Positions 1-64,000 of a stretch of 64,000 nt of DNA are shown one piece after another; the stretch's first letter is position 1; each line of letters starts with the position of its first letter. The notes beneath the pieces were generated by a model. That model saw only the letters and a list, made by a program, of their open reading frames with translations, was not told the origin of the DNA and did no database searches. The stretch is from NCBI RefSeq assembly GCF_028745505.1, contig NZ_JAQZZL010000001.1, forward strand, positions 1,795,818-1,859,817, written 5' to 3'. The DNA comes from Lentisphaera marina. GTDB lineage: Bacteria; Verrucomicrobiota; Lentisphaeria; Lentisphaerales; Lentisphaeraceae. The position numbers and the translations under genes are program-made.

Positions 1-1147
1 AACCTTCTAGTTCCTTGGGGATTTGGAAACCCGTTTCTTCAACTAGAGTGGGGTAAATGTCGAGCATTTCTACAGGGCTTTTACAGATCTGTCCCTGTTT
101 TGAACTTGGAGAAGCAATAATTAAGGGAGCACGAGCTGAACGTTCAAAAGCTTTGCGTTTGAACCATAGACCTTTCTCTCCGAGAAAATAACCATGGTCA
201 GACCAAAAGACGATGATCGTTTTATCCATCAAGTTATGTTCTTCTAGAGAATCGAGGATACGACCGATTTGAGCATCTATAAAAGAAACTGTTGCGTAAT
301 ACGCAAGTTTACATTGCTTGGCCTCATCTCGGCTTAAACCCTTGTAGAAATAAGGCCAGCGTTGGCCACCATCACGACTTATAGCTAAAGCAGGGACATC
401 TTCGAGTTCTTTTTTAGCTTCATCGAGGTCTTGAAGTTTGATGTCCTTTATATCGTACATATCGAAATATTTTTTTGGTGCGACGTAAGGGCAATGAGGA
501 TTAAAGAAGCCTGCGGCAATAAAAAAGGCTTTGTTTTTATTAGCCTCAATCATTTTGATCGCTCGGTCGGCTACTAAGCCATCAGTATGTTCATTATCTT
601 CACTGACAGGATCCCACCATGCCATAGAAATGCCAAGGCGGCCTTTCTTGCCTGTTATTCCTCCAGGGTAACGAATGATGTTTTCTTCTTGTGTACGATC
701 AATCCCTATGGGGTTGAAACGTTCAGTCCAAGTCTGCTCATCATCATGGCCATTAGTACCGATGTAAGTGGGGTTTCCGTAATGATAAATTTTACCGACG
801 CGACCTGAGTAGTAATCTTGGCTTTGGAAAAATTCCCCCATGGTAACTAAGTTCGGTATCCGCCCTCGAAGTTTATCGTTTAGGGTGAAGACGCCTAGGT
901 TATTGGGACGTAAACCCGACATGATACTAGCTCGACTGGGGCCGCAAAGAGGTTGTTGGCAATAGGCACGATCAAAAACTGTGCCCATTTTAGCGAGTCT
1001 ATCGAGGTTTGGGGTTTTGACTTGCTTGTTGCCGTAAGGGCCGATGTCGCAATTTAAGTCATCGGCAGAGATAAAGAGAACATTCATTTTTTCTTTAGCA
1101 AAAGTAGTGATGGATATTAATAGGCCAAGGCAGAGTAAGTATTTCAT
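1..1147 (-). CDS. Secreted sulfatase (iduronate-2-sulfatase-like), 3' end outside window
   Basis: Hydrolyses sulfate esters, probably on marine polysaccharides, in the periplasm or outside the cell. The reading frame starts at ATG 1147-1145, preceded by AGGA, and stays open to the window edge, giving 382 codons. The first 17 or so residues (MKYLLCLGLLISITTFA) are a signal peptide. The metal-binding pair DD is near residue 29. The formylglycine motif CGPSR starts at Cys68 and fits the C-x-P-S-R consensus, so the Cys should be oxidised by a formylglycine-generating enzyme not found in this window. Further typical blocks are GRVGKIYH, PHCPYVAPKKYF and SDHGYFLGEKG. The layout resembles iduronate-2-sulfatases, but the true substrate cannot be read from sequence. 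It is divergent from the DUF1552 gene. Confidence 0.93.
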   Translation of the reverse strand, partial: MKYLLCLGLLISITTFAKEKMNVLFISADDLNCDIGPYGNKQVKTPNLDRLAKMGTVFDRAYCQQPLCGPSRASIMSGLRPNNLGVFTLNDKLRGRIPNLVTMGEFFQSQDYYSGRVGKIYHYGNPTYIGTNGHDDEQTWTERFNPIGIDRTQEENIIRYPGGITGKKGRLGISMAWWDPVSEDNEHTDGLVADRAIKMIEANKNKAFFIAAGFFNPHCPYVAPKKYFDMYDIKDIKLQDLDEAKKELEDVPALAISRDGGQRWPYFYKGLSRDEAKQCKLAYYATVSFIDAQIGRILDSLEEHNLMDKTIIVFWSDHGYFLGEKGLWFKRKAFERSARAPLIIASPSSKQGQICKSPVEMLDIYPTLVEETGFQIPKELEG

Positions 1148-1485
1148 AAATTTCCTGTCGTAATTTTTTGATTCCAATTAACTACACCGTTAATAAAGAT
1201 AAGTTGACTTTTTATTTGGATTTTATAGGCGATTATTTTCTCAGCGATAATCTCTTTCCGTAGCTCTATGATTTTTTGCCTAAAGTCTAGAGATATTTTT
1301 TTGATAAACTGTAACATTTATAAAAAGTCTCCGCTATTATATTATTAGTTGTCTAAAAATAATTATTTCATACGTCTATACTTTTACAGCTCAATCACTC
1401 TTGGTATATAAAGGTGTTAAATTGTGAATGAGCTTGTAAGAAAATACAATTTTTCAACGTAAAAGAGTTAAAAGCGGAGAACGCT
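1148..1485. other. Divergent intergenic region
   Basis: This 338-bp AT-rich gap separates a leftward sulfatase from a rightward DUF1552 gene and must hold both promoters. No convincing gene or strong hairpin was seen. The word GTCTATA at 1374-1380 recurs at 6047-6053 upstream of the sulfatase-fucosidase gene, which may be chance. Confidence 0.5.
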
Positions 1486-2781
1486 ATGTATGTGAAAAAA
1501 TTTATGCCTCTGGATCGCCGGACTTTTCTTAGAGGAGCCGGTGGTGCATTAATGAGCTTGCCGATGATGGAAGCTATGGGAGATACGGCCAAAGACTCCA
1601 TGAAATCTCCCAAAAGAATGGTCTGTGGAGCAATTTTTTATGGCTTCATGCCAAAGTATTTTAATCCAGTCGATTCGGGTTCAAACTATACACTCCCAGC
1701 TCTTTTAAAGCCTTTGGCTAAGCACAAGAATGATTTTACTGTTTTTGGAGGGCTTGATCATAATATGGGGGGCGGCCATCAAAGTACGCGTTATTTCCTC
1801 AATGGCATACAGATTAGTGAGGCCGCTGCTTACAAGGAAGGAAATATTTCTCTAGACCAAAAGGCGGCTCAGTTTGTAGGCGCTCAAACGAGATATCCAT
1901 CTCTAGTCTTGGGTGCGACGAGTAATGCATTTAACATGATTTCATGGTCTTCTAATAGCATTGCAAAAGTCCAAGTTTCTAAAGTATCTCATCTATACTC
2001 ACTTTTATTTCAGGACATGGGAGCTCGTCAAAAAACAAAATTTGAAAAACGATTAAAAGACAAATCCTCCATTTTGGATTTGGTTTGTCATGATGCGAAA
2101 AAACATGAATCGAAGTTTAGTAAAAAAGATAAAGAGAAACTTGATCAGTACTTTACGTCTATTCGCGAGCTTGAAAAAAGAGCAGAGCAATCGCGTCAAT
2201 GGATGCATAAAAGTAAACCCAAAACAGACTATGTTCTAGATCGCGATATTGATCAATTAGATCTCGCACAAAGGATGAACTTTTACTACGATTTGATGGT
2301 TTTAGCTCTACAGACTGATTCTACGAGAGTCATTAGTTTAAGTTTTTCAGCACTCGGTTCAAATTACGGTGGTTTTGAAGGCGTCGCACACGATTATCAT
2401 ACCTTGTCGCATCATGGGAATGTACAGGAGACAATGGATGAATTGTTGATTATTGAAAAAGCCTACATGCAGGGTTTTGCTTATTTTCTGGATAAGCTTA
2501 AAGAAGTTAAAGAACCCTCGGGGCAAACTCTTTTTGATTCTACAATGTCACTATTTGGTAGTGGCATGAGTAGTGGTAATTCCCATAGCAATCGCAATCT
2601 CCCCGTCGTTTTAGCTGGGGGAGGTTTCAAGCATGGTGAACATAAGCATTATGCTCGTCAATCTGGGGGCGCTTCGGTAGAATTGTGTAATCTCTACTTG
2701 TCGATGTTGCAGAACTTTGGCTTAGATATTGATAGCTTTAATCGTTCAACAGGCCCACTTCAAGGTTTGGAGACGGTGTAA
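1486..2781 (+). CDS. DUF1552 family secreted protein
   Basis: Protein of 431 residues of unknown reaction. The N-terminus carries DRRTFLRGAGG, a twin-arginine-like signal, so it is probably exported folded. The DUF1552 body includes FGGLDH near residue 90, a long helical middle, and a C-terminal block with GSGMSSGNSHSNRNLP and LAGGGFKHG. Start ATG 1486 has GGAG seven bases upstream; an inner ATG (MPLDRRTF) is less well placed. The stop codon overlaps the next start as TAATG, so the two genes are translationally coupled. In this bacterial group DUF1552 genes almost always sit beside DUF1592/DUF1588 genes. A paralogue is at 51928-53256. Confidence 0.9.
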   Translation: MYVKKFMPLDRRTFLRGAGGALMSLPMMEAMGDTAKDSMKSPKRMVCGAIFYGFMPKYFNPVDSGSNYTLPALLKPLAKHKNDFTVFGGLDHNMGGGHQSTRYFLNGIQISEAAAYKEGNISLDQKAAQFVGAQTRYPSLVLGATSNAFNMISWSSNSIAKVQVSKVSHLYSLLFQDMGARQKTKFEKRLKDKSSILDLVCHDAKKHESKFSKKDKEKLDQYFTSIRELEKRAEQSRQWMHKSKPKTDYVLDRDIDQLDLAQRMNFYYDLMVLALQTDSTRVISLSFSALGSNYGGFEGVAHDYHTLSHHGNVQETMDELLIIEKAYMQGFAYFLDKLKEVKEPSGQTLFDSTMSLFGSGMSSGNSHSNRNLPVVLAGGGFKHGEHKHYARQSGGASVELCNLYLSMLQNFGLDIDSFNRSTGPLQGLETV

Positions 2782-5333
2782 TGAAGTATGTTCTTTGTGT
2801 TTTATTAAGTCTTCTTTCACTAAAAGCAGCAAATGACAATAATTTAAAAATTGATGCATCAGTATTGCGTCCCTTTGTGGAAAGCTATTGCATTAAATGC
2901 CATGGAGAAGATAAGCAAAAGGGTGATGTTCGTCTCGATCAACTTTTTATAGAGGGTAGCAATGATGTCGACCTAAGTTCAGAACATCGCGTTTTTGATT
3001 TAAATGATATCCTTGATCAGCTTCACTTAGGTGAAATGCCTCCCAAAAAGGAAGAAAAACAGCCCAAATTTGAAGAGATTAAAGAAATAACTGATTTCTT
3101 GAGTAAAACTCTTTTGGATCTAGAAAAAAATAGTAAGGCTTCAGGAGCCGTACTGCGTCGTTTAACTATTCAGGAATACAAAAATACAGTACGAGACCTA
3201 CTTGGCTTAGACACGAATATGCTGGATTATACAAAGAGTTTTCCCGCAGATGATGAGGATCATGGTTTTTTAAATATTGGTGAAAGCCAAATCATGTCAG
3301 AGAGTCATTTAGATTCTTATTTAGATGCCGCTAAAAAGTATTTAGATATAGCTTTTCAGTTTGGCCCCAAAAGGCAGAAAACTCTCGTATCTCTGGAACC
3401 CAATGATTGGGGCTTGGAAATGAAGACTAATGGAGATTGGGTTTTTAAGTTTAACAATCAGCATAAATATATTGATATCGGATCAGGTCAGCGTGATTTA
3501 GACGATAAAAATTCCATGGCTACTGCACCTGAAAAATTAATGTATCAGAGACATAAATTAAAATCCGGATATTATAAAATTCGTATCAAAGCAGAAGCGG
3601 CCAATCGTTTAAGTCATCCTTATGATGTTAGTATGATTCCTTGTGACCTCACAGTTCCGATGCAACTGGGCCTTTATTCAGCTGATTCTCAAATGGGAAT
3701 TACTCCTTCTGGGACGAACCATCGCAAACTTTTGAAAGTGTATGATCTTAAAGATAATGAGACAGGGGATTACGAATTAACGGTCTGGCTAAACTCAGGT
3801 CAATTCCCCTTTGTGAATTGGCAGAATGGCCCTGGTGTATCGGATTCTTGGATGCGCTACGTGGTAGCTAAGTATCATGATGATATTACTTATTCTGCTA
3901 AGCAGGGAGCTCATCGTTATACGATCAGCGGAAAAAACACCGTTCCTGGTCGCATGGTTTCAGAATCTTGGCAGGGACCAGTTATTCGAATTCATGGCTT
4001 TGAAATGGAGGGGCCTCTAGATCATTTACCCACAGCGAATGACCTTTACCTAGGTGGCAAGAGAACTCAGATTAGGCTAGATGAGGCGATAAATTCATTT
4101 GCGGAGAAAGCCTATCGCAGACCTTTAGAAGAAGGTGAAATGCAAGCCTATATAAAAATGGCTCGAGATATGGTTCAGTTTGAAGGTAAAACTCAACGCC
4201 AAGCACTTCTTTTGGCACTTCAGGCCGTGATGGTTTCACGTGATTTTCTCTATATTTCTGAGAAATCAGAACCAGGTAAAGAACTTAATTCCTATGAGAT
4301 TGCTAGTCGACTTTCATACGCAATTTGGGGATCCCTTCCCGATGAAAAGCTTTTAAACTTGGCGCAAGCTGACTTATTGAAGGACAAGGAAGTTCGTCGT
4401 GAAGCAAGTGAATGGATGCTAAAAGATCCCAAAGCAGAATTTTTCACCAATAGTTTTACCAACAGTTGGCTGCATTTATCCAAGTTAGGAGAAATGCCTC
4501 CTGATAAACGCAAGTTTTATAATTATTATCGCGACAATTTGAAAGAATATATGAGGGATGAGAGTCGCATGTTTTTCGATTACATCCTAAAAAATAATAA
4601 AGCTATATCAGACTTTATAGATGCGGATTATTCATTTATCAATAAGCAGCTAGCGGATCTTTATGGCATTGAAGGAGTTCAACAAGAAGAGCTTAAAAAA
4701 ATGGCACTTCCAGCCAATATAGGTCGTGGAGGTTTGTTGGGTCAGGCATCGATTTTAACACTTACAGCTAATGGTGTAGATACTTCTCCAATCATTCGTG
4801 GCGTATGGGTTCTTGAAAATATTTTAGGAACGCCACCAGCGCCACCTCCACCAGATGTTGAGCCACTAGAGCCCGATGTACGAGGAGCAAAAACCCTTAA
4901 AGAGCGCTTGGCAAAGCACCGTGATGTGGAAGCTTGTGCTGACTGTCACTCCAAAATAGATCCCTATGGTTTTCCACTAGAACTCTACGACCCAATAGGT
5001 GAGTTTAGGCCTCGCTATAATCGCAATGTTTGGGATACAAGAAAAAATAAAAAGTGGATTCGCAATGGCCATAAAGTTGATGGCTCATCAGAGCTGCCCG
5101 GCGGTGAACAGCTAAGTGATTTAGCCTCGCTCAAAAAGGTACTCATGTCGCGTAAGGATTTATTTGCTCGAAACCTAACTAATAAACTTTTGAAACACGC
5201 AGTAGGGCGCCATTTAACGCGAAGTGACAAAGATGAAGTGAGTAAGATTTTGGAGCAAGAAAAAGCATCAAATTATCCCTTTAAGGATTTGTTGATTGAT
5301 GTGATTTCTTCAGATGCCTTTATACGGAAATAG
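2781..5333 (+). CDS. Planctomycete-type cytochrome c / DUF1587-DUF1592-DUF1588-DUF1585 protein
   Basis: Secreted protein of 850 residues with a signal peptide (about 1-16). Domains in order: a PSD1-type heme site CIKCHG at about 37-42; a DUF1587 block (VLRRLTIQEYKNTVRDLLGL) at about 130; a DUF1595-like stretch (AYRRPLEEGEMQAY); DUF1592 (YEIASRLSYAIWG); DUF1588 (GRGGLLGQASILTLTANG, then a proline run); a second heme-type motif CADCHS at Cys719; and a C-terminal DUF1585. The two CxxCH motifs suggest covalent heme and redox work outside the membrane, perhaps with the DUF1552 partner. The real substrate is unknown. The ATG overlaps the upstream stop. It lacks the extra discoidin-like insert seen in the paralogue at 53269-56745. 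Confidence 0.9.
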   Translation: MKYVLCVLLSLLSLKAANDNNLKIDASVLRPFVESYCIKCHGEDKQKGDVRLDQLFIEGSNDVDLSSEHRVFDLNDILDQLHLGEMPPKKEEKQPKFEEIKEITDFLSKTLLDLEKNSKASGAVLRRLTIQEYKNTVRDLLGLDTNMLDYTKSFPADDEDHGFLNIGESQIMSESHLDSYLDAAKKYLDIAFQFGPKRQKTLVSLEPNDWGLEMKTNGDWVFKFNNQHKYIDIGSGQRDLDDKNSMATAPEKLMYQRHKLKSGYYKIRIKAEAANRLSHPYDVSMIPCDLTVPMQLGLYSADSQMGITPSGTNHRKLLKVYDLKDNETGDYELTVWLNSGQFPFVNWQNGPGVSDSWMRYVVAKYHDDITYSAKQGAHRYTISGKNTVPGRMVSESWQGPVIRIHGFEMEGPLDHLPTANDLYLGGKRTQIRLDEAINSFAEKAYRRPLEEGEMQAYIKMARDMVQFEGKTQRQALLLALQAVMVSRDFLYISEKSEPGKELNSYEIASRLSYAIWGSLPDEKLLNLAQADLLKDKEVRREASEWMLKDPKAEFFTNSFTNSWLHLSKLGEMPPDKRKFYNYYRDNLKEYMRDESRMFFDYILKNNKAISDFIDADYSFINKQLADLYGIEGVQQEELKKMALPANIGRGGLLGQASILTLTANGVDTSPIIRGVWVLENILGTPPAPPPPDVEPLEPDVRGAKTLKERLAKHRDVEACADCHSKIDPYGFPLELYDPIGEFRPRYNRNVWDTRKNKKWIRNGHKVDGSSELPGGEQLSDLASLKKVLMSRKDLFARNLTNKLLKHAVGRHLTRSDKDEVSKILEQEKASNYPFKDLLIDVISSDAFIRK

Positions 5334-5344
5334 CTTTACTAAAA

Positions 5345-5938
5345 CTATTCAAGTTGCTCTCTAAGGCGAGCAACTTCTTCAATCAACTTTGCTTTAACCC
5401 GGCCTCTAAGGCGGTAAACTGATTGACTTTGAATATCTAAAATATTGGCGATTTCCTCTAGGCTATATCCTTGGACAGTAAGCTTAAAGGCTTCGATAGC
5501 TTTGCCGGAAAAGGATGAGGAAATATTTGTTAAAGCCTGATTAGTTAAATAGTTCTCCCATTCACGAATGGCAATTTCATCTATTTCGGGGAGCTCGGAA
5601 CTTCTTAAGTTTACATCTTTTTCGGCAACGTGACTAAGCTTGTCTTTGTGGCGCATTTTTTTTCTTATAAAATCTGCGATACAATTTTTTGTGATGGTCG
5701 CTAAATAACTCCTAAAACGTCGAATTTCTCCTTCATCCATTTTTGGTAGGCGATTCCATAGGCGCAATAAAATATCTTGCATGATATCACCCGCATCATC
5801 TTTATTCATTCCCGCAGAACGGATGATGGCATAAATGTATTTGTGATAGACTTGAAGAAATTCTTCCCAAGCGTGATTATCATGCTGATTTTTGACTTTT
5901 TGAATAAGTGTATGACGAGTTTTATAGACGTCTTCCAT
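5345..5938 (-). CDS. ECF-like sigma-70 family RNA polymerase sigma factor
   Basis: Sigma factor of 197 residues. Region 2 (AGDIMQDILLRLWNRL, then FRSYLATITKNCIADFIRKK) and region 4 with a helix-turn-helix (YSLEEIANILDIQSQSVYRL) are both visible. ATG 5938 has GGAA six bases upstream and is preferred over TTG 5950. A short block EWENYLT followed by SGKAIEAF links it to the sigma factor at 58897-59484. No anti-sigma gene or kinase adjoins it. It is convergent with the DUF1552/DUF1592 pair and divergent from the sulfatase-fucosidase gene, so either neighbour could be its target; that is inference. Confidence 0.88.
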   Translation of the reverse strand: MEDVYKTRHTLIQKVKNQHDNHAWEEFLQVYHKYIYAIIRSAGMNKDDAGDIMQDILLRLWNRLPKMDEGEIRRFRSYLATITKNCIADFIRKKMRHKDKLSHVAEKDVNLRSSELPEIDEIAIREWENYLTNQALTNISSSFSGKAIEAFKLTVQGYSLEEIANILDIQSQSVYRLRGRVKAKLIEEVARLREQLE

Positions 5939-6112
5939 GTGTGTTTCCAAGCTTTAAATAAGTGCATTAATATAAGTTAGATATAAATCATATGTCAAGC
6001 TTGAGTAGATCCGAATTCATAGAAAGCAATAAAAAATCAAAGTACTGTCTATAAGTCAAAAAACGTTGCGTCTCTTTAAGTGAAGTAACATTCTTAACAA
6101 ACGGAGACACCA

Positions 6113-9100
6113 ATGAAAATTAGAAGTTTTTTATTTAAACTTAGTTTTGCTGCAGCTAGTTTGGCAGCAGTAGCGGCCGAGAAGCCGAATATATTATTTG
6201 TCATGTCAGATGACCATACAACTCAGGGAATAGGAGCATACGGCGGGCGATTGGCGCAATTTAACCCAACGCCGACGATAGACAGCTTGGCCAAGGAGGG
6301 CGCTTTACTAAGTAATACTTTTTGTACTAATGGAATTTGTACACCAAGTCGAGCCTCCATTATGACGGGGCAGTATAGTGCGGTGAATGGAGCGCCTATT
6401 TTAGCCGATCCATTACCAGTAGAAAAGCAATATTTAGCTTACGAAATGAAAAAAGCTGGCTACAGCACAGCAGTGATCGGCAAGTGGCATTTACACGACC
6501 GCCCAGAAGCGTTCGATTATTATAAAGTACTGAAAGGACAGGGTAAGTATTTTGATCCTAGTTTTTTTGAAACGGGTAAAAAAGGTATGGTACAGATGAA
6601 AGGCCATAGCTCAGATTGCATTACCGATTCCGTTTTAAGTTATCTAGATAATCGCGATAAAACAAAACCTTTTTTCCTTAAGTATCATTTCAAAGCACCT
6701 CATGATATGTTTGAGAATGCTCCGCGTTACGATTCCTATCTAAAGGATGCCGTTATTCCAGAGCCCGCCAATATGTGGGATAAGGGCAATCACGGATCAA
6801 TTGCCACACGTGGTCACAATGATGAATTAATCAATAAAATTGGGACTTCAGTCGGTAAGAGAAACCCTCGTCGCAATATGGGACTTGACCTATCGAAGGC
6901 ATTCCCCAAGGAAGCCATAAGTCAGGATTTATCTGATAAGGAATACAAAAAGCAAGCCTACCAAACGTATATCAAAAAATACCTTCGTTGCGTTAAGGGT
7001 GTCGATGACAATTTAAAGCGTGTGGTTGATTACCTTAAAGCTAAAGGACTTTACGATAATACAGTGATTATCTATACGGGAGACCAAGGTTTCATGCTTG
7101 GGGAACATGACTACATTGATAAACGTTGGGCCTATGAAGAGACCATGCGCATGCCAATGATTATTCGTTACCCAAAAAGTGTGAAAGCGGGTTCGAAGCA
7201 TAGCTTTATCAACGAGAACGTTGACTTTGCGCCAACCATGTTGGATTTTGCGGGAGCCGCAACACCAGAATATATGCAGGGTACAAGCTTTAAAGATGAA
7301 CTCGAATCAGGTCAAGAAAATGAATCAACTAAGCAAGCAGCTTATTATCATTATTGGATGAATATGTTTCATCACGACAACCCTGCGCATATTGCCATTC
7401 GTACTAAGACACACAAACTTATTATGTTCTATGGGTCTTCTTGGTCAAATGAAGCTACAACACCTCCAGCTTGGGAACTCTATGATTTGGTGAATGACCC
7501 TAGAGAGATGAATAATGTGTATGATAAAGCAGAAAACCTAGCTTTAATTAAAGAACTCAAAGCACAACTCAAACAATTACGTGCAGACTACAAAGAAGAT
7601 GATAAAAAATTCCCCTTTAACGAGATTATTGAAGAATACTGGGATTATGATGCTGAAGACCGTCAGAAAGCGATAGAGATTTCTAAGAAAATGGCCGCAA
7701 AACCAATGAAAACGCGTTATACCGCCGATTGGAAATCACTTGATTCACGTCCAGTGCCCGAATGGTATAACAAAGCGAAGTTTGGTATTTTTATTCACTG
7801 GGGACTCTATTCAGTACCTGCATTTGCCCCTCATGGTACTTATGCTGAATGGTACTGGAATGCTCTGAAAGTTAAACCAGTTGGTCAAAAAGAAATCAAG
7901 ATGTCACGCCACCTTAAAGTGAACGAGTTTCACAATCGTGTTTATGGTAAAGATTTTGGCTATGAGGATTTTCGCGAGAAATTTAATTGCGAAATGTTTG
8001 ATCCTAATCAGTGGGCCGATATTTTCAAAAAATCCGGTGCTAAATATGTCGTCTTGACAGCTAAGCATCACGATGGTTACACACTTTGGCCCAATAAGGA
8101 AGCAAGTAAATCATTTGGCATGCCATGGAACACAGTAGATTCAGGCCCGGGTCGCGATCTTTGTCAAGAACTGGGAGATGCAGTTCGTGCCAAAGGCGAC
8201 ATGAAAATGGGCTATTACTACTCGATTTGGGATTGGTTTAATCCCTATGACGACCGTATCGATATAAAACGAAAAGCTAACAATATTGATATGAAAAAAC
8301 ATAATAAATACATTCGTGAAGTTATGTATCCACAATTTCGTGAACTCGTTAACAAATATAAACCAGCACTCATTTTTTCAGATGGCGACTGGTGGGCAGA
8401 TGATAATTTCTGGCAGACTAAACCGCTTTTGGCACAACTATTCAATGGTGCAATGAACCGTGATGAAGTGGTGATAAACGATCGTTGGGGCAAAGGTCGT
8501 GGTAAGCATGGTGGTTATTTCACAACTGAATATGGTTCTGGTTTTGAAGGTATTGATAAACCCTGGGAAGAAAATCGTGGTATGGGGCACTCATTTGGCT
8601 TTAACCGCAATGAAGATTACACGCAGTACAATAGCACTCGCAAGCTTGTCTTTATGCTCGTTGACTTGGTGAGCCGTGGCGGTAATCTATTGCTTAATAT
8701 TGGTCCGACGGCTGATGGTCGTATACCAGTAGTGATGCAGAATCGACTTATCGATATGGGTAAATGGCTGGAAGTAAATGGTGAGGCAATCTACGATACC
8801 GTAGTATGGAAAAAAGCCTGTCAGTGGAGTGAGGGCAATGTGCCTAAGTTCACAGCTTCTGATTTTAAATCTGGCTTTCCGATTTTTGAAATGACTCTGG
8901 AGCCAAAACCAGGCAATGCCCATAAAGAACTCTATTTCACTAAAAAGGCTGATACAATTTACGGTATGCTTCCAGTTTGGCCTGATAGCGGTAAAATTGA
9001 GATCCGCGATATCGAAGTAAGCCCCGACACCAAAGTAACTATGCTGGGTGTTGATGGTGAACTTAAATTTGCGAAGACCGCAAAGGGTATTGAGGTTATT

Positions 9101-9172
9101 CTCCCTCAATTGAACCCGACAAAATTACCCTGTAAAGATATTTTTACTGTGAAGATAAGCCATGCAAAATAA
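6113..9172 (+). CDS. Bifunctional sulfatase / GH29 alpha-L-fucosidase fusion
   Basis: One chain of 1019 residues carries two enzymes. A signal peptide covers about 1-22. The sulfatase half (about 25-515) has the DD metal pair, the formylglycine motif CTPSR at Cys76, GKWHLHD, and TGDQGFMLGEHDY. A linker follows, then a GH29 fucosidase half from about 545 with the family signature KFGIFIHWGLYSVPAF. The likely catalytic nucleophile is Asp757 in IFSDGDWW, and NLLLNIGPTADG lies further on. ATG 6113 has GGAG in front. The pairing suggests stepwise removal of sulfate and fucose from sulfated fucans such as fucoidan; this substrate is inferred. No frameshift lies between the halves. The last 50 or so codons are duplicated downstream. 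Confidence 0.93.
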   Translation: MKIRSFLFKLSFAAASLAAVAAEKPNILFVMSDDHTTQGIGAYGGRLAQFNPTPTIDSLAKEGALLSNTFCTNGICTPSRASIMTGQYSAVNGAPILADPLPVEKQYLAYEMKKAGYSTAVIGKWHLHDRPEAFDYYKVLKGQGKYFDPSFFETGKKGMVQMKGHSSDCITDSVLSYLDNRDKTKPFFLKYHFKAPHDMFENAPRYDSYLKDAVIPEPANMWDKGNHGSIATRGHNDELINKIGTSVGKRNPRRNMGLDLSKAFPKEAISQDLSDKEYKKQAYQTYIKKYLRCVKGVDDNLKRVVDYLKAKGLYDNTVIIYTGDQGFMLGEHDYIDKRWAYEETMRMPMIIRYPKSVKAGSKHSFINENVDFAPTMLDFAGAATPEYMQGTSFKDELESGQENESTKQAAYYHYWMNMFHHDNPAHIAIRTKTHKLIMFYGSSWSNEATTPPAWELYDLVNDPREMNNVYDKAENLALIKELKAQLKQLRADYKEDDKKFPFNEIIEEYWDYDAEDRQKAIEISKKMAAKPMKTRYTADWKSLDSRPVPEWYNKAKFGIFIHWGLYSVPAFAPHGTYAEWYWNALKVKPVGQKEIKMSRHLKVNEFHNRVYGKDFGYEDFREKFNCEMFDPNQWADIFKKSGAKYVVLTAKHHDGYTLWPNKEASKSFGMPWNTVDSGPGRDLCQELGDAVRAKGDMKMGYYYSIWDWFNPYDDRIDIKRKANNIDMKKHNKYIREVMYPQFRELVNKYKPALIFSDGDWWADDNFWQTKPLLAQLFNGAMNRDEVVINDRWGKGRGKHGGYFTTEYGSGFEGIDKPWEENRGMGHSFGFNRNEDYTQYNSTRKLVFMLVDLVSRGGNLLLNIGPTADGRIPVVMQNRLIDMGKWLEVNGEAIYDTVVWKKACQWSEGNVPKFTASDFKSGFPIFEMTLEPKPGNAHKELYFTKKADTIYGMLPVWPDSGKIEIRDIEVSPDTKVTMLGVDGELKFAKTAKGIEVILPQLNPTKLPCKDIFTVKISHAK

Positions 9173-9194
9173 CGCGTAGCATAAGATATATTAC

Positions 9195-9229
9195 TAAAAA
9201 GAGCTCTGAAAAATCAGAGCTCTTTTTTT
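9195..9229. terminator. Bidirectional Rho-independent terminator, copy 1
   Basis: The stem GAGCTCTGA / TCAGAGCTC with loop AAAA is flanked by an A run on the left and a T run on the right. It can stop transcription from the fucosidase side and, on the other strand, from the right. Confidence 0.9.
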
Positions 9230-9486
9230 ATTAAAGGATTGTTCTTTTTATGGTAGTAAATTTTTAACGAACGGCCGTTTCTTCTTCGTCAATTATTTCC
9301 TTATCAAGCTCACTATCGAAGTAAGCCCTGACACAAAAATAACTATGCTGGGTGTTGATGGTGAACTTAAATTTGCGAAGACCGCAAAGGGTATTGAAGT
9401 CATTCTCCCCCAACTGACCCCGACAAAATCACCCTGTAAGGATATTTTTACTTTGAAGATAAGCCATGCAAAATAAAGTGTATTAC

Positions 9487-9521
9487 TAAAAAGAGCTCTG
9501 AAAAATCAGAGCTCTTTTTTT
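9487..9521. terminator. Bidirectional Rho-independent terminator, copy 2
   Basis: Duplicate of the terminator at 9195-9229 with the same stem and a T run, inside the second unit of the tandem duplication. It now serves the convergent gene at 9556-11802. Confidence 0.9.
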
Positions 9522-9555
9522 ATGAAAAGATTGTTTGTTTTATGGTACGAAGTTC

Positions 9556-11802
9556 TTAACGGACGGCCGTTTCCTCTTCCTCAATAATCTCTTTATCAAG
9601 CTCACTTAAAAGCGCGCTTACATCTAAAACAGATTGTTTGATATTGAGCCATGAATTTGCGTCGATGGCTAAGGCGCCGATTTCTTTAGGGTAATAAAAA
9701 TTGAGTTCAGCAGTGTTTTTGTTGGCCTCAAAAGGAATGTAGAGTTGAGTATCTTCATCTCTTTCAAGCGTACGAGAAGGAATGAAGTTTTCCTCAGCCA
9801 AATAAAGTGCCATAGAAGTCAATCTGAACTCATCAAAGGCAAGAGCGAGCTTATCGTTTCCGATCACAATAGAATCAAAACTTTTATCAAGTTGAGCTTT
9901 ACTGATATAGCGACCATTAATGTGTAAGGCGAGTTCTTTATCTTCGCAAGTTAGGGCAATGTGATACTGAGTTTTTCCCGTACGGAAAGCCTTTTTAGCT
10001 TTATGGTTTTCTTCTCCTACTTTAAGAGTACAGAAATTGCCATCGTTGATCTTGAGCATTAAGGCAATTTCATCTTGGAGTTTTAAATTGAGGAGGCGCA
10101 CACTTTCTGCATTGTTTTGTTCAGGTAAGTTGAGCCAAAACTCTAGAGTCCAAGCATCTTTACTAGCTTCTTTTAAATCAAATTTTAGAGGCGACGCAGT
10201 ACGATAAGCCCATTCCCGAGATTGTGGGATATCAAAAGCTTTAAACTTCTCTTCAACTTTGGGAGCTTTCTTTGGTGGAGCTTTGGCAATAGGTTTTTCT
10301 GCAGCAGCTACTTCCTTTTCAGCTTCGTCATCGGAACCACCTAGCAGATTGGTGACAAGGAATGCAATGCCCCCAAGTAAGAGTATGCCAATTACAGCCA
10401 TAATGACGAGAGGCTTTTTACCTGATTTTGAAGACTTGCTCTTTTTAAGTTTGTTGAGGCTGGTTGTGACAGTTTCACTCACGTCCTCATGAGGAGGTTC
10501 ATTAGAATCTTCAGCAGGTGAGTTAAGTGAGAGTTTTTTATCATGGCCTTCAGCTAGGTCTCCAGGTTTATGAACTTCTGAGCCAGGATTGAGAGATAAA
10601 CCTCCACTTGGTGGGGGTGGGGGTGGGAGGTCACCTGATGGTGGCGGTGGAGGTGTTAAGCCACCAGGTGTTTTTAGTCCACCACTTGGAGCTTGTAAGC
10701 CACTAGGTGCTTTGAGCCCACCAGAAGGAGGCTGTAAGCCACCTGGAGATGAGAGGCCAGATCCGGGAGTAGTGATTCCAGGTGCTTTACTAGAACTACC
10801 GGGTTTGGGTAATTCTAATCCAGAACCAGGAGGAGTGATCATGCCCTTGTTACCCTTGAGGGCTAACTTAGGTTTTACTTTTGGTGGAACTACTTCAGGA
10901 GGAGTGTCGGATGGCTTTTCGTCACTTTTAGGAGTAGCTTCATTATCAGCACTAGGCACACTCAGGCTACTACCTGGTTTTTTAGCATGTGAATCAGATG
11001 CGATATCAATGGCATTACCAAGAATGGCACTTTTTGACATGGTCATCGTGTTGAGGTCCATACCCTCTAATGCATCGTCTGAATTGGCCTTGTTTTCACT
11101 AGGCTTTTTAAGTGATGCACCTTTTAGTTGAAATTCAGGTTTAGCACCTGGAGCCGCAGCCGGGCTAGTACCAGCACCAGAGTTAAGGGCGCTCAAGCCA
11201 CTACCAGGTGTTTTTGTTGCTGCTTTTGATTCTGTGATATCTTTAGCAGCACCTGGAAGTGAATCGCGCTTAAAACTCATAGTGGGGATTCCCATGTCTG
11301 CGTCGATTTCAGGAGGTAGAGCACTTTCACTACCCGGTTTCTTTAAGTTGGATCCGGGTTTATTTAAGCTTGGAGCAGGTTTAGCTGGTGCAATATTTGA
11401 ATCGAGTAAAGTTCCACCAGGTTTCTGTAGATTGATGGAGGAGCCCGCTTTTTGTAATTTTGAGGAGGAACTGACGACGCCAGTGGCATTCATGTCGAGA
11501 GTCGGTTTATTACTAGATGTGGCAGATTGAGTATCTACTGCAGCATCGGGAAGTGATGAACGTTTGAAGACCATCGTGGTGGTGTCTTCTTCTTCGGGTG
11601 CACCAGGGATGGTGAGTTTCTTCTTGAGTACGGTAGATTTTTTGAGGTATTGATTCTTGAAGTTACCAGCTTTTAAGGCCAGTTCAGGCATGGAGAAACT
11701 AGCGTAGTTTTGCTGATCGTCAGCAGGCATTTTTTCTAGTATTGTATCGGCTTCATCGGCCTTAAATCCGATTTTAATTAAATTCTCTTTTAAGGTACTC
11801 AT
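9556..11802 (-). CDS. Pro/Gly-rich single-pass membrane protein with C-terminal LamG-like domain
   Basis: Function not recognised. The 748 residues divide into a short helical N-terminus (1-65), a long low-complexity region rich in Pro, Gly, Ser and Lys (about 65-460, with PPPPP runs), one membrane helix (about 464-488), a charged linker, and a C-terminal beta-rich part from about 525. That last part looks like a LamG/concanavalin fold (WTLEFWLNLPEQN, LHINGRYISK, AFDEFRLTSMALYL). Three degenerate copies of a TM-x-F-K-R-x-S-L-P-x-A-A motif lie at about 76-88, 174-187 and 252-267. Start ATG 11802 has AGAGGA upstream. It is the last gene of a long minus-strand series, just after queE. The LamG part should be outside the cytoplasmic membrane. 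Confidence 0.85.
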   Translation of the reverse strand: MSTLKENLIKIGFKADEADTILEKMPADDQQNYASFSMPELALKAGNFKNQYLKKSTVLKKKLTIPGAPEEEDTTTMVFKRSSLPDAAVDTQSATSSNKPTLDMNATGVVSSSSKLQKAGSSINLQKPGGTLLDSNIAPAKPAPSLNKPGSNLKKPGSESALPPEIDADMGIPTMSFKRDSLPGAAKDITESKAATKTPGSGLSALNSGAGTSPAAAPGAKPEFQLKGASLKKPSENKANSDDALEGMDLNTMTMSKSAILGNAIDIASDSHAKKPGSSLSVPSADNEATPKSDEKPSDTPPEVVPPKVKPKLALKGNKGMITPPGSGLELPKPGSSSKAPGITTPGSGLSSPGGLQPPSGGLKAPSGLQAPSGGLKTPGGLTPPPPPSGDLPPPPPPSGGLSLNPGSEVHKPGDLAEGHDKKLSLNSPAEDSNEPPHEDVSETVTTSLNKLKKSKSSKSGKKPLVIMAVIGILLLGGIAFLVTNLLGGSDDEAEKEVAAAEKPIAKAPPKKAPKVEEKFKAFDIPQSREWAYRTASPLKFDLKEASKDAWTLEFWLNLPEQNNAESVRLLNLKLQDEIALMLKINDGNFCTLKVGEENHKAKKAFRTGKTQYHIALTCEDKELALHINGRYISKAQLDKSFDSIVIGNDKLALAFDEFRLTSMALYLAEENFIPSRTLERDEDTQLYIPFEANKNTAELNFYYPKEIGALAIDANSWLNIKQSVLDVSALLSELDKEIIEEEETAVR

Positions 11803-11817
11803 GAATTCCTCTTAATG

Positions 11818-12456
11818 TTATACGCCTTTAGTATCTTCACTCCAGATTAGTTTGTGAAGTTGAATTTGCATACGAATGTTCAGGCCAGATTGCAAAATCA
11901 AATTCGCCAATTCTTCACGACACATAAGTCCAAAAACTGTCGACATTATTACAGTACATTTTTTTTCAAGTTTGTATTCTCGAATTGTTTTCTCAGCCCA
12001 CAAAAAGTCTTCTTTATTTTGTATTACGAACTTCACTTCGTCCCTCGGAGTCAGTTTAGCTATGTTCTTAAGTTCATTCTTATGAGACATTTTGCTAGCA
12101 GGACATTTGATGTCCATGATTCTAATAGACTTGTTTGAGACAAGATCTATATCCATGTGACCACCAGTTTCCACTAAAACAGTTTTACCTAAGTCGAGAA
12201 GTTTTTGAACCAATTCACCCACATTTTCTTGGGCAAGGGGCTCGCCTCCCGTGACTTCAACTAAGTCACAGTTGAGTTCTTCAACTTGAGCAATGATTTG
12301 ATCGATGGATAGGGCGTCTCCACTCGTGAAGCTATATTCCGTATCACACCAAGAGCAACGCAAGTTACAGCCAGAAAGGCGAATAAAAGTACAGGGTAAG
12401 CCAGACCATGTGGATTCTCCCTGTAAGCTTTTGTAAATCTCGGTGATATAGAGCAA
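11818..12456 (-). CDS. queE: 7-carboxy-7-deazaguanine synthase (radical SAM)
   Basis: Converts 6-carboxy-tetrahydropterin to 7-carboxy-7-deazaguanine in queuosine precursor synthesis, in the cytoplasm. The 212-residue length fits the family. The N-terminal TEIYKSLQGEST and the cluster motif CNLRCSWCDTEY bind a [4Fe-4S] cluster and SAM. EVTGGEPLAQ is the glycine-rich SAM motif, and ETGGHMDI is also typical. The start is TTG at 12456, two bases after the nadC stop. The other queuosine genes are not in the window. Confidence 0.93.
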   Translation of the reverse strand: MLYITEIYKSLQGESTWSGLPCTFIRLSGCNLRCSWCDTEYSFTSGDALSIDQIIAQVEELNCDLVEVTGGEPLAQENVGELVQKLLDLGKTVLVETGGHMDIDLVSNKSIRIMDIKCPASKMSHKNELKNIAKLTPRDEVKFVIQNKEDFLWAEKTIREYKLEKKCTVIMSTVFGLMCREELANLILQSGLNIRMQIQLHKLIWSEDTKGV

Positions 12457-12457
12457 T

Positions 12458-13321
12458 TTATACGCCAGGTTTAATTTCTAAAGAAATATCAATTGAACCA
12501 GCTGAATGCGTTAGGGCACCAACTGAAATATAATCCACACCTGTTTTTGCGATTTCCGCAACTCTTTCTACAGTAATTCCACCACTCGCTTCTAATAAGC
12601 ATTTACTTCCAGTCATACGGACGGCTTCTGACATTTCTTCATTAGACATGTTGTCCAAAAGGATGTAATCAGCCTTTGCATCTAGAGCTTCTTGAACTTC
12701 TTCTAAAGTATCTGCTTCGACTTCGACTTCAATTTCGGGAAAAGCTAAGCGACAAGAACGTACCGAGCGTAAAATGCCGCCAACACCTTCGGCTGCAGCG
12801 AGTTCACGGTGATTATCTTTGATCATGACGCGATCATATAGACCAAAGCGATGATTGCTTCCACCACCACAAAGAACAGCATATTTTTCAAGGGCACGCA
12901 AGCCAGGAGTCGTTTTTCTTGTATCGAGAATTTTGGCTTCAGTACCTTCAGTTTCTTTAACGAAAGTCTGTGTAGTAGTAGCTATGGCGCAGAGGTGTTG
13001 CAAAAAGTTTAAAGCAACTCGTTCACCTGTAATGATAGCGCGAGCATTGCCTTTGGCAATGGCCATGATTTGTCCTTTTTTACATGCTGAACCATCTTCA
13101 ATTAAAACTTCAAATTTCACTGCAGGATCAAGCTCTTTTAAAACAGTTTCAGCAAGGGCAAGGCCAGCTACAGTACAATCTTGCTTAGCAAGAAAATTGG
13201 CGGTGCATTGAAGGTCAGTAGGAATACAACCTAAAGTCGTCGCATCACCACTTCCAACATCTTCCACAAGAGCAGTTTTTACTGCTGTTTGGATTTCGAT
13301 TTTTAACTTATCAGTTATCAT
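12458..13321 (-). CDS. nadC: Nicotinate-nucleotide pyrophosphorylase (carboxylating)
   Basis: Makes nicotinate mononucleotide from quinolinate and PRPP in NAD synthesis. The 287-residue length is standard. Family blocks seen are EDVGSGDATT near the start, NFLQHLCAIAT, DTRKTTPGLRALEKYAV (PRPP and quinolinate binding), GGGSNHRFGLYDRVMIKDNH, and the C-terminal LEASGGITVERV and GVDYISVGALTHS. ATG 13321 lies three bases after the upstream gene end. It belongs to the packed minus-strand series. Confidence 0.96.
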   Translation of the reverse strand: MITDKLKIEIQTAVKTALVEDVGSGDATTLGCIPTDLQCTANFLAKQDCTVAGLALAETVLKELDPAVKFEVLIEDGSACKKGQIMAIAKGNARAIITGERVALNFLQHLCAIATTTQTFVKETEGTEAKILDTRKTTPGLRALEKYAVLCGGGSNHRFGLYDRVMIKDNHRELAAAEGVGGILRSVRSCRLAFPEIEVEVEADTLEEVQEALDAKADYILLDNMSNEEMSEAVRMTGSKCLLEASGGITVERVAEIAKTGVDYISVGALTHSAGSIDISLEIKPGV

Positions 13322-13323
13322 GT

Positions 13324-14409
13324 TTATTTCCTGAATTTTTGTCTGCTGTGCAAAATAGTCATAAAAATGAGAAGCGCAATCACTTGAGTTAAAATGAGAA
13401 TCATCACGGCAATATTAGCTTTAATTAGAGCAATACCTGAGAGGCAAATAATGAGGCATAAAGAATGGACTAGGAAAACGGAGGCTCTACGAGAAAAGCC
13501 CATTTTAACAAAGCGGTGGGAGATATGATTGTGGTCGCCAATATATACGGGTTTTCCCTGTCGAGTTCTGATCACAATAACTGAGGCTAGATCAAAGAAA
13601 GGGATGGCAAGAATCAAGATAGGTATGATAAAGGGATAGCCCGTTTGATGTGCTTCTCCAGAGGTATAAGTGACTAAGATACCGCAGACCCCTAAGAGGT
13701 AGCCGACGAAATGACTGCCGGAGTCACCTAAGAAGATGCTCGCGGGATTGCAATTAAAGATATAAAAGCCAAAACAAGAACCACACGTCACCGTAGCTAG
13801 GATAGAGACCAAGTATTGCCCTTGTAAACCTGCGGAAATCGCAAAGGCTCCAGCACAAATGGCTCCAACGCCACAACAAAGACCATCCATGTTATCTAAA
13901 AAGTTAACGGCATTTAGAATTGTTAATAAAATCATGCCCGTAGCGAGGCTCGCAATTATTGGGTCACTGATAAAGGAAACTCGTATTCCTGCAAAAGCAG
14001 TCCCAAAACATAGCGATGCTTGGAGGAATAATTTGAATTTTGCTGACATGGGTGAGCGGTCATCTACAAGTCCAAGAATGATGAAACTTATGGCACAAAA
14101 GACAATGACAAATAATTGATTTAGGGCAGGGTTTCCACTTGAAAAGATATTTGAGTACGAAGCAGGTAGAAGTTCAATTTTATTTCTGGCGACAAAAAGT
14201 CCAATAAGCAATGTACTAAGCCAGCTGAGGCAAACGGCCGTGCCACCTAGCAAAGGCGTGGCGTCACTATGCATCTTGTGCCCTTCGGAAAGAGGCTTGT
14301 CAAGAATATTAAATTTCCAAGCCAACTTTCGACAAATGGGAGTGAAAATTAATGCCAAGACAAAAGATAGCACCATGGCAGCTAAATAGATGGTCCACCA
14401 ATCTTGCAA
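13324..14409 (-). CDS. Undecaprenyl-phosphate N-acetylhexosamine-1-phosphate transferase (WecA/TagO-like)
   Basis: Integral membrane enzyme of 361 residues in the glycosyltransferase 4 (MraY/WecA) family, with about ten hydrophobic helices. It would transfer a sugar-1-phosphate to undecaprenyl phosphate to start an envelope glycan. Family motifs are LVDDRSPMS, AVNFLDNMDGLCCGVG, a second acidic motif FLGDSGSHFVGYLLG, and HNHISHRFVKMG. The last block favours WecA/TagO over MraY. The start is TTG at 14409, next to the ispF stop, with AAGAG upstream. The exact sugar is not predictable. Confidence 0.88.
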   Translation of the reverse strand: MQDWWTIYLAAMVLSFVLALIFTPICRKLAWKFNILDKPLSEGHKMHSDATPLLGGTAVCLSWLSTLLIGLFVARNKIELLPASYSNIFSSGNPALNQLFVIVFCAISFIILGLVDDRSPMSAKFKLFLQASLCFGTAFAGIRVSFISDPIIASLATGMILLTILNAVNFLDNMDGLCCGVGAICAGAFAISAGLQGQYLVSILATVTCGSCFGFYIFNCNPASIFLGDSGSHFVGYLLGVCGILVTYTSGEAHQTGYPFIIPILILAIPFFDLASVIVIRTRQGKPVYIGDHNHISHRFVKMGFSRRASVFLVHSLCLIICLSGIALIKANIAVMILILTQVIALLIFMTILHSRQKFRK

Positions 14410-14410
14410 A

Positions 14411-14899
14411 TTATTTCTCTTGGCTAGTTTTTTGTAGCATTAGGTGTGCTTGGGCAGCAATACCCTCAGCACGACCAAGAGAACCCATTTTCTCAAAGGT
14501 GGTTGCTTTGATGGAAACTTCATTGATAGTCACTTTAAAAAGCTTGGCAATGACTTGTCTCATGGAAGGGAGGTAAGCGGCCATTTTTGGTTCTTGAGCA
14601 ATAATCGTGCAATCTAAATTAACTAGACTCCAATCTGAAAGGTATTTTGATTCAAGCACATGTTCTAAGAGTTTTACGCTATTGGCACCCTTGAATTCCT
14701 CTTTGGTATCTGGAAACCATTGACCAATATCACCAAGGGCTAGCGCACCTAAGACGGCATCTGTAATTGCGTGAAGTAAAACATCGGCATCCGAATGTCC
14801 AAGAAGTCCTTTGCCATGAGGGATTTTTACCCCACCAATGATTAGATCTCGCCCACTGACGAGTTGGTGGACGTCAAAGCCAGTTCCAACTCTATACAT
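14411..14899 (-). CDS. ispF: 2-C-methyl-D-erythritol 2,4-cyclodiphosphate synthase
   Basis: Fifth step of the MEP isoprenoid pathway. Family blocks: RVGTGFDVHQLV at the start (metal-binding Asp and His), GGVKIPHGKGLLGHSDADVL, HAITDAVLGALALGDIG, and VSIKATTFEKMGSLGRAEGI near the end. ATG 14899 overlaps the upstream stop as TAATG with GAAGG in front and is preferred over TTG 14905, giving 162 residues. The neighbouring undecaprenyl-dependent transferase uses the end product of this pathway. Confidence 0.95.
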   Translation of the reverse strand: MYRVGTGFDVHQLVSGRDLIIGGVKIPHGKGLLGHSDADVLLHAITDAVLGALALGDIGQWFPDTKEEFKGANSVKLLEHVLESKYLSDWSLVNLDCTIIAQEPKMAAYLPSMRQVIAKLFKVTINEVSIKATTFEKMGSLGRAEGIAAQAHLMLQKTSQEK

Positions 14900-15414
14900 T
14901 ACCAACCTTCTGCGAGTTGCGTCACAACTTTAGTGGCCATGCTATAAGCGGCTCTTTCGAGTCCTTCTCTTCTATTTTGTTCAATACTGACACCGTCAGA
15001 AAAATCACCATTACCAGTCATTGAGAACTTTTGAATAACAAGCTTTTTAGGAGTCACAACTTCGTAGTCAAATTTTACTGTGGCACGATAATTATTTACT
15101 CGGTATTTCTTTTTTTCCTCATCATCTCTTGAGAAACCAACTTTTCTATAGCTGAATTGAGGAATCGTCCCCTGGATAATGGCATCTGCTCGGCCTTCAC
15201 CTGCGTTGACGAGTTCATAAGTACCATCTTGACGGATAGCCTCTTTGAGTTTGTCCATAACGATGAGCGCTAAGCGTGGCTCATCACTTAAATTTTTAAG
15301 CTGGCCAACACTGACGCGTTTGATTTGTGGATGTCCCATATTGCCGATTTGATAACCAGAGCAAGAAACGAGGGCTAGAGCTAAAGCGAAACTTGTTAAG
15401 AGTTTTTTGATCAT
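14899..15414 (-). CDS. LptE-like LPS-assembly lipoprotein
   Basis: Lipoprotein of 171 residues with a signal peptide ending in a lipobox (ALVSCSGY, Cys19). The body (VGQLKNLSDEPRLALIVMDKLKEAIRQDG) matches the LptE family, whose members plug LptD in the outer membrane for lipopolysaccharide export. LptD is not in the window. Both ends overlap neighbours as TAATG, so it is coupled to the TPR gene and ispF. Assignment rests on fold-level resemblance. Confidence 0.75.
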   Translation of the reverse strand: MIKKLLTSFALALALVSCSGYQIGNMGHPQIKRVSVGQLKNLSDEPRLALIVMDKLKEAIRQDGTYELVNAGEGRADAIIQGTIPQFSYRKVGFSRDDEEKKKYRVNNYRATVKFDYEVVTPKKLVIQKFSMTGNGDFSDGVSIEQNRREGLERAAYSMATKVVTQLAEGW

Positions 15415-16508
15415 TACTTTCTTCCTTCCTCTTTGTTGACGGTGTCGGTGTTTTCTAGGGGGACTAAATCAAGTCCTAGGTCTTCGACGGGGACTAAGTA
15501 TTTGCCTTTACTATCCTCAGGACGAACAATAATACGGCGAATTGAACGATCTTTAGCTTGCGGCGCTAAAGGAGTAAAGATTTGCTGTTCGAGTTTTGTC
15601 TGAAGTTCATCATTGCGTTTTTTAGTGATTTGTCTAGTCTTGAGCTCGCCTTTGTAGTTCGAGTCAAGTTTCTCAAGTTTAGCCTCAGCTGCTAAAGCCG
15701 CTTCAGTATCAGGGTAGTTTACTACAACTTTGTAGAGGTAGCGCTTAGCGGCATCAGGTCGAGAATGAACTGGATCCAAATAAAATAAGGCCAAGTTGTA
15801 AATTCGTTCAGCTTCAATTTCACGAAGGCTTTGAAGTTGGTCTTTAGCTTCAGCTAAAAGGGGGTGCTTATTGTATTGATTAATGAATAATCTAAGCTGA
15901 GTTTTAGCTTCGCGCATGAGCTCGAGGTTGCCGTGAATACCTCTCATACTATGGGTATTAAACTGGGCAATATAAATTCGTGCGTAACCCGCTTCGTCGG
16001 ATTTTGGATAGGTGGCAATCAGTTTATGATAAGTGCTCATGGCAGCAATATCATCTTTGTCATCTTGTTGGAGCATACCAATTCTCAGCATTGAAGTTGC
16101 CGCACCCTTTGAGTATGGAGCTTGTGCAATGAGTTCCTCGTAAAATTCGATGGCTTCTTCTGATGAACCGAAGAAGTTTGAACTACCACTCTTTTCATAA
16201 CGAGTATTAGAGATCTCGAACTGCAGATTCAAAACTTTTTCATAATCAATTTCAAAATTGTAGTCATCAACTAATTCTTTTAAAATATCGAAGGCGTCTT
16301 CGAGTTCGCCTTGGTGATAAAGTGCTTTAGCTTTAAAATATTTGAGAGTTGCAATCTGCTTGCGGTTGGTTTCAGTAAGTAAAGCCTCATTAACGTCAAT
16401 AATCACTTGATCATATTTTTCGAAGGCTAAGTTCTCTTCAATTTTTTTATTGACTGTTTGAGCAAAAATTAATTGGCTCATCAAAATCAATAATATAAAG
16501 TATTTCAC
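15414..16508 (-). CDS. Secreted TPR-repeat protein, BamD/YbgF-like
   Basis: Protein of 364 residues with a signal peptide (1-16) and tetratricopeptide-like helices. Recognisable repeats include EEAIEFYEELIAQAPYSKGA, AMSTYHKLIATYPKSDEAGY and RYLYKVVVNYPDTEAALAAE. This pattern occurs in outer-membrane assembly factors such as BamD, but the length and lack of a clear lipobox leave the exact role open. The start is GTG 16508, overlapping the kinase stop. The flanking LptE-like gene supports an envelope role. The C-terminus is charged and ends in a Lys/Glu-rich tail. Confidence 0.75.
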   Translation of the reverse strand: MKYFILLILMSQLIFAQTVNKKIEENLAFEKYDQVIIDVNEALLTETNRKQIATLKYFKAKALYHQGELEDAFDILKELVDDYNFEIDYEKVLNLQFEISNTRYEKSGSSNFFGSSEEAIEFYEELIAQAPYSKGAATSMLRIGMLQQDDKDDIAAMSTYHKLIATYPKSDEAGYARIYIAQFNTHSMRGIHGNLELMREAKTQLRLFINQYNKHPLLAEAKDQLQSLREIEAERIYNLALFYLDPVHSRPDAAKRYLYKVVVNYPDTEAALAAEAKLEKLDSNYKGELKTRQITKKRNDELQTKLEQQIFTPLAPQAKDRSIRRIIVRPEDSKGKYLVPVEDLGLDLVPLENTDTVNKEEGRK

Positions 16509-17824
16509 GGCTGCGAGGCTCCTTTTTGCAGTATGTCTAAAGATGACTCGAACTGAAAGCCCCTCGCTTGGAGGTCTTGAAGTCGGCCAACTATAAATTT
16601 TAAATTCTTTTTATCAGCTTTATGTAAATCGTTTTTATGCATTTGCAACTTCAATCTAACCGCATTTAAAGCCTCTTCTGAAGGCTGTGTACGATTTAAC
16701 ATCATGCAACACATTTGTACATCCTTATTCACTACCTCAGATTTGTAATTATTAAGGTAAAGGAAAATAGTCACGGATGAGCAAAGCGCAAATAGACATA
16801 TTAGCAGTAAAGCTTTTATCAGCGCATTCTTTTTAACTTTTTTGTGGAACGAATCAAGTTCTTCGCTTAAATGAATCGCATCTTGGTAGCGCTTGTCGGG
16901 GATTTTATCGAGGCAACGGCGACATATCTTTTCTAAAGTGGGATGTATGAGTCTGCCACCACGACCGCGCTTTGGGAATGCAGGGGTGGTGTTTTTTATT
17001 TCATTAAAGATCTGTCGAAAATTGGTGGAAGTCTCGTTGGTGAAAGGATGAGTGCCGTAAAGAATTTCGTAGAGGATAATTCCCATGGCAAATACATCAG
17101 TTCCTCGGTTCGTGCTTCGTCCCAAACCTAGAGTTTGTTCTGGCGCCATGTAAGCGGGGGTTCCACTGATTTCGCCATTCATTGTTAGGCGAATATCCCC
17201 TTTGTCTTCAAAGCGGCTGACAGCTTTCTCTTCAGGCATCGGATCGTGTTGTGGCTCTTGTTCATTTAAGTTGCGAGCTAAACCCCAGTCTAATAAGAGA
17301 ACGCGTTGGTATTCGTCCACCATGATGTTCTCTGGTTTGATGTCACGATGAATGATGTTGTTTTCGTGGGCGTAGGCTAGGGTATGACAAGTTGTTTTGA
17401 AGATTTCTAATAAGTCAGTGAGGGTACTGTCATCGTAGATCTCGCGCAATGTTTTTCCCGTGACAATGGGCATCGAATAAAAAACATCGTTGTTACCAAT
17501 TTTTCCTAGGTTATAAACGGGGATGATTCCAGGGTGCTGCATGTACGCCATGATCAAGGCTTCGTTGATGAAGCGCTGTGAAACTTTGACCTTCTTTTTG
17601 TACTGATCTTTAAGGATCTTTAGTGCAACGCTACGACCGAGCATGAGGTCACGGGCTTTTACAATAGTGGAGTTACCACCACGGCCAATAATTTTTCTAA
17701 CTCGGTAGCGGTCGTTGAGGTCAGGGAGGCTGTCAAATATATCTAAATAATCATGTTCCTGGGAACTGCTATGAAAGTCGTCTTCAGCAAGTTCCTTATT
17801 ATAGATTGTTTGAGCAACGTCCAT
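16505..17824 (-). CDS. Membrane-anchored Ser/Thr protein kinase (canonical catalytic residues)
   Basis: Hanks-type kinase of 439 residues. The glycine loop GRGGNSTIVKARD begins at about 47, the beta-3 lysine is Lys69 in VALKIL, the catalytic loop is HRDIKPEN, and the metal motif is DWGLAR instead of DFG, as is common in this phylum. GTPAYMAPEQ marks the activation-loop end. One membrane helix at about 335-360 (LLLICLFALCSSVTIFLYL) is followed by a short extracytoplasmic domain. ATG 17824 has AGGA upstream. Its substrates are unknown; co-oriented envelope genes follow directly. Compare the atypical kinase at 56831-58900. Confidence 0.93.
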   Translation of the reverse strand: MDVAQTIYNKELAEDDFHSSSQEHDYLDIFDSLPDLNDRYRVRKIIGRGGNSTIVKARDLMLGRSVALKILKDQYKKKVKVSQRFINEALIMAYMQHPGIIPVYNLGKIGNNDVFYSMPIVTGKTLREIYDDSTLTDLLEIFKTTCHTLAYAHENNIIHRDIKPENIMVDEYQRVLLLDWGLARNLNEQEPQHDPMPEEKAVSRFEDKGDIRLTMNGEISGTPAYMAPEQTLGLGRSTNRGTDVFAMGIILYEILYGTHPFTNETSTNFRQIFNEIKNTTPAFPKRGRGGRLIHPTLEKICRRCLDKIPDKRYQDAIHLSEELDSFHKKVKKNALIKALLLICLFALCSSVTIFLYLNNYKSEVVNKDVQMCCMMLNRTQPSEEALNAVRLKLQMHKNDLHKADKKNLKFIVGRLQDLQARGFQFESSLDILQKGASQP

Positions 17825-17830
17825 TTAATC

Positions 17831-18214
17831 CTACTGAATGAGAGGTAAGAGCTCGTTTGCAACTTTATTACTCAAAGAATCATTTGGCTTTTTATGGCGG
17901 CTAGAATAGATGCGGATTTCGCAAACATTTTCGAGTTTCTGTTCGAGCTCAATCGAAACTTCGTAGCCCTTATCGAGTTTGCCTTTCATTGAGAGACGAG
18001 TCTTTGAACTATGTGTAATTTGTGAGCCCAAGTCATCGGCTAAGTATTTTAAAGAAGGGTAAAATAAATCTTTAGCTTGTTTATCTAAATGAATAATGAC
18101 TTTACCATTGCGTGCCATGTATTGGCCGCTCTCATCTTTTAAGTTTGTGGGAGTGTTGACACAACTAAAACTTACGGCACTCAAAAGAGCGAAAATTAAA
18201 ATATTTCTGATCAT
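17831..18214 (-). CDS. Small putative lipoprotein
   Basis: Unrecognised protein of 127 residues. The N-terminus is a signal peptide with a lipobox-like end (AVSFSCVNTP, Cys18). The body alternates beta-like stretches (GKVIIHLDKQ, YEVSIELEQKLENVCEIRIY). It lies six bases before the kinase start and 30 bases after the next gene upstream, so it is probably co-transcribed. It resembles DUF3568-type small lipoproteins only loosely. Confidence 0.7.
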   Translation of the reverse strand: MIRNILIFALLSAVSFSCVNTPTNLKDESGQYMARNGKVIIHLDKQAKDLFYPSLKYLADDLGSQITHSSKTRLSMKGKLDKGYEVSIELEQKLENVCEIRIYSSRHKKPNDSLSNKVANELLPLIQ

Positions 18215-18244
18215 GGATGATTCCTAAATTTACTTTTATAAAAA

Positions 18245-18793
18245 TTAATCTTTTAATTCTTCTTCGTCCAACTCATCTTGATCATTGTCATCATCAAAGT
18301 TGTGGATAGTTTTTTTAACTTCTTCTACGGGATCGTCAGGAATGTGTGTTAGACCACAGATAGTCGCCACTTTATTTCCAATTTTTCTCGCTTCAGATCT
18401 TTTTAGACCTTCGCGAATAATTAGGTCATCTGAATCCGTGATGGACAGAAATAGAGTGTAAGAGGGGCGCAGTTGAGGCGTTTGCTGAAAGAATACACTA
18501 GAGCAAATACCAGTACGGACTTTTTTGACAAAGCCAAAGTGATAAACTTCTTGGCGAAAATTATTATGGCCTGCCACAAAAGTCGTTTTTGACCAAGAGA
18601 AGAGGCAATAGATGGAAGTTATAAAGAAAAAGCATATAACTAGAAATAGAATGAAGTCTGAACCCACTAACTCCATATTTCGATCGCGCCAAAATTGTAC
18701 TAAAATAAGGCCAAGGACAGAAAGGCCGAGCCCGGATAAAATTCTATTAGATGGGTTAACAAGCACCATCTGTGATTTTTCGTCTTTTTTCAT
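18245..18793 (-). CDS. Small membrane protein with acidic tail
   Basis: Unrecognised protein with two hydrophobic helices (ILSGLGLSVLGLILVQFW and FILFLVICFFFITSIYCLF) and a strongly acidic C-terminus (DDDNDQDELDEEELKD). ATG 18793 (MKKDEKSQ) has a purine-rich stretch in front; an upstream TTG at 18829 would add 12 Lys-rich residues but has no clear ribosome site. It heads the minus-strand series and is divergent from the gene at 18873. Confidence 0.7.
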   Translation of the reverse strand: MKKDEKSQMVLVNPSNRILSGLGLSVLGLILVQFWRDRNMELVGSDFILFLVICFFFITSIYCLFSWSKTTFVAGHNNFRQEVYHFGFVKKVRTGICSSVFFQQTPQLRPSYTLFLSITDSDDLIIREGLKRSEARKIGNKVATICGLTHIPDDPVEEVKKTIHNFDDDNDQDELDEEELKD

Positions 18794-18872
18794 CTTTTCT
18801 TTTTGTTTTAATGATTTAAGCTTGCTCAAATAGCAACAAGTATATCTTAAGCAGGAATTCCGGAACTTAAAG

Positions 18873-19385
18873 ATGATCCATCTTCTTTACGCAATATTTT
18901 ATCTATTATTAGTTTTTTCTCCAATGAGAAAGATGAGTCGCCGCTATTCCCGCTTACTTATTTCACTCACTATTTTGGCTCAGCTCTTCATACCTAATCA
19001 GGCATTAGCGTATTTAGTCTTTGGCTCTTTGCTCCCAGTTTTTTTACATTTTTTCATTTTAATTAGTGTAAAAGGGCAGTTTTTTTGCCTAGCTTTTAGC
19101 TTTTGTCGGCTAATGAATTTCTTGGGATTTGATAGAAAAAGATTGCAACATTTATTAGCACTCAACTTAGATCAATCCTACCAAGAAATTCCTAATTTAA
19201 GTTTTAAGTCAGCTACTGAATTCTCATTGATATTACGACTTTGCCAAGAGCGCAAATCTTGGCAACAAGTCATTGAGGATTATGATTTGTTGAGTATTGA
19301 AGAGCAAGCGGCGTACGAAGATCTATACACAGAGGCTAAGAAAGAAAAAGATCTACAAGCCGCAAAGTGTGAAAATGAACTTTAA
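18873..19385 (+). CDS. Hypothetical membrane protein
   Basis: Unrecognised protein of 170 residues. The first half is hydrophobic, with two or three helices separated by a basic stretch (MRKMSRRYSRLL). The second half is a soluble helical part rich in charged residues (LCQERKSWQQVIEDYDLLS). GGAA lies upstream of the ATG. It ends about 50 bases before the methyltransferase and may be in the same transcript. Confidence 0.65.
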   Translation: MIHLLYAIFYLLLVFSPMRKMSRRYSRLLISLTILAQLFIPNQALAYLVFGSLLPVFLHFFILISVKGQFFCLAFSFCRLMNFLGFDRKRLQHLLALNLDQSYQEIPNLSFKSATEFSLILRLCQERKSWQQVIEDYDLLSIEEQAAYEDLYTEAKKEKDLQAAKCENEL

Positions 19386-19434
19386 AGCGAGCGTCTTGGT
19401 ATTAGTGTTGAGCTAATTGATTAGAGAGTATATT

Positions 19435-19935
19435 ATGCCCAAATTTGAACATATTCGTCACAAACCACCGACAGAATTAAAACAAGAACGTCCCTTTATT
19501 ATTGCTTGCTCACCTTTGCGCAGCCATGTCAACCTTTCCACAATTATGCGCATGGCAGGTTGCTCGGGAGTGACGCAAGTTATTGCGACGGGAAATGCTA
19601 AAGTGAATGCCAAGATTGCTCGTGATGGAGCCGATCAAGTGAAATTGACAACTAAGAATAGCTTGCCACCAGTCTTGAAAAAACTTAAACAAGAAGGCTA
19701 CACCCTTGTGGGTTTGGAGCAGACCACAAACTCGAATAATCTACATAGCTTCGACTTCCCTCATAAATGCGTCTTAGTCGTAGGAGCTGAACGTGAGGGA
19801 CTTTCACAAGATTGCCTAGATTGCCTTGACTATACGGTAGAAATCCCCGTTTGGGGTTTACCGTTTTCTTATAACGTAGCTTCGGCCACGTCATTAGCGG
19901 TTTATGAATACTGTCGCCAATATCCTGAAGGCTAA
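19435..19935 (+). CDS. TrmH/SpoU-family RNA 2'-O-methyltransferase
   Basis: SAM-dependent RNA methyltransferase of 166 residues with a trefoil-knot (SPOUT) fold. Motifs: NLSTIMRMAGCSGV (motif 1, with the conserved Asn), VLVVGAEREGLS (motif 2) and VEIPVWGLPFSYNVASATSLAVYE (motif 3 region; only its outline is given). The protein is short and has no N-terminal RNA-binding extension. The target nucleotide (tRNA or rRNA) is unknown. ATG 19435 has GAG spaced properly and is preferred over the TTG at 19417. The 3' end of the gene forms the first copy of a tandem repeat. Confidence 0.87.
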   Translation: MPKFEHIRHKPPTELKQERPFIIACSPLRSHVNLSTIMRMAGCSGVTQVIATGNAKVNAKIARDGADQVKLTTKNSLPPVLKKLKQEGYTLVGLEQTTNSNNLHSFDFPHKCVLVVGAEREGLSQDCLDCLDYTVEIPVWGLPFSYNVASATSLAVYEYCRQYPEG

Positions 19936-20319
19936 TTCCGTTTCATTTAATTAGCCAATGCCACCTCAATTCTTTGGATAAAGAAAGATGCTGTGCCAAA
20001 GGCACTGAGCATAAATCAGCTAATGTAGCTTCGGCCACATTATTAGCGGTTTGTGAGTACTGTCGCCAATACCCTGAAGGCTAATTCCATTTCATAAAAT
20101 TAGCCAATGCCATCTCCATTCTGTGGATCAGGAAAGATGCTGTGCCAAAGGCACTGCGCATAATTCAGTTAACTTAGCTTCGGCCACGTCATTAGCGGTT
20201 GATGAGTACTGTCGCCAATAGCCAGAAGGCTAATTTCGCTTCATTAACTTAGCCAATGTCATCTCCATTTTGTGAATAAGGAAAAATGCTGTGCCAAAGG
20301 CACTGCGCATAACTCAGCC
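19876..20319. repeat. Three tandem 149-bp repeats growing out of the methyltransferase 3' end
   Basis: Units start at 19876, 20025 and 20174 with GTAGCTTCGGCCAC or a close variant. Unit 1 covers the last 18 or so codons and stop of the methyltransferase plus its downstream sequence. Units 2 and 3 repeat the coding tail without the rest of the gene and with more changes. Each unit holds the inverted repeat GGCTAATT...AATTAGCC or a decayed form and the hairpin GTGCCAAAGGCAC (19993-20005, 20142-20154, 20291-20303). Confidence 0.92.
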
Positions 20320-20375
20320 TGTGGTTTCAACCACAGGATTGTGTTCGTGACCCACATCCCGTTCTAAAGGAACGG
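20291..20375. repeat. Cluster of short hairpins followed by GCGCATAA
   Basis: Three hairpins stand in a row: GTGCCAAAGGCAC at 20291-20303, CCTGTGGTTTCAACCACAGG at 20318-20337 and CCGTTCTAAAGGAACGG at 20359-20375. The first and third are followed by the same CGCATAA word. This suggests a family of palindromic elements with variable stems and a constant tail. No adjacent transposase was seen. Confidence 0.8.
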
Positions 20376-20411
20376 CGCATAATCCTCAATTTTTCTTAAA
20401 TGACTATCAGA

Positions 20412-20855
20412 TTAGATAGCGTAATCTTGAATGCCTTGGGCGGCTAGAGCAGAGAAAGTTGCGCAGTAGAGCATGATTTGCTTGTGGAGACTACTAAGTC
20501 CATTGCGGCGATTCATTGATAGATGTTCACTTAAGCCCGCTGTTTCTAAAAAACTTGCATCCAGTGCCATGGCTTCGGCAGGCGTCAGTCCCGAGTAAAC
20601 TTTTGCGAAGACCGTACCAAGTCCCTTTGGAATAGCGGCATCACTATCAGCAGAAAAATGAACTTGGCCAGCTTTGAGTTCCGGAACTAACCAAAGTTGA
20701 GAGGTGCAGCCCGATATTTTGAACTTATCAATGCGCTTATCTTCACTTAAATCACCTGCTTGGCGACCAAATTTAATTAACCAAGTAAAGCGATCATCTA
20801 TATCTTCAATTTTTCCTAAATCTGCAATGAGTTTATCTTTATCTTCTATAGCCAT
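20412..20855 (-). CDS. sufE: SufE-like cysteine desulfuration protein
   Basis: Sulfur acceptor for cysteine desulfurases in iron-sulfur cluster assembly. The 147-residue length is standard. The catalytic cysteine lies in KISGCTSQLWL at about residue 50. DDRFTWLIKFGRQ near the start and LSMNRRNGLSSL near the end are both typical. No sufS or csd gene lies nearby; it appears as a single gene between the repeat cluster and tRNA-Arg. Confidence 0.93.
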   Translation of the reverse strand: MAIEDKDKLIADLGKIEDIDDRFTWLIKFGRQAGDLSEDKRIDKFKISGCTSQLWLVPELKAGQVHFSADSDAAIPKGLGTVFAKVYSGLTPAEAMALDASFLETAGLSEHLSMNRRNGLSSLHKQIMLYCATFSALAAQGIQDYAI

Positions 20856-21040
20856 TTTTATCTCAAAATTTTTCTTATTAATTGGCGCTAAGATAGCAGA
20901 GCTTCATATCTGAGCAATCGCAAAAAGCAAGAATATTAATGCCCCATTTAGCACAAGACAAAAAAAACTTGAATTAAAGTCAAAAAAGCCCTTTTTACGA
21001 GTTGCTTTTTTTACAGGTCACTGCAAATTCAAGGCCACAT

Positions 21041-21114
<74 letters not shown>

Positions 21115-21116
21115 CT

Positions 21117-21153
21117 AAAAAGCCTCAGTAAGTAATCTTGCTGAGGCTTTTTT
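21117..21153 (+). terminator. Rho-independent terminator after tRNA-Arg
   Basis: Perfect stem AGCCTCAG / CTGAGGCT with an 11-base loop followed by TTTTTT, three bases after the mature tRNA end. Confidence 0.92.
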
Positions 21154-21230
21154 ATTGCTATGAGGCACACTTAGTGTACTTTTTGAAAAGGGCTGTTCAA
21201 TAGAGTACAGAATTTTGTTAGATTTCGGTT

Positions 21231-21527
21231 TTACTTTAGCCTATTAGACCAGTATTCGGGGAATCTTTTATGGTGGGCAATTGCGACAATCCAAAGAGCA
21301 TCATTTTCGATTAGATATACAACTTTAAAGGGGAATCTAGATGTACTAATTCTTCTAGTTCCATCTTCGTATAATTTCCATATAGTAGGATTTAGTGCAA
21401 TGATTTTGATTGTCTTTTTGACTTCTTTGTGAAAATCTAGTCCTAAGCTTTTATAAAGCTCTTCATAGTACTGGATAGAATTATCAAGTTCCTCAATAGC
21501 TTGAGGAAGGAACTTTATGGATATCAT
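21231..21527 (-). CDS. ParE/RelE-family toxin
   Basis: Small basic protein of 98 residues with the ParE/RelE plasmid-stabilisation layout: IKFLPQAIEELDNSIQYYEE at the start, DGTRRISTSRFPFKVVYLI in the middle and IVAIAHHKRFPEYW at the end. It would act on gyrase (ParE) or mRNA (RelE); the sequence fits ParE better. Its ATG overlaps the antitoxin stop as ATGA, the usual arrangement for such pairs. Confidence 0.9.
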   Translation of the reverse strand: MISIKFLPQAIEELDNSIQYYEELYKSLGLDFHKEVKKTIKIIALNPTIWKLYEDGTRRISTSRFPFKVVYLIENDALWIVAIAHHKRFPEYWSNRLK

Positions 21528-21745
21528 GAATATTTCTTTTCTAGTTGAGCAAATACTTCATCAGCATCTACTCCAACAGCAGTTCCTTCATTGATTGATT
21601 GAACTCTTTTTTGTATTTCTAATTCATAATTAATTGAATCAGATTCTTGATATTCAAGACTTTCAATTAAATCATGTATTAAATGCGCTCGATCTTCTTG
21701 TGAAAGACTTAAAGCTTCATTTTCTATTTTTTGTAAAAGAGTCAT
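21524..21745 (-). CDS. Addiction-module antitoxin
   Basis: Antitoxin of 73 residues in the addiction-module component family. It has the typical helix EALSLSQEDRAHLIHDLIES at residues 9-28 and an acidic C-terminal part ending DADEVFAQLEKKYS that should bind the toxin. It lies directly upstream of the ParE-like gene in the same operon and probably represses its own promoter. Confidence 0.87.
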   Translation of the reverse strand: MTLLQKIENEALSLSQEDRAHLIHDLIESLEYQESDSINYELEIQKRVQSINEGTAVGVDADEVFAQLEKKYS

Positions 21746-21834
21746 AGTTCCGTTATCCGTTGTTAAATAAAGATATATTCTTCTTTTCGTAAATCAATCT
21801 ATTCATTTAATTTATTAATCTAACGACCTAAATT

Positions 21835-21864
21835 ACCTGAATTCGAGGAACGAGAATTTCAGGT
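21835..21864. repeat. Palindrome resembling the adjacent IS end
   Basis: ACCTGAATTC and GAATTTCAGGT form a stem with one bulge around a GAGGAACGA loop. The outer ACCTGAA matches the first bases of the IS1380-like inverted repeat 27 bp away, so it may be an IS-end relic or a target feature. Confidence 0.45.
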
Positions 21865-21878
21865 TCATTTTTTGGTTA

Positions 21879-21890
21879 GTGTTTTTATAT
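21879..21890 (+). pseudogene. Candidate severed 5' start of the sulfatase
   Basis: If the IS is removed, GTG 21879 would read in frame across the junction into the right flank as MFLYTILIFTFSLFAEEK, a credible signal peptide for the sulfatase at 23572. The start itself has no strong ribosome site, so this is a proposal. Confidence 0.35.
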
Positions 21891-23547
21891 ACCTGAATCC
21901 GTGAGCTGATCTTAAAAAACAGCTTAAAAACAAGAAAACCTGTTGGTTTATAGTAATTTAAGTTACGACACCAAAATCACCCAACAGGTTTTCTCATGAA
22001 TAAAGCATTTAAACTCGACACAGGCAATGATTCCCTTCACAGTATTGGCGGAATATTTTTAGGTGGCCAAGTCCTTCAACAAAGTGAAATTGACGATGAG
22101 TTCAATACAGATCACAAGGCCAATCATATCTTTCAAGATCTAGATATTTTCAAATCACAGGTGGGGTTACTGATTCAGGGGCGTGAACGCTTCACAGATA
22201 TTAGTCAGTTTCGTGAAAACGAAGTCTTTATGAAATCACTTGGATTAAACAAAGTTCCATCCGAGGAACGTTTGCGTCAACGACTAGAAATCATGTCTTC
22301 TGAGCATGAAGTGCATTTAAAATCAGCGAATACAAACCTGCTCAAAAAACAGTGTATAGGTAATATATCAAAAGGGGGGATGAATTTTATTCCACTCGAT
22401 ATGGATGTATCACCCATGGATAACTCCGGTAGCCATAAAGAAAATGTGAGTTGGACATATAAAAATCATGACGGATTTTCTCCCATGTTTGCCTACCTTG
22501 GAACTGAGGGCTTTATGCTAAATAATGAGCTGCGTCCAGGTTCACAGCATGCACAAAAAGGGATGCCAGAGTTCTTAGATGACAGCTTTACTATGATCAA
22601 AAAATTAAAGCTTAAGCACCCCGTACTACTTCGTTTAGATTCCGCTCACGATGCTGAGGTTAATTTCGGACACCTTCCTGATGATCAATATTTTCTGATT
22701 AAACGGAACCTTAGAAAGGAATCTAAAGAACAGTGGCTATCCAACGCACGGCGTTTAGGGCGACAGCTTAAATCTCGAGATGGTAAGAGTGTCTTTGTCG
22801 GTGAACTCCATCACAAACATCCTGGAAACAATGAAGAACATAAAGTGGTTCCTGTTATTTTTAAAGTTACGGAACGACTCGAAGATCAAGATGGCAATCG
22901 ACTTTTGATGCCAGAAATCGAAGTGGAGACCTATTGGACGAATTTACCTTTAGAAGCCGAGGATGTGATCGAACTTTATCACGATCATGGAACCAGTGAG
23001 CAGTTCCATAGCGAATTGAAGAGCGATATGAATGTAGAGCGTTTACCCTCAGGGAAATTTAAAGCGAATCAATTCTTTTTGCACTGCGCTATGCTCGCTT
23101 TTAATGTGCTCAGAGTCATTGGTAATCACCTTATCCATAATAAATCTTTGGCTCCAATTAAAATCAAAGCCCAACGACGCCGCCTACGGTGCGTGATACG
23201 TGACTTGATTTTAACCGCTTGTAAACACGTAAAGCACGCAGGAGATGAAACTCTCAAGTTTGGTCGACATAGCCCTTGGTTTAAGCTGTATCAAAAAATA
23301 TCATTTAGCCTTTAATCCACTAATAAGAAGTTTATTGCAAAGCTCTTTTATTGAGTTTTGTGCTTTACTCTGTCCAAGTTGGGTGAATTGCCTTAGAAAT
23401 TGCTATATTTACTATCCTTAGACACCTGATCACGAGCGATAGGCTTAAGAAATAAGGACATCTCACAATCTGGGATAAAAACGATCTAAGAATTACTCGA
23501 CCAAACCATTATCTCATGAATCTCAAAACCTGATCACGGATTCAGGT
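21891..23547 (+). mobile_element. IS1380-like insertion sequence, 1657 bp
   Basis: The ends share the inverted repeat ACCTGAATCCGTGA (21891 onward, and reverse complement ending at 23547). The core ACCTGATCACG occurs twice near the right end (about 23424 and 23529), a likely transposase-binding repeat. One intact transposase gene lies inside. A clear target-site duplication was not seen. The 3' non-coding tail is 232 bp. Confidence 0.87.
21996..23315 (+). CDS. IS1380-family DDE transposase
   Basis: Transposase of 439 residues that looks intact. Recognisable parts: an N-terminal region with GGIFLGGQVLQQ; the first catalytic Asp in IPLDMDVSPMDNSG; the second in LLRLDSAHDAEVNF; and a final block YHDHGTSEQFHSELKSDMNV with the catalytic Glu, followed by KANQFFLHCAMLAFNVLR. 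This order and spacing match the IS1380/IS1182-like DDE fold, with IS1380 the better fit. The gene starts at ATG 21996, 105 bp inside the left end. Confidence 0.88.
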   Translation: MNKAFKLDTGNDSLHSIGGIFLGGQVLQQSEIDDEFNTDHKANHIFQDLDIFKSQVGLLIQGRERFTDISQFRENEVFMKSLGLNKVPSEERLRQRLEIMSSEHEVHLKSANTNLLKKQCIGNISKGGMNFIPLDMDVSPMDNSGSHKENVSWTYKNHDGFSPMFAYLGTEGFMLNNELRPGSQHAQKGMPEFLDDSFTMIKKLKLKHPVLLRLDSAHDAEVNFGHLPDDQYFLIKRNLRKESKEQWLSNARRLGRQLKSRDGKSVFVGELHHKHPGNNEEHKVVPVIFKVTERLEDQDGNRLLMPEIEVETYWTNLPLEAEDVIELYHDHGTSEQFHSELKSDMNVERLPSGKFKANQFFLHCAMLAFNVLRVIGNHLIHNKSLAPIKIKAQRRRLRCVIRDLILTACKHVKHAGDETLKFGRHSPWFKLYQKISFSL

Positions 23548-23571
23548 ACTATACTCATATTTACATTTTCC

Positions 23572-24963
23572 TTGTTTGCAGAAGAAAAAACTAATATTTT
23601 ATTCATCTTTGCCGACGATCAATCTTATGAAACAATTGGCAATCAAACAGAGTGTAAAACTCCCCATTTAAATCGTTTAAAAGACTCCGGTATAAATTTT
23701 ACTCACGCATACAATATGGGGGCGTGGAATGGCGCAGTCTGTGCGGCCAGTAGAGCTATGCTAAATTCGGGGCTTTTTGTTAATAGTGCACAACAGGGAA
23801 TTAAAAAATATCCTCATTGGTCCGAGCTTATGAGTCAAGCGGGATATAAAACCTACATGACGGGGAAGTGGCATGTCCCAGGTAAACCGCGCTTTGATGT
23901 GGTTAGGGATCCACGTCCCGGTATGCCCAAGCAGACTGAAGAAGGATATAACCGCCCACTCAGTCCTGAAAATTATGAGCAGGGATGGAAGCCATGGGAT
24001 AAAAGTAAGGGAGGTTTTTGGGAAGGAGGCGTTCATTGGACCGAAATAGTGACAAATCATGGCATCGATTTTATTAAGGAAGCAAAGAATGATAAAAAAC
24101 CTTTCTTTATGTATATTGCCTATAACGCTCCACACGATCCGCGTCAGGCCCCTAAAGAGTATGTGGATATGTACCCACTAAACTCAATCTCAGTGCCTGA
24201 AAATTTTCTCAGTGAATACCCCAAGAAAGAATTAATTGGCTGCGGCCCCTTGCAACGAGATGCACGCTTAGCTCCATTTCCAAGAACGGAATATGCCGTA
24301 AAAGTTAATCGTCAAGAGTACTTTGCTTGTATTAGCTACATGGATGCCGAAATAGGGCGTTTGCTAAAAGCTTTAGAGGATTCTGAACTAGCGGAAAATA
24401 CGCTGGTGATTTTCACTGCTGATCATGGACTGGCAGTTGGTCGCCATGGTTTTCTAGGAAAACAAAATATGTATGACCATAGTGTTCGCGTCCCGTTTCT
24501 TATGGCGGGACCAAATTTACCATCGGGGAAGACCATCAGTAGCCCCATTTATCTGCAGGATGCCATGGCAACATCACTCGAAGTAGCAGGAGTAGAGAAT
24601 GCGCCGCATCTTCAGTTCAAAAGTGTCTTGCCACTCATTAATGGTGAACGAAAAGTTCAATACGAGAAAATCTATGGTGAATATATTGATCACCAACGCA
24701 TGATCACAAAAGGGGATTGGAAATACATCACTTACCCACATGCCCAACAAGAACGACTTTTTAACCTCAAAAAAGATCCTCTTGAAAAAGATAACTTATC
24801 GAAAAATCCAGAATATGCTTTATTGAAATCAAAACTTAAAAGTGCATTAAAAGATCTACAGAAAGAAATGAAAGACGATTTTGATATCGATGCACCACCA
24901 GCCTTTTGGGACCCGACAATCAAAAAAAATAAAAAACGCGCAGCTAACACTAAGGTTTATTGA
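23572..24963 (+). CDS. Sulfatase with its signal peptide cut by the IS element
   Basis: Reads as a full sulfatase domain from TTG 23572: FADDQSYETIG at the metal site, the formylglycine motif CAASR (Ala in place of the usual Pro, which is tolerated in the family), GKWHVPGKP, YNAPHDPRQAP and TADHGLAVGRHGFLGK. In frame upstream, the codons 23548-23571 read TILIFTFS, the hydrophobic core of a signal peptide, and then run into the IS end with no ATG. The native start was therefore lost to the insertion. The TTG start has no good ribosome site and would give a cytoplasmic protein, so the gene is probably silenced. Confidence 0.85.
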   Translation: MFAEEKTNILFIFADDQSYETIGNQTECKTPHLNRLKDSGINFTHAYNMGAWNGAVCAASRAMLNSGLFVNSAQQGIKKYPHWSELMSQAGYKTYMTGKWHVPGKPRFDVVRDPRPGMPKQTEEGYNRPLSPENYEQGWKPWDKSKGGFWEGGVHWTEIVTNHGIDFIKEAKNDKKPFFMYIAYNAPHDPRQAPKEYVDMYPLNSISVPENFLSEYPKKELIGCGPLQRDARLAPFPRTEYAVKVNRQEYFACISYMDAEIGRLLKALEDSELAENTLVIFTADHGLAVGRHGFLGKQNMYDHSVRVPFLMAGPNLPSGKTISSPIYLQDAMATSLEVAGVENAPHLQFKSVLPLINGERKVQYEKIYGEYIDHQRMITKGDWKYITYPHAQQERLFNLKKDPLEKDNLSKNPEYALLKSKLKSALKDLQKEMKDDFDIDAPPAFWDPTIKKNKKRAANTKVY

Positions 24964-25130
24964 AAGGGATTAGGTAAGGCAGGTGATACGCCTGGGATCC
25001 CAATGAGAGGCGTGAGGTTTTGTTTGGGAAGCATGGGGTGCTTAACAGCAGCTTGCGGCTGCCACCGCGGATGATGTTGTAGAGAGACTTATTGAAGAAA
25101 ATGAGCTTGAATTGGAAGTTTGGAAAACAA
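24964..25130. other. Intergenic stretch with possible gene remnant
   Basis: From about 25048 to 25140 one plus-strand frame reads LAAATADDVVERLIEENELE and on to a tryptophan-containing end, which looks coding but has a stop just before it and no start. It may be the tail of a lost gene. No other feature was seen. Confidence 0.35.
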
Positions 25131-25167
25131 TAGGGCGACAAATAAAATTTGCCGCCCTACCATTTTT
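25131..25167. terminator. Terminator between convergent sulfatase and hemN
   Basis: The stem TAGGGCG-CAAAT / ATTTG-GCCCTA has a short AAA loop and one small mismatch, followed by CATTTTT on the plus strand. It lies just beyond the hemN stop. Confidence 0.75.
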
Positions 25168-25181
25168 CATGTGGATAAAAG

Positions 25182-26573
25182 TTAAAGACTCGTGGACATG
25201 GGGTTGGCTTGAGTACTGCGAGAGTCAAAACAAGCTGCAATGAGTCGGGAAAATAGCTTGAATTCGGAATGGATTTCTAGCACTCGTGACTTGGGATTTG
25301 CCCCTGCGTAGAGGTAGTGAGGAATATCGCTTTGCAATATCTTGTAGGAGTCCGCAAATTTGATACGTGGATCACAAGAAAACTGTTCTTCAAATTCTTT
25401 AGTATCGAGTTGTAAGTTGCACATGAGGGATTGAATGATCCAGGCACGCTCTTGGTCTTCGGCACTCTTGTGATGCCCGCCACTTAGAGGGAGTCGATCT
25501 TCGAGTGTAGCTTTGAGGTAGCTATTGAGTTCACGTGAATTTTGCCAAAAGTAATCTTGGCTCTCGCTAATGGAGCTAGAACCTATGCCAATGATATTGA
25601 GACTCTGATTGACGGTAAAACCCATGAAGTTGCGGTGGAGCTGTTTTTTCTTTGCGGCAACCGCAAGTTCATCGTTGGGGAGGGCAAAGTGATCGAGACC
25701 AATTTCTACGTAGCCAGCTTCGAGAAATTTTTGTCTAGCTAGCTGAGTGCAGGCCATCTTGGTTTCTGAATCGGGGAGATCTTCTTTTTTAATCAAGCTC
25801 ATATGCTTACGTTGCTCAGGCATATAAGCAAAGTTGAAGAGAGCAAAGCGTTCTGGTTTGAGGCTGAGTGCGAGATCAATTGTTTCGGAAAAACTATCGA
25901 CGCTTTGTTTCGGGAGACCAACAATGAGATCGAAATTAATGGAAGTAAAGCCAAGTTGACGAGCATACTCAGTATGAGTTTTAATCATCTCATAAGGTTG
26001 AATACGATTGATAGCTTTTTGGACATCGAGATTGAAGTCCTGAACTCCAAAACTAAGGCGTTTAATATTATTGATGGCATATGTTTCTAAATGTAATTGA
26101 GTTAGTGTGCGGGGGTCAGCTTCGATGGAGATTTTTGCTTCTCTTGAAACACCGAAATATTTTTCGATGGCACAGAACAAAGTATGGAATTGCTGAGCAG
26201 ATAAAAAATTAGGTGTTCCACCACCAAAGTGAATTTCGTTTATTTTGATGCGACCATTTTTCGCGATGAGTGCCATTTCTTTGATGAGAGCACTCAAGTA
26301 GGGGTCGGCGGCACTTGTACTCTTTTTGACTTGCGTATTGCATCCACAGTACCAACATAGCTTTTGGCAGAAGGGAATATGGATATAAAGAGCGGAGAAA
26401 TCTCCGCTCTGAGATAGAGAAGAAAGAGAAGTAGCTATGGCTTCTTGAGAGACTTCTTTATTCCAAACAGGCACGGGGGGGTAGGAGGTGTACCTAGGTA
26501 CGGGCTTACTTAGAAGTTGAAGTTCTTGCGAGTTGAACTCGCTGTGGCTAGCTACGGTCTCTTGCTGAATCAT
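25182..26573 (-). CDS. hemN: Oxygen-independent coproporphyrinogen III oxidase
   Basis: Radical SAM enzyme of heme synthesis that works without oxygen. Length 463 residues. The N-terminus has PVPRYTSYPP, and the cluster motif is YIHIPFCQKLCWYCGCNT, with the extra cysteine typical of true HemN rather than HemW. HFGGGTPNFL, ADPRTLT, SFGVQDFN, GLPKQ and a C-terminal HemN domain follow. ATG 26573 has AGGAAAG upstream. Its place beside the cbb3 oxidase operon fits a low-oxygen heme supply role. Confidence 0.95.
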   Translation of the reverse strand: MIQQETVASHSEFNSQELQLLSKPVPRYTSYPPVPVWNKEVSQEAIATSLSSLSQSGDFSALYIHIPFCQKLCWYCGCNTQVKKSTSAADPYLSALIKEMALIAKNGRIKINEIHFGGGTPNFLSAQQFHTLFCAIEKYFGVSREAKISIEADPRTLTQLHLETYAINNIKRLSFGVQDFNLDVQKAINRIQPYEMIKTHTEYARQLGFTSINFDLIVGLPKQSVDSFSETIDLALSLKPERFALFNFAYMPEQRKHMSLIKKEDLPDSETKMACTQLARQKFLEAGYVEIGLDHFALPNDELAVAAKKKQLHRNFMGFTVNQSLNIIGIGSSSISESQDYFWQNSRELNSYLKATLEDRLPLSGGHHKSAEDQERAWIIQSLMCNLQLDTKEFEEQFSCDPRIKFADSYKILQSDIPHYLYAGANPKSRVLEIHSEFKLFSRLIAACFDSRSTQANPMSTSL

Positions 26574-26583
26574 TTAACTTTCC

Positions 26584-27522
26584 TCAGAATGAGTAGATGA
26601 AGTCGAAGGTATAACGATCGTCAAACATGCTGTCATCGCTTTTACCAATTCTCGTTTCATAGGCAGCACCCATGGTGAGTGCTTCGGTGAATTTGTAACG
26701 GAAACCAAAGGCCATATTGGTATAGTTATTGCCTTGGGTATCGGAAGTCCCTAGGTTGAGAAGATCGACACCACTCATATTATCGTTAATAACATTCACA
26801 GGGGCTTCGGCGCCACCTTCGAGTTCTGCGTTGAATTCACCGCCATCGCCATCGGCAATAACGTGGCGCCAATGGGCTTCAATGAGCGGGTAGAAATTAC
26901 CGATTTTATAATCGACGTGGAGACTCATATCATTAAAAGTTGAGTTGGCATCAGTGTCGAAAGGGAGGCGCAAGCCTTCGTAGGCCATGAAGTGGAAGTT
27001 GTTCCATTGTTTACCGATTGAGATAAATGGGTTAGCAATGCCATCGCCTTCACCTTGATAGATGTCGTCATCACCAGTAGGGATTTCGATGCGGAAACCA
27101 GTAGTGACGATAAAATCTGAATCTTTGTCATGATAAACAGTGTATTTCACACCGAGTGCGATGTTGGCAAAACCTTCTTGATCTTCAAGAGTATTATCGA
27201 AATTGTATTTTGCATAACCATCCTTGGTGGCAATGACTGAGAGGCGATCATTAATGGCGTAGCGTGCTTGGATTGCAAATAATTGGGCTTCACCACCGAG
27301 TTTGAGTTTTCCTAAGTTAGTGTCGATTTTATCGTGGAAATTTTGATGAAGATAAATCATTCTAATTTCAGTGGTGTGATAGGGTGACTCAAAATTGACA
27401 GGGTCAGTTACGGGCGAAATTGGTGCGGACATAGAGTCGGCTTTCGTTTCCGCCGCTACCGCGCTTCCTGCAAAAAGACTTGTTAGAAATGCTAAACTTA
27501 GTGTGCCTGCAAGTTTATTCAT
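26584..27522 (-). CDS. Outer-membrane beta-barrel protein of unknown role
   Basis: Protein of 312 residues with a clear signal peptide (MNKLAGTLSLAFLTSLFAGSAVAAE begins it; cleavage after AVA). The rest alternates amphipathic beta strands and ends in an aromatic residue (YTFDFIYSF), as outer-membrane barrels do. No specific transport family was recognised. AAGGAGA precedes the ATG. It is ten bases from hemN on the same strand and likely co-transcribed, and is divergent from the cbb3 operon across a shared regulatory region. Confidence 0.8.
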   Translation of the reverse strand: MNKLAGTLSLAFLTSLFAGSAVAAETKADSMSAPISPVTDPVNFESPYHTTEIRMIYLHQNFHDKIDTNLGKLKLGGEAQLFAIQARYAINDRLSVIATKDGYAKYNFDNTLEDQEGFANIALGVKYTVYHDKDSDFIVTTGFRIEIPTGDDDIYQGEGDGIANPFISIGKQWNNFHFMAYEGLRLPFDTDANSTFNDMSLHVDYKIGNFYPLIEAHWRHVIADGDGGEFNAELEGGAEAPVNVINDNMSGVDLLNLGTSDTQGNNYTNMAFGFRYKFTEALTMGAAYETRIGKSDDSMFDDRYTFDFIYSF

Positions 27523-27853
27523 AAGATGGATCTCCTTAGTGTGTTTGTATTTATCGTGTGTTTACTTGGAAGAGATTAGAGAAAAGCTTGTGCACAAAAA
27601 ACAAACAAAAACTTTAAGTTGTTTATTTTCATTAATTTATGGATAGAGGGGTTTCTTTTTGTGGTTTCTTTTTTTCCGATAACGGAATCATAATCGGATG
27701 GTGTCCGATTTCGGATATATCCAATAGTGGCAACTATTTGTTAAATAGTTGTAAATCACTAATAATGATGGTTTTGTTTTCCATTTTCGGACTTTTGGCA
27801 TCCCATATTCTCTCAATGGGCATGTTTTAATAATAATAAAAGAAAATCATTAA
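27523..27853. promoter_or_regulatory. Divergent regulatory region upstream of the cbb3 operon
   Basis: This 331-bp AT-rich gap separates the barrel/hemN genes from ccoI. It holds ATCGGATGGTGTCCGAT (27693-27709), GGATATATCC just after it, and AACTATTTGTTAAATAGTT (27732-27750), all inverted repeats of operator size. No FNR-type TTGAT-N4-ATCAA site and no sound sigma-54 promoter were found. A 63-codon frame at 27639-27830 was not accepted. Confidence 0.6.
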
Positions 27854-30232
27854 GTGCAAACAAGAGCCGAAAGTTGGATTCCAAGTATTTCTGAAGACTT
27901 ATTTTGTCGCCATTGTGGTGAAAAAGTTTGCGAGGATACCTGGTCACATGAAAGTGACTTATTTTGTTGCAATGGTTGCTTAAATGTCTACCTTATCCTC
28001 TCTAATAATGGACTCAATCAGTTCTATGAAATGAGTGAAGGTGTGGTGGGCGTACGCCCTTCTGAAGATGGCGAATTCGACTATCTAAATGATATCGTGA
28101 GTAGTTTGGCTTTGTTTGAATCGGAGGACTGTGTGCGTATCCGTTTTCGTATACCGAGCATTCATTGTATTTCCTGCGTTTGGCTTTTGGAAAAATTAGC
28201 GCATCTACAAGAGGGAATTCGTTCAAGTCGAGTCAACTTTGCTAAACAAGAAATTTTGATTAACTATGATCCGCGCGAGGTCAGGTTGAGTGAAGTGGCG
28301 AGTTTATTGCAGCGCCTTGGATATGAGCCCAAACTTAATTTGGAGGACGAGGGCAAGGAAGAAAAAAGCGAAGTCCGCAAAGATTTGGGAAAAATTGCGA
28401 TGGCGGGCTTTTGCTGTGGCAACATAATGATGATGAGCTTTCCGGCTTATTTTGGCTTGCAGTTAGACGATTCTTTTGCGCGCTTATTTGCTTACCTCAA
28501 TTTATTTTTATGCTTACCTTTAGTGACTTATTGTTCGGTAGATTTTTGGAAAGCCATTCCTCGTTTTCTCAATTCACGCAAAATTTCTTTAGATCTGCCC
28601 ATAGCTGTTGGTATAGGCGTTTTATTTTCTCAGACAGCTTTTGATGTGCTCTCGCAAAGTGGAGAGGGTTATGCGGATTCACTTGGAGGTTTTGTCTTCT
28701 TTTTATTACTGGGGCGTTTCTTCCAAAAAGTCTCCTATAAACGACTTTCCTTTGAAAGGGATTTTAAATCCTTTTTTCCCTTGTCAGTTCGCGTTCTTCA
28801 AGGTAGCGAGGCGAAACTACGTCCTGTGCAAGAAGTGAAAGCGGGTGACACACTGCTGATTCGTTCAGGTGAATTGTTGCCAGTGGACGGAGAAGTGATC
28901 AAAGGGGAGGCTGGAATGGATTACTCATTTGTCACAGGAGAGAGTGAACCCGTGAGACTTGTGGCAGGGGAGAAAGCCTTTGCGGGAGGAAGGCAGAAAT
29001 ATGGCCTCTTGGAAATCAAGGCTCAATCAGCAGTCGATAGTTCTTATTTGGCCTCACTTTGGAATGATGAAACTTTTCGTGACGAAAAAATATTGGGTGA
29101 AGCAGAGATCTCTCAAAAAGCAGGTGTGGCTTTTACTTTTGTCGTTCCAGTTTTAGCGATAGCAGCTGCATTATATTGGGGGATGACGACGGATTTACAT
29201 CGTGGCTTAGAAGTTTTTGTAGCTGTACTCATTGTCGCTTGTCCTTGTGCCTTAGCACTATCAATCCCCTTGGCCTTTGGTTTTAGTTTGCGCTTCTTAG
29301 GCAAGCGCGGCTTTTTTATTAAGAATGCGAACGTCATCGAAAAAATGGCTCAGGCCGATAGCTTTGTTTTTGATAAGACGGGAACATTGAGCCGCAGTGA
29401 TTTACTCAGTGTAAAAGTGATTAAAGATGAAATGAGTGAAGTGGATAAGCAAGCACTCTTTTTGCTTAGCTCTCAATCCGGACACCCAAAATCCTTAGCG
29501 CTCCAAGAAGAATATGAGACTTATAAATCTGATCATGAACTTTGCGATTTTAGCGAAATAGTGGGGCAGGGAATCGAAGCACAGATTTGCAGAAATCACT
29601 ACCAAATCAAGGCACATGGAGCTTACACCTGCCTCATGAAAAATGAGCGAGTGATAGCCGACTTTGATATTCGCAGTGCCTGGCGCAAAAATTGGCAGAG
29701 TGCCCTGCGGTCTCTCAAAGAAAAATGCTGTGTGCTATCGGGCGACCAAGATCGCGATCGTGATTATCTGCAAAGGGAAATGCCGGAAGGAAGCGAAATA
29801 TTTTTCCAACAAAAACCACATGACAAACTCGAGAAAATTCGCGAGATGAAAAAATACCATAAATCAGTGGTGATGTTTGGCGATGGCCTGAATGATTCGG
29901 GTGCTTTAAAAGAGGCCGATGTTGGAGTGGCCATTGCCGAGAATAGTCAAAGTTTCACGCCGGCTTCTGACGTTATTATGCACGGTGATCAGATGCAGAA
30001 TTTGGGGCGTATTCAGAATTACATGCAGTGGGTGATGAAATTGATCCGTTTGAGTTTCGTCTTCTCATTACTCTACAATTTTACGGGTTTGGCCTTCGCG
30101 GTCACAGGGCATTTGAGTCCCCTGACTTCCGCTATTTTGATGCCTTTATCTTCTCTGACAATTTTATTTATTAGTGCCCTAGGAACGAGTCTTGGGGCCA
30201 AGATTTATTTGAAAAAAGGAAATGAAAAATGA
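27854..30232 (+). CDS. ccoI: Copper-translocating P-type ATPase for cbb3 oxidase assembly
   Basis: Pumps copper across the inner membrane for oxidase assembly. Length 792 residues. The N-terminus has a cysteine-rich metal motif (CRHCGEKV then FCCNGCLNVY) and a heavy-metal domain with IHCISCVWLLEK. The transmembrane CPCALALSIP, the phosphorylation site DKTGTLSRSD and the hinge GDGLNDSGALKEADVGVAI are intact. The first usable start is GTG 27854, directly after a stop codon. The stop overlaps ccoS as ATGA. It is the first gene of the operon. Confidence 0.94.
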   Translation: MQTRAESWIPSISEDLFCRHCGEKVCEDTWSHESDLFCCNGCLNVYLILSNNGLNQFYEMSEGVVGVRPSEDGEFDYLNDIVSSLALFESEDCVRIRFRIPSIHCISCVWLLEKLAHLQEGIRSSRVNFAKQEILINYDPREVRLSEVASLLQRLGYEPKLNLEDEGKEEKSEVRKDLGKIAMAGFCCGNIMMMSFPAYFGLQLDDSFARLFAYLNLFLCLPLVTYCSVDFWKAIPRFLNSRKISLDLPIAVGIGVLFSQTAFDVLSQSGEGYADSLGGFVFFLLLGRFFQKVSYKRLSFERDFKSFFPLSVRVLQGSEAKLRPVQEVKAGDTLLIRSGELLPVDGEVIKGEAGMDYSFVTGESEPVRLVAGEKAFAGGRQKYGLLEIKAQSAVDSSYLASLWNDETFRDEKILGEAEISQKAGVAFTFVVPVLAIAAALYWGMTTDLHRGLEVFVAVLIVACPCALALSIPLAFGFSLRFLGKRGFFIKNANVIEKMAQADSFVFDKTGTLSRSDLLSVKVIKDEMSEVDKQALFLLSSQSGHPKSLALQEEYETYKSDHELCDFSEIVGQGIEAQICRNHYQIKAHGAYTCLMKNERVIADFDIRSAWRKNWQSALRSLKEKCCVLSGDQDRDRDYLQREMPEGSEIFFQQKPHDKLEKIREMKKYHKSVVMFGDGLNDSGALKEADVGVAIAENSQSFTPASDVIMHGDQMQNLGRIQNYMQWVMKLIRLSFVFSLLYNFTGLAFAVTGHLSPLTSAILMPLSSLTILFISALGTSLGAKIYLKKGNEK

Positions 30233-30393
30233 GCGTTATTTACTTAATGGTGCCACTGGCAATCCTCTTGGCCTTTGTGGGCTTAGTGGCTTTTTATTGG
30301 GCTTTGCGAAGTGGGCAATTTGATGATGTGGAAACCCCCGCACAAAGAATTTTGTTTGAAGAAATAAAAGAAAAAAAGGAGACTCTTAAATGA
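30229..30393 (+). CDS. ccoS: cbb3-type oxidase maturation protein CcoS
   Basis: Protein of 54 residues with one N-terminal membrane helix (MSVIYLMVPLAILLAFVGL begins it) and the CcoS signature FYWALRSGQFDDVETPAQR. CcoS is needed to insert cofactors into CcoN. It overlaps ccoI by four bases (ATGA) and overlaps ccoNO the same way. Confidence 0.93.
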   Translation: MSVIYLMVPLAILLAFVGLVAFYWALRSGQFDDVETPAQRILFEEIKEKKETLK

Positions 30394-32561
30394 GTGAAAT
30401 CAGCAAGACAGAAAGTTATGACGATAAAATCGTTCGTAACTTTGCATGGGCTACAATTCTCTGGGGAATTGTCGGTATGTTGGTTGGAGTGATTATTGCG
30501 GCGGAATTATTTCATCCGCAAATCAGTGATCCAGCCAAGGAATTATCATTTGGACGTATTCGTCCCTTACACACCAACGCGGTTATCTTTGCTTTTGTGG
30601 GCAATGGTATTTTTATGGGCGTTTATTATTCCTTGCAACGACTTTGTCGCCGCCGGATGTTTTGTGATAAGTTGAGTAAGATCCACTTTTGGGGTTGGCA
30701 GGCGATTATTGTTGCCGCCGCTGTTACCTTGCCTTTGGGCTTATCCTCTGCAAAAGAGTATGCTGAACTCGAGTGGCCGATAGATATTGCCATCACTTTG
30801 ATCTGGGTCGTTTTTGGCGTGAATATGATCATGACAATTATTAAGCGTCGCGAGAGTCACATGTACGTGGCCATTTGGTTCTATTTAGCCACTTTTATTA
30901 CGGTAGCACTCTTACATGTCGTTAACTCCATGGCTTTACCGGCAGACTTTTTTAAATCCTACTCCATGTATGCAGGGGTGCAAGACGCCTTGATTCAGTG
31001 GTGGTACGGACATAATGCGGTAGCTTTCTTTTTGACGACGCCTTACTTGGGCTTGATGTATTACTTTATTCCCAAGGCTTCGAATCGTCCTGTTTTCTCT
31101 TACCGTTTATCAATTATTCACTTCTGGTCCTTAATCTTTATTTACATTTGGGCGGGCCCTCACCACTTACTCCATACTTCGCTTCCTGACTGGTGTCAGA
31201 CTTTAGGGGTAGTTTTCTCTCTCATGCTAATTGCTCCATCTTGGGGTGGTATGCTCAATGGTTTACTTACTCTGCGCGGAGCTTGGGATAAAGTCAGAAC
31301 AGAACCCGTACTCAAGTTTATGGTGGTAGCGATCACTGCTTATGGTATGGCCACCTTTGAAGGTCCATTACTCTCCTTACGTTCATTAAATTCACTCACA
31401 CACTATACTGACTGGACTGTGGCTCACGTACACGTTGGTGGCCTAGGCTGGAATGGTTATTTAACTTTTGGTATCCTTTATTGGATTATCCCCAAACTTT
31501 ACAAGCGTGAACTCTATTCACTCAAATTAGCAAACTTGCATTTCTGGATTGGTCTTATTGGTATCGTTCTTTATGCCATCCCACTTTACTGGGCAGGTGT
31601 GACACAGGGAATCATGTGGCAGCAATTCAATGATAATGGCACGCTCACTTATGGTAACTTTGTTGAAACCGTGGATAAAATTATCCCCATGTACAAATTG
31701 CGTGCGCTTGGTGGTTTACTCTACTTAGTTGGGGCAATTATCATGGCTTGGAACCTCTTTAAAACTGCGGCTGGCGCCAAAGTGGAAGACGAGTCTTTCC
31801 AAGTGGTCGAAAAAGAACACAAAGAAGAAAAGAAACTCAAAGGGCTCATTTATTCTCACCGTTGGTTAGAAGGAAAAACAGTTCTCTTCTCTGCGCTCAC
31901 ACTTGTGGCGGTACTCATTGGTGGCCTTTTTGAAATTGTTCCCATGTACATGGTTTCGAGCAATGTGAAAAAGATTGATAGTGTTAAACCCTACACGGCA
32001 CTAGAGCAGTATGGTCGCGACATTTACGTTCGCGAGGGTTGTTATACTTGTCACTCACAAATGATTCGCCCCTTCCGTGCTGAAACAGAGCGTTATGGTG
32101 ATTTCTCACGCTCTGGTGAGTTCATCTACGATCGTCCTTTCCAGTGGGGCTCCAAACGAATCGGTCCAGATTTGGCTCGTGTGGGTAAACGCAATTTATC
32201 TAATGCGTGGCATTATGAGCACTTGATGAATCCGCGTAGTACTTCGCCAACCTCTATTATGCCGGCTTATGCCTTCATGAAAGATGATAAAGTTGATCAA
32301 GGCTTTATGGAGCGTGGGATTAAGACTTTGACTAAGCTCGGTGTTCCCTATGGCAAAGATTATGATAAGCAGGCTTATGCCGATGCGATGATACAGGCCG
32401 AAGGTATTCAAAAAGACCTACGTGATAACGGGGTGGAAATTGATAAAGATGCCGAAGTAATTGCCCTAATTGCCTATCTCCAACGACTAGGTATGGATTA
32501 CAATCCTGAGCAAGAAGGTAAAGAACTTGCCGAACAGAAAAACGAAGGAGAAGCGAAATGA
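30390..32561 (+). CDS. ccoNO: Fused cbb3-type cytochrome c oxidase subunits CcoN-CcoO
   Basis: A single chain of 723 residues joins the catalytic subunit CcoN (about 1-470, with twelve or so membrane helices and heme/copper ligands in PLHTNAVIFAF, WWYGHNAVAFF and GPHHLLHTS) to the mono-heme cytochrome CcoO (about 495-723, with CYTCHSQMIRPF). The linker is charged (EEKKLKG region). It reduces oxygen with high affinity and pumps protons in the inner membrane. Such fusions are known in other bacteria outside Proteobacteria. Both ends overlap neighbours as ATGA. Confidence 0.95.
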   Translation: MSEISKTESYDDKIVRNFAWATILWGIVGMLVGVIIAAELFHPQISDPAKELSFGRIRPLHTNAVIFAFVGNGIFMGVYYSLQRLCRRRMFCDKLSKIHFWGWQAIIVAAAVTLPLGLSSAKEYAELEWPIDIAITLIWVVFGVNMIMTIIKRRESHMYVAIWFYLATFITVALLHVVNSMALPADFFKSYSMYAGVQDALIQWWYGHNAVAFFLTTPYLGLMYYFIPKASNRPVFSYRLSIIHFWSLIFIYIWAGPHHLLHTSLPDWCQTLGVVFSLMLIAPSWGGMLNGLLTLRGAWDKVRTEPVLKFMVVAITAYGMATFEGPLLSLRSLNSLTHYTDWTVAHVHVGGLGWNGYLTFGILYWIIPKLYKRELYSLKLANLHFWIGLIGIVLYAIPLYWAGVTQGIMWQQFNDNGTLTYGNFVETVDKIIPMYKLRALGGLLYLVGAIIMAWNLFKTAAGAKVEDESFQVVEKEHKEEKKLKGLIYSHRWLEGKTVLFSALTLVAVLIGGLFEIVPMYMVSSNVKKIDSVKPYTALEQYGRDIYVREGCYTCHSQMIRPFRAETERYGDFSRSGEFIYDRPFQWGSKRIGPDLARVGKRNLSNAWHYEHLMNPRSTSPTSIMPAYAFMKDDKVDQGFMERGIKTLTKLGVPYGKDYDKQAYADAMIQAEGIQKDLRDNGVEIDKDAEVIALIAYLQRLGMDYNPEQEGKELAEQKNEGEAK

Positions 32562-32728
32562 TTAAAGAATTTTTAGCGACTCAAAGTGGTATGGCAATCT
32601 TTGGAATTGTCTCGATAATAACTTTTATGTTTGCCTTCACGGTCTCAACCATTAGAGCATTTTTTCTAACGGAGGATTTCGCAAGTGAAATGGCGGCAAA
32701 AGCTTTAGACGAGGAGAATAAAAAATGA
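32558..32728 (+). CDS. ccoQ: Small CcoQ-like cbb3 oxidase subunit
   Basis: Protein of 56 residues with one membrane helix (MAIFGIVSIITFMFAFTVS) and a charged C-terminus. Position between ccoNO and ccoP, size and layout fit CcoQ; primary sequence is little conserved in that family. It overlaps both neighbours by four bases. Confidence 0.8.
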   Translation: MIKEFLATQSGMAIFGIVSIITFMFAFTVSTIRAFFLTEDFASEMAAKALDEENKK

Positions 32729-33294
32729 GTAATATCCCCGAAGATGATAAACATGTCGACGACGACAAACTCATGGATCATGACTACGACGGGATTCGCG
32801 AGTTAGATAATGATTTACCGACTTGGTGGATTGCGACCATGGTCTTCACCATGATTTTGGGTGCTGTTTACGTTTTGCATTACCACATTTTTACAGTTGG
32901 TAATCTAATGGAGCAGGCCTATCAGCGTGAGCTCAAAAATGCCGATAAAGCACAGCTGGAGCGTTTGGCAAATTTTGATGCTTTATCGCCCGAAGAGCAG
33001 GCGACGCAACTCTTGAGTCAGGGTGAAGCTTTGTTTACGACAAATTGTGCCATATGCCACGGTCCGCAGGGACAGGGCATGGTTGGGCCGAATTTGACTG
33101 ATGATTACTCGATTCACGGTAGTAGTCTTGAAGCGATTACCAAAATCATTGAAGTCGGTGTCGCGGATAAAGGTATGCCACAATGGGCGGATAAATTGAG
33201 CCCAAATCAGATCAAAGGCGTCTCTTTATATGTCGAAGCAATGAAAGGCAAAAACCTCCCTGGTAAAGAGCCACAAGGAGAGAAAGGCAAATAA
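32725..33294 (+). CDS. ccoP: Mono-heme CcoP-like cytochrome c subunit
   Basis: Protein of 189 residues. An acidic cytoplasmic start leads to LPTWWIATMVFTMILGAVYV, the CcoP membrane helix, then a periplasmic cytochrome c domain with one heme motif, CAICHG, and distal Met in KGMPQW. Standard CcoP has two hemes and about 300 residues, so one domain is missing. The gene is intact. It delivers electrons to CcoNO. Confidence 0.9.
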   Translation: MSNIPEDDKHVDDDKLMDHDYDGIRELDNDLPTWWIATMVFTMILGAVYVLHYHIFTVGNLMEQAYQRELKNADKAQLERLANFDALSPEEQATQLLSQGEALFTTNCAICHGPQGQGMVGPNLTDDYSIHGSSLEAITKIIEVGVADKGMPQWADKLSPNQIKGVSLYVEAMKGKNLPGKEPQGEKGK

Positions 33295-33295
33295 A

Positions 33296-34708
33296 ATGAA
33301 CAATGACTCAGATAACTTTCGCGAAAGTCTTTCCACTGCTGATAAGCGGGGGAAACGCATATGGCTGTATCCTAGGAAACCCAAGGGTAAGCTGTATAAT
33401 TGGCGTAGCTACCTGAGTCTTATTCAAATCATTATCATGGTGGCGGTGCCCTTTATCAAAATTAATGGTCGCCCTTTATTCATGTTCAATATTTTTGATA
33501 GTGAATTTGTGATTTTTGGTTCGGGTTTTGTAACTCGTGACTTTCCCATTTTCGCCTTAATGATGATTGCACTTTTTATTGCGATTGCTTTAGTGACCGC
33601 CATTTATGGTCGCGTGTTTTGTGGTTGGGCTTGTCCTCAGACCGTATTTCTAGAAATGGTGTTTCGCAAAGTTGAATACTTCATAGAGGGCAGTGCGAAA
33701 GTGCAACGCAAGGCGGCTCAAATGCCGATGAAGGGCAAGCGTTTACTTAAACGCATTGCGAAGCTCGCAATCTTTTATGCCATTTCAATTTTCATAGCCA
33801 ATTTATTTTTGGCTTACATAGTTGGTAGTGATCAGTTGATTGATTTGATTCGCTCTGGGCCGAGTTCAAATTTGAGCTTGTTTTGGGGTGTTATTGGCTT
33901 CAGTTTAATTTTCTTTTTTCATTTTACTTGGTTCCGCGAACAGTTCTGTATTTACTTATGCCCGTATGCACGTTTGCAGTCAGTTCTTTTGGATGATCAT
34001 TCTCAAGCGGTAGCCTATGATTACAAGCGAGGAGAGGGACGTGCGTCGAATCGTACTCGCAAAGAAAAGCCTGAAGAGAAATTTGGTGATTGTGTTGATT
34101 GCAACTTATGTGTGCAAGTCTGCCCAACGGGGATAGATATACGCAATGGTTTTCCGCAACTCGAATGCGTCAATTGTACGGCCTGTATAGATGCTTGTGA
34201 CAATGTGATGGAAGCCAACAACAAGCCCAAAGGATTGATTCATCATAGTTCAATCAACAAGATCGAGAAGGGCGGAAAATTTGAATTGACCAGTCGAGTA
34301 AAATCCTATAGCTTTTTATTATTGGGTTTAACTGTGGTCATTATTGTGATGTTATTTGGTAAAAGTCCAGTGGATGCGACCTTTGTGCGACCTCATGGCT
34401 CTATTCCTATTGTGGAGGGAGATAAATCGCGAAACCTCTTTTTAATCAAGCTCGTTAATCGTACCAATGAAGAACTCCAATTGGAGTTACGCGTTCTTGA
34501 AAACGATGCGATGAACTTTATTCCCAATGGAAAAATTACTTTGGGCCCCAAAGAAATTAAGGATGTGAATCGCATCATGGAAAGCGCGGAAAAAGGTCAG
34601 GGAATAGGCAAGATGATTCGCGTTAAAATCGGTATTTTCCAAGGAAATGAATTATTAGAAAGCAAAGAAAGTAATTACCTCTACCCCAGGTTTTTAAAGG
34701 AGAAATAA
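33296..34708 (+). CDS. ccoG: Cytochrome c oxidase accessory protein CcoG (RdxA/FixG)
   Basis: Iron-sulfur membrane protein of 470 residues thought to handle copper reduction for oxidase assembly. It has several helices, the motif CGWACPQTVFLEM, two [4Fe-4S] motifs in CVDCNLCVQVCPTGID and CVNCTACIDACDNV, and a C-terminal Ig-like domain. The start is one base after the ccoP stop. Confidence 0.94.
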   Translation: MNNDSDNFRESLSTADKRGKRIWLYPRKPKGKLYNWRSYLSLIQIIIMVAVPFIKINGRPLFMFNIFDSEFVIFGSGFVTRDFPIFALMMIALFIAIALVTAIYGRVFCGWACPQTVFLEMVFRKVEYFIEGSAKVQRKAAQMPMKGKRLLKRIAKLAIFYAISIFIANLFLAYIVGSDQLIDLIRSGPSSNLSLFWGVIGFSLIFFFHFTWFREQFCIYLCPYARLQSVLLDDHSQAVAYDYKRGEGRASNRTRKEKPEEKFGDCVDCNLCVQVCPTGIDIRNGFPQLECVNCTACIDACDNVMEANNKPKGLIHHSSINKIEKGGKFELTSRVKSYSFLLLGLTVVIIVMLFGKSPVDATFVRPHGSIPIVEGDKSRNLFLIKLVNRTNEELQLELRVLENDAMNFIPNGKITLGPKEIKDVNRIMESAEKGQGIGKMIRVKIGIFQGNELLESKESNYLYPRFLKEK

Positions 34709-34709
34709 A

Positions 34710-35147
34710 ATGACAGAGAAAAAGAAAAGTTCTATGTGGAAGTATTTTCCTATTGTCGCCTTATTGAGTTTTATGAGCTATATCCTTAGTTTAGTTGCCA
34801 TGACTTCGGGGAAAACTCCTGAGCATGTGGAAGCCAACTATTACCAGAAGGATATTCAATCCAATGCCATTTTAGCGGAGTACGCAAATGCCAATCAATT
34901 GTCAAAACCCGCTGAATTCAAAGTCGATTATAAGAATAAGAAAGTTCAGTTCACGGCAGCAAAAATCACAAGTGGGAAAATGATTTTTTCACGTCCTTCG
35001 GATAGTGCATCTGATAAAGAAATTGAGATTAGCGGAGAACACAGTTTATCCTTACAGGATTTCGCAGCGGGCAAATGGAAAGTTGAAGTTTTGTGGTCTG
35101 ATGGAGATAAGAACTATCGCATGCGCAAAGATTTTTTTGTGGAGTAA
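34710..35147 (+). CDS. ccoH: FixH-family protein
   Basis: Protein of 145 residues with one N-terminal helix (YFPIVALLSFMSYILSLVAM) followed by a periplasmic beta-rich domain (HVEANYYQKDIQSNAI is typical of FixH). It is required for cbb3 assembly. Spacing to both neighbours is one or zero bases. Confidence 0.85.
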   Translation: MTEKKKSSMWKYFPIVALLSFMSYILSLVAMTSGKTPEHVEANYYQKDIQSNAILAEYANANQLSKPAEFKVDYKNKKVQFTAAKITSGKMIFSRPSDSASDKEIEISGEHSLSLQDFAAGKWKVEVLWSDGDKNYRMRKDFFVE

Positions 35148-35849
35148 ATGATGTCAACTATTCTCACTTCATTCATTCTCGGTTTGGCGGTAAGCCTGCA
35201 TTGTGCGGGTATGTGCGGTCCCTTGATGTGTGCTAAGTTTTCTAATGGTAATAAGTTTGTCCTTAGCCACTTTACGGCATTACAATTGGGACGTTTGACG
35301 ACTTACGCTATTCTTGGATTGTTGGTGGCGCTGAGCTCACAAATGATTAGTTTTGGTACTTACCAAGGAAAAATTTCTTTAATCACGGGGATCGTTATTT
35401 TAATGATTTATTTTGCACCCGTAAAAATCAAACGCCGAGTCAGTGCGAAACTTCCGCAGAGCCCGTGGTCGGCCAAATTACGTCAAAGTTTTTCTAAGCT
35501 CATGAGCAGTCAGACTTTGGGCGGAAACTATGCTTTGGGCATACTGAATGGACTTTTACCTTGTGGAGTGGTTTATGTTGCTTTAGGCGCCAGTTTAGCG
35601 GCTGATTCTGTTTGGCATGGAGCCTTAATGATGATCGCCTTTGGTTTAGGTAACATTCCAGTTTTGATGATGAGTGCAGGGGCGGGAAGATTGATTGCAA
35701 ACCGACGAGTGAGAGCGATGACTATCCCTTTAGCAGTGTTAATGACGGGAAGTTTATTGATTTTACGTGGAATGGATTTGGGGATTCCCTATGTGAGTCC
35801 ACATTTAGAACAAGAAACTGGTAAAGTTGCCAGCTGTTGCGAACACTAA
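35148..35849 (+). CDS. SafE-like sulfite exporter/cbb3 assembly membrane protein
   Basis: Protein of 233 residues with six helices in the DsbD/TauE-SafE-like fold. The opening ILGLAVSLHCAGMCGPLMC carries two cysteines plausible for metal handling, and LLPCGVVYVALGASLA follows. Genes of this family end many cco operons outside Proteobacteria and probably take part in copper or heme delivery. Confidence 0.85.
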   Translation: MMSTILTSFILGLAVSLHCAGMCGPLMCAKFSNGNKFVLSHFTALQLGRLTTYAILGLLVALSSQMISFGTYQGKISLITGIVILMIYFAPVKIKRRVSAKLPQSPWSAKLRQSFSKLMSSQTLGGNYALGILNGLLPCGVVYVALGASLAADSVWHGALMMIAFGLGNIPVLMMSAGAGRLIANRRVRAMTIPLAVLMTGSLLILRGMDLGIPYVSPHLEQETGKVASCCEH

Positions 35850-35856
35850 ACTGAAG

Positions 35857-37329
35857 ATGAAATTGGAAGATAAAACAAAATTACTGGAGAATCTATCTCA
35901 GGCACTGAATGCCAGTACGATAGTTGCCTACACTGATCCAGAGGGGGTTATTGTCGATGTGAACCGTCGCTTTTGCGAGGTCTCCGGATATAGTCGTGAA
36001 GAACTCATCGGAAAAACTCATCACCTCATTCGTTCAGGGTATCATAGTAAAGAGTTTTTTGCCTCTCTATGGCGCACTATCAAAGAAGGTGGAGTATGGA
36101 AAGGTGAAGTGTGTAATCGCAAGAAAAATGGCGACACCTATTGGGTGGACACGACGATTGTACCTTTTAAGGATGAGTCTGGAAAAATTTATCGTTTCAT
36201 GGCGATTCGCCACGAAATTACCAATCTTAAGCAAGCTCTTAATGACTTGCACCAAAGTGAAACGCAGCTCAGTGCCATTTTTAATAGCTCGGTAGATGGC
36301 CTTGTCCTCTTAGATGAAAATCAAAAAATTGAAAAAATTAATTCCGCAGCGTCACGAATTTTAGATATTTGTCCCATGGCTTCAAAAGGCATAGATTTTA
36401 ATTCATTTGTGAGTTTAAGTAGCAATACCAATCACTCGAATTCTTATTCCGAAGTCAAAGCTTATGATTCCAAGGGTAGTGAACTCGATTTATTCTTGCA
36501 GTACGCACCTTTAAAGCTCGGACACCGTGAACTCGCAGTAGTTTTTATTCGTAATATTTCCGAGCAAAAGCTCCTAGAAGAACATATGCAAAAGTTAGGT
36601 AACGAACTCGATGTTCAGACACTTTTTAATCAAAGACTTTCAGCTTTGGCAAGTATGGCAGGGGGCATTGCCCACGAATTAAATCAACCGCTCTCAGGCA
36701 TCCGGGTTTATGCCGATATGATTAATGATCACTTGGATAGTGAGCAGGAGTTGACCAAGGAATTTATGCAACAAACCATGAATAAAGTGGTGGGTCTCGT
36801 AGACCGTGCGGCAGACATTATTCAGCATATGCGTGAATTTTCAGCGGAGAAAAAAGAGAGTTTTGATGAGCTTTGCGATCTCCGCAAAACTTTAGATCGA
36901 GCTCTTAGCCTCATTGGACAGCAACTGCAGAGCAGTGGGGTGGAAGTTGATATAAAAGTTGACGATAAGCAACTTGTTTGTGGTGATGCACATCGATTGG
37001 AACAAGTCTTTATCAATCTGATTATCAATGCACGAGATAGTATTGCTGAAACGGGTCGAAAATATGGCGCAATCTCAGTAGGGAGTAAAATCCATGGTGA
37101 AGTCATAGAAGTTCTTATTGAAGATAATGGCGCAGGCATACCGCAAGAGATTCAAACAAAAATATTTGAGCCCTTTTTTACCTCTAAAGAGCCAGGGCAA
37201 GGCACGGGCTTAGGATTGCCTATTTGTCATGGCATTTTGAAGGATTTTGGAGCTAAGTTGACGTTGATGCGCTCAAATGATAAGGGAACAGTTTTTAAGA
37301 TTTTATTTAAACGAGGTAAGCATGAGTAA
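35857..37329 (+). CDS. PAS-domain sensor histidine kinase
   Basis: Protein of about 490 residues with two PAS domains (first with ASTIVAYTDPEGVIVDVN; second with FNSSVDGLVLLDENQKIEKI), a HisKA domain with phospho-acceptor His in GGIAHELNQPLSGI, and an ATPase with IINARDSI, DNGAGI and GTGLGLPI. No membrane helix is visible, so it senses something inside the cell. ATG 35857 is preferred; a TTG at 35827 would overlap the previous gene. It pairs with the next gene. Confidence 0.9.
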   Translation: MKLEDKTKLLENLSQALNASTIVAYTDPEGVIVDVNRRFCEVSGYSREELIGKTHHLIRSGYHSKEFFASLWRTIKEGGVWKGEVCNRKKNGDTYWVDTTIVPFKDESGKIYRFMAIRHEITNLKQALNDLHQSETQLSAIFNSSVDGLVLLDENQKIEKINSAASRILDICPMASKGIDFNSFVSLSSNTNHSNSYSEVKAYDSKGSELDLFLQYAPLKLGHRELAVVFIRNISEQKLLEEHMQKLGNELDVQTLFNQRLSALASMAGGIAHELNQPLSGIRVYADMINDHLDSEQELTKEFMQQTMNKVVGLVDRAADIIQHMREFSAEKKESFDELCDLRKTLDRALSLIGQQLQSSGVEVDIKVDDKQLVCGDAHRLEQVFINLIINARDSIAETGRKYGAISVGSKIHGEVIEVLIEDNGAGIPQEIQTKIFEPFFTSKEPGQGTGLGLPICHGILKDFGAKLTLMRSNDKGTVFKILFKRGKHE

Positions 37330-38695
37330 GCATGAATTAAAGGATTTAGAAGTCTTTATTGTCGACGATGATGAAGCGATTCGCGATAGTTTGACGATGT
37401 ACTTAAGCTCGCTAGGAGTGATCGTGCGTTGTGCCTGTAATCCCATTGACGCCTTGGTAGAACTTAAGAAAAAGCCAGCAGGTGTGGTGATTAGTGATGT
37501 GCGCATGCCGCAAATGGATGGCATGACTTTTTTAAAGGAATTAAAGAAAGCGTATGGCGATGATACTGAAGTTTTGATTATTACGGGGCACTCAAATGAA
37601 ACTCTAGCTATCGAGGCTTTGAAAAACGGTGCCTTTGATTATTTCCGCAAACCGCTCCATGCTCGTGAAGTGGTGGAATCACTTAAACGCACTAAACGCT
37701 TTAATGATCTTAAAAAAGAAAATGCTCAACTCAAGCAACGTTTAAAACTGAATCAACATGAAGATTTTGGTTTTTTTGGTGATTCACCAGCCTCACAAAA
37801 TATGTTGGAAATGATGCGCCGCGTTAGCAAAATCCCCCAAACCTCAGTGTGGTTACACGGCGAAACGGGAGCGGGGAAAGAAGTGGCAGCACGTCATATT
37901 CACAAACTCAGTTGTGAGGATGAAAAAACATTCGTCGCGATCAACTGTGGTGCAATACCAGAGAAATTGATTGAATCGGAACTCTTTGGCCACGAAAAAG
38001 GTGCTTTTACTGGAGCTGACAGTCGCCGTTTGGGAGTCTTTGAACTAGGTAAGGGTGGTACAGTATTTCTCGACGAGATTTCAGAGATGCCTCTCAATGC
38101 GCAAGTTAAGCTACTACGTGTATTAGAAGATCGTGTTTTTCGCCGTGTGGGTGGAGATCAAGAAATTAAACTGGGTGAAACTAGAATTTTGGTTGCATCC
38201 AACCGTGATCTTGGAGCTTTAGTTGAGGCAGGGGAATTCCGCGAAGACCTCTACTTCCGTGTCAATATTGCTAAAATCCCCATTCCGGCACTGCGCGAGC
38301 GTCGCGACGATATAATTCCGTTAGCGGAACGTTTTTTACAAGAGTTCTCTCAGCGCAGTCATAGGAGCTTAAGTTTGAGTCAAGCAGCTGCCAAAGCCTT
38401 AGAAACCTACTCTTTTAAAGGGAATATTCGCGAACTTCGCAATATCCTGGAGCGCGCGACAATTTTTGCCATGGAAGATGAGATTCAGCTTAATGATTTG
38501 AATTTAACTTCAGGCTTAAAGAATTCATCTAGCTCAATTCAAGAAAGCAGTTTTGATTCATTGAATTTAAAAGAAATGGAAGAGACCTTTGTTAAGCGAG
38601 CCATTGCCCAAGGTAATCATTCTCACGCGGCGCGTTTGCTCGGTATTACTCCCCAAGCACTCTATCGCAAACTCGATAAATTTAGCCTGAGGTAA
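37322..38695 (+). CDS. NtrC-type sigma-54 response regulator
   Basis: Receiver domain with the phospho-acceptor Asp in [13 protein letters not shown] (about residue 60), AAA+ domain with Walker A GETGAGKE, the sigma-54 loop GAFTGA, Walker B FLDEISEM, and a C-terminal Fis-type helix-turn-helix ([20 protein letters not shown]). It would activate sigma-54 promoters when phosphorylated by the kinase just upstream. ATG 37322 has AGG in front and overlaps the kinase stop by eight bases. A weak hairpin follows at about 38700-38716. Confidence 0.94.
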
Positions 38696-38738
38696 TTTAC
38701 TTGGGTTTCCAAGTTTAGTTCCCCATGGTGAGGGTGGT

Positions 38739-40337
38739 TTATTCTAAAAGTAGCAGGCGTGCATTAAAGAACATATCGGAACTCTTTTTCTCGAATTGAT
38801 AGACCGAAGCAGAAAGAATGTTCTCTCCTGGTTTAAGGCTATCTATGGGAAGAGAGAAAGTGACAAATTTTGCTTCGGATTTAGTTCTGAAGTTAGCGCG
38901 GCTTCTTTGATCGAGGGGGCCATCGTGAAGGTAGATGCGCTGAAGTTCAACACCATTGAGATGAAAGATAGCTCCATCATCAACACGTGCAGAGATAATT
39001 AACTTAGCCATTTTATTTGGTAGCTGTTTTAATTGAAACTTATGTCTCAGGTGAAGTGGATGATCATCCACATTGAGTTCAGTTATGGCTTTGTCAGAGT
39101 AGCCGAAACTAGCGCGAGATTTCTGCCAATTGATAGGTGCTTGGCTTGCAGTTTTCCAATCTTCTTGAGGTGCAGCTTCTCCTTTATAAAAATGCCACTG
39201 AGCTTTATCAGAGATTAAGACTTGGTTAGCTTTTAAAGGTTGCAGTATATCGTTTTGTAGAAAGTTGACTTGAGCATAGAGGGTCGGTATATCGTTATTG
39301 CTACCATTAATGTGAAATCGGAGCATGCGAGCCTTATCTAAATCACTTAATTTAACTTGAATTTCTTTCTGTTTATTCGTGAACTGAACCCCTTGGATAA
39401 ATTCATCATCAGCATAGATCTGGAGGACGAGTTTTTGGTTTTGTGGATTGTAGTTAAGGATATTGATAGTGCCCTGCAGGCTAGAAGTATTTTCATTGAG
39501 TTTGAGGAAGTAGTCCTCGCCAGCCAATACTTTAAATTGTAGGAGTGGGTTGATGATTTTGTCGCTAGTGAATATTTGCTCACTGAGGTGGGGGATAGAA
39601 CTAAAACCTTGCTTGTCTGAATAGCTGTATGATTCGTTTTCCTTAACAAGGATTTTGTTTTTTGTGCCGAACTCAACGAGACCATCAAAGACGTGAAGTT
39701 CGAGGTTTTGATCTTTTAAATGAGCGCCAAAAGCAGTGCCAATATCACGAATACCTTTTATGGGATTTTGGAGGATAAAACCCTTGTCTTTATTATTTAG
39801 GTGAATGCTTATACGGCCACTATTGAGTTGGATTTTTTTATCGTTAATAAATTTGGCTTGCATAGGGCCGATGAGTTGTAGTCGACTACCTGAATCATTA
39901 ATTAAACGAAGTGATTCATTTGTGTTTAATGAGATAGTTTCCAAACTATCTACTGATCCAAGACTAAAGCTCTCTGCTTGTGCTTCTGTTATGCGGTAAG
40001 TGAGTTGAGGCGATTTGAGGTCTTGCGTATTTAAAATCAAAAAGGCACAAATAATTACTGCGGCGATGGAGCTAATCAGCTTGAAATTAAAAGGGATAAT
40101 CGTTTTAGTTTGCTCTTCCTGTGAGGGGGCAGTTGTTTCTGACTTCGAGACCTCAGGAAGGTGGTGTTCAGTTTGCATGTCATGTGCACATTGAATCATT
40201 GAGGAAGTTTCTTCAACATATAGAAAAAAAGCTTTTTTGATTTCGGGATCACTCTCAAGTGACTTGAGGAGTTCTCTCATTTGTGATTCGCTTAATTCTT
40301 GTCGAAGGTAAGCATCAAATAACTCTTCTTGTTTCAT
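38739..40337 (-). CDS. FecR-domain membrane protein with C-terminal beta domain (putative anti-sigma)
   Basis: Protein of 532 residues. The N-terminal 85 residues are a cytoplasmic anti-sigma-like helical part (EELFDAYLRQELSESQMREL). One membrane helix follows (ISSIAAVIICAFLIL), then a FecR-like beta domain (ISIHLNNKDKGFILQNP, RDIGTAFGAHL, LHVFDGLVEFG). A C-terminal galactose-binding-like region (WHFYKGEAAPQEDW, VDDGAIFHLNGVELQR) is an addition to the plain FecR form. Its ATG overlaps the sigma gene stop. It probably controls that sigma factor. Confidence 0.85.
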   Translation of the reverse strand: MKQEELFDAYLRQELSESQMRELLKSLESDPEIKKAFFLYVEETSSMIQCAHDMQTEHHLPEVSKSETTAPSQEEQTKTIIPFNFKLISSIAAVIICAFLILNTQDLKSPQLTYRITEAQAESFSLGSVDSLETISLNTNESLRLINDSGSRLQLIGPMQAKFINDKKIQLNSGRISIHLNNKDKGFILQNPIKGIRDIGTAFGAHLKDQNLELHVFDGLVEFGTKNKILVKENESYSYSDKQGFSSIPHLSEQIFTSDKIINPLLQFKVLAGEDYFLKLNENTSSLQGTINILNYNPQNQKLVLQIYADDEFIQGVQFTNKQKEIQVKLSDLDKARMLRFHINGSNNDIPTLYAQVNFLQNDILQPLKANQVLISDKAQWHFYKGEAAPQEDWKTASQAPINWQKSRASFGYSDKAITELNVDDHPLHLRHKFQLKQLPNKMAKLIISARVDDGAIFHLNGVELQRIYLHDGPLDQRSRANFRTKSEAKFVTFSLPIDSLKPGENILSASVYQFEKKSSDMFFNARLLLLE

Positions 40338-40876
40338 GATTGAGCCTCAAGTTTATTTTTGATACAATTCCTCAAAGTTTGTCGTGTACGTGATAAGAGA
40401 AGACGCAAAGCATTTTCAGTTCTTGAAAGTTCTTTGGCGAGTTCGATGCAGGATTTCTTCTCTTGATAGAAAGCAAGAATGACTTGACGTGTTTCACCAC
40501 GTAAATTTTGCATGCAGCCATAGAGAGCTTTATGTTCAGCTTGTGTATCAGCTTTTGATTCACCTCCAAGTTTGGTATCATAGTGTTCATCAATGAGTTC
40601 AGCCATTTTTTCTTGAATTTTACTTTGGCGACTCTGTTTTCGAATGATATCAACCGCTTTGTTGCGAATGACACGTTTCATCCATGGCAAAAGACTTTCG
40701 GGATCTAATTCATCGACTTTATGATGCAGGGCAATTAGCGTCTCTTGAAAAGCATCTTGGGCAAAATTCCAATCGCAACTTAGAGTATAAGCATAAGAAA
40801 CCAAAATTTGCCTGTAGGAAAAGGCTTGTCTTAAGATGTCGTCTTGTTGTTTATTGTTCATCAGTACCCGATTCAT
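40334..40876 (-). CDS. ECF RNA polymerase sigma factor (FecR-linked)
   Basis: Sigma factor of 180 residues with region 2 (AQDAFQETLIALHHKV, LLPWMKRVIRNKAVDIIRK) and region 4 (SCIELAKELSRTENALRLLLSRTRQTL). It differs clearly from the two EWENYL-type sigma factors elsewhere in the window. Coupled by ATGA to the FecR-domain gene and divergent from the phosphoesterase gene, a possible target. Confidence 0.88.
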   Translation of the reverse strand: MNRVLMNNKQQDDILRQAFSYRQILVSYAYTLSCDWNFAQDAFQETLIALHHKVDELDPESLLPWMKRVIRNKAVDIIRKQSRQSKIQEKMAELIDEHYDTKLGGESKADTQAEHKALYGCMQNLRGETRQVILAFYQEKKSCIELAKELSRTENALRLLLSRTRQTLRNCIKNKLEAQS

Positions 40877-41025
40877 TTTTAATTAGCTTAATGGTTTTTC
40901 GTTGGATAAAAATGATCCTGTCAGTTAAAATTGAAAAAAAATGATAAAAAGTTAAAAAAAGGGTGACATGATTGCGAATTCTATGCGATTAGCCTGTAAA
41001 CATTAAGTAAATATAGGAAGTCTTT

Positions 41026-42249
41026 ATGAAGAAGTTATTGTTATTATTCGCACTATGCCAAAGTGTAAGTTTTGCCGCCGTTGATAAAATTCGAGTTGTT
41101 TGGGAAGAAAAGCCCGATTCGCAAGCCATCATCGTTTGGCACCAACTCTCAGGTGAAAATGCAACTTTGCATTATGACTTTTTTGATCATAAAGATGATG
41201 CGAGTTCCTATGCGAATTCCTTAAAAGCTCAAAAAGTAGAAGAATATGCAGGTATGAATACGCATTACCTGAATTTAACAAATTTGAAGAGCGATACAAA
41301 TTATTACTTTTTGATTAAAGATAGTGAAGGACAAACAGAGCGTTATTATTTTCGTACCGCACCAAATAAACCGAAATCTTTTCGTTTTATTCAAGGTGGA
41401 GATTCCAGAAGTAATCGCAAAGGTCGTCAAGACGGTAACCGTTTAGTGGCTAAATTACGCCCTCTATTTGTTTCTTTTGGAGGTGACATGACCAACCGCG
41501 GGAAAGATGAAGAGTGGCAAAACTGGCTCAAGGACTGGGAACTTACCTATGCGGAAGATGGGCGTATGTTCCCCATTGTACCAACCCATGGTAACCATGA
41601 AAGACAGGGCTATATCCAAGGGATTTATGGAACTAAAAATCGTTTGACATATTATCATTTTCAATTGGGTGGTGACCTCTTCTCTCTCTTTGTGTTAAAC
41701 TCAGAGATTGATGCTAAAGGTGGTCAGAGAGAATATTTATTAAAGGAATTGCAAAAGCCTAAGCCTACCTACCGTTTAGCTTCTTACCACAAGCCCATGC
41801 GCCCTCATACAAAAAAGAAAAAAGAAGGTAAACACCTGTATGACGCTTGGGCAAATATTTTTTATGTGAACAAATTCGATATACTTTGTGAAAATGATAC
41901 ACACTGTGTGAAAAGAACAGTTGCAGTTAAACCAAGTCAAGAAGAGGGTAATGATGAAGGTTTTGTTGCAGCAGAAGATGGTTATGTAAAAATTGGCGAA
42001 GGCTGTTGGGGAGCGCCAGTCAGGAAAGCTGATGATGGAAAATCATGGACAATTGATATGGGTAGCTTCAATAGCTTCGACCTTCTAGATGTGAGTAAAA
42101 AAGAGATTGTGATCCGCACAATTAAATTTGAAGGTCAAGATAAAGTGACTGCTTTGAAAGAAAGTGACGAGGTGTTTGCAATGCCAAAACATCTGAATAT
42201 TTGGCAGGCTAAGGGAGGAGCAGAACAAGTTGTAAAAGCTAGGAAGTAA
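41026..42249 (+). CDS. Secreted purple-acid-phosphatase-like metallophosphoesterase
   Basis: Protein of 407 residues with a signal peptide (1-17) and an N-terminal fibronectin-type domain (DKIRVVWEEKPDSQAIIVWH). The calcineurin-type core follows: GGDSRSNR, FVSFGGDMTNRG, PTHGNHERQ, and ASYHKPMRP. The usual last motif GHxH is replaced by ENDTHCVKRT, which keeps one His. It probably frees phosphate from organic esters outside the cell, a useful trait in the sea. AGGAAG precedes the ATG. The next gene starts three bases later. Confidence 0.86.
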   Translation: MKKLLLLFALCQSVSFAAVDKIRVVWEEKPDSQAIIVWHQLSGENATLHYDFFDHKDDASSYANSLKAQKVEEYAGMNTHYLNLTNLKSDTNYYFLIKDSEGQTERYYFRTAPNKPKSFRFIQGGDSRSNRKGRQDGNRLVAKLRPLFVSFGGDMTNRGKDEEWQNWLKDWELTYAEDGRMFPIVPTHGNHERQGYIQGIYGTKNRLTYYHFQLGGDLFSLFVLNSEIDAKGGQREYLLKELQKPKPTYRLASYHKPMRPHTKKKKEGKHLYDAWANIFYVNKFDILCENDTHCVKRTVAVKPSQEEGNDEGFVAAEDGYVKIGEGCWGAPVRKADDGKSWTIDMGSFNSFDLLDVSKKEIVIRTIKFEGQDKVTALKESDEVFAMPKHLNIWQAKGGAEQVVKARK

Positions 42250-42252
42250 CTT

Positions 42253-43653
42253 ATGGCGAAAGATGAAAATAAATTAATCCTACTCTTAAAGTTAGGTATG
42301 GCATCTTACCTGTTTAGTCGAGGTATGCTCTACTTAACTTTTGATAGCCCCATTAGAGCTTTGCTTTGGAGTGAAGCGATTGTGAGCCCATTCGTTCAGC
42401 TCTGGGGTTTGACGTGGCAAGATTACGCCAATGTTTCAGATGCTCTGGCGCGTATCTTAGAGAAGTGTGTAGGACTTTATTTCATTTTTGCAGCAGGACT
42501 TTGTTTTTACATCAAAGCCGGAGCGGTGAGCTTTTGGCAGAAAAGAGTTTTTCATGCTTTAGCTTATTTCACAACTTTGCATATTTTCTTGAAGTACTTA
42601 GCACTGGATCACGAACTGCCGATTGTACTTGAGTATGTCTTGCAAGGCTTTAGCCCATTGATCTTTTTAGCTTTTTTAAATAAGTCCTCACCAACTGAAG
42701 ATCAGGGTAAGTTCAACTTATCTCAGTACAAAGTTTCAGCGACGCGAGTCTTAATTTCAGCATGCTTCATTGGTCATGGTTTATATGCCGCTGGTTGGCC
42801 TTATCAATCTGTGAAATTTGTACGTATGTTGAGTGGAACCTTTTTTATTGATTTTGAAATCGCTGCGGCAATTGTGCAAGGGATTGGCATCATCGATATC
42901 ATGTTGGGTATTATTATTTTCATTAAAGCTTTTGAACAAGTGAGTTTAATCCACATGGCTTTTTGGGGTTTTGTAACGGCAGGGTCACGCATTGTTAGTC
43001 AAGTCATTGTACCATGGGAATGGTCTCATTGGCATTTGTGGTCATTGGAGACGAGTGTTCGACTTATCCATGGAGTTTTGCCCTTGTTTTTATTTCTTTA
43101 TTTGCGAAGTCAGCAAGAAGAACAAAAAGAAACTAGGTCTTTCATTCATTGTATTAAGCAAAGCTTTAAAGTACTTCCAAGCTTTATTGCGAAGACCGCA
43201 ATTTTACTTTTAACGTTCTCTTTGGGAGTCAAAGTTTTTTACTCACCTCAAGTAAAAGAGCCTCTAGTTGAGTATATTGAACAAGAGTCGGGAGATGATC
43301 AATTCCAAAAGTGTGCTTCGGGCAAATATTATTGTGATAAACTTTTTTCTGAGCAAGATTTTCAGGTGCGTTTAAAATTGAACACCGAAGAGAGTTTGAG
43401 ACCCGTGTACATAAAGTTCTTGAAGGATTCAAAAGAGGAAGTTATGACTCAGCTCAAGCGTAAGATTTTACTTGATTTCCGTGATTCACCCTTTGCGGAT
43501 CAGCCTTTTGAGGATCAGAAGATTTTGGGTTTTGCAAAAAATATCCAAGTAATTTACGGAGGCTTTGGTCAGGTCGATTTCCACGCAGAAGTTCCCTGGC
43601 GTGAAGAGGGTAAAATGAGTGGTGAGCTTTCTGAAGCACTTGGCTCCTTGTAG
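42253..43653 (+). CDS. Hypothetical polytopic membrane protein
   Basis: Unrecognised protein of 466 residues. About eight to ten hydrophobic helices fill the first 340 residues, reminiscent of DoxX-like proteins, and a soluble domain of about 120 residues follows (two cysteines in KCASGKYYC). ATG 42253 has AGGAAG upstream and is coupled to the phosphoesterase gene, so it may help in uptake or respiration linked to that enzyme; this is guesswork. Confidence 0.7.
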   Translation: MAKDENKLILLLKLGMASYLFSRGMLYLTFDSPIRALLWSEAIVSPFVQLWGLTWQDYANVSDALARILEKCVGLYFIFAAGLCFYIKAGAVSFWQKRVFHALAYFTTLHIFLKYLALDHELPIVLEYVLQGFSPLIFLAFLNKSSPTEDQGKFNLSQYKVSATRVLISACFIGHGLYAAGWPYQSVKFVRMLSGTFFIDFEIAAAIVQGIGIIDIMLGIIIFIKAFEQVSLIHMAFWGFVTAGSRIVSQVIVPWEWSHWHLWSLETSVRLIHGVLPLFLFLYLRSQQEEQKETRSFIHCIKQSFKVLPSFIAKTAILLLTFSLGVKVFYSPQVKEPLVEYIEQESGDDQFQKCASGKYYCDKLFSEQDFQVRLKLNTEESLRPVYIKFLKDSKEEVMTQLKRKILLDFRDSPFADQPFEDQKILGFAKNIQVIYGGFGQVDFHAEVPWREEGKMSGELSEALGSL

Positions 43654-43743
43654 GGATAAATAAGCTCGATAAACTCACACAAATTTTGTAAAATACTCAG
43701 TTTAGTTTAACTTGTGCAAATAATAAATTTACTGAGGTCAAAA

Positions 43744-45015
43744 ATGAGAGATCCACAAGCTGAAAAATTGCTGACATTTATCGATGCATGCCCAAGTCCT
43801 TTTCATGCCGTTGCACAAGCTAAAGAGCAGTTAACATCATCTGGCTTCATTGCGCTCAATGAAGATCAAGAATGGGATTTGAAAGCAGGCGGCGCTTATT
43901 TCGTTGAACGCTCGGGTGGTAGCATTATCGCTTTTCGCATTCCAGAAATTCACAAAGAAGTTAAGTTTCATATAGTTGGAGCCCACACCGATAGCCCATG
44001 CTTTAAAATGAAGCCTAACCCCAGCAATGGTATTGCTAATTATTATCAATGGGGAGCCGAAACCTACGGCGGTCTTTTGAAAAATTCTTGGCTCGATCGA
44101 GATTTGCATTTATCGGGTCGCCTGACTTTGATTATCAATGGTGAAATGACCACAAAGTTGGTCTCTTTAGATTCATATCAATTTCGTATACCGCAGCTAG
44201 CCATTCACTTAGATGATAATCGCGAAGCCCTGAAGCTTAATCCTCAGCAACATTTGACGCCCATTTTTGGTTTAGAGAAAGATAAAGACCTTCTCCAAAT
44301 TATTTTGGATGACAATAATATTGAAGCGACTTCAATGGAAGTAGCCGCATTTGATTTGTTTTTGCACGATTCGCAAAAATCGGCTTTCGGTGGCTTAAAC
44401 GATGAGTTTATTTATGCGCCACGTCTCGATAATTTGGCGATGTGCCACGCCTCTTTGGAGGCTTTAATTGCTTCTAAGCCGAGGTCAGCTGTGACTATGG
44501 GAGCTTTATTTGATCACGAAGAAGTGGGTTCAGTTTCAGATCGTGGAGCCTGCTCAAGTTTTCTTCCAGCCATTCTCGAACGCATTAGTTTAAGCTTAAA
44601 AGGTGAGCGCGAAGCTTATTTAGCCGCCTTAAGTCGTTCTTACATGCTTTCAGCCGACATGGCCCATGCGGTGCATCCAAATTATTCAGAACGCCACGAT
44701 AGGGATCACTACCCACTGATTAATCACGGACCGGTTATTAAACACAATGCCAATCAACGTTACGCTACCAACTCTGAAACTGCGGCGTACTTCAGTCTGC
44801 TTTGTCAGGAGAGTGGCATTACAGTTCAAGAATTTGTGTCCCGTAATGACTGTCCATGTGGTTCAACTATAGGTCCAAGTGTTGCAAGTAAGTTGGGGAT
44901 CAAAACTGTGGACGTGGGCAACCCAATGTTATCGATGCATTCAATTCGAGAAATGGCCGGTTCAAAAGATCATGCCAAAATGATTTGTGTGTTTGAGGAG
45001 TTTTTCAGCAAATGA
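43744..45015 (+). CDS. M18-family aminopeptidase
   Basis: Cytoplasmic zinc aminopeptidase of 423 residues, related to aspartyl aminopeptidase (DNPEP/Ape1). The metal-binding motifs are VGAHTDSPCFKMKP, DHEEVGSVSDRGACSS and the late His in NPMLSMHSIREMAGS. GAGG lies in front of ATG 43744; the GTG at 43714 would add ten unlikely residues. The stop overlaps the pyrD start. Confidence 0.93.
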   Translation: MRDPQAEKLLTFIDACPSPFHAVAQAKEQLTSSGFIALNEDQEWDLKAGGAYFVERSGGSIIAFRIPEIHKEVKFHIVGAHTDSPCFKMKPNPSNGIANYYQWGAETYGGLLKNSWLDRDLHLSGRLTLIINGEMTTKLVSLDSYQFRIPQLAIHLDDNREALKLNPQQHLTPIFGLEKDKDLLQIILDDNNIEATSMEVAAFDLFLHDSQKSAFGGLNDEFIYAPRLDNLAMCHASLEALIASKPRSAVTMGALFDHEEVGSVSDRGACSSFLPAILERISLSLKGEREAYLAALSRSYMLSADMAHAVHPNYSERHDRDHYPLINHGPVIKHNANQRYATNSETAAYFSLLCQESGITVQEFVSRNDCPCGSTIGPSVASKLGIKTVDVGNPMLSMHSIREMAGSKDHAKMICVFEEFFSK

Positions 45016-46088
45016 TTGGTCTAGCAAAAATAGAGCATAAACTTAGGCCGACTTTAGCCAAGTTATTGCCACCCAGTTTTTTTATGAAAGTCTACTCCAG
45101 TGGGCGAAGTCAATTTATTAAAGATTTAGCGCAATTACAGATAGAGCCCGTGAAAGGTGACTTTAATCCTACAGAGCTTTGTGGACTTAAATTTCGTAAT
45201 GACCTAGGCAATGCAGCAGGCTTGGATAAAGATGGCTCACTTCTAGATTTTAATTATAATTTAGGTGCGGGTTTTGCCGTCGTGGGCACCGTGCTCGATA
45301 AACCACATACAGGTAATTTATTCAATGCCTTCGGCAAAGAGAAGAACCCTTGGACTCCTTTACCCAATAGTCATTCAGCATTGAATTCACTTGGACTGCC
45401 AAGTTTGGGTGTTGATGTGGCTGTAGATAATATGAAAGCTTTTCAGGATCGAGTACAGCCGAAAGGTTTTCCCATTGGCGTCAGCATTATGGGCCATCCA
45501 GCACAAGAAGGCCAAGAAAAACTTCAGGGCGTCTTAGACTGCGTTAAAAAATCATTGCCAGTAGCTGATTTTATCGAAATCAATGAGTCCTGCCCGAACG
45601 TGAAAGGGCATGATTCTAGTGCTATGTACGATCGTATTGCCGCCGTTATGGATATCGCGAGTGGTGAGGTTCCTATATTTATTAAATTGGGGAGTTTAGA
45701 TCACGCTGATGAAGTACTTGCGAAATTCGCAGAAATGAAAGTTGCTGGAGTCGTTTTATTAAACACGCAAAGAGATTATGATTTTTATCGTCCCAAACTC
45801 GATAAAGCCGATCATAAAGTTTTTGATTTCTATACTAAGGAATTTAGTGGAGGACTTTCGGGTAGCATTATCCGTCAAACTGCACTCGATGCCGTGAAAC
45901 AAGCTAAGGCAATTATTGACCAACAGCAGCTCGATTTAAAACTCATACATGTGGGTGGAATCGGAACGAATCAAGATGTTTGCGAAAGTCGCAATTACGC
46001 AGAACTTCGCGAGTGGTACTCACTCTTTATGGAGCGACTATTTGATTTACCTGTGGATCAAATTTATAAGAAACTTACTTCAGTTTAG
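45012..46088 (+). CDS. pyrD: Dihydroorotate dehydrogenase, class-2-like with class-1-type active Cys
   Basis: Oxidises dihydroorotate to orotate in pyrimidine synthesis. Length 358 residues, with an N-terminal helical extension of about 60 residues before the barrel, as in class 2 enzymes that use quinone. FMN-binding blocks include GNAAGLDKDG, GFAVVGTV and HVGGIGTNQDV. The catalytic-base region reads INESCPNVKG: class 2 enzymes usually carry Ser where this has Cys, and class 1 carry Cys. The assignment to dihydroorotate is good; the class is uncertain. ATG overlaps the aminopeptidase stop. Confidence 0.82.
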   Translation: MIGLAKIEHKLRPTLAKLLPPSFFMKVYSSGRSQFIKDLAQLQIEPVKGDFNPTELCGLKFRNDLGNAAGLDKDGSLLDFNYNLGAGFAVVGTVLDKPHTGNLFNAFGKEKNPWTPLPNSHSALNSLGLPSLGVDVAVDNMKAFQDRVQPKGFPIGVSIMGHPAQEGQEKLQGVLDCVKKSLPVADFIEINESCPNVKGHDSSAMYDRIAAVMDIASGEVPIFIKLGSLDHADEVLAKFAEMKVAGVVLLNTQRDYDFYRPKLDKADHKVFDFYTKEFSGGLSGSIIRQTALDAVKQAKAIIDQQQLDLKLIHVGGIGTNQDVCESRNYAELREWYSLFMERLFDLPVDQIYKKLTSV

Positions 46089-46460
46089 CTTATAAGTATG
46101 AGGTTATTGTTCTTATTAATCTTTTATTCATACTCACTCTTTGTTTTTGGAGAAGAGTATGTTCATGGTCAAGATTCTCATGAACAAGCCAATGTCCCTA
46201 AGGGTAAAATCATTGATTTTACTTTAGAGGATAGCAAAATATATCCTGATACAATTAGACGTTATTCTATTTATATTCCTGCGCAGTATAAAGGTGAAGC
46301 AGCGGCTTTAATGGTCTTTCAAGATGGTCATGCTTTTTTAAAGAAAGGCGGACATTTTCGTGCTACTACCGTGATGGATAATTTGATTCATCAAAAGAGG
46401 ATACCGATTACCATAGGTGTTTTTGTTGATCCTGCTTATACAGGTGATGTACTCCTATAG

Positions 46461-46690
46461 TAGTCCAAGTAATTAAATAGATAAATATAATGAGGGGGTC
46501 TGGGGGAGAAATTTTAGAATTAAAAAAGGAACATATAAATTTAATTATTCTCGGTACGAATTGGCGCTCCTGTCTTTGAAAGACTTTCTGGGCACTTCGA
46601 CCGGGAATGATTATCAGCAAGACGAATACTCAGAAAGCTTCCACCACGAATGCTATAGGAATTTCGCACGCTGACTTTTAAATCTATATA
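46461..46690 (+). ncRNA. Candidate bridge RNA region of the IS110 element
   Basis: In IS110 elements the non-coding segment before the transposase encodes a structured RNA that base-pairs with target and donor DNA. Here the 246-bp leader has the stem AATTAAA (46518-46524) with TTTAATT (46540-46546) and the hairpin GTCTTTGAAAGAC (46572-46584). Boundaries and loops are not resolved; the call rests on family knowledge plus position. Confidence 0.55.
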
Positions 46691-46706
46691 TTCCTAAGGA
46701 GTAAAA

Positions 46707-47966
46707 ATGTATTATACAAGAACTAAAAAGCCATCTGAATACTCAGTTATTATTGCGATTGACTGGGCTGATCAAAAGCATGATCTACGAATCCTTCGGG
46801 ATTGTGAAGAAGAATGTAAAGTTATCAGTAGTGATTTACTTACGCTCAAAAAATTCTTTAATGAACTCATACTTGAATCTGTTAATGATCCCATCGCGGT
46901 TGTCATCGAAAGCTGCCAATCTGCACTGATGAATTTATTGATATCCATTAGTGAATTTGATGTCTATACAGTTCACCCGACCACTTCTTCGAAGTTTGCT
47001 AAAACATTCCATCTTAGTGGCGCGAAAAGTGACCGAGCAGATACCAAATCATTACTTGAACTATACTTAAAACACCCTGATAAAGTTAAAAGAGTAGACG
47101 AATCTTTTTCAAAAGGAAAACTGAAGCGACTGAATACAAAAAGGCGTGATTTAGTAAATGATAGAACTCGTTTAACTAATCAACTCACTGCATTGTTGAA
47201 GATCTATTATCCAAATGCACTCAAAGTCGTGGGGAATCATTTATATGCAGACATGTTTCTAGATTTTTTGGATAAATATCCAAGCCCGCAGGATATCATT
47301 AATGCTCATCAAATCGGCATTACTAAATTCTTTAACAAACGCAGTACAAGCCATACAAAAACAAAAGTGAGGGTTCAAATATTACGCGCTTCTGTTATTG
47401 TTGTTAATGATGAAGATGAGGTGGATTACTACATATTTGAGATACAACAATTCTGCCACAGAATCCGGAGTTTAAATAAGGTTATTAAAGCTTATGACGA
47501 AAAAATTGAGCAAGCTTATAGGGAAAATGAAGATCATGAAATATTCCAATCATTTCCAGGAGCAGGTCCTAGTATCGGACCACGTCTTATGGCCTTCTTT
47601 GGAAACGATCGAGAAAAATTTCAGTCTGTAAATGAGGCTCTTAAAATCAGTGAAATAGCTCCTGTGACAATTCAGAGTGGGAAAATGAATATTGTCCGAA
47701 GACGTTTTTTATGCGACAGGTTCACTCAACTTAGTTTTGTTGAGTTTGCCAATAATTCCATAAGGTCATCAATATGGGCACATGAATTTTATTATCATAA
47801 GAAAGCTCTAAACATACCTCACTTCACAATACTTAGAGCTTTGGCGTACAAATGGATTCGTATCATGTACAGTTGTTGGAAAACGAGAACTCCATATAAT
47901 GAAAAGACCTATCTAGAAGTATTGGAGCAGAGGCGACCAGCATGGTTTCAGAAATTCGTTAATTAA
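46707..47966 (+). CDS. IS110-family DEDD transposase (recombinase)
   Basis: Protein of 419 residues. A RuvC-like N-terminal domain opens with IIAIDWADQKHDLR (first catalytic Asp) and VVIESCQSALMN (Glu), followed by the SGAKSDRADTKSL block with further acidic residues. A helical middle (about 145-270) leads to a C-terminal Transposase_20 domain with FQSFPGAGPSIGPRLMAFFG and IQSGKM, whose serine is the likely second catalytic residue. Ribosome site AAGGAG at about 46695. Intact, so potentially active. Confidence 0.92.
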   Translation: MYYTRTKKPSEYSVIIAIDWADQKHDLRILRDCEEECKVISSDLLTLKKFFNELILESVNDPIAVVIESCQSALMNLLISISEFDVYTVHPTTSSKFAKTFHLSGAKSDRADTKSLLELYLKHPDKVKRVDESFSKGKLKRLNTKRRDLVNDRTRLTNQLTALLKIYYPNALKVVGNHLYADMFLDFLDKYPSPQDIINAHQIGITKFFNKRSTSHTKTKVRVQILRASVIVVNDEDEVDYYIFEIQQFCHRIRSLNKVIKAYDEKIEQAYRENEDHEIFQSFPGAGPSIGPRLMAFFGNDREKFQSVNEALKISEIAPVTIQSGKMNIVRRRFLCDRFTQLSFVEFANNSIRSSIWAHEFYYHKKALNIPHFTILRALAYKWIRIMYSCWKTRTPYNEKTYLEVLEQRRPAWFQKFVN

Positions 47967-48531
47967 TCTCGAATTCTAGTTGTAAGTGCACTCAGAAAAG
48001 CCCAGAGAACCGAGGATGGAGACCTAAACCAGATAATCGTAGTTTGGAGTACGATAGTTTGGGGGATGAGTATGCACGTTTTCTAATTGAAGAGCTGATC
48101 CCAAGAGTCGCGAAACAATATAAATTAACTGATGACCCTAATCAAAGAGCTATTGCAGGTCTAAGTTCTGGTGCCATTTGTGCTTGGACGGTAGCATGGG
48201 AAAGACCAGATTATTTCCGTAAAGTTCTTAGTTTTATAGGGAGTTATACGAATATTCGTGGGGGTCATGTCTATCCCGCAATGGTTCGTCAAGAAAAAAC
48301 TAAACCAATTCGCATTTTCCTCCAAGGCGGTGCCAAGGATCTTGATAATCAGTATGGCAATTGGCCTCTTGCCAATCAACAGATGGCCAAGTCATTAGCC
48401 TATGCAAAATACGATTATAAATTTGTATTTGGCACGGGGGGCCACAGTGGATTACATGGTGGGTGTATTTTACCTGAAGCGATGGAGTGGCTTTGGCGTT
48501 CAGCCGAGCTTATTAAAGATTAATAGGCCCC

Positions 48532-48978
48532 TCATTTTTCAGTGGTAAGCTCATCACTATACTTGAATTTAGTCAAATCGAGTTTGTTGTATTGCTCACG
48601 ACTTAGAGAGCTGATTTTGCCGTTTGCGAGAATCGCAATGTGAATTTCATCCTTGCTTCTAGGATCTACCTGAAAGCGACTTTGAGTGATTAGTATTATG
48701 TCTTGATCATTACTTTGGTCGACGTCAGTATTGATGAGGAACTTGAGGGCTTTGTCGTCATAAGTCCTGCTCAGATTTTCTTCAATATTTTTAATAATGT
48801 CTTTGCCGAATTTATTAAAGTTTTCACTCTTAGACATGATAGTGAAATGTTCTTTAGAAATATCTTTAGCCAAACTCAAAAGGGCATTGCCTTCTTTAAT
48901 ATTTTGAGCAGAGAAGAAGATGTAAGCGAGTAGGGCAATGGGTAGGGCGCCGAGTAAAATTTGGAAATATGTTTTCAT
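48532..48978 (-). CDS. Hypothetical protein with N-terminal membrane anchor
   Basis: Unrecognised protein of 148 residues. One hydrophobic helix at the start (FQILLGALPIALLAYIFF) is followed by a mixed soluble domain with DKALKFLINTDVDQSNDQ and DEIHIAILANGKISSL. No operon partner; it is convergent with the esterase remnant. Confidence 0.65.
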   Translation of the reverse strand: MKTYFQILLGALPIALLAYIFFSAQNIKEGNALLSLAKDISKEHFTIMSKSENFNKFGKDIIKNIEENLSRTYDDKALKFLINTDVDQSNDQDIILITQSRFQVDPRSKDEIHIAILANGKISSLSREQYNKLDLTKFKYSDELTTEK

Positions 48979-49610
48979 GGATATGTTTATGGGCTTTCAG
49001 ATAAAGTTTTTTTAATGAAAAGACCATAATCTTTGGCACTGTAATTTAAAATGCGTGGCTCATCATTTTTCGTAGAATTTATGTGTATTATCCAAAGGGG
49101 GTAATGTCTTAATCTTTTTACTCATTGAATCCATTTTCTGATTGAAGATGCTTGATGAGGCCAAAGAAGCGCTTTACTGTTTGGCGACAGGTATTAATGG
49201 TAGCTATAGAGGCAGTGGCTTTATCAAGGTGTTTGACTGTGGGCCAAATAATCACTATTTATGAATAACTGTAAAATAATCCTCAAGTAATTAGTTTAGG
49301 ATTTAGTTCCAAGTTGAGGACACTCTAGAGTTAAATGTTTACTCTAAATTTAAAGAATTTTTGATTCTATTGATTGTATGCAAAGACGAGTTTTTTTGAA
49401 TACAGTTTTTTGAGTGTTAAAAATCTTTCTTGAAAGGTGCTCATTATTATCTCCATTGTCTTAGTGTTTATATATATAAACGTCGCCAAAACATGATTTT
49501 TAACACATATTCACAAAAAATATTGAAATAAAACACAATTTTTATAAGTGTTTCTTCAAGAGCTGCTTAAAATATAATATTTAATTTTTTTATTTGTGGA
49601 TTATTTGATT
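48979..49610. other. Long AT-rich non-coding region
   Basis: This 632-bp stretch has no accepted gene. On the minus strand about 49130-49265 a short frame from GTG reads MIIWPTVKHLDKATASIATI and on through VKRFFGLIKHLQ to a stop, which could be a gene remnant. A perfect 16-base palindrome GTTTATATATATAAAC lies at 49466-49481. The upstream promoter of the 48978 gene should be at the left edge. Confidence 0.5.
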
Positions 49611-49805
49611 TTAGTCTAGGATTTCTTTAACCCTACCGACGAGGCCAGCTTCTGTGCGTACTTTTATTCCATGTGGATGTGTGGGAGATTTAGTTAAGAT
49701 GTTTTTGACGACACCTTCGCAGGTTCTTCCACTAGCTTGGTCTTTTTTTAGAACAAGTTTAATATTTGTACCTATGGAGATATGTGATCGTTTTGTGGGA
49801 TCCAT
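49611..49805 (-). CDS. YwbE-family protein
   Basis: Small basic protein of 64 residues, the usual length for the YwbE (DUF2196) family, with the pattern GTNIKLVLKKDQASGRTCEG and TKSPTHPHGIKVRTEAGLVG. Function unknown; the KOW-like look hints at nucleic acid binding. Four bases separate it from the dioxygenase-like gene upstream. Confidence 0.88.
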   Translation of the reverse strand: MDPTKRSHISIGTNIKLVLKKDQASGRTCEGVVKNILTKSPTHPHGIKVRTEAGLVGRVKEILD

Positions 49806-49808
49806 TTT

Positions 49809-50162
49809 TTAGTCCTTATTATTTCTGAAAATTCCGAGTTCTAGTTTTAAGGGTGTTCCGAGCCAAGAGGCGAATTCACTATGGTCTTTAAGATTATTTC
49901 CCGACAAAGGGTGAATTAAGACAGATAAACCTTTTCTATGCAGTTCTAAGTAAGCTATGAAATCATCATAGTCAGATTTTGTGAAGGCAACCTGAAACAT
50001 CCACTTTGTATGAGGGCCAAGGAGTTTTTTGTGAAGACGTCCTAGTTGAAGCTCAAATTTCTCATCGATCTGTACATAAAGTTCCGAGGCTACTTTAAGT
50101 GTAGGCTTATCAAAATATATATGGGCGTGATATTCATTATGGGGATTTAGAGCAGGTTTCAT
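49809..50162 (-). CDS. DOPA 4,5-dioxygenase family protein
   Basis: Protein of 117 residues in the small DOPA-dioxygenase family. Likely metal ligands are the His residues in YHAHIYF, in GPHTKWMFQV and in VLIHPLSGN. The true substrate in bacteria is generally not known. It is likely co-transcribed with the YwbE-type gene. Confidence 0.88.
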   Translation of the reverse strand: MKPALNPHNEYHAHIYFDKPTLKVASELYVQIDEKFELQLGRLHKKLLGPHTKWMFQVAFTKSDYDDFIAYLELHRKGLSVLIHPLSGNNLKDHSEFASWLGTPLKLELGIFRNNKD

Positions 50163-50192
50163 TATCTAGCCAATTGATTTATAAGTATTAAA

Positions 50193-50220
50193 AAACCCCT
50201 TCAGTTAACTGAAGGGGTTT
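50193..50220 (-). terminator. Terminator of the beta-propeller lipoprotein gene
   Basis: Perfect 28-base palindrome with arms AAACCCCTTCAGTT and AACTGAAGGGGTTT. On the minus strand it is followed by a T run, so it ends the gene at 50245-51813. Confidence 0.9.
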
Positions 50221-50244
50221 GAGAAGATCATTTAATAAATGGTA

Positions 50245-51813
50245 CTATTTATTTTCTTCAATACAAATAAGCTCTTTCAAGTTGCGGTGATAGAGTTTGC
50301 CATTGGCAAATGAAGGAGTGTTCAGTGACCAAGTTTTACCGGCAGCCCCCAAGTCACTAATACTCAAGAGGGCAGATTGATTAAATTTTTCTGCTTTGGC
50401 ATCAATCACGTAAACACGACCATTTTGTAGAGTGAAATAAATTTTATCATTAACACTTATGGGATTGCCATTAAAAACCCAGCTCCAACCATCGCGTTGA
50501 GACCTTTTGTCACCTGCAATATCGAGGCCACGTGAATTAATTGTACTAGAAGAAATTTTTTCTAACCAAGTTTTCTTATTGCCTTCTAAGCTAGTAGGGA
50601 ATTGAACATACTCGACTTTATCAGTCTTAAGATCAACGCGAGCAAAGGCATTGATAGGGCCAGCTTTTTTGACGGGGCCATAACGTTCAGGACCAAAGCA
50701 CATGAAATAGAGCTTATCTTCAATTAGAATAGTACTAAACCAAGCTGGAAAAATAGTGATACCTAAAGATTTAGTAATATCAAAATCTTTGTGTTGAATT
50801 AATTTTCTTTGATCTTTGTCGTAGACTTCGGCATCGACATTTTGCGTTATAGAGATCTTTTTAATAAGCTCGCCATTTGTTGAATCTAAGAGGTGGATTA
50901 CACCATCGTATGTCATCCATATGGCATACTTATCATTCCAAGAAGCTTGGTAGAGGCACATTCCAGCATCTGCCTTGTATTCCCAAATGGATTTACCTGA
51001 GGCTGCATCAACCATGCTATAACCACGAGGTGCTTCTGGTACTTTGTGATGACCACCACGGCCAATGAGAATAGCGTCTTTGCCTTCAGGAGTTTTTGAG
51101 AGGAAAGGAGTGTTGTAATGAGTAAGAGCACCTTCGGATATCCAAGCTTGTTCACCAGTCAACTTATTGTAAGCAAAAAGGTAGTTCCATCCGTATTTAC
51201 GAGCGCCATCTTTTTTGTAGTAGGGTTCCACATTGATGATGAGATCACCAGAGATAATGGGTTCATACTGTTTATTGAAGGGGAAATTTACTTTATCTAA
51301 TTTTTCGATTGGAGCCCAAGTATAATCCCAAACCTTTTTACCTTTTACGGTGTAGCATGCTATCTGACCTGATGCATTAAAAAACCAAACATGTTTACCG
51401 TCTGTTATCGGTGTGGGAGTAGTGCTGTCACTAAAACCATAGAGGTAGATTGCTTCACTTTTGCCAGGGAGGGCACAATCCCAAAGAATTTTTTGACTTG
51501 AGAGGTCGATGCAAAGGCCTCGTATATTCGCCCCTTTTTTGGTGTGGTTTTCTTTGGTGACGGGCTCGATAATTGTGAGGAAGGCTTTGTTGCCATTTAT
51601 GGCAATCCCACTCTGGCCAGCTTCAGGAAGCGTCATTTTCCACTTGATATTTTTATTTTTACTCATGCTAAAGTGACTAGGAGCATCTGAATTTTCAGAA
51701 TTGACTACGTATGAATTGTTAGGCCCTCCAGCTTGTTGCCATTGAGTTGCATTGGAGGAAGAGGCACAAGAAAAACAGAATGCAGCAGCTAAAGGGAAAA
51801 GGAGTTTTTTCAT
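50245..51813 (-). CDS. PQQ-like beta-propeller lipoprotein
   Basis: Protein of 522 residues with a lipoprotein-like signal (FCFSCASSS, Cys about 16) and repeated beta-propeller blades: GQSGIAINGNKAFLTI, WFFNASGQIACYTVKGKKVW, YNKLTGEQAWISEG, SMVDAASGKSIWEY, and RVYVIDAKAEKF. The fold resembles PQQ-dependent dehydrogenases or BamB, but no cofactor site was recognised. Genes like this often accompany secreted DUF1552/DUF1592 clusters, as here. Confidence 0.85.
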   Translation of the reverse strand: MKKLLFPLAAAFCFSCASSSNATQWQQAGGPNNSYVVNSENSDAPSHFSMSKNKNIKWKMTLPEAGQSGIAINGNKAFLTIIEPVTKENHTKKGANIRGLCIDLSSQKILWDCALPGKSEAIYLYGFSDSTTPTPITDGKHVWFFNASGQIACYTVKGKKVWDYTWAPIEKLDKVNFPFNKQYEPIISGDLIINVEPYYKKDGARKYGWNYLFAYNKLTGEQAWISEGALTHYNTPFLSKTPEGKDAILIGRGGHHKVPEAPRGYSMVDAASGKSIWEYKADAGMCLYQASWNDKYAIWMTYDGVIHLLDSTNGELIKKISITQNVDAEVYDKDQRKLIQHKDFDITKSLGITIFPAWFSTILIEDKLYFMCFGPERYGPVKKAGPINAFARVDLKTDKVEYVQFPTSLEGNKKTWLEKISSSTINSRGLDIAGDKRSQRDGWSWVFNGNPISVNDKIYFTLQNGRVYVIDAKAEKFNQSALLSISDLGAAGKTWSLNTPSFANGKLYHRNLKELICIEENK

Positions 51814-51866
51814 ATTGGAGCTAAGAAGCCTTATATAATTAATAATGAATTTGTTAAAGAACTAAT

Positions 51867-51908
51867 AAAAAAACTCAGACTCTAAAAGTAAAGCTTTTAG
51901 AGTCTGAG
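51867..51908 (-). terminator. Terminator of the DUF1552/DUF1592 operon
   Basis: Stem CTCAGACTCTAAAAG / CTTTTAGAGTCTGAG with a short loop at 51874-51908. The A run at 51867-51873 is a T run on the minus strand. Confidence 0.92.
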
Positions 51909-51927
51909 AGAGGAATTAAGTCGTGAA

Positions 51928-53256
51928 TTAGCTGAAGATTTCGCCTGGAAGTTTACCAGTGCTGTCAGAGAATTTACTTCTTTGGACACCCGCAGAATTA
52001 AGCATGCTAACAAAGAGGTTCGTCATTGGGGTCTTATTTTCAAATCTTTGGTAAGATCCATGTTTGATACCCATGTTTTTACCACCAGCAAGAACGAGAG
52101 GTAAGTTACGTGCATTATGTGTATGTGCTTGTGAACTACCGTATAGTACTTGGGTATTATCCAGAATTGAACCGTGTTCATCCTTAACTTCTTTCATACG
52201 ACCTAAGAAGTAAGCGTATTGCTGTACGAGCCAGTTGTCGTAAGTGGACCAAAGCTTTGGGTCATTTGAGTGCGATATACCGTGATGACCTTTTTTAGCA
52301 CCAATGGCAAGTTTAGGATAGTTTTCACCAAAGCCCATACCATCTTCACGAGCAATTTGATAAGTCACAACGCGAGTTAAATCCATTTCATAAGCGAGTA
52401 CGATGAGGTCATACATGGAACGAATATAAGTCTCGGCGTTCTTTGCGGGATCTAAATCGAAGTTCAATTTACTGTAATCAGCTTTCTTGAGTGGTATGTC
52501 GAGCCATTCTTCATTTTTTCTAATTTGCTTTTCAACAGAATTAAGTGAAGTGAGATATTGATCCATCTTCTCTTTATCGCTCTTGCCAAGTTTTCTCTGT
52601 AGGTCTTTACTATTGCCAAAAACGAGGTCGACAATTTTACGGCCGCGTTGAAGTTCTTTTCGACGTGCCTCTGTCGAACCAGTACCATTGGGATTAAAGT
52701 AGCGCTCAAAGATCTCTCTGTGGCGGTGCTCAGTTGGGATTGCGTTACCCATTGAGTCGAATGAGAGTGAAGTAACACGCGATTTGTAGCCGACGCCACC
52801 ATCTGCGGAAAGCGCAAAAGAGGGATAACGTGTACTTTTACCAATATGTCCTGCAGCGACTTGGTCGATGGAAATATTGTTTTTATAAGTATTACGAACA
52901 TCGCCACCAGTTAACCAAGTATCACCAGCAATATGACCAAGTAGTTGACGAGAACGCGGGTGAGAGAGTCCACCGAGAATTGTCATATCATCTCTGAAAC
53001 CATTGAGAGGTTCCAAAGAAAAATTATTTTTATAATCGCGACCCTCTTGGTCAGGGAAAAAACGATACTGTTTGGTTTCTTCTTTGATCTTACCTGGTTC
53101 ACAAGCACCATTAGGGAAGTAAAGGAAGCACATGCGTTTTGGTGCTTCACCTTTGTTCTGGCTTGCTCCCATTGCTTCCAAGTAAGGAAGTGCGCAAGCT
53201 ACGCCTGTTCCGCGGAGAAATGTACGTCTATCTAAATGCCATGATTTTTTGCTCAT
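51928..53256 (-). CDS. DUF1552 family secreted protein, second copy
   Basis: Protein of 442 residues, paralogue of the gene at 1486-2781. A twin-arginine-like start (HLDRRTFLRGTGVACAL), ILGGLSHPRS, MDQYLTSLNSVEKQI and a late SSQAHTHNARNLPLVLAGGK are shared. It follows the DUF1592-type gene by 12 bases, so gene order is reversed compared with the first pair, where DUF1552 comes first. Its chemical role is unknown. Confidence 0.9.
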   Translation of the reverse strand: MSKKSWHLDRRTFLRGTGVACALPYLEAMGASQNKGEAPKRMCFLYFPNGACEPGKIKEETKQYRFFPDQEGRDYKNNFSLEPLNGFRDDMTILGGLSHPRSRQLLGHIAGDTWLTGGDVRNTYKNNISIDQVAAGHIGKSTRYPSFALSADGGVGYKSRVTSLSFDSMGNAIPTEHRHREIFERYFNPNGTGSTEARRKELQRGRKIVDLVFGNSKDLQRKLGKSDKEKMDQYLTSLNSVEKQIRKNEEWLDIPLKKADYSKLNFDLDPAKNAETYIRSMYDLIVLAYEMDLTRVVTYQIAREDGMGFGENYPKLAIGAKKGHHGISHSNDPKLWSTYDNWLVQQYAYFLGRMKEVKDEHGSILDNTQVLYGSSQAHTHNARNLPLVLAGGKNMGIKHGSYQRFENKTPMTNLFVSMLNSAGVQRSKFSDSTGKLPGEIFS

Positions 53257-53268
53257 TTGTCAGTTTCC

Positions 53269-56200
53269 TTATCTTCTAGTAAAAATATCGTGAGAAATAA
53301 TGTTTTTAACAAGGTCTTTAAAGCCATAGTTTTGCTCCATTGTCTTGTTGACGATTTGATCGATGTCCTCGTTGTCCATGTAGGAGAGGTCGCGACCGAG
53401 AGAGTAAGCTAAGAGGTGTTTTGTAACCGACCGAGTTACATTCTCTTGTTTGTTTTCTTTAATGTATTTTTTGAGTTCATTAATGCCATTGAGTTTAGTT
53501 CCATCAATGAGTTCAGTTTTTGCATCAGCTTTTGTTTGGAATTTACCAACCGCATCGTAATTCTCGAAAACTACTCCCCAAGGGTCGATTTTTAAGTGGC
53601 AGTCAACGCACGATGATTTTTCACGGTGTAGCTCGAGTTGTTGTTTAATAGTTAAACCCTTGAAGCTAGGTTCTTCTGAATCGAGAGCAGGTACATTTGG
53701 TGGTGGGGGTGGTGGCTCGTCATCAAGAAGTTTTTCCATGAGCCATACACCACGCTTAATGGGGTGAGCTTGAACGCCATCAGAGTGACCTGTAAGGAAA
53801 CTGGCTTGAGTAATGAGGCCTCCACGATTGTATTCAGGTTTTAGTGGCACTGGACGGAAGTTAGTACCTTGAACTCCCTGGATACCATAGAATTCTGCTA
53901 AGTTTTGATTCAGCATAGCGAAGTCAGAATCGACGAAGTTTTGAAGACTCATATTGTTTTTGAGGATATGACTGATGAAAGCACGAGTTTCTTTAGCCAT
54001 GTCGTCTTTAACAAAACGTGTGTAATCAGCGTATTTTTTGACGTCAATTGTCATGTCTTCAAGACGATCCATACGTAACCATTCGCGAGAGAACGTGTCG
54101 ATAAATTTATCACTTTTTGGATCTTGGATCATACGATCAATTTCTTTATCCAAATTAGTAGATAGACGGAATGAATAAGCTAAGTCAAGAAGACGTTTAT
54201 CTGGAGGTTGGTTCCACAAGAAGTAAGAGAGGCGGTTAGCTAACTGAAATTCGTTAACACGTGGAGTTCCTTGCTGCTTTTCTTGTCCTGGTTCAGCCAA
54301 GAAAAGGAATTCTGGTGAACAGAGTACAGCAACAAGAGCTTCTTTAACGCCATCTTCATAACGAGGGAAGTCACCCTTAACCGATTTCCAGAAGTTATAA
54401 TAGATATTTACGGTTTGTGCATCAACCTTTTTGCGGAAAGCCTTGTTGATGAAGCTTGTTAACACTTCTTTTGTATAGAGTTCTTTGTTGTTTTTATTCT
54501 TAGAATCAAAGAAAATGCTTTTGTAAGAAGCCATGGGCCATGCAGGGATATAGGGAGCTTCAAACTCAATACGTTCAATCTTGATTGGCGGACCAGAAAG
54601 GTTTGCATCTTTCACAAGGTGATCGTTATAGATCCCAACAATCATGATGTTGGCGAGTGGATTTTTTGTGTTGGGGTTGATTACCGGTACCGGCAGATTT
54701 TCTAAACGTCCCTTAAATACTTTTGTTTCTGATTTGCCTATAGGAGTATTGAAACTCTTTGATTCGTCAAAGAGTTTGTGGTCCATGCCATCATCGGCAC
54801 GAGTTCCAAGGAAAGCTCGTAGTGATGCCGGTACAGTTTTATACTTTTCTTTACTTGCAAGGTATTTGTTATAAGCGTTTTCTTTTATTCGAATATCGCC
54901 TGTTTTATCACTAGCAGGAATAATACTTAATTCATAAAAATCTATAAATTCATTTGACTTGAGGTTAAGTGAGTAATCTCCAGCCTTTAATTTACCGAAA
55001 GCTACAGTTGTTTTAATGGTAGTCGCTTTCTCATTTTGTTGGTTGTTGCTATTTAATGATTGTTTCGCAATTACTTTCTCCCCCTGAGAATAAGAAAGTT
55101 CAGCACCATTAATACGATCTTCATAACCTACGCGATTATATATCTTTATAGATTCAATAATCTGAGGAGATTTAAACTCTACCTTAATCCAAGGATTATC
55201 TTCGAACTTTGTATGGCCAAAGTTATTTATGTCGCCGTCCATGAAGGCTTTAGGTCCCATGCTGCTATTGTATTGCGAGCTCATTGTAATCTTAAAATCT
55301 TTAATTTTCTGTTTTTTAGGACCGTAGATTTCCAATTCGGATAAGTTGATTGCCTTATGTTTACCAGGGATTTTAATCAAGAATGAATTTACTTTTTTAT
55401 TAGCCGATCCCTTAACAAGAATGGGGCCTTTAGTTACAGGTTCCTTTTTGTGTTCAAACTGTTGTTTGATATGGTAGTTGTTAAGGGTAAAAGCAAATTT
55501 ACTTTTTTTATCTTTATAACTAACGGCACTACGAGTAACACCGATGTGATAATAACCATCTTTTGGGATTTTGAATTTTACATTAGCTGTAGAAACGGAA
55601 CCTTTGTCGTCAGCAACTAATTTATCACCTTCAAGCTTGAAGTTGTTAATCATTTTAAAGTCTTTTGCTTTAAATGTTTGCGTGCCATCTAGGGTCTTAG
55701 ATTTTTTAACTGGTAAAACTTCGTTATTTACTCTTTTAATATTATTAAGGTAGAACTCACTGACAGGAAGGGGAAGAGAGTTACTCGCCGTGATACGGAA
55801 AACAAAATCGCCTTCGCTTGGGAAATGTTTACGGATGAGCATTTTGAGGTTTGGGTTAGCTCCTTGCCAAGATTTAGGAGCCGTTTCTTTGTGTGGTTTA
55901 GAGCCATGTAAAACCATGCCATCTTTTACCATGCCCCAACGACTACGATCGTCAGAACCACGGAAACCAACCATTATGTTTTGTTTTAATTCTTCAACTT
56001 TTAAACCATTAGGTGCAATTTCGTTATCGGCCAATTCCTTATTGTTTTCATCAAGAATAGAAATTTTGTAGTTTTTACCATCGAGATTTATGGACTGAAA
56101 GCCTGCTGCTTTAGCATAGACTTTTTTACTTGAATTTTGTGCAAAATCGAGACGGTACTTACTCACCGCAGGTTTTTCTTTGGGACCAATAGCTTTGTCG

Positions 56201-56745
56201 AGTGCTTCATGGGCAATCTGTTGGTAGTATTCAATATGAAGTGGTGAGATCGTCATGCTTTCACCAGCATTAGTGAACCCCATATGAGATTTAGCTTCAG
56301 GTGGAAGCGTTTTCGCAAAATCGATATCGAGCCCAAGTAATTTTTGAAGTGAATTACTGTATTGATCGCGAGTTAAACGACGAACAACAGTTTTTGCTTC
56401 GCCGCGCTTCTTCTCTTTAGCGAGCTTAAGGTTGACAGTCATCCAATCAACGATTTTTCTACGCTCATCATCGCTAGGCTGCTTGACGTCATCGGGTGGC
56501 ATATCGGCTGTATTGATAACGTCGAGAGCAGCGTGCCATTTTTCAGCATCTTTACCATTGATGATATCTGGGTCAAGCATGTCTAAACGAACTTCGCCTT
56601 TCTGTTTGCGCTCGCCATGACAGCGGATACAAAATTTTTCTAGGAGGGGTTTGATTTCTTTGTCGTAGTTGTGAGGGGATTCAGCTGCAGATAGACTAGG
56701 TAGTGTCATCATTGCGGCAAAAAGGCTGTAGATTTTTTTCTTCAT
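53269..56745 (-). CDS. Large DUF1587-DUF1592-DUF1588-DUF1585 cytochrome-like protein with discoidin-like insert
   Basis: Protein of about 1158 residues. After a signal peptide come a heme motif CIRCHG (about 39-44), DUF1587 (VVRRLTRDQYSNSLQKLLGL), and a long middle with a galactose-binding/F5-F8 type C-like part (INLSELEIYGP, NPWIKVEFKSPQIIESIKIY). DUF1592 (ANRLSYFLWNQPP), DUF1588 (RGGLITQASFLTGHSDG, then PPPPPP), the motif CVDCHL at about Cys1046, and DUF1585 follow. ATG 56745 (MKKKIY) has GGAAG in front; ATG 56757 would add four residues. About 300 residues longer than the copy at 2781-5333. Confidence 0.9.
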   Translation of the reverse strand: MKKKIYSLFAAMMTLPSLSAAESPHNYDKEIKPLLEKFCIRCHGERKQKGEVRLDMLDPDIINGKDAEKWHAALDVINTADMPPDDVKQPSDDERRKIVDWMTVNLKLAKEKKRGEAKTVVRRLTRDQYSNSLQKLLGLDIDFAKTLPPEAKSHMGFTNAGESMTISPLHIEYYQQIAHEALDKAIGPKEKPAVSKYRLDFAQNSSKKVYAKAAGFQSINLDGKNYKISILDENNKELADNEIAPNGLKVEELKQNIMVGFRGSDDRSRWGMVKDGMVLHGSKPHKETAPKSWQGANPNLKMLIRKHFPSEGDFVFRITASNSLPLPVSEFYLNNIKRVNNEVLPVKKSKTLDGTQTFKAKDFKMINNFKLEGDKLVADDKGSVSTANVKFKIPKDGYYHIGVTRSAVSYKDKKSKFAFTLNNYHIKQQFEHKKEPVTKGPILVKGSANKKVNSFLIKIPGKHKAINLSELEIYGPKKQKIKDFKITMSSQYNSSMGPKAFMDGDINNFGHTKFEDNPWIKVEFKSPQIIESIKIYNRVGYEDRINGAELSYSQGEKVIAKQSLNSNNQQNEKATTIKTTVAFGKLKAGDYSLNLKSNEFIDFYELSIIPASDKTGDIRIKENAYNKYLASKEKYKTVPASLRAFLGTRADDGMDHKLFDESKSFNTPIGKSETKVFKGRLENLPVPVINPNTKNPLANIMIVGIYNDHLVKDANLSGPPIKIERIEFEAPYIPAWPMASYKSIFFDSKNKNNKELYTKEVLTSFINKAFRKKVDAQTVNIYYNFWKSVKGDFPRYEDGVKEALVAVLCSPEFLFLAEPGQEKQQGTPRVNEFQLANRLSYFLWNQPPDKRLLDLAYSFRLSTNLDKEIDRMIQDPKSDKFIDTFSREWLRMDRLEDMTIDVKKYADYTRFVKDDMAKETRAFISHILKNNMSLQNFVDSDFAMLNQNLAEFYGIQGVQGTNFRPVPLKPEYNRGGLITQASFLTGHSDGVQAHPIKRGVWLMEKLLDDEPPPPPPNVPALDSEEPSFKGLTIKQQLELHREKSSCVDCHLKIDPWGVVFENYDAVGKFQTKADAKTELIDGTKLNGINELKKYIKENKQENVTRSVTKHLLAYSLGRDLSYMDNEDIDQIVNKTMEQNYGFKDLVKNIISHDIFTRR

Positions 56746-56830
56746 CAAAACTTCCATGCTTCTTTAATAATTAAATATATGAAGGTTTATGAAGCTAAAG
56801 AGCTGGGGTTAACAGCTAGTTTAAAAAAAA

Positions 56831-58900
56831 TTAAAAATGATTAATAGAGAGATTTAGACTAGAAGGGACTGTTAACTTTTGGGCCTCATTAAACTGTGTT
56901 TCTGAGAGTATGAGGTTTTTAAGTTGGTTCATGTTTAAAATATCTTGCGTGATTTTGATGGGAGAAAGGCTTAAGTCAAGATTGGGGACACTGATGGATG
57001 TGAAGTGTTGAGGTAGATTAGTCATATCCATGATTTTTAAATAATTAATAGGAAGAAAATTAAAATAAGTTTGAGTGACGCGCATGTTCGTAATGCGGTT
57101 GCCAAATGTATAGCCGATTTCTTTCAACTTTTCACCACTTATTTCAAGGGCCTTGACTTCGGGGTGGTATTTAAAGTTTGTACTATCCCATTTCGGGTTG
57201 GAGGCCTGGATGAGGTTCTGGATGAAGCTTAATTTATCATTAAGGCTAGGTTTGGTGATAAGGTAGCAATTCAATACTTTAAATTTAACATACTGGTCTT
57301 TGAGTGAAACGAGGTCTTTGGTGAATTCGTTGATTAGATTTTCAGGAACACTTTCTCCTTCAGGGATGAGCTTAGAATACTTTTCGCTGAGTTTTTGTAT
57401 TTCAGTGTTTTTTAAATCAGTCGCTTGAGCAACATCAAAGTCTCGCTTTGATTGATGAAAGTTTTGCATCATGAAATGAGCTCGGGCACGTTTAGAATAT
57501 AGATTTTTATTATTGGGGTCAGCCTCGATGAGTCGATCTAAATAAAGAAAAGTCCTAGACATATGCTCAGTCGGGTCCTTATCCAATGATGAATAGAATA
57601 GGTAACTCAAGACATCACTTTCTAGACGGTTTGAATGATCTTGGATGACGTGGTTTCGCCATTCTCTTTCTTTCTCTAAAAGGGCTAAAGCTTTATCAGT
57701 ACGTTCTTTTTCTGTTTGGATCTCCAGCTGTTTTTTCTCTGCCAAGTCTCTAGCGACTTCAGCTTCTTTACGACGCTGTTCAATATTGAGGAAATAGACT
57801 GTCGTTAAAATCGCAATAATAATGATGAACGCGAGGACTATGTGGCACTGAGCTTTATTGCGTTTGTATAAGAGCTTAGATTGCCTCCAAAAATTGGGCT
57901 TGTCTGATGAGGGGGAAAAACCTAAAAGGTATTTTTGAATGTCTTCTCGGATAAGGTCAACTTTTTGATAGCGCTTGTATGTTTTTCCTTGCATAGCTTT
58001 GGTGATGATTGACTTTAAACCATCAGAAACCGTTTTGTCATCGGGGAAAGAGAATTCGCCTCTTAGATTATTTTTTATGACTTCATCATCATCATCAGTA
58101 TCAAAGGGGGAGTTCAAATAGAGTAAGCTATATAGCAGGCAGCCGAGAGAGTAGATATCAGATGCTTCATTGATTTCATCCTCTTTATGGATTTGTTCAG
58201 GAGCCATAAATCCTGGAGTTCCTTTTATCTCGCCTCGACTTGTGACATTGTTGAGGAAGTCAGGATTAAAGAGCAAGCCATCAAAACTATCATAATCTTT
58301 AGTTCCCACAATTTTCCCTAGTCCCCAATCGCAAACTAAGACTTCACCGAAACTACCAATCTGTATATTATCGGGTTTTAAATCAAGGTGAATGACTTTG
58401 TGTGAATGTGAGTAGGCAATGGCGTCACAAATTTTTAAGAAAATATTGAGTAGGGTATCTTGGGTGAATTTCTTTTGGTATTCTGTATTGCCCTTTTTAA
58501 GCTCTTGGATGATTTTTTTGAGTGAATCACCTTCTTTTAATTCCATGGTGAAAAATGGAGCACCCATCGGTCCAATTCCAACGTCGTAAACGGGGATGAT
58601 ATTGGGGTGGGTGAGTAGGGCAGTGAGGTGTGCTTCTCTAATAAAGGGATCGTAGAGTTCCTGTGAAGCTCGTTTAATAAGGCGAGCCATGGCAACTTGG
58701 CGTTTGGTAAGATGGTCGTAAACCTGAGAAATGCGTTTCATCCCTCCTTCTGCGACAAAACTTTCATCTGTGTAGCGTTGGTTATTCTCTAAGAGCTCTT
58801 GGTATAGGGGGGGGAGCTCACCGTCGATAACTTCGTCTTCGTTATCTTCAAATAGATCGATCAGTTTACGTGCACGATCAGCAATATGTTCGGAACTCAT
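56831..58900 (-). CDS. Atypical Ser/Thr kinase lacking the beta-3 lysine, with lysine in the glycine loop; membrane-anchored, sigma-coupled
   Basis: Protein of 689 residues. The glycine loop reads AEGGMKRISQVYD with Lys55; the beta-3 strand reads VAMARL, so Ala72 stands where VAxK kinases have Lys. The Lys55-Ala72 spacing of 17 equals that between WNK1 Lys233 and Cys250. Other catalytic parts are intact: Glu89 in helix C, HLDLKPDN (171-178), DWG (191-193), GTPGFMAPEQ. A membrane helix (about 350-370) is followed by a coiled-coil stretch (EVARDLAEKKQLEIQTEKER), a TPR-like part (LYSKRARAHFMMQNFHQSKR), and a leucine-rich-repeat-like tail. ATG overlaps the sigma stop as ATGA. Probably active and linked to that sigma factor. 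Confidence 0.9.
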   Translation of the reverse strand: MSSEHIADRARKLIDLFEDNEDEVIDGELPPLYQELLENNQRYTDESFVAEGGMKRISQVYDHLTKRQVAMARLIKRASQELYDPFIREAHLTALLTHPNIIPVYDVGIGPMGAPFFTMELKEGDSLKKIIQELKKGNTEYQKKFTQDTLLNIFLKICDAIAYSHSHKVIHLDLKPDNIQIGSFGEVLVCDWGLGKIVGTKDYDSFDGLLFNPDFLNNVTSRGEIKGTPGFMAPEQIHKEDEINEASDIYSLGCLLYSLLYLNSPFDTDDDDEVIKNNLRGEFSFPDDKTVSDGLKSIITKAMQGKTYKRYQKVDLIREDIQKYLLGFSPSSDKPNFWRQSKLLYKRNKAQCHIVLAFIIIIAILTTVYFLNIEQRRKEAEVARDLAEKKQLEIQTEKERTDKALALLEKEREWRNHVIQDHSNRLESDVLSYLFYSSLDKDPTEHMSRTFLYLDRLIEADPNNKNLYSKRARAHFMMQNFHQSKRDFDVAQATDLKNTEIQKLSEKYSKLIPEGESVPENLINEFTKDLVSLKDQYVKFKVLNCYLITKPSLNDKLSFIQNLIQASNPKWDSTNFKYHPEVKALEISGEKLKEIGYTFGNRITNMRVTQTYFNFLPINYLKIMDMTNLPQHFTSISVPNLDLSLSPIKITQDILNMNQLKNLILSETQFNEAQKLTVPSSLNLSINHF

Positions 58901-59484
58901 TTGCGTTCCATGTTTCGAGTTAGGTTGCGCATTTCGCTAATAAAGCAGGACTTGACTCGAGCCTTTAAGACTTTTACTGAAGCCAAGGCAATATCAAGTT
59001 TTTCAGCAATTTGGGAATTGGTGAAGCCGTCTAGACTCATCAAGAAGGCGTCGACAGCTTTGCCAGAAAAAACTTCTTTAACATGTTTTATGGCTTCCTC
59101 GGTGAGGTAGTTTTCCCATTCGTGTTGGATCATTAAATCGATATCATTTGTTTCTGTAACTCGATTTTCTTCACCTTCGAAAAAAGCATTTTCTTGTCGG
59201 CGATTTTCTTTGCGATAATGCTCATTTACTGAGTTGCGAATTACGGTGCTTAGCCAAGGGCGGAAACTGCCTCGTGAGCTATCGTAAGTGTTGATTTTTT
59301 TCCATAATTTAATGAGGATTTGTTGGGCTACGTCATCCGAAGTTGTGCCCTTTATGCCCATTTTTAGTATGATGTGGTAGATGAATCTGCCGTAGTAATC
59401 AACAAATTCTTTCCAGGCACTTTCGTCATCAGGATCGACTGCTCTGAGAAGGAGTGTTTTTCTTGTAATCCACTGATCAGTCAT
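58897..59484 (-). CDS. ECF-like sigma factor coupled to the Ser/Thr kinase
   Basis: Sigma factor of 195 residues with region 2 (SDDVAQQILIKLWKKI, FRPWLSTVIRNSVNEHYRK) and region 4 (FTNSQIAEKLDIALASVKVL). It shares EWENYLTEEA and SGKAVDAF with the sigma factor at 5345-5938. It overlaps the kinase gene by four bases, so the two are co-translated; kinase-coupled ECF factors are known in this superphylum. It lies upstream of the second DUF1552/DUF1592 operon. Confidence 0.9.
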   Translation of the reverse strand: MTDQWITRKTLLLRAVDPDDESAWKEFVDYYGRFIYHIILKMGIKGTTSDDVAQQILIKLWKKINTYDSSRGSFRPWLSTVIRNSVNEHYRKENRRQENAFFEGEENRVTETNDIDLMIQHEWENYLTEEAIKHVKEVFSGKAVDAFLMSLDGFTNSQIAEKLDIALASVKVLKARVKSCFISEMRNLTRNMERK

Positions 59485-59604
59485 TTTTCATCCTAAAATT
59501 TATTGAGATAAAGTTCCTATAATACAAAGCTCAAGGAAAACTTTTTTCAAATGATTAAAAAGGCGATTTTAGGGAAAAGGTGTAAACTTAAGGATAATGA
59601 TGTT

Positions 59605-60279
59605 TTAATCCATGTACTGCAGGACGCCTAGACGTTTGTCAAAATCTATCTTCTCCTGTTCGTTCATGGATTGGCGTAATTCCTTCAGTGAATAGGCTCC
59701 GTAGATATAGCCATCTATGTTTACCATCCAGTCTAGAACCTCGGAGTCACGAAGCGAAATGGTTTCTCCAATTTGATGATCATGAAAATCTGTGGGAAGG
59801 TCAATAACTTGTGCTCTAAATCCAGTATCTGAAACGCTTACGAGAGAAAGCCATGTATGTGTTTTTGATTCATGGTCACTCAAAGTGTATTTGAGGATAC
59901 CCTTGGCTCGTGGTTCAGATTTTATGAGTTCCCTTAGTTCGTAGAGGTTTTTCTGAGCGGTGTGGATAGTGGCCTGCATGTGAAGGTCTTCGTAACTCAA
60001 GTTAAATGAATTGTTAAAATAGGGGTCTATATCTGGTTTTCTCCCAAGGGATTGACGCAAAATCTGCCAGTCATGCCAGCAGTTTTCGGGATCAATATCA
60101 TGCTCGTTTTGATCTCCGGGAATAGCTTGGTGAAGTCCTTTTTTGATGATAACAACAACAGCACTGTTTTTGATTGATAGCACTTCATCTAAACTTAGTG
60201 GAGCGCCTTTTTTGTTTTCAGCATTGATGAGCACTTGCGAGAGGGGGGGCATGAAAATGGATTTAAATTTGTCAGTCAT
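59605..60279 (-). CDS. Protein with C-terminal DUF2314-like domain
   Basis: Protein of 224 residues without signal peptide. The last 90 or so residues (THTWLSLVSVSDTGFRAQVI, GETISLRDSEVLDWM) resemble the DUF2314 family, of unknown role. The N-terminal part contains ENCWHDWQILRQSLG and is conserved-looking. AGGAG precedes the ATG. It lies 121 bases before the sigma gene and may share its promoter region. Confidence 0.7.
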   Translation of the reverse strand: MTDKFKSIFMPPLSQVLINAENKKGAPLSLDEVLSIKNSAVVVIIKKGLHQAIPGDQNEHDIDPENCWHDWQILRQSLGRKPDIDPYFNNSFNLSYEDLHMQATIHTAQKNLYELRELIKSEPRAKGILKYTLSDHESKTHTWLSLVSVSDTGFRAQVIDLPTDFHDHQIGETISLRDSEVLDWMVNIDGYIYGAYSLKELRQSMNEQEKIDFDKRLGVLQYMD

Positions 60280-60602
60280 GATAAAACTCTCCTAAATGGT
60301 TTACGGTAGTCTCTGTTTTTTAATTTATATTTTAAGCACTTGTAAAACAATGTTTTGTGAGATTTTTGTGGCTTTGAGAGAAGGAATTAATTACTTTTTT
60401 ATATTGCTGAGGCTAGGTAGTTTATCATTGAGTTTTTGAGTGTAAATGAAGTGCTCCATAGAAGCTTGAACGCACAAGTACTAAAAAGGGGAGGTTTTTT
60501 AGCACGATTCACGAGTGCTTGAATGGAAAAAAAGCACGAGTGGGTATAACCTACAAACTTTCATAAAATATTTTAAATCACAGAATACCAGGAGTTTTTC
60601 TT
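60280..60602. other. Intergenic region before map
   Basis: This 323-bp gap separates a leftward DUF2314-type gene from rightward map. It should hold both promoters. AGGAG at about 60590 is the map ribosome site. No gene or strong hairpin was seen. Confidence 0.5.
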
Positions 60603-61373
60603 TTGAGTAGAAAACCCAAAAAAATGACATTAGACGAAATCAAGAAGATGGAAGCTGTTTGTCGTTTAGCTGCAGAGGCCTTGCAGTTGGCAGGGAAAAT
60701 GGTTAAGCCCGGTGTGACGAGTCAAGAAATTAATGACGCGGTTCACGAGTTTACTTTATCCAAAGGATGCCTTAGTGCTCCCCTCAATTATCACGGCTTT
60801 CCGAAGTCGATCTGTACGAGTATTAACGATGTCGTTTGCCATGGTGTACCTCAAGAAGGAGAAACTCTTGTCGATGGAGACATTATCAACGTCGACGTCA
60901 CCCTCATCAAAGAAGGTTTCTTTGGCGATACATCGAGAACATTCTTTGTGGGAGATGTCAGTGACGAAGCGAAGCGTATCACTCAGGCAGCTCAGGAGTC
61001 TATGTACGCAGGCATTGATCAAGTTAAAGCGAAAGCTCGCACACATGACATTGGTTTTGCATCCGAGAAAGTCGCAAAATCATACGGCTACTTCCCAGTA
61101 AGAGATATCGGCGGACATGGAATTGGTAAAGCTTTTCACCTCGACCCCTTTGTCCCGGCAATTGGACCAAAAGGTACAGGCCCTCGCATCATGGAAAATA
61201 CTTGTTTGACTGTAGAACCCATGATCAATGCGACCAGCCACCGTTATGAAACTTTCCAAATCCCCAATTCTAATATCACTTATTTTAGAACTTTAGATGG
61301 AAGCCTCTCAGCTCAATTTGAACACACAATTTTAGTCACCTCAGATGGACGCCACGTCCTCACCGAGTGGTAA
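60603..61373 (+). CDS. map: Type I methionine aminopeptidase
   Basis: Removes the N-terminal Met from new proteins. Length 256 residues. Metal ligands lie in NVDVTLIKEGFFGDTSRTF (two Asp), GHGIGKAFHLDP (His), TVEPMI (Glu) and QFEHTILV (Glu). The substrate His is in LNYHGFPKSICTSINDVVCHG. The start is TTG 60603, eight bases after AGGAG; ATG 60624 is too far from it. Part of a run of housekeeping genes. Confidence 0.96.
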   Translation: MSRKPKKMTLDEIKKMEAVCRLAAEALQLAGKMVKPGVTSQEINDAVHEFTLSKGCLSAPLNYHGFPKSICTSINDVVCHGVPQEGETLVDGDIINVDVTLIKEGFFGDTSRTFFVGDVSDEAKRITQAAQESMYAGIDQVKAKARTHDIGFASEKVAKSYGYFPVRDIGGHGIGKAFHLDPFVPAIGPKGTGPRIMENTCLTVEPMINATSHRYETFQIPNSNITYFRTLDGSLSAQFEHTILVTSDGRHVLTEW

Positions 61374-61393
61374 GTAAATTTTAAGGAGATTCA

Positions 61394-62803
61394 ATGTTTA
61401 ACAATCTTAGCGATGCCCTCTCAAATACATTTAAGACAATTACGGGCAAATCTGTTTTAACAGAAAATAATATTAAAGAAGCAATGGAACAGGTGCGTTT
61501 AGCACTTCTTTCTGCTGACGTACACTACGACACAGTTAATGATTTTGTTGGTGAAGTAAGTCGTCAATGCTTAGGTGAAAAAGTACTTAAAAGTGTTAAG
61601 CCTAGCGAACAAGTAGTTAAAGTTGTTCACGAAGAACTAACTCGTCTCATGGGTACGGAAGAAGCCGAGGTTAATACTTCAGGTGATCCGGCGATTATCA
61701 TGATGGTAGGTTTGCATGGTGCTGGTAAAACGACAACATGTGCGAAGCTCGCAAACTATTACACGGGTCAAAAGAAAAAAGTTCTCTTAGCAGCTTGTGA
61801 CGTCTACCGTCCAGCGGCAATCGATCAGTTAGAAGCTCTAGGCCAAAGCATCAAAGTTCCCGTTTTCTCCGATCGCAGTACACCTGATGTAGTTCAAATC
61901 GCTCAAAACGCTTTAAATACCGCTAAGTCAGAAGGTAAAGATTTAGTCATTCTGGATATGGCTGGTCGCCTACAAATTGACGAAGACATGGTGCAAGAAT
62001 TAATCCGCGTTAAAGAGCGTTTTAATCCTGGCGAAATTCTTTTAACTGCGGACTCAGCCCTAGGTCAAGAAGCGGTTTCAGTAGCCACTCACTTTGATAA
62101 GGCTTTAAACATTACTGGTATCGTCCTGACAAAACTCGACGGTGATGCTCGTGGTGGTGCTGCACTTTCCATGAGAAAAGTGACTGGCAAGCCAATTAAA
62201 TTTATCACTTCCGGTGAAAAAGTATCTGACCTCGAAAAATTCCGTCCGGAAGGTATGGCTTCTCGTATTCTCGGTATGGGTGACATTGTTCAGCTCGTTC
62301 GTGAAGCGGAAATGCATATCGAAGAAGAAGAGTCAGCTCGCATTGAAGAGAAAATGCGGAAGAACACTTTTGACCTTGACGACTTTGTCGGTCAGTTAAG
62401 TATGCTCAAGAAAATGGGTGGTTTTGGTCGTATCTTAGACTTTATCCCTGGTGGTAAAGCAATGAAAGATATGGTCAACTTCGACGAAAAACAGGTTGGA
62501 AAAATTGAAGCTTTAATATCTTCGATGACTCCTTTAGAGAAACAACAGCCTGAACTTATCAATATGTCTCGCCGCAATCGTATCGCCAAGGGGGCTGGTG
62601 CGGATGCCGCAGATGTATCTCAGCTCTTGAAGCGCTTCCAAATGGCGCGTGAAATGATGGGTAAAGTAACTCGTGGCGAACAAGCTTTTGTACCAGGTGT
62701 ACCTGGAATGAGTGCTACTCGTGCCAAGGGCCCGAGCAAGGAAGATCGTAAGAAAAAGAAGAAACAGCAAAAAGCTGCTCGCAAGAAAAACAAACGCAAA
62801 TAA
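61394..62803 (+). CDS. ffh: Signal recognition particle protein (SRP54 homologue)
   Basis: GTPase that targets membrane proteins with SRP RNA. Length 469 residues. The N domain is followed by the G domain with GLHGAGKTTTCAKLA, LAACDVYRPAAIDQL, DMAGRLQID, and LTKLDGDARGGAALS. The Met-rich M domain starts at about 320 (QLSMLKKMGGFGRILDFIPGG begins it) and has the usual LINMSRRNRIAKGAG. The Gly in the P-loop (GLHGAGKT) replaces the more usual GLQGSGKT. The C-terminus is a long Lys-rich tail. AAGGAG precedes the ATG. Confidence 0.97.
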   Translation: MFNNLSDALSNTFKTITGKSVLTENNIKEAMEQVRLALLSADVHYDTVNDFVGEVSRQCLGEKVLKSVKPSEQVVKVVHEELTRLMGTEEAEVNTSGDPAIIMMVGLHGAGKTTTCAKLANYYTGQKKKVLLAACDVYRPAAIDQLEALGQSIKVPVFSDRSTPDVVQIAQNALNTAKSEGKDLVILDMAGRLQIDEDMVQELIRVKERFNPGEILLTADSALGQEAVSVATHFDKALNITGIVLTKLDGDARGGAALSMRKVTGKPIKFITSGEKVSDLEKFRPEGMASRILGMGDIVQLVREAEMHIEEEESARIEEKMRKNTFDLDDFVGQLSMLKKMGGFGRILDFIPGGKAMKDMVNFDEKQVGKIEALISSMTPLEKQQPELINMSRRNRIAKGAGADAADVSQLLKRFQMAREMMGKVTRGEQAFVPGVPGMSATRAKGPSKEDRKKKKKQQKAARKKNKRK

Positions 62804-62804
62804 A

Positions 62805-63488
62805 ATGAACAAAATCTCCGAGTGGTACCCATTTCTAGGGCATCTAACTTTCCCCACGGTTTTTTTGGCCCTGAATAAGGAGGAGTGTACGGCACTTCAA
62901 GCTGGTCAATCCTTGGCAAGCCTTGAAGAACGTATCACTCGTGCAATTGCATCTTTGCCAGGTTCATGTGTCCTTGGTGTGGATAGCTGTATGCCAACTG
63001 ACTCTACTTCCTTCAAAAAAAGCAAAGCTCTTAAGAGTGGCAAATTAGCTTTTAAAATGCTGGCGGAGAGTGAGAAGGTAAAAGCAGCCATTGCTGCTGG
63101 GGACAAAACTCTTACAGTTAGACCTTATCGACGTATGGACAAAACCAGAGAGTTTCGACTCTTTGTCAAAGACGGTGACTTAAAGGCGATGACTCAGCGT
63201 AATTTGGAACGTCACTTTAAACGTTTGGAAGCGAGACAAGATTTGTATTGGCAAAAGGGCTTAGATTTTGTTGATGAGATCAAGAAATACATCAATGAAC
63301 AGGATTACGTTGTCGATATTTACTTCACTTCAACTGCTGATGTGATGATTGTCGATTTCAATACTTGGGGCGAACCCACTTTACCTTTACTAATGAAGAC
63401 TTGGGACCGTGATTGGAGCCAAGTAGATGGATTAAAACTTATGGCCGAGCCCATTCAGCTCGGAGGTGATATTAAGGTTTCTTTCTAA
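62805..63488 (+). CDS. CDC123/D123-like ATP-grasp protein
   Basis: Protein of 227 residues starting at ATG 62805, just after the ffh stop; the longer frame from 62712 overlaps ffh and is not credible. The core pattern LTVRPYRRMDKTREFRLFVK, LKAMTQRNL, VDIYFTSTADVMIVDFNTWG and EPTLPLLMKTWD matches the D123/CDC123 family, a divergent ATP-grasp group. In eukaryotes it helps assemble translation factor eIF2; the bacterial role is not known. It overlaps the acyl-CoA synthetase start as TAATG. Confidence 0.72.
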   Translation: MNKISEWYPFLGHLTFPTVFLALNKEECTALQAGQSLASLEERITRAIASLPGSCVLGVDSCMPTDSTSFKKSKALKSGKLAFKMLAESEKVKAAIAAGDKTLTVRPYRRMDKTREFRLFVKDGDLKAMTQRNLERHFKRLEARQDLYWQKGLDFVDEIKKYINEQDYVVDIYFTSTADVMIVDFNTWGEPTLPLLMKTWDRDWSQVDGLKLMAEPIQLGGDIKVSF

Positions 63489-64000
63489 TGAATAACCTCT
63501 ACGACATACTTAAATTTTCAGCTAATGAAGCTGGTGAACATACTTTTCTAGATATCCCACATGGTGACGAGGGTAGAACAACTCTAAGTTACCAGTCGAC
63601 CCTAGATAAGTTGAATCAACAAGCCCAAGTTTTACGCTTGGAATATAATATAAATCGCGGTGATCGCATTGCGATAATTGCTCCCAAATGTTACGAGCAA
63701 ATAGTTTTATATTATGCTATATGGCAACTTGGAGCCATTATTGTCCCAGTGAGTGAGGGCTTGGGAAGTGATGAAATTACTTTTATTCTTGCCGATGCTG
63801 AGGCAAAAGTCATTTTTGCACATGAGCAATTCATAGAGAAAGTTTCCAATTGTACTGAAGTAGAAATCCAAAGCTTTTCAAAACTTGAGCAGGAGCTAGG
63901 CTTATATACTGAAGAAGCTCCCGATGCCTATGATGAAACGGCGGCCTTAATTTACACTTCAGGTTCAACAGGTCGGCCTAAAGGGGTTATGCTTAGCCAT
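63488..64000 (+). CDS. AMP-binding acyl-CoA synthetase, 5' part (cut by window end)
   Basis: The first 171 residues of an adenylate-forming enzyme are present. The hallmark ATP/AMP motif TSGSTGRPKGVMLSH lies at the edge. The N-terminal region has DRIAIIAPKCYEQIVLYYAI and QLGAIIVPVSEGL, typical of long-chain acyl-CoA synthetases. ATG 63488 overlaps the CDC123-like stop. The fatty-acid type cannot be told. Confidence 0.92.
   Translation, partial: MNNLYDILKFSANEAGEHTFLDIPHGDEGRTTLSYQSTLDKLNQQAQVLRLEYNINRGDRIAIIAPKCYEQIVLYYAIWQLGAIIVPVSEGLGSDEITFILADAEAKVIFAHEQFIEKVSNCTEVEIQSFSKLEQELGLYTEEAPDAYDETAALIYTSGSTGRPKGVMLSH

Follow-up and report, generated by a model that had tools for sequence, protein, structure and literature searches.

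A large family of PknB-like bacterial membrane kinases with a WNK-type relocated lysine, probably catalytic and often paired with ECF sigma factors

The window, the 64,000-nucleotide stretch of Lentisphaera marina DNA analyzed here, encodes a membrane kinase that lacks the usual beta-3 lysine and carries a lysine in the glycine loop, a layout that is a conserved trait of a large bacterial family. The reading that we favor, at about three chances in four, is that one bacterial lineage independently made the lysine shift known from WNK and POMK, stayed catalytic (as we infer), and expanded into sigma-paired membrane receptor kinases.

Position of the lysine in the window kinase

The kinase gene and its parts are as follows.

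56831..58900, (-) strand: membrane Ser/Thr kinase of 689 aa, relocated-lysine family (ORF, Pfam, paralog alignment, and hydropathy)
57962..58768, (-) strand: kinase domain, aa 45-313 (Pfam PF00069, Pkinase, E=1.1e-38)
58736..58738, (-) strand: Lys55 codon, glycine loop/start of beta-2, proposed phosphate-binding lysine (93/93 relocated kinases; model)
58685..58687, (-) strand: Ala72 codon, normal beta-3 lysine position (sequence and alignment)
58634..58636, (-) strand: Glu89 codon, helix-C glutamate (alignment; helix C of the model)
58382..58390, (-) strand: HLD catalytic loop, aa 171-173, non-RD form (alignment)
58361..58363, (-) strand: Gln180 codon, polar and class dependent, at what we take to be the position of PKA Leu173 (adenine floor), as mapped from the catalytic loop (alignment)
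58322..58330, (-) strand: DWG metal-binding motif, aa 191-193 (alignment)
58196..58204, (-) strand: APE motif, aa 233-235 (sequence)
57788..57844, (-) strand: predicted transmembrane helix, about aa 353-371, C-terminal to the kinase domain (hydropathy 2.64)

The window kinase displays the Hanks-type traits of a Pkinase fold, HxD..N, DxG, APE, and a helix-C glutamate, but the VAxK lysine of beta-3 is absent, with Ala72 in its place. Its motifs are GGMKRI (residues 52 to 57, with Lys55), VAMARL (residues 69 to 74, with Ala72), and HLDLKPDN (residues 171 to 178). A sequence-only reading had described Glu89, HLD, Asn178, DWG, and APE as intact, which the translated ORF bears out, and had placed Lys55 in the glycine loop and Ala72 at the beta-3 position, which agrees with the sequence and with the alignment to PknB. 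Because of its kinship, the protein is classed as a variant Hanks-type (PknB-like) kinase, in which we infer that Lys55 functionally replaces the beta-3 lysine.

In WNK1, the lysine is Lys233 of the glycine loop and the beta-3 position is occupied by Cys250. The alignment of the window kinase with Mycobacterium tuberculosis PknB is gapless between the two positions, so that Lys55 corresponds to the third-glycine position, a serine in PknB, and Ala72 corresponds to the catalytic VAVK lysine. The spacing of 17 residues given in the sequence-only reading is correct, but it is the usual distance between these homologous positions, found in PknB as well, and is therefore no separate evidence of WNK likeness; it is the identity of the position that counts.

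The AlphaFold2 model of residues 36 to 320 (mean pLDDT, 90.4) places Lys55 as the first residue of beta-2, Ala72 within beta-3, and Glu89 within helix C. Its best fold match in the PDB is PknB (1o6y). By sequence, profile, and fold, the closest solved kinases are the bacterial PknB, PknA, and StkP, with PknB matching at an E value of 5.5e-27 by sequence and 1.2e-53 by profile, and WNK is not among the best listed matches to solved kinases in any of the three comparisons.

An either/or exchange of two lysines and its spread

The source genome has 98 PF00069 matches. Of the 85 unique kinases that could be aligned, 53 carry Lys55 without Lys72 and 32 carry Lys72 without Lys55. The relocated layout is thus the majority layout, and the earlier supposition that the change is not a general feature of the genome was wrong. 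The neighboring kinase on which that supposition drew does have the normal layout, but it belongs to the minority class.

16505..17824, (-) strand: comparator kinase of ordinary layout, with GRGGNS and VALKIL and a Ser at the glycine-loop position (alignment)

Lys55 is invariant across 28 diverse paralogs, whose pairwise identity has a median near 40%. Searching the source genome with a DNA pattern for this layout gave 44 matches, and the reversed-pattern control gave none. Two irregularities were noticed in this assembly. One is at L087 (G000:C1, near 2278176-2280050), where a kinase ORF begins within the C-lobe and a relocated-type N-lobe is found upstream of it, which may reflect a frameshift, a pseudogene, or a sequencing error. 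An identical kinase N-lobe sequence occurs in L086, at the end of contig C1, and in L014 on contig C3, so C1 and C3 may be overlapping or have a repeat in common.

A trait-blind sample of 262 kinases was gathered by the family profile or the A1 profile, with no trait pattern. It comprises 93 kinases with Lys55 only, 167 with Lys72 only, none with both, and 2 with neither, and Lys55 and the missing beta-3 lysine thus covary as a strict exchange. As A1 was built from relocated kinases, the class mix outside the source genome gives no frequency estimate, and the P value of a Fisher test on these counts would exaggerate the case because relocated kinases share descent. The key point is that no relocated member is without the lysine despite a median identity of about 40%. 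All 93 relocated kinases also retain Glu89, His171, Asp173, Asn178, Asp191, Trp192, and Gly193, while residue 72 is Ala in 91 of them, Val in 1, and Gly in 1. With the exchange strict, the trait conserved across a family, and the other catalytic residues kept, the WNK-like relocation first proposed from the single sequence holds. The two lysine-less kinases, L396 (3009-3857) and L400 (1-921), have lost the DFG aspartate too, with GFG for DFG. These two domains, which carry Glu in place of the beta-3 lysine and lie beside ordinary kinases in genomes of f2, a family of the same class as the source organism, are likely true pseudokinases.

Other positions distinguish the two classes. Residue 172 is Leu in 86/93 relocated kinases, replacing the HRD arginine to give the HLD of the window kinase, and Arg in 148/167 ordinary kinases. 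Residue 180 is mostly Gln, Arg, Asn, His, or Tyr in the relocated class and Met or Leu in the ordinary one, and Lys or Arg at 226 together with Gly at 230 marks the relocated activation segment. Remodeling of the ATP site thus extends to more than one place. The polar residue 180 may alter nucleotide preference and, together with the loss of the HRD arginine, might point to changed or poorer use of nucleotide.

The origin of the exchange was examined in a tree of 127 kinases, with columns 55 and 72 blanked and WNK sequences left out. The free tree needed two changes and placed two ordinary kinases inside the relocated clade. A tree constrained to a single relocated clade had a log likelihood 48.6 higher than that of the free tree, with a p-AU of 0.912; one origin is therefore compatible with the data and preferred, with the relocated kinases as a single clade among bacterial kinases. 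A reversion to the ordinary layout is not claimed because the constrained tree scored better. With a single shared origin, columns 55 and 72 would covary through one event rather than many. Four relatives from the source organism's class (L188, L189, L192, and L399) have HLD and the (K/R)GTPGF activation segment and yet retain Gly55 and Lys72, a layout that looks like the state preceding the exchange. The earlier suggestion that the relocation arose independently of WNK is supported by this bacterial clade and by PknB being the nearest solved kinase in sequence and fold.

Within the source phylum, the layout pattern matched 107/388 genomes and the reversed pattern matched none; in about 14 of the 107, the only matches are fortuitous or to a recurrent sequence unrelated to the family, so roughly 90 are real. 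Hits in the genome pattern searches with the sequence GAMK..ST(E/T)D..SLVAKA, which match no kinase profile, were set aside. Relocated kinases number tens of copies in most members of the source organism's own family, often one or two in many families of its class, and they also occur elsewhere in the phylum, in several further families, among them Pontiellaceae (L091, G392). The two f2 genomes gave about 30 strong matches each, of ordinary layout in those examined. Among 50 genomes spread across many phyla, relocated kinases were found in the Pontiellaceae genome only. A profile search across genomes returned at least 80 loci, with one relocated kinase (the Pontiellaceae L091) among the matches listed, and a protein-query search of genome contigs found no relatives. 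In IMG/VR, the layout pattern matched 109 stretches, none of which encodes a kinase of the relocated family. Among 343 genomes of Planctomycetota (the phylum to which the Pirellulales MAG G394 belongs), pattern matches were confined to G476, with ten. These ten relocated kinases (L377, L381-L389) resemble those of the source organism's family and may reflect contamination or horizontal transfer.

Sigma factors, membrane helix, and gene neighborhood

The window kinase gene is flanked by the following genes.

58897..59484, (-) strand: ECF sigma factor of 195 aa, its stop overlapping the kinase start (ATGA, 4 nt) (ORF and Pfam)
53269..56757, (-) strand: PSCyt1/PSD2-5 protein (DUF1592, DUF1588, DUF1587, DUF1585, and DUF1595), downstream, possible target gene
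51928..53256, (-) strand: DUF1552 protein, downstream

The coupling to an ECF sigma factor, already noted for the window gene with its 4-nt overlap, extends to most paralogs. In the source genome, 42/54 relocated kinases (the 54 including one duplicate fragment) have an ECF sigma ORF no more than about 1 kb away, with both strands considered, versus 1/33 ordinary kinases; of these 42, 29 are upstream on the same strand and 13 are on other strands or sides. The remaining 12 of the 54 have no sigma gene nearby. Relocated kinases of other families are often sigma paired as well, and the single-copy type found in many class relatives has no sigma gene within about 1.2 kb. A membrane helix C-terminal to the kinase domain is present in 53/54 relocated paralogs.

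Two further gene types recur within 1.25 kb of relocated kinases in the source genome (L031-L085). A sulfatase is found near 16/53 relocated versus 1/35 ordinary kinases, an enrichment measured against the ordinary kinases only (sulfatases may abound genome-wide), and a DUF1559-like gene is found near 17/53 relocated versus 0/35 ordinary kinases.

The window sigma factor has the sequence TTSDDVAQQ in region 2.2, and the acidic residues are retained across the sigma paralogs. This differs from the ECF43 trait of a QTTA-type threonine with an acid-free region 2.2; the known ECF43 phospho-switch therefore does not apply and was rejected as the mechanism. The sigma paralogs share Thr at position 7 (44/46) and Thr or Ser at position 10 (44/46), which are possible candidate phosphorylation sites or part of a structural motif.

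Proposed mechanism, alternatives, and meaning

In the mechanism that we propose, a PknB-like (Hanks-type) lineage once swapped the lysine at beta-3 (position 72, now Ala) for one at the third-glycine position (55). Lys55 would take over from the beta-3 lysine, contacting the ATP phosphates and pairing with Glu89 of helix C, while Asp173, Asn178, and Asp191 would function as usual, giving an active kinase. The relocated kinases are, on these residues, probably catalytic. The family would then have grown to dozens of membrane kinases in the source genome, the majority with an ECF sigma gene as neighbor, in which the C-terminal region past the membrane helix would read a signal and switch the cytoplasmic kinase. 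The kinase would phosphorylate its partner sigma factor, which is plausible by analogy, or a factor controlling that sigma, and the phosphorylated partner would turn on nearby genes, such as those for sulfatases and DUF1559 proteins and, at the window locus, the PSD and DUF1552 genes. The signal, the targets, and the lysine geometry of this circuit are presumptive.

That the missing lysine marks a family of pseudokinases, which would at most bind nucleotide and serve the sigma factor as a switch or scaffold, Lys55 being retained for binding only, appears improbable. The absent beta-3 lysine, the polar residue 180, and the change from HRD to HLD would fit such a role, and a conserved site could serve binding without catalysis; however, the invariance of Glu89, Asp173, Asn178, and Asp191 in 93/93 relocated kinases is unexpected if phosphotransfer was lost, and both truly lysine-less kinases have lost the DFG aspartate as well. 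The pattern also matches none of the seven families in a review of bacterial pseudokinases (ActPs1-3, DLHK, GLW, CP1, and DYD), in which loss of the beta-3 lysine is accompanied by damage to HRD, DFG, or the helix-C glutamate, whereas in the relocated family the lysine position alone differs. From one sequence, a single gene that lost its beta-3 lysine and has a glycine-loop lysine by coincidence could have been entertained, but 53 kinases in the source genome and relatives in many families without exception, against a reversed-pattern control of zero, refute chance, which is now hardly conceivable. Origin by horizontal transfer of a eukaryotic WNK kinase would account for the identical lysine position but is exceedingly improbable: the best solved relatives are PknB, PknA, and StkP, with no WNK among the best listed, and, in a tree that contains no WNK sequences, the family is a clade among bacterial kinases, near the HLD/(K/R)GTPGF relatives with Gly55 and Lys72.

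Within the reading of an active kinase, it is possible, though the less favored view, that the sigma factor is not the substrate, its gene being a coregulated neighbor of a kinase that acts on other proteins, for example, surface or secretion components. The region 2.2 that is not of the ECF43 type, the relocated kinases without a sigma neighbor, and the presence of DUF1559 and sulfatase genes as neighbors too are in line with this. Against it stand the 4-nt gene overlap and the adjacency bias (42/54 versus 1/33), the phosphorylation of sigma factors by known ECF-paired kinases (PMC13147305), and the prediction of kinase-linked ECF groups in Planctomycetes (PMC8999054). We regard it as very unlikely that the shift is regulatory as well as compensatory, in which case the pocket freed by the lysine would bind an anion, as in WNK, and these kinases, many of them sulfatase linked, would directly sense an ion such as chloride or sulfate at the ATP site, the polar residue 180 and the loss of the HRD arginine belonging to a single remodeled site.

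Relocation as such is already known from WNK and POMK, and the new elements are the bacterial family, how large it is, and its coupling to sigma factors. The WNK lysine is reported to have left beta-3 for the glycine loop or beta-2 (PMC1821047, PMC4718504, PMC10211241), and a 2007 survey gave WNK as the sole functional eukaryotic-type kinase family without the lysine (PMC1821047). As in the bacterial family, a third-glycine lysine replaces that of beta-3 in WNK and the helix-C glutamate, the catalytic aspartate, and the metal-binding aspartate are kept; unlike it, WNK kinases are eukaryotic and soluble, with Cys at the vacated site and HRD, and have known chloride sensing and SPAK/OSR1 targets, whereas the bacterial kinases are PknB-like, membrane bound, and sigma linked, with Ala at the vacated site and HLD. 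In POMK (SGK196), the lysine has likewise shifted from beta-3 to beta-2 and is required for activity (PMC10211241), but other catalytic motifs have moved as well and the substrate is a sugar. Activity is reported to return in POMK when the lysine position is swapped. The CAK-chloro kinases, a largely prokaryotic kinase-like family, also moved the positive charge from 72 to 55 (Met72, Arg55) (PMC1821047), with the differences of a choline/aminoglycoside-kinase-like fold, Arg rather than Lys, and Phe for the helix-C glutamate.

PknB-type kinases are the closest by sequence, profile, and fold and share the membrane helix after the kinase domain, but PknB has a Lys72-type VAVK, HRD, and external PASTA repeats in contrast to Lys55 and HLD, and the window kinase has no Pfam match to PASTA repeats. 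PknT/EcfP and PknS/EcfK (ECF43) also pair a membrane Hanks-type kinase with a co-encoded ECF sigma factor, which the kinase phosphorylates (PMC13147305), but ECF43 sigma factors are without the acidic region 2.2 motif that those beside relocated kinases retain. For the planctomycete groups ECF59, 61, 62, and 217, from the same superphylum, ECF control by linked kinases is predicted and no lysine shift is described (PMC8999054).

The literature search, which extended to sources other than an atlas of 42 bacterial kinase families and a 2019 pseudokinase survey, found no bacterial Hanks-type family with this exchange. The 2019 survey is quoted as the source for kinomes in which pseudokinases reach 67%, and some such kinome could represent the relocated group counted by a three-residue rule. 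A kinome survey of the superphylum retained only domains with the K, D, and D residues (PMC11032199), a test that would score 53/85 source-genome kinases as dead. With the relocated lysine in more than half of these kinases, lysine-based catalogues would therefore list a large, probably working family as dead. Its intact catalytic residues and close ordinary sister kinases make it a natural experiment on moving a catalytic residue, and its gene neighborhoods point to an extensive, as yet unstudied layer of regulation by sigma factors that is partly sulfatase linked.
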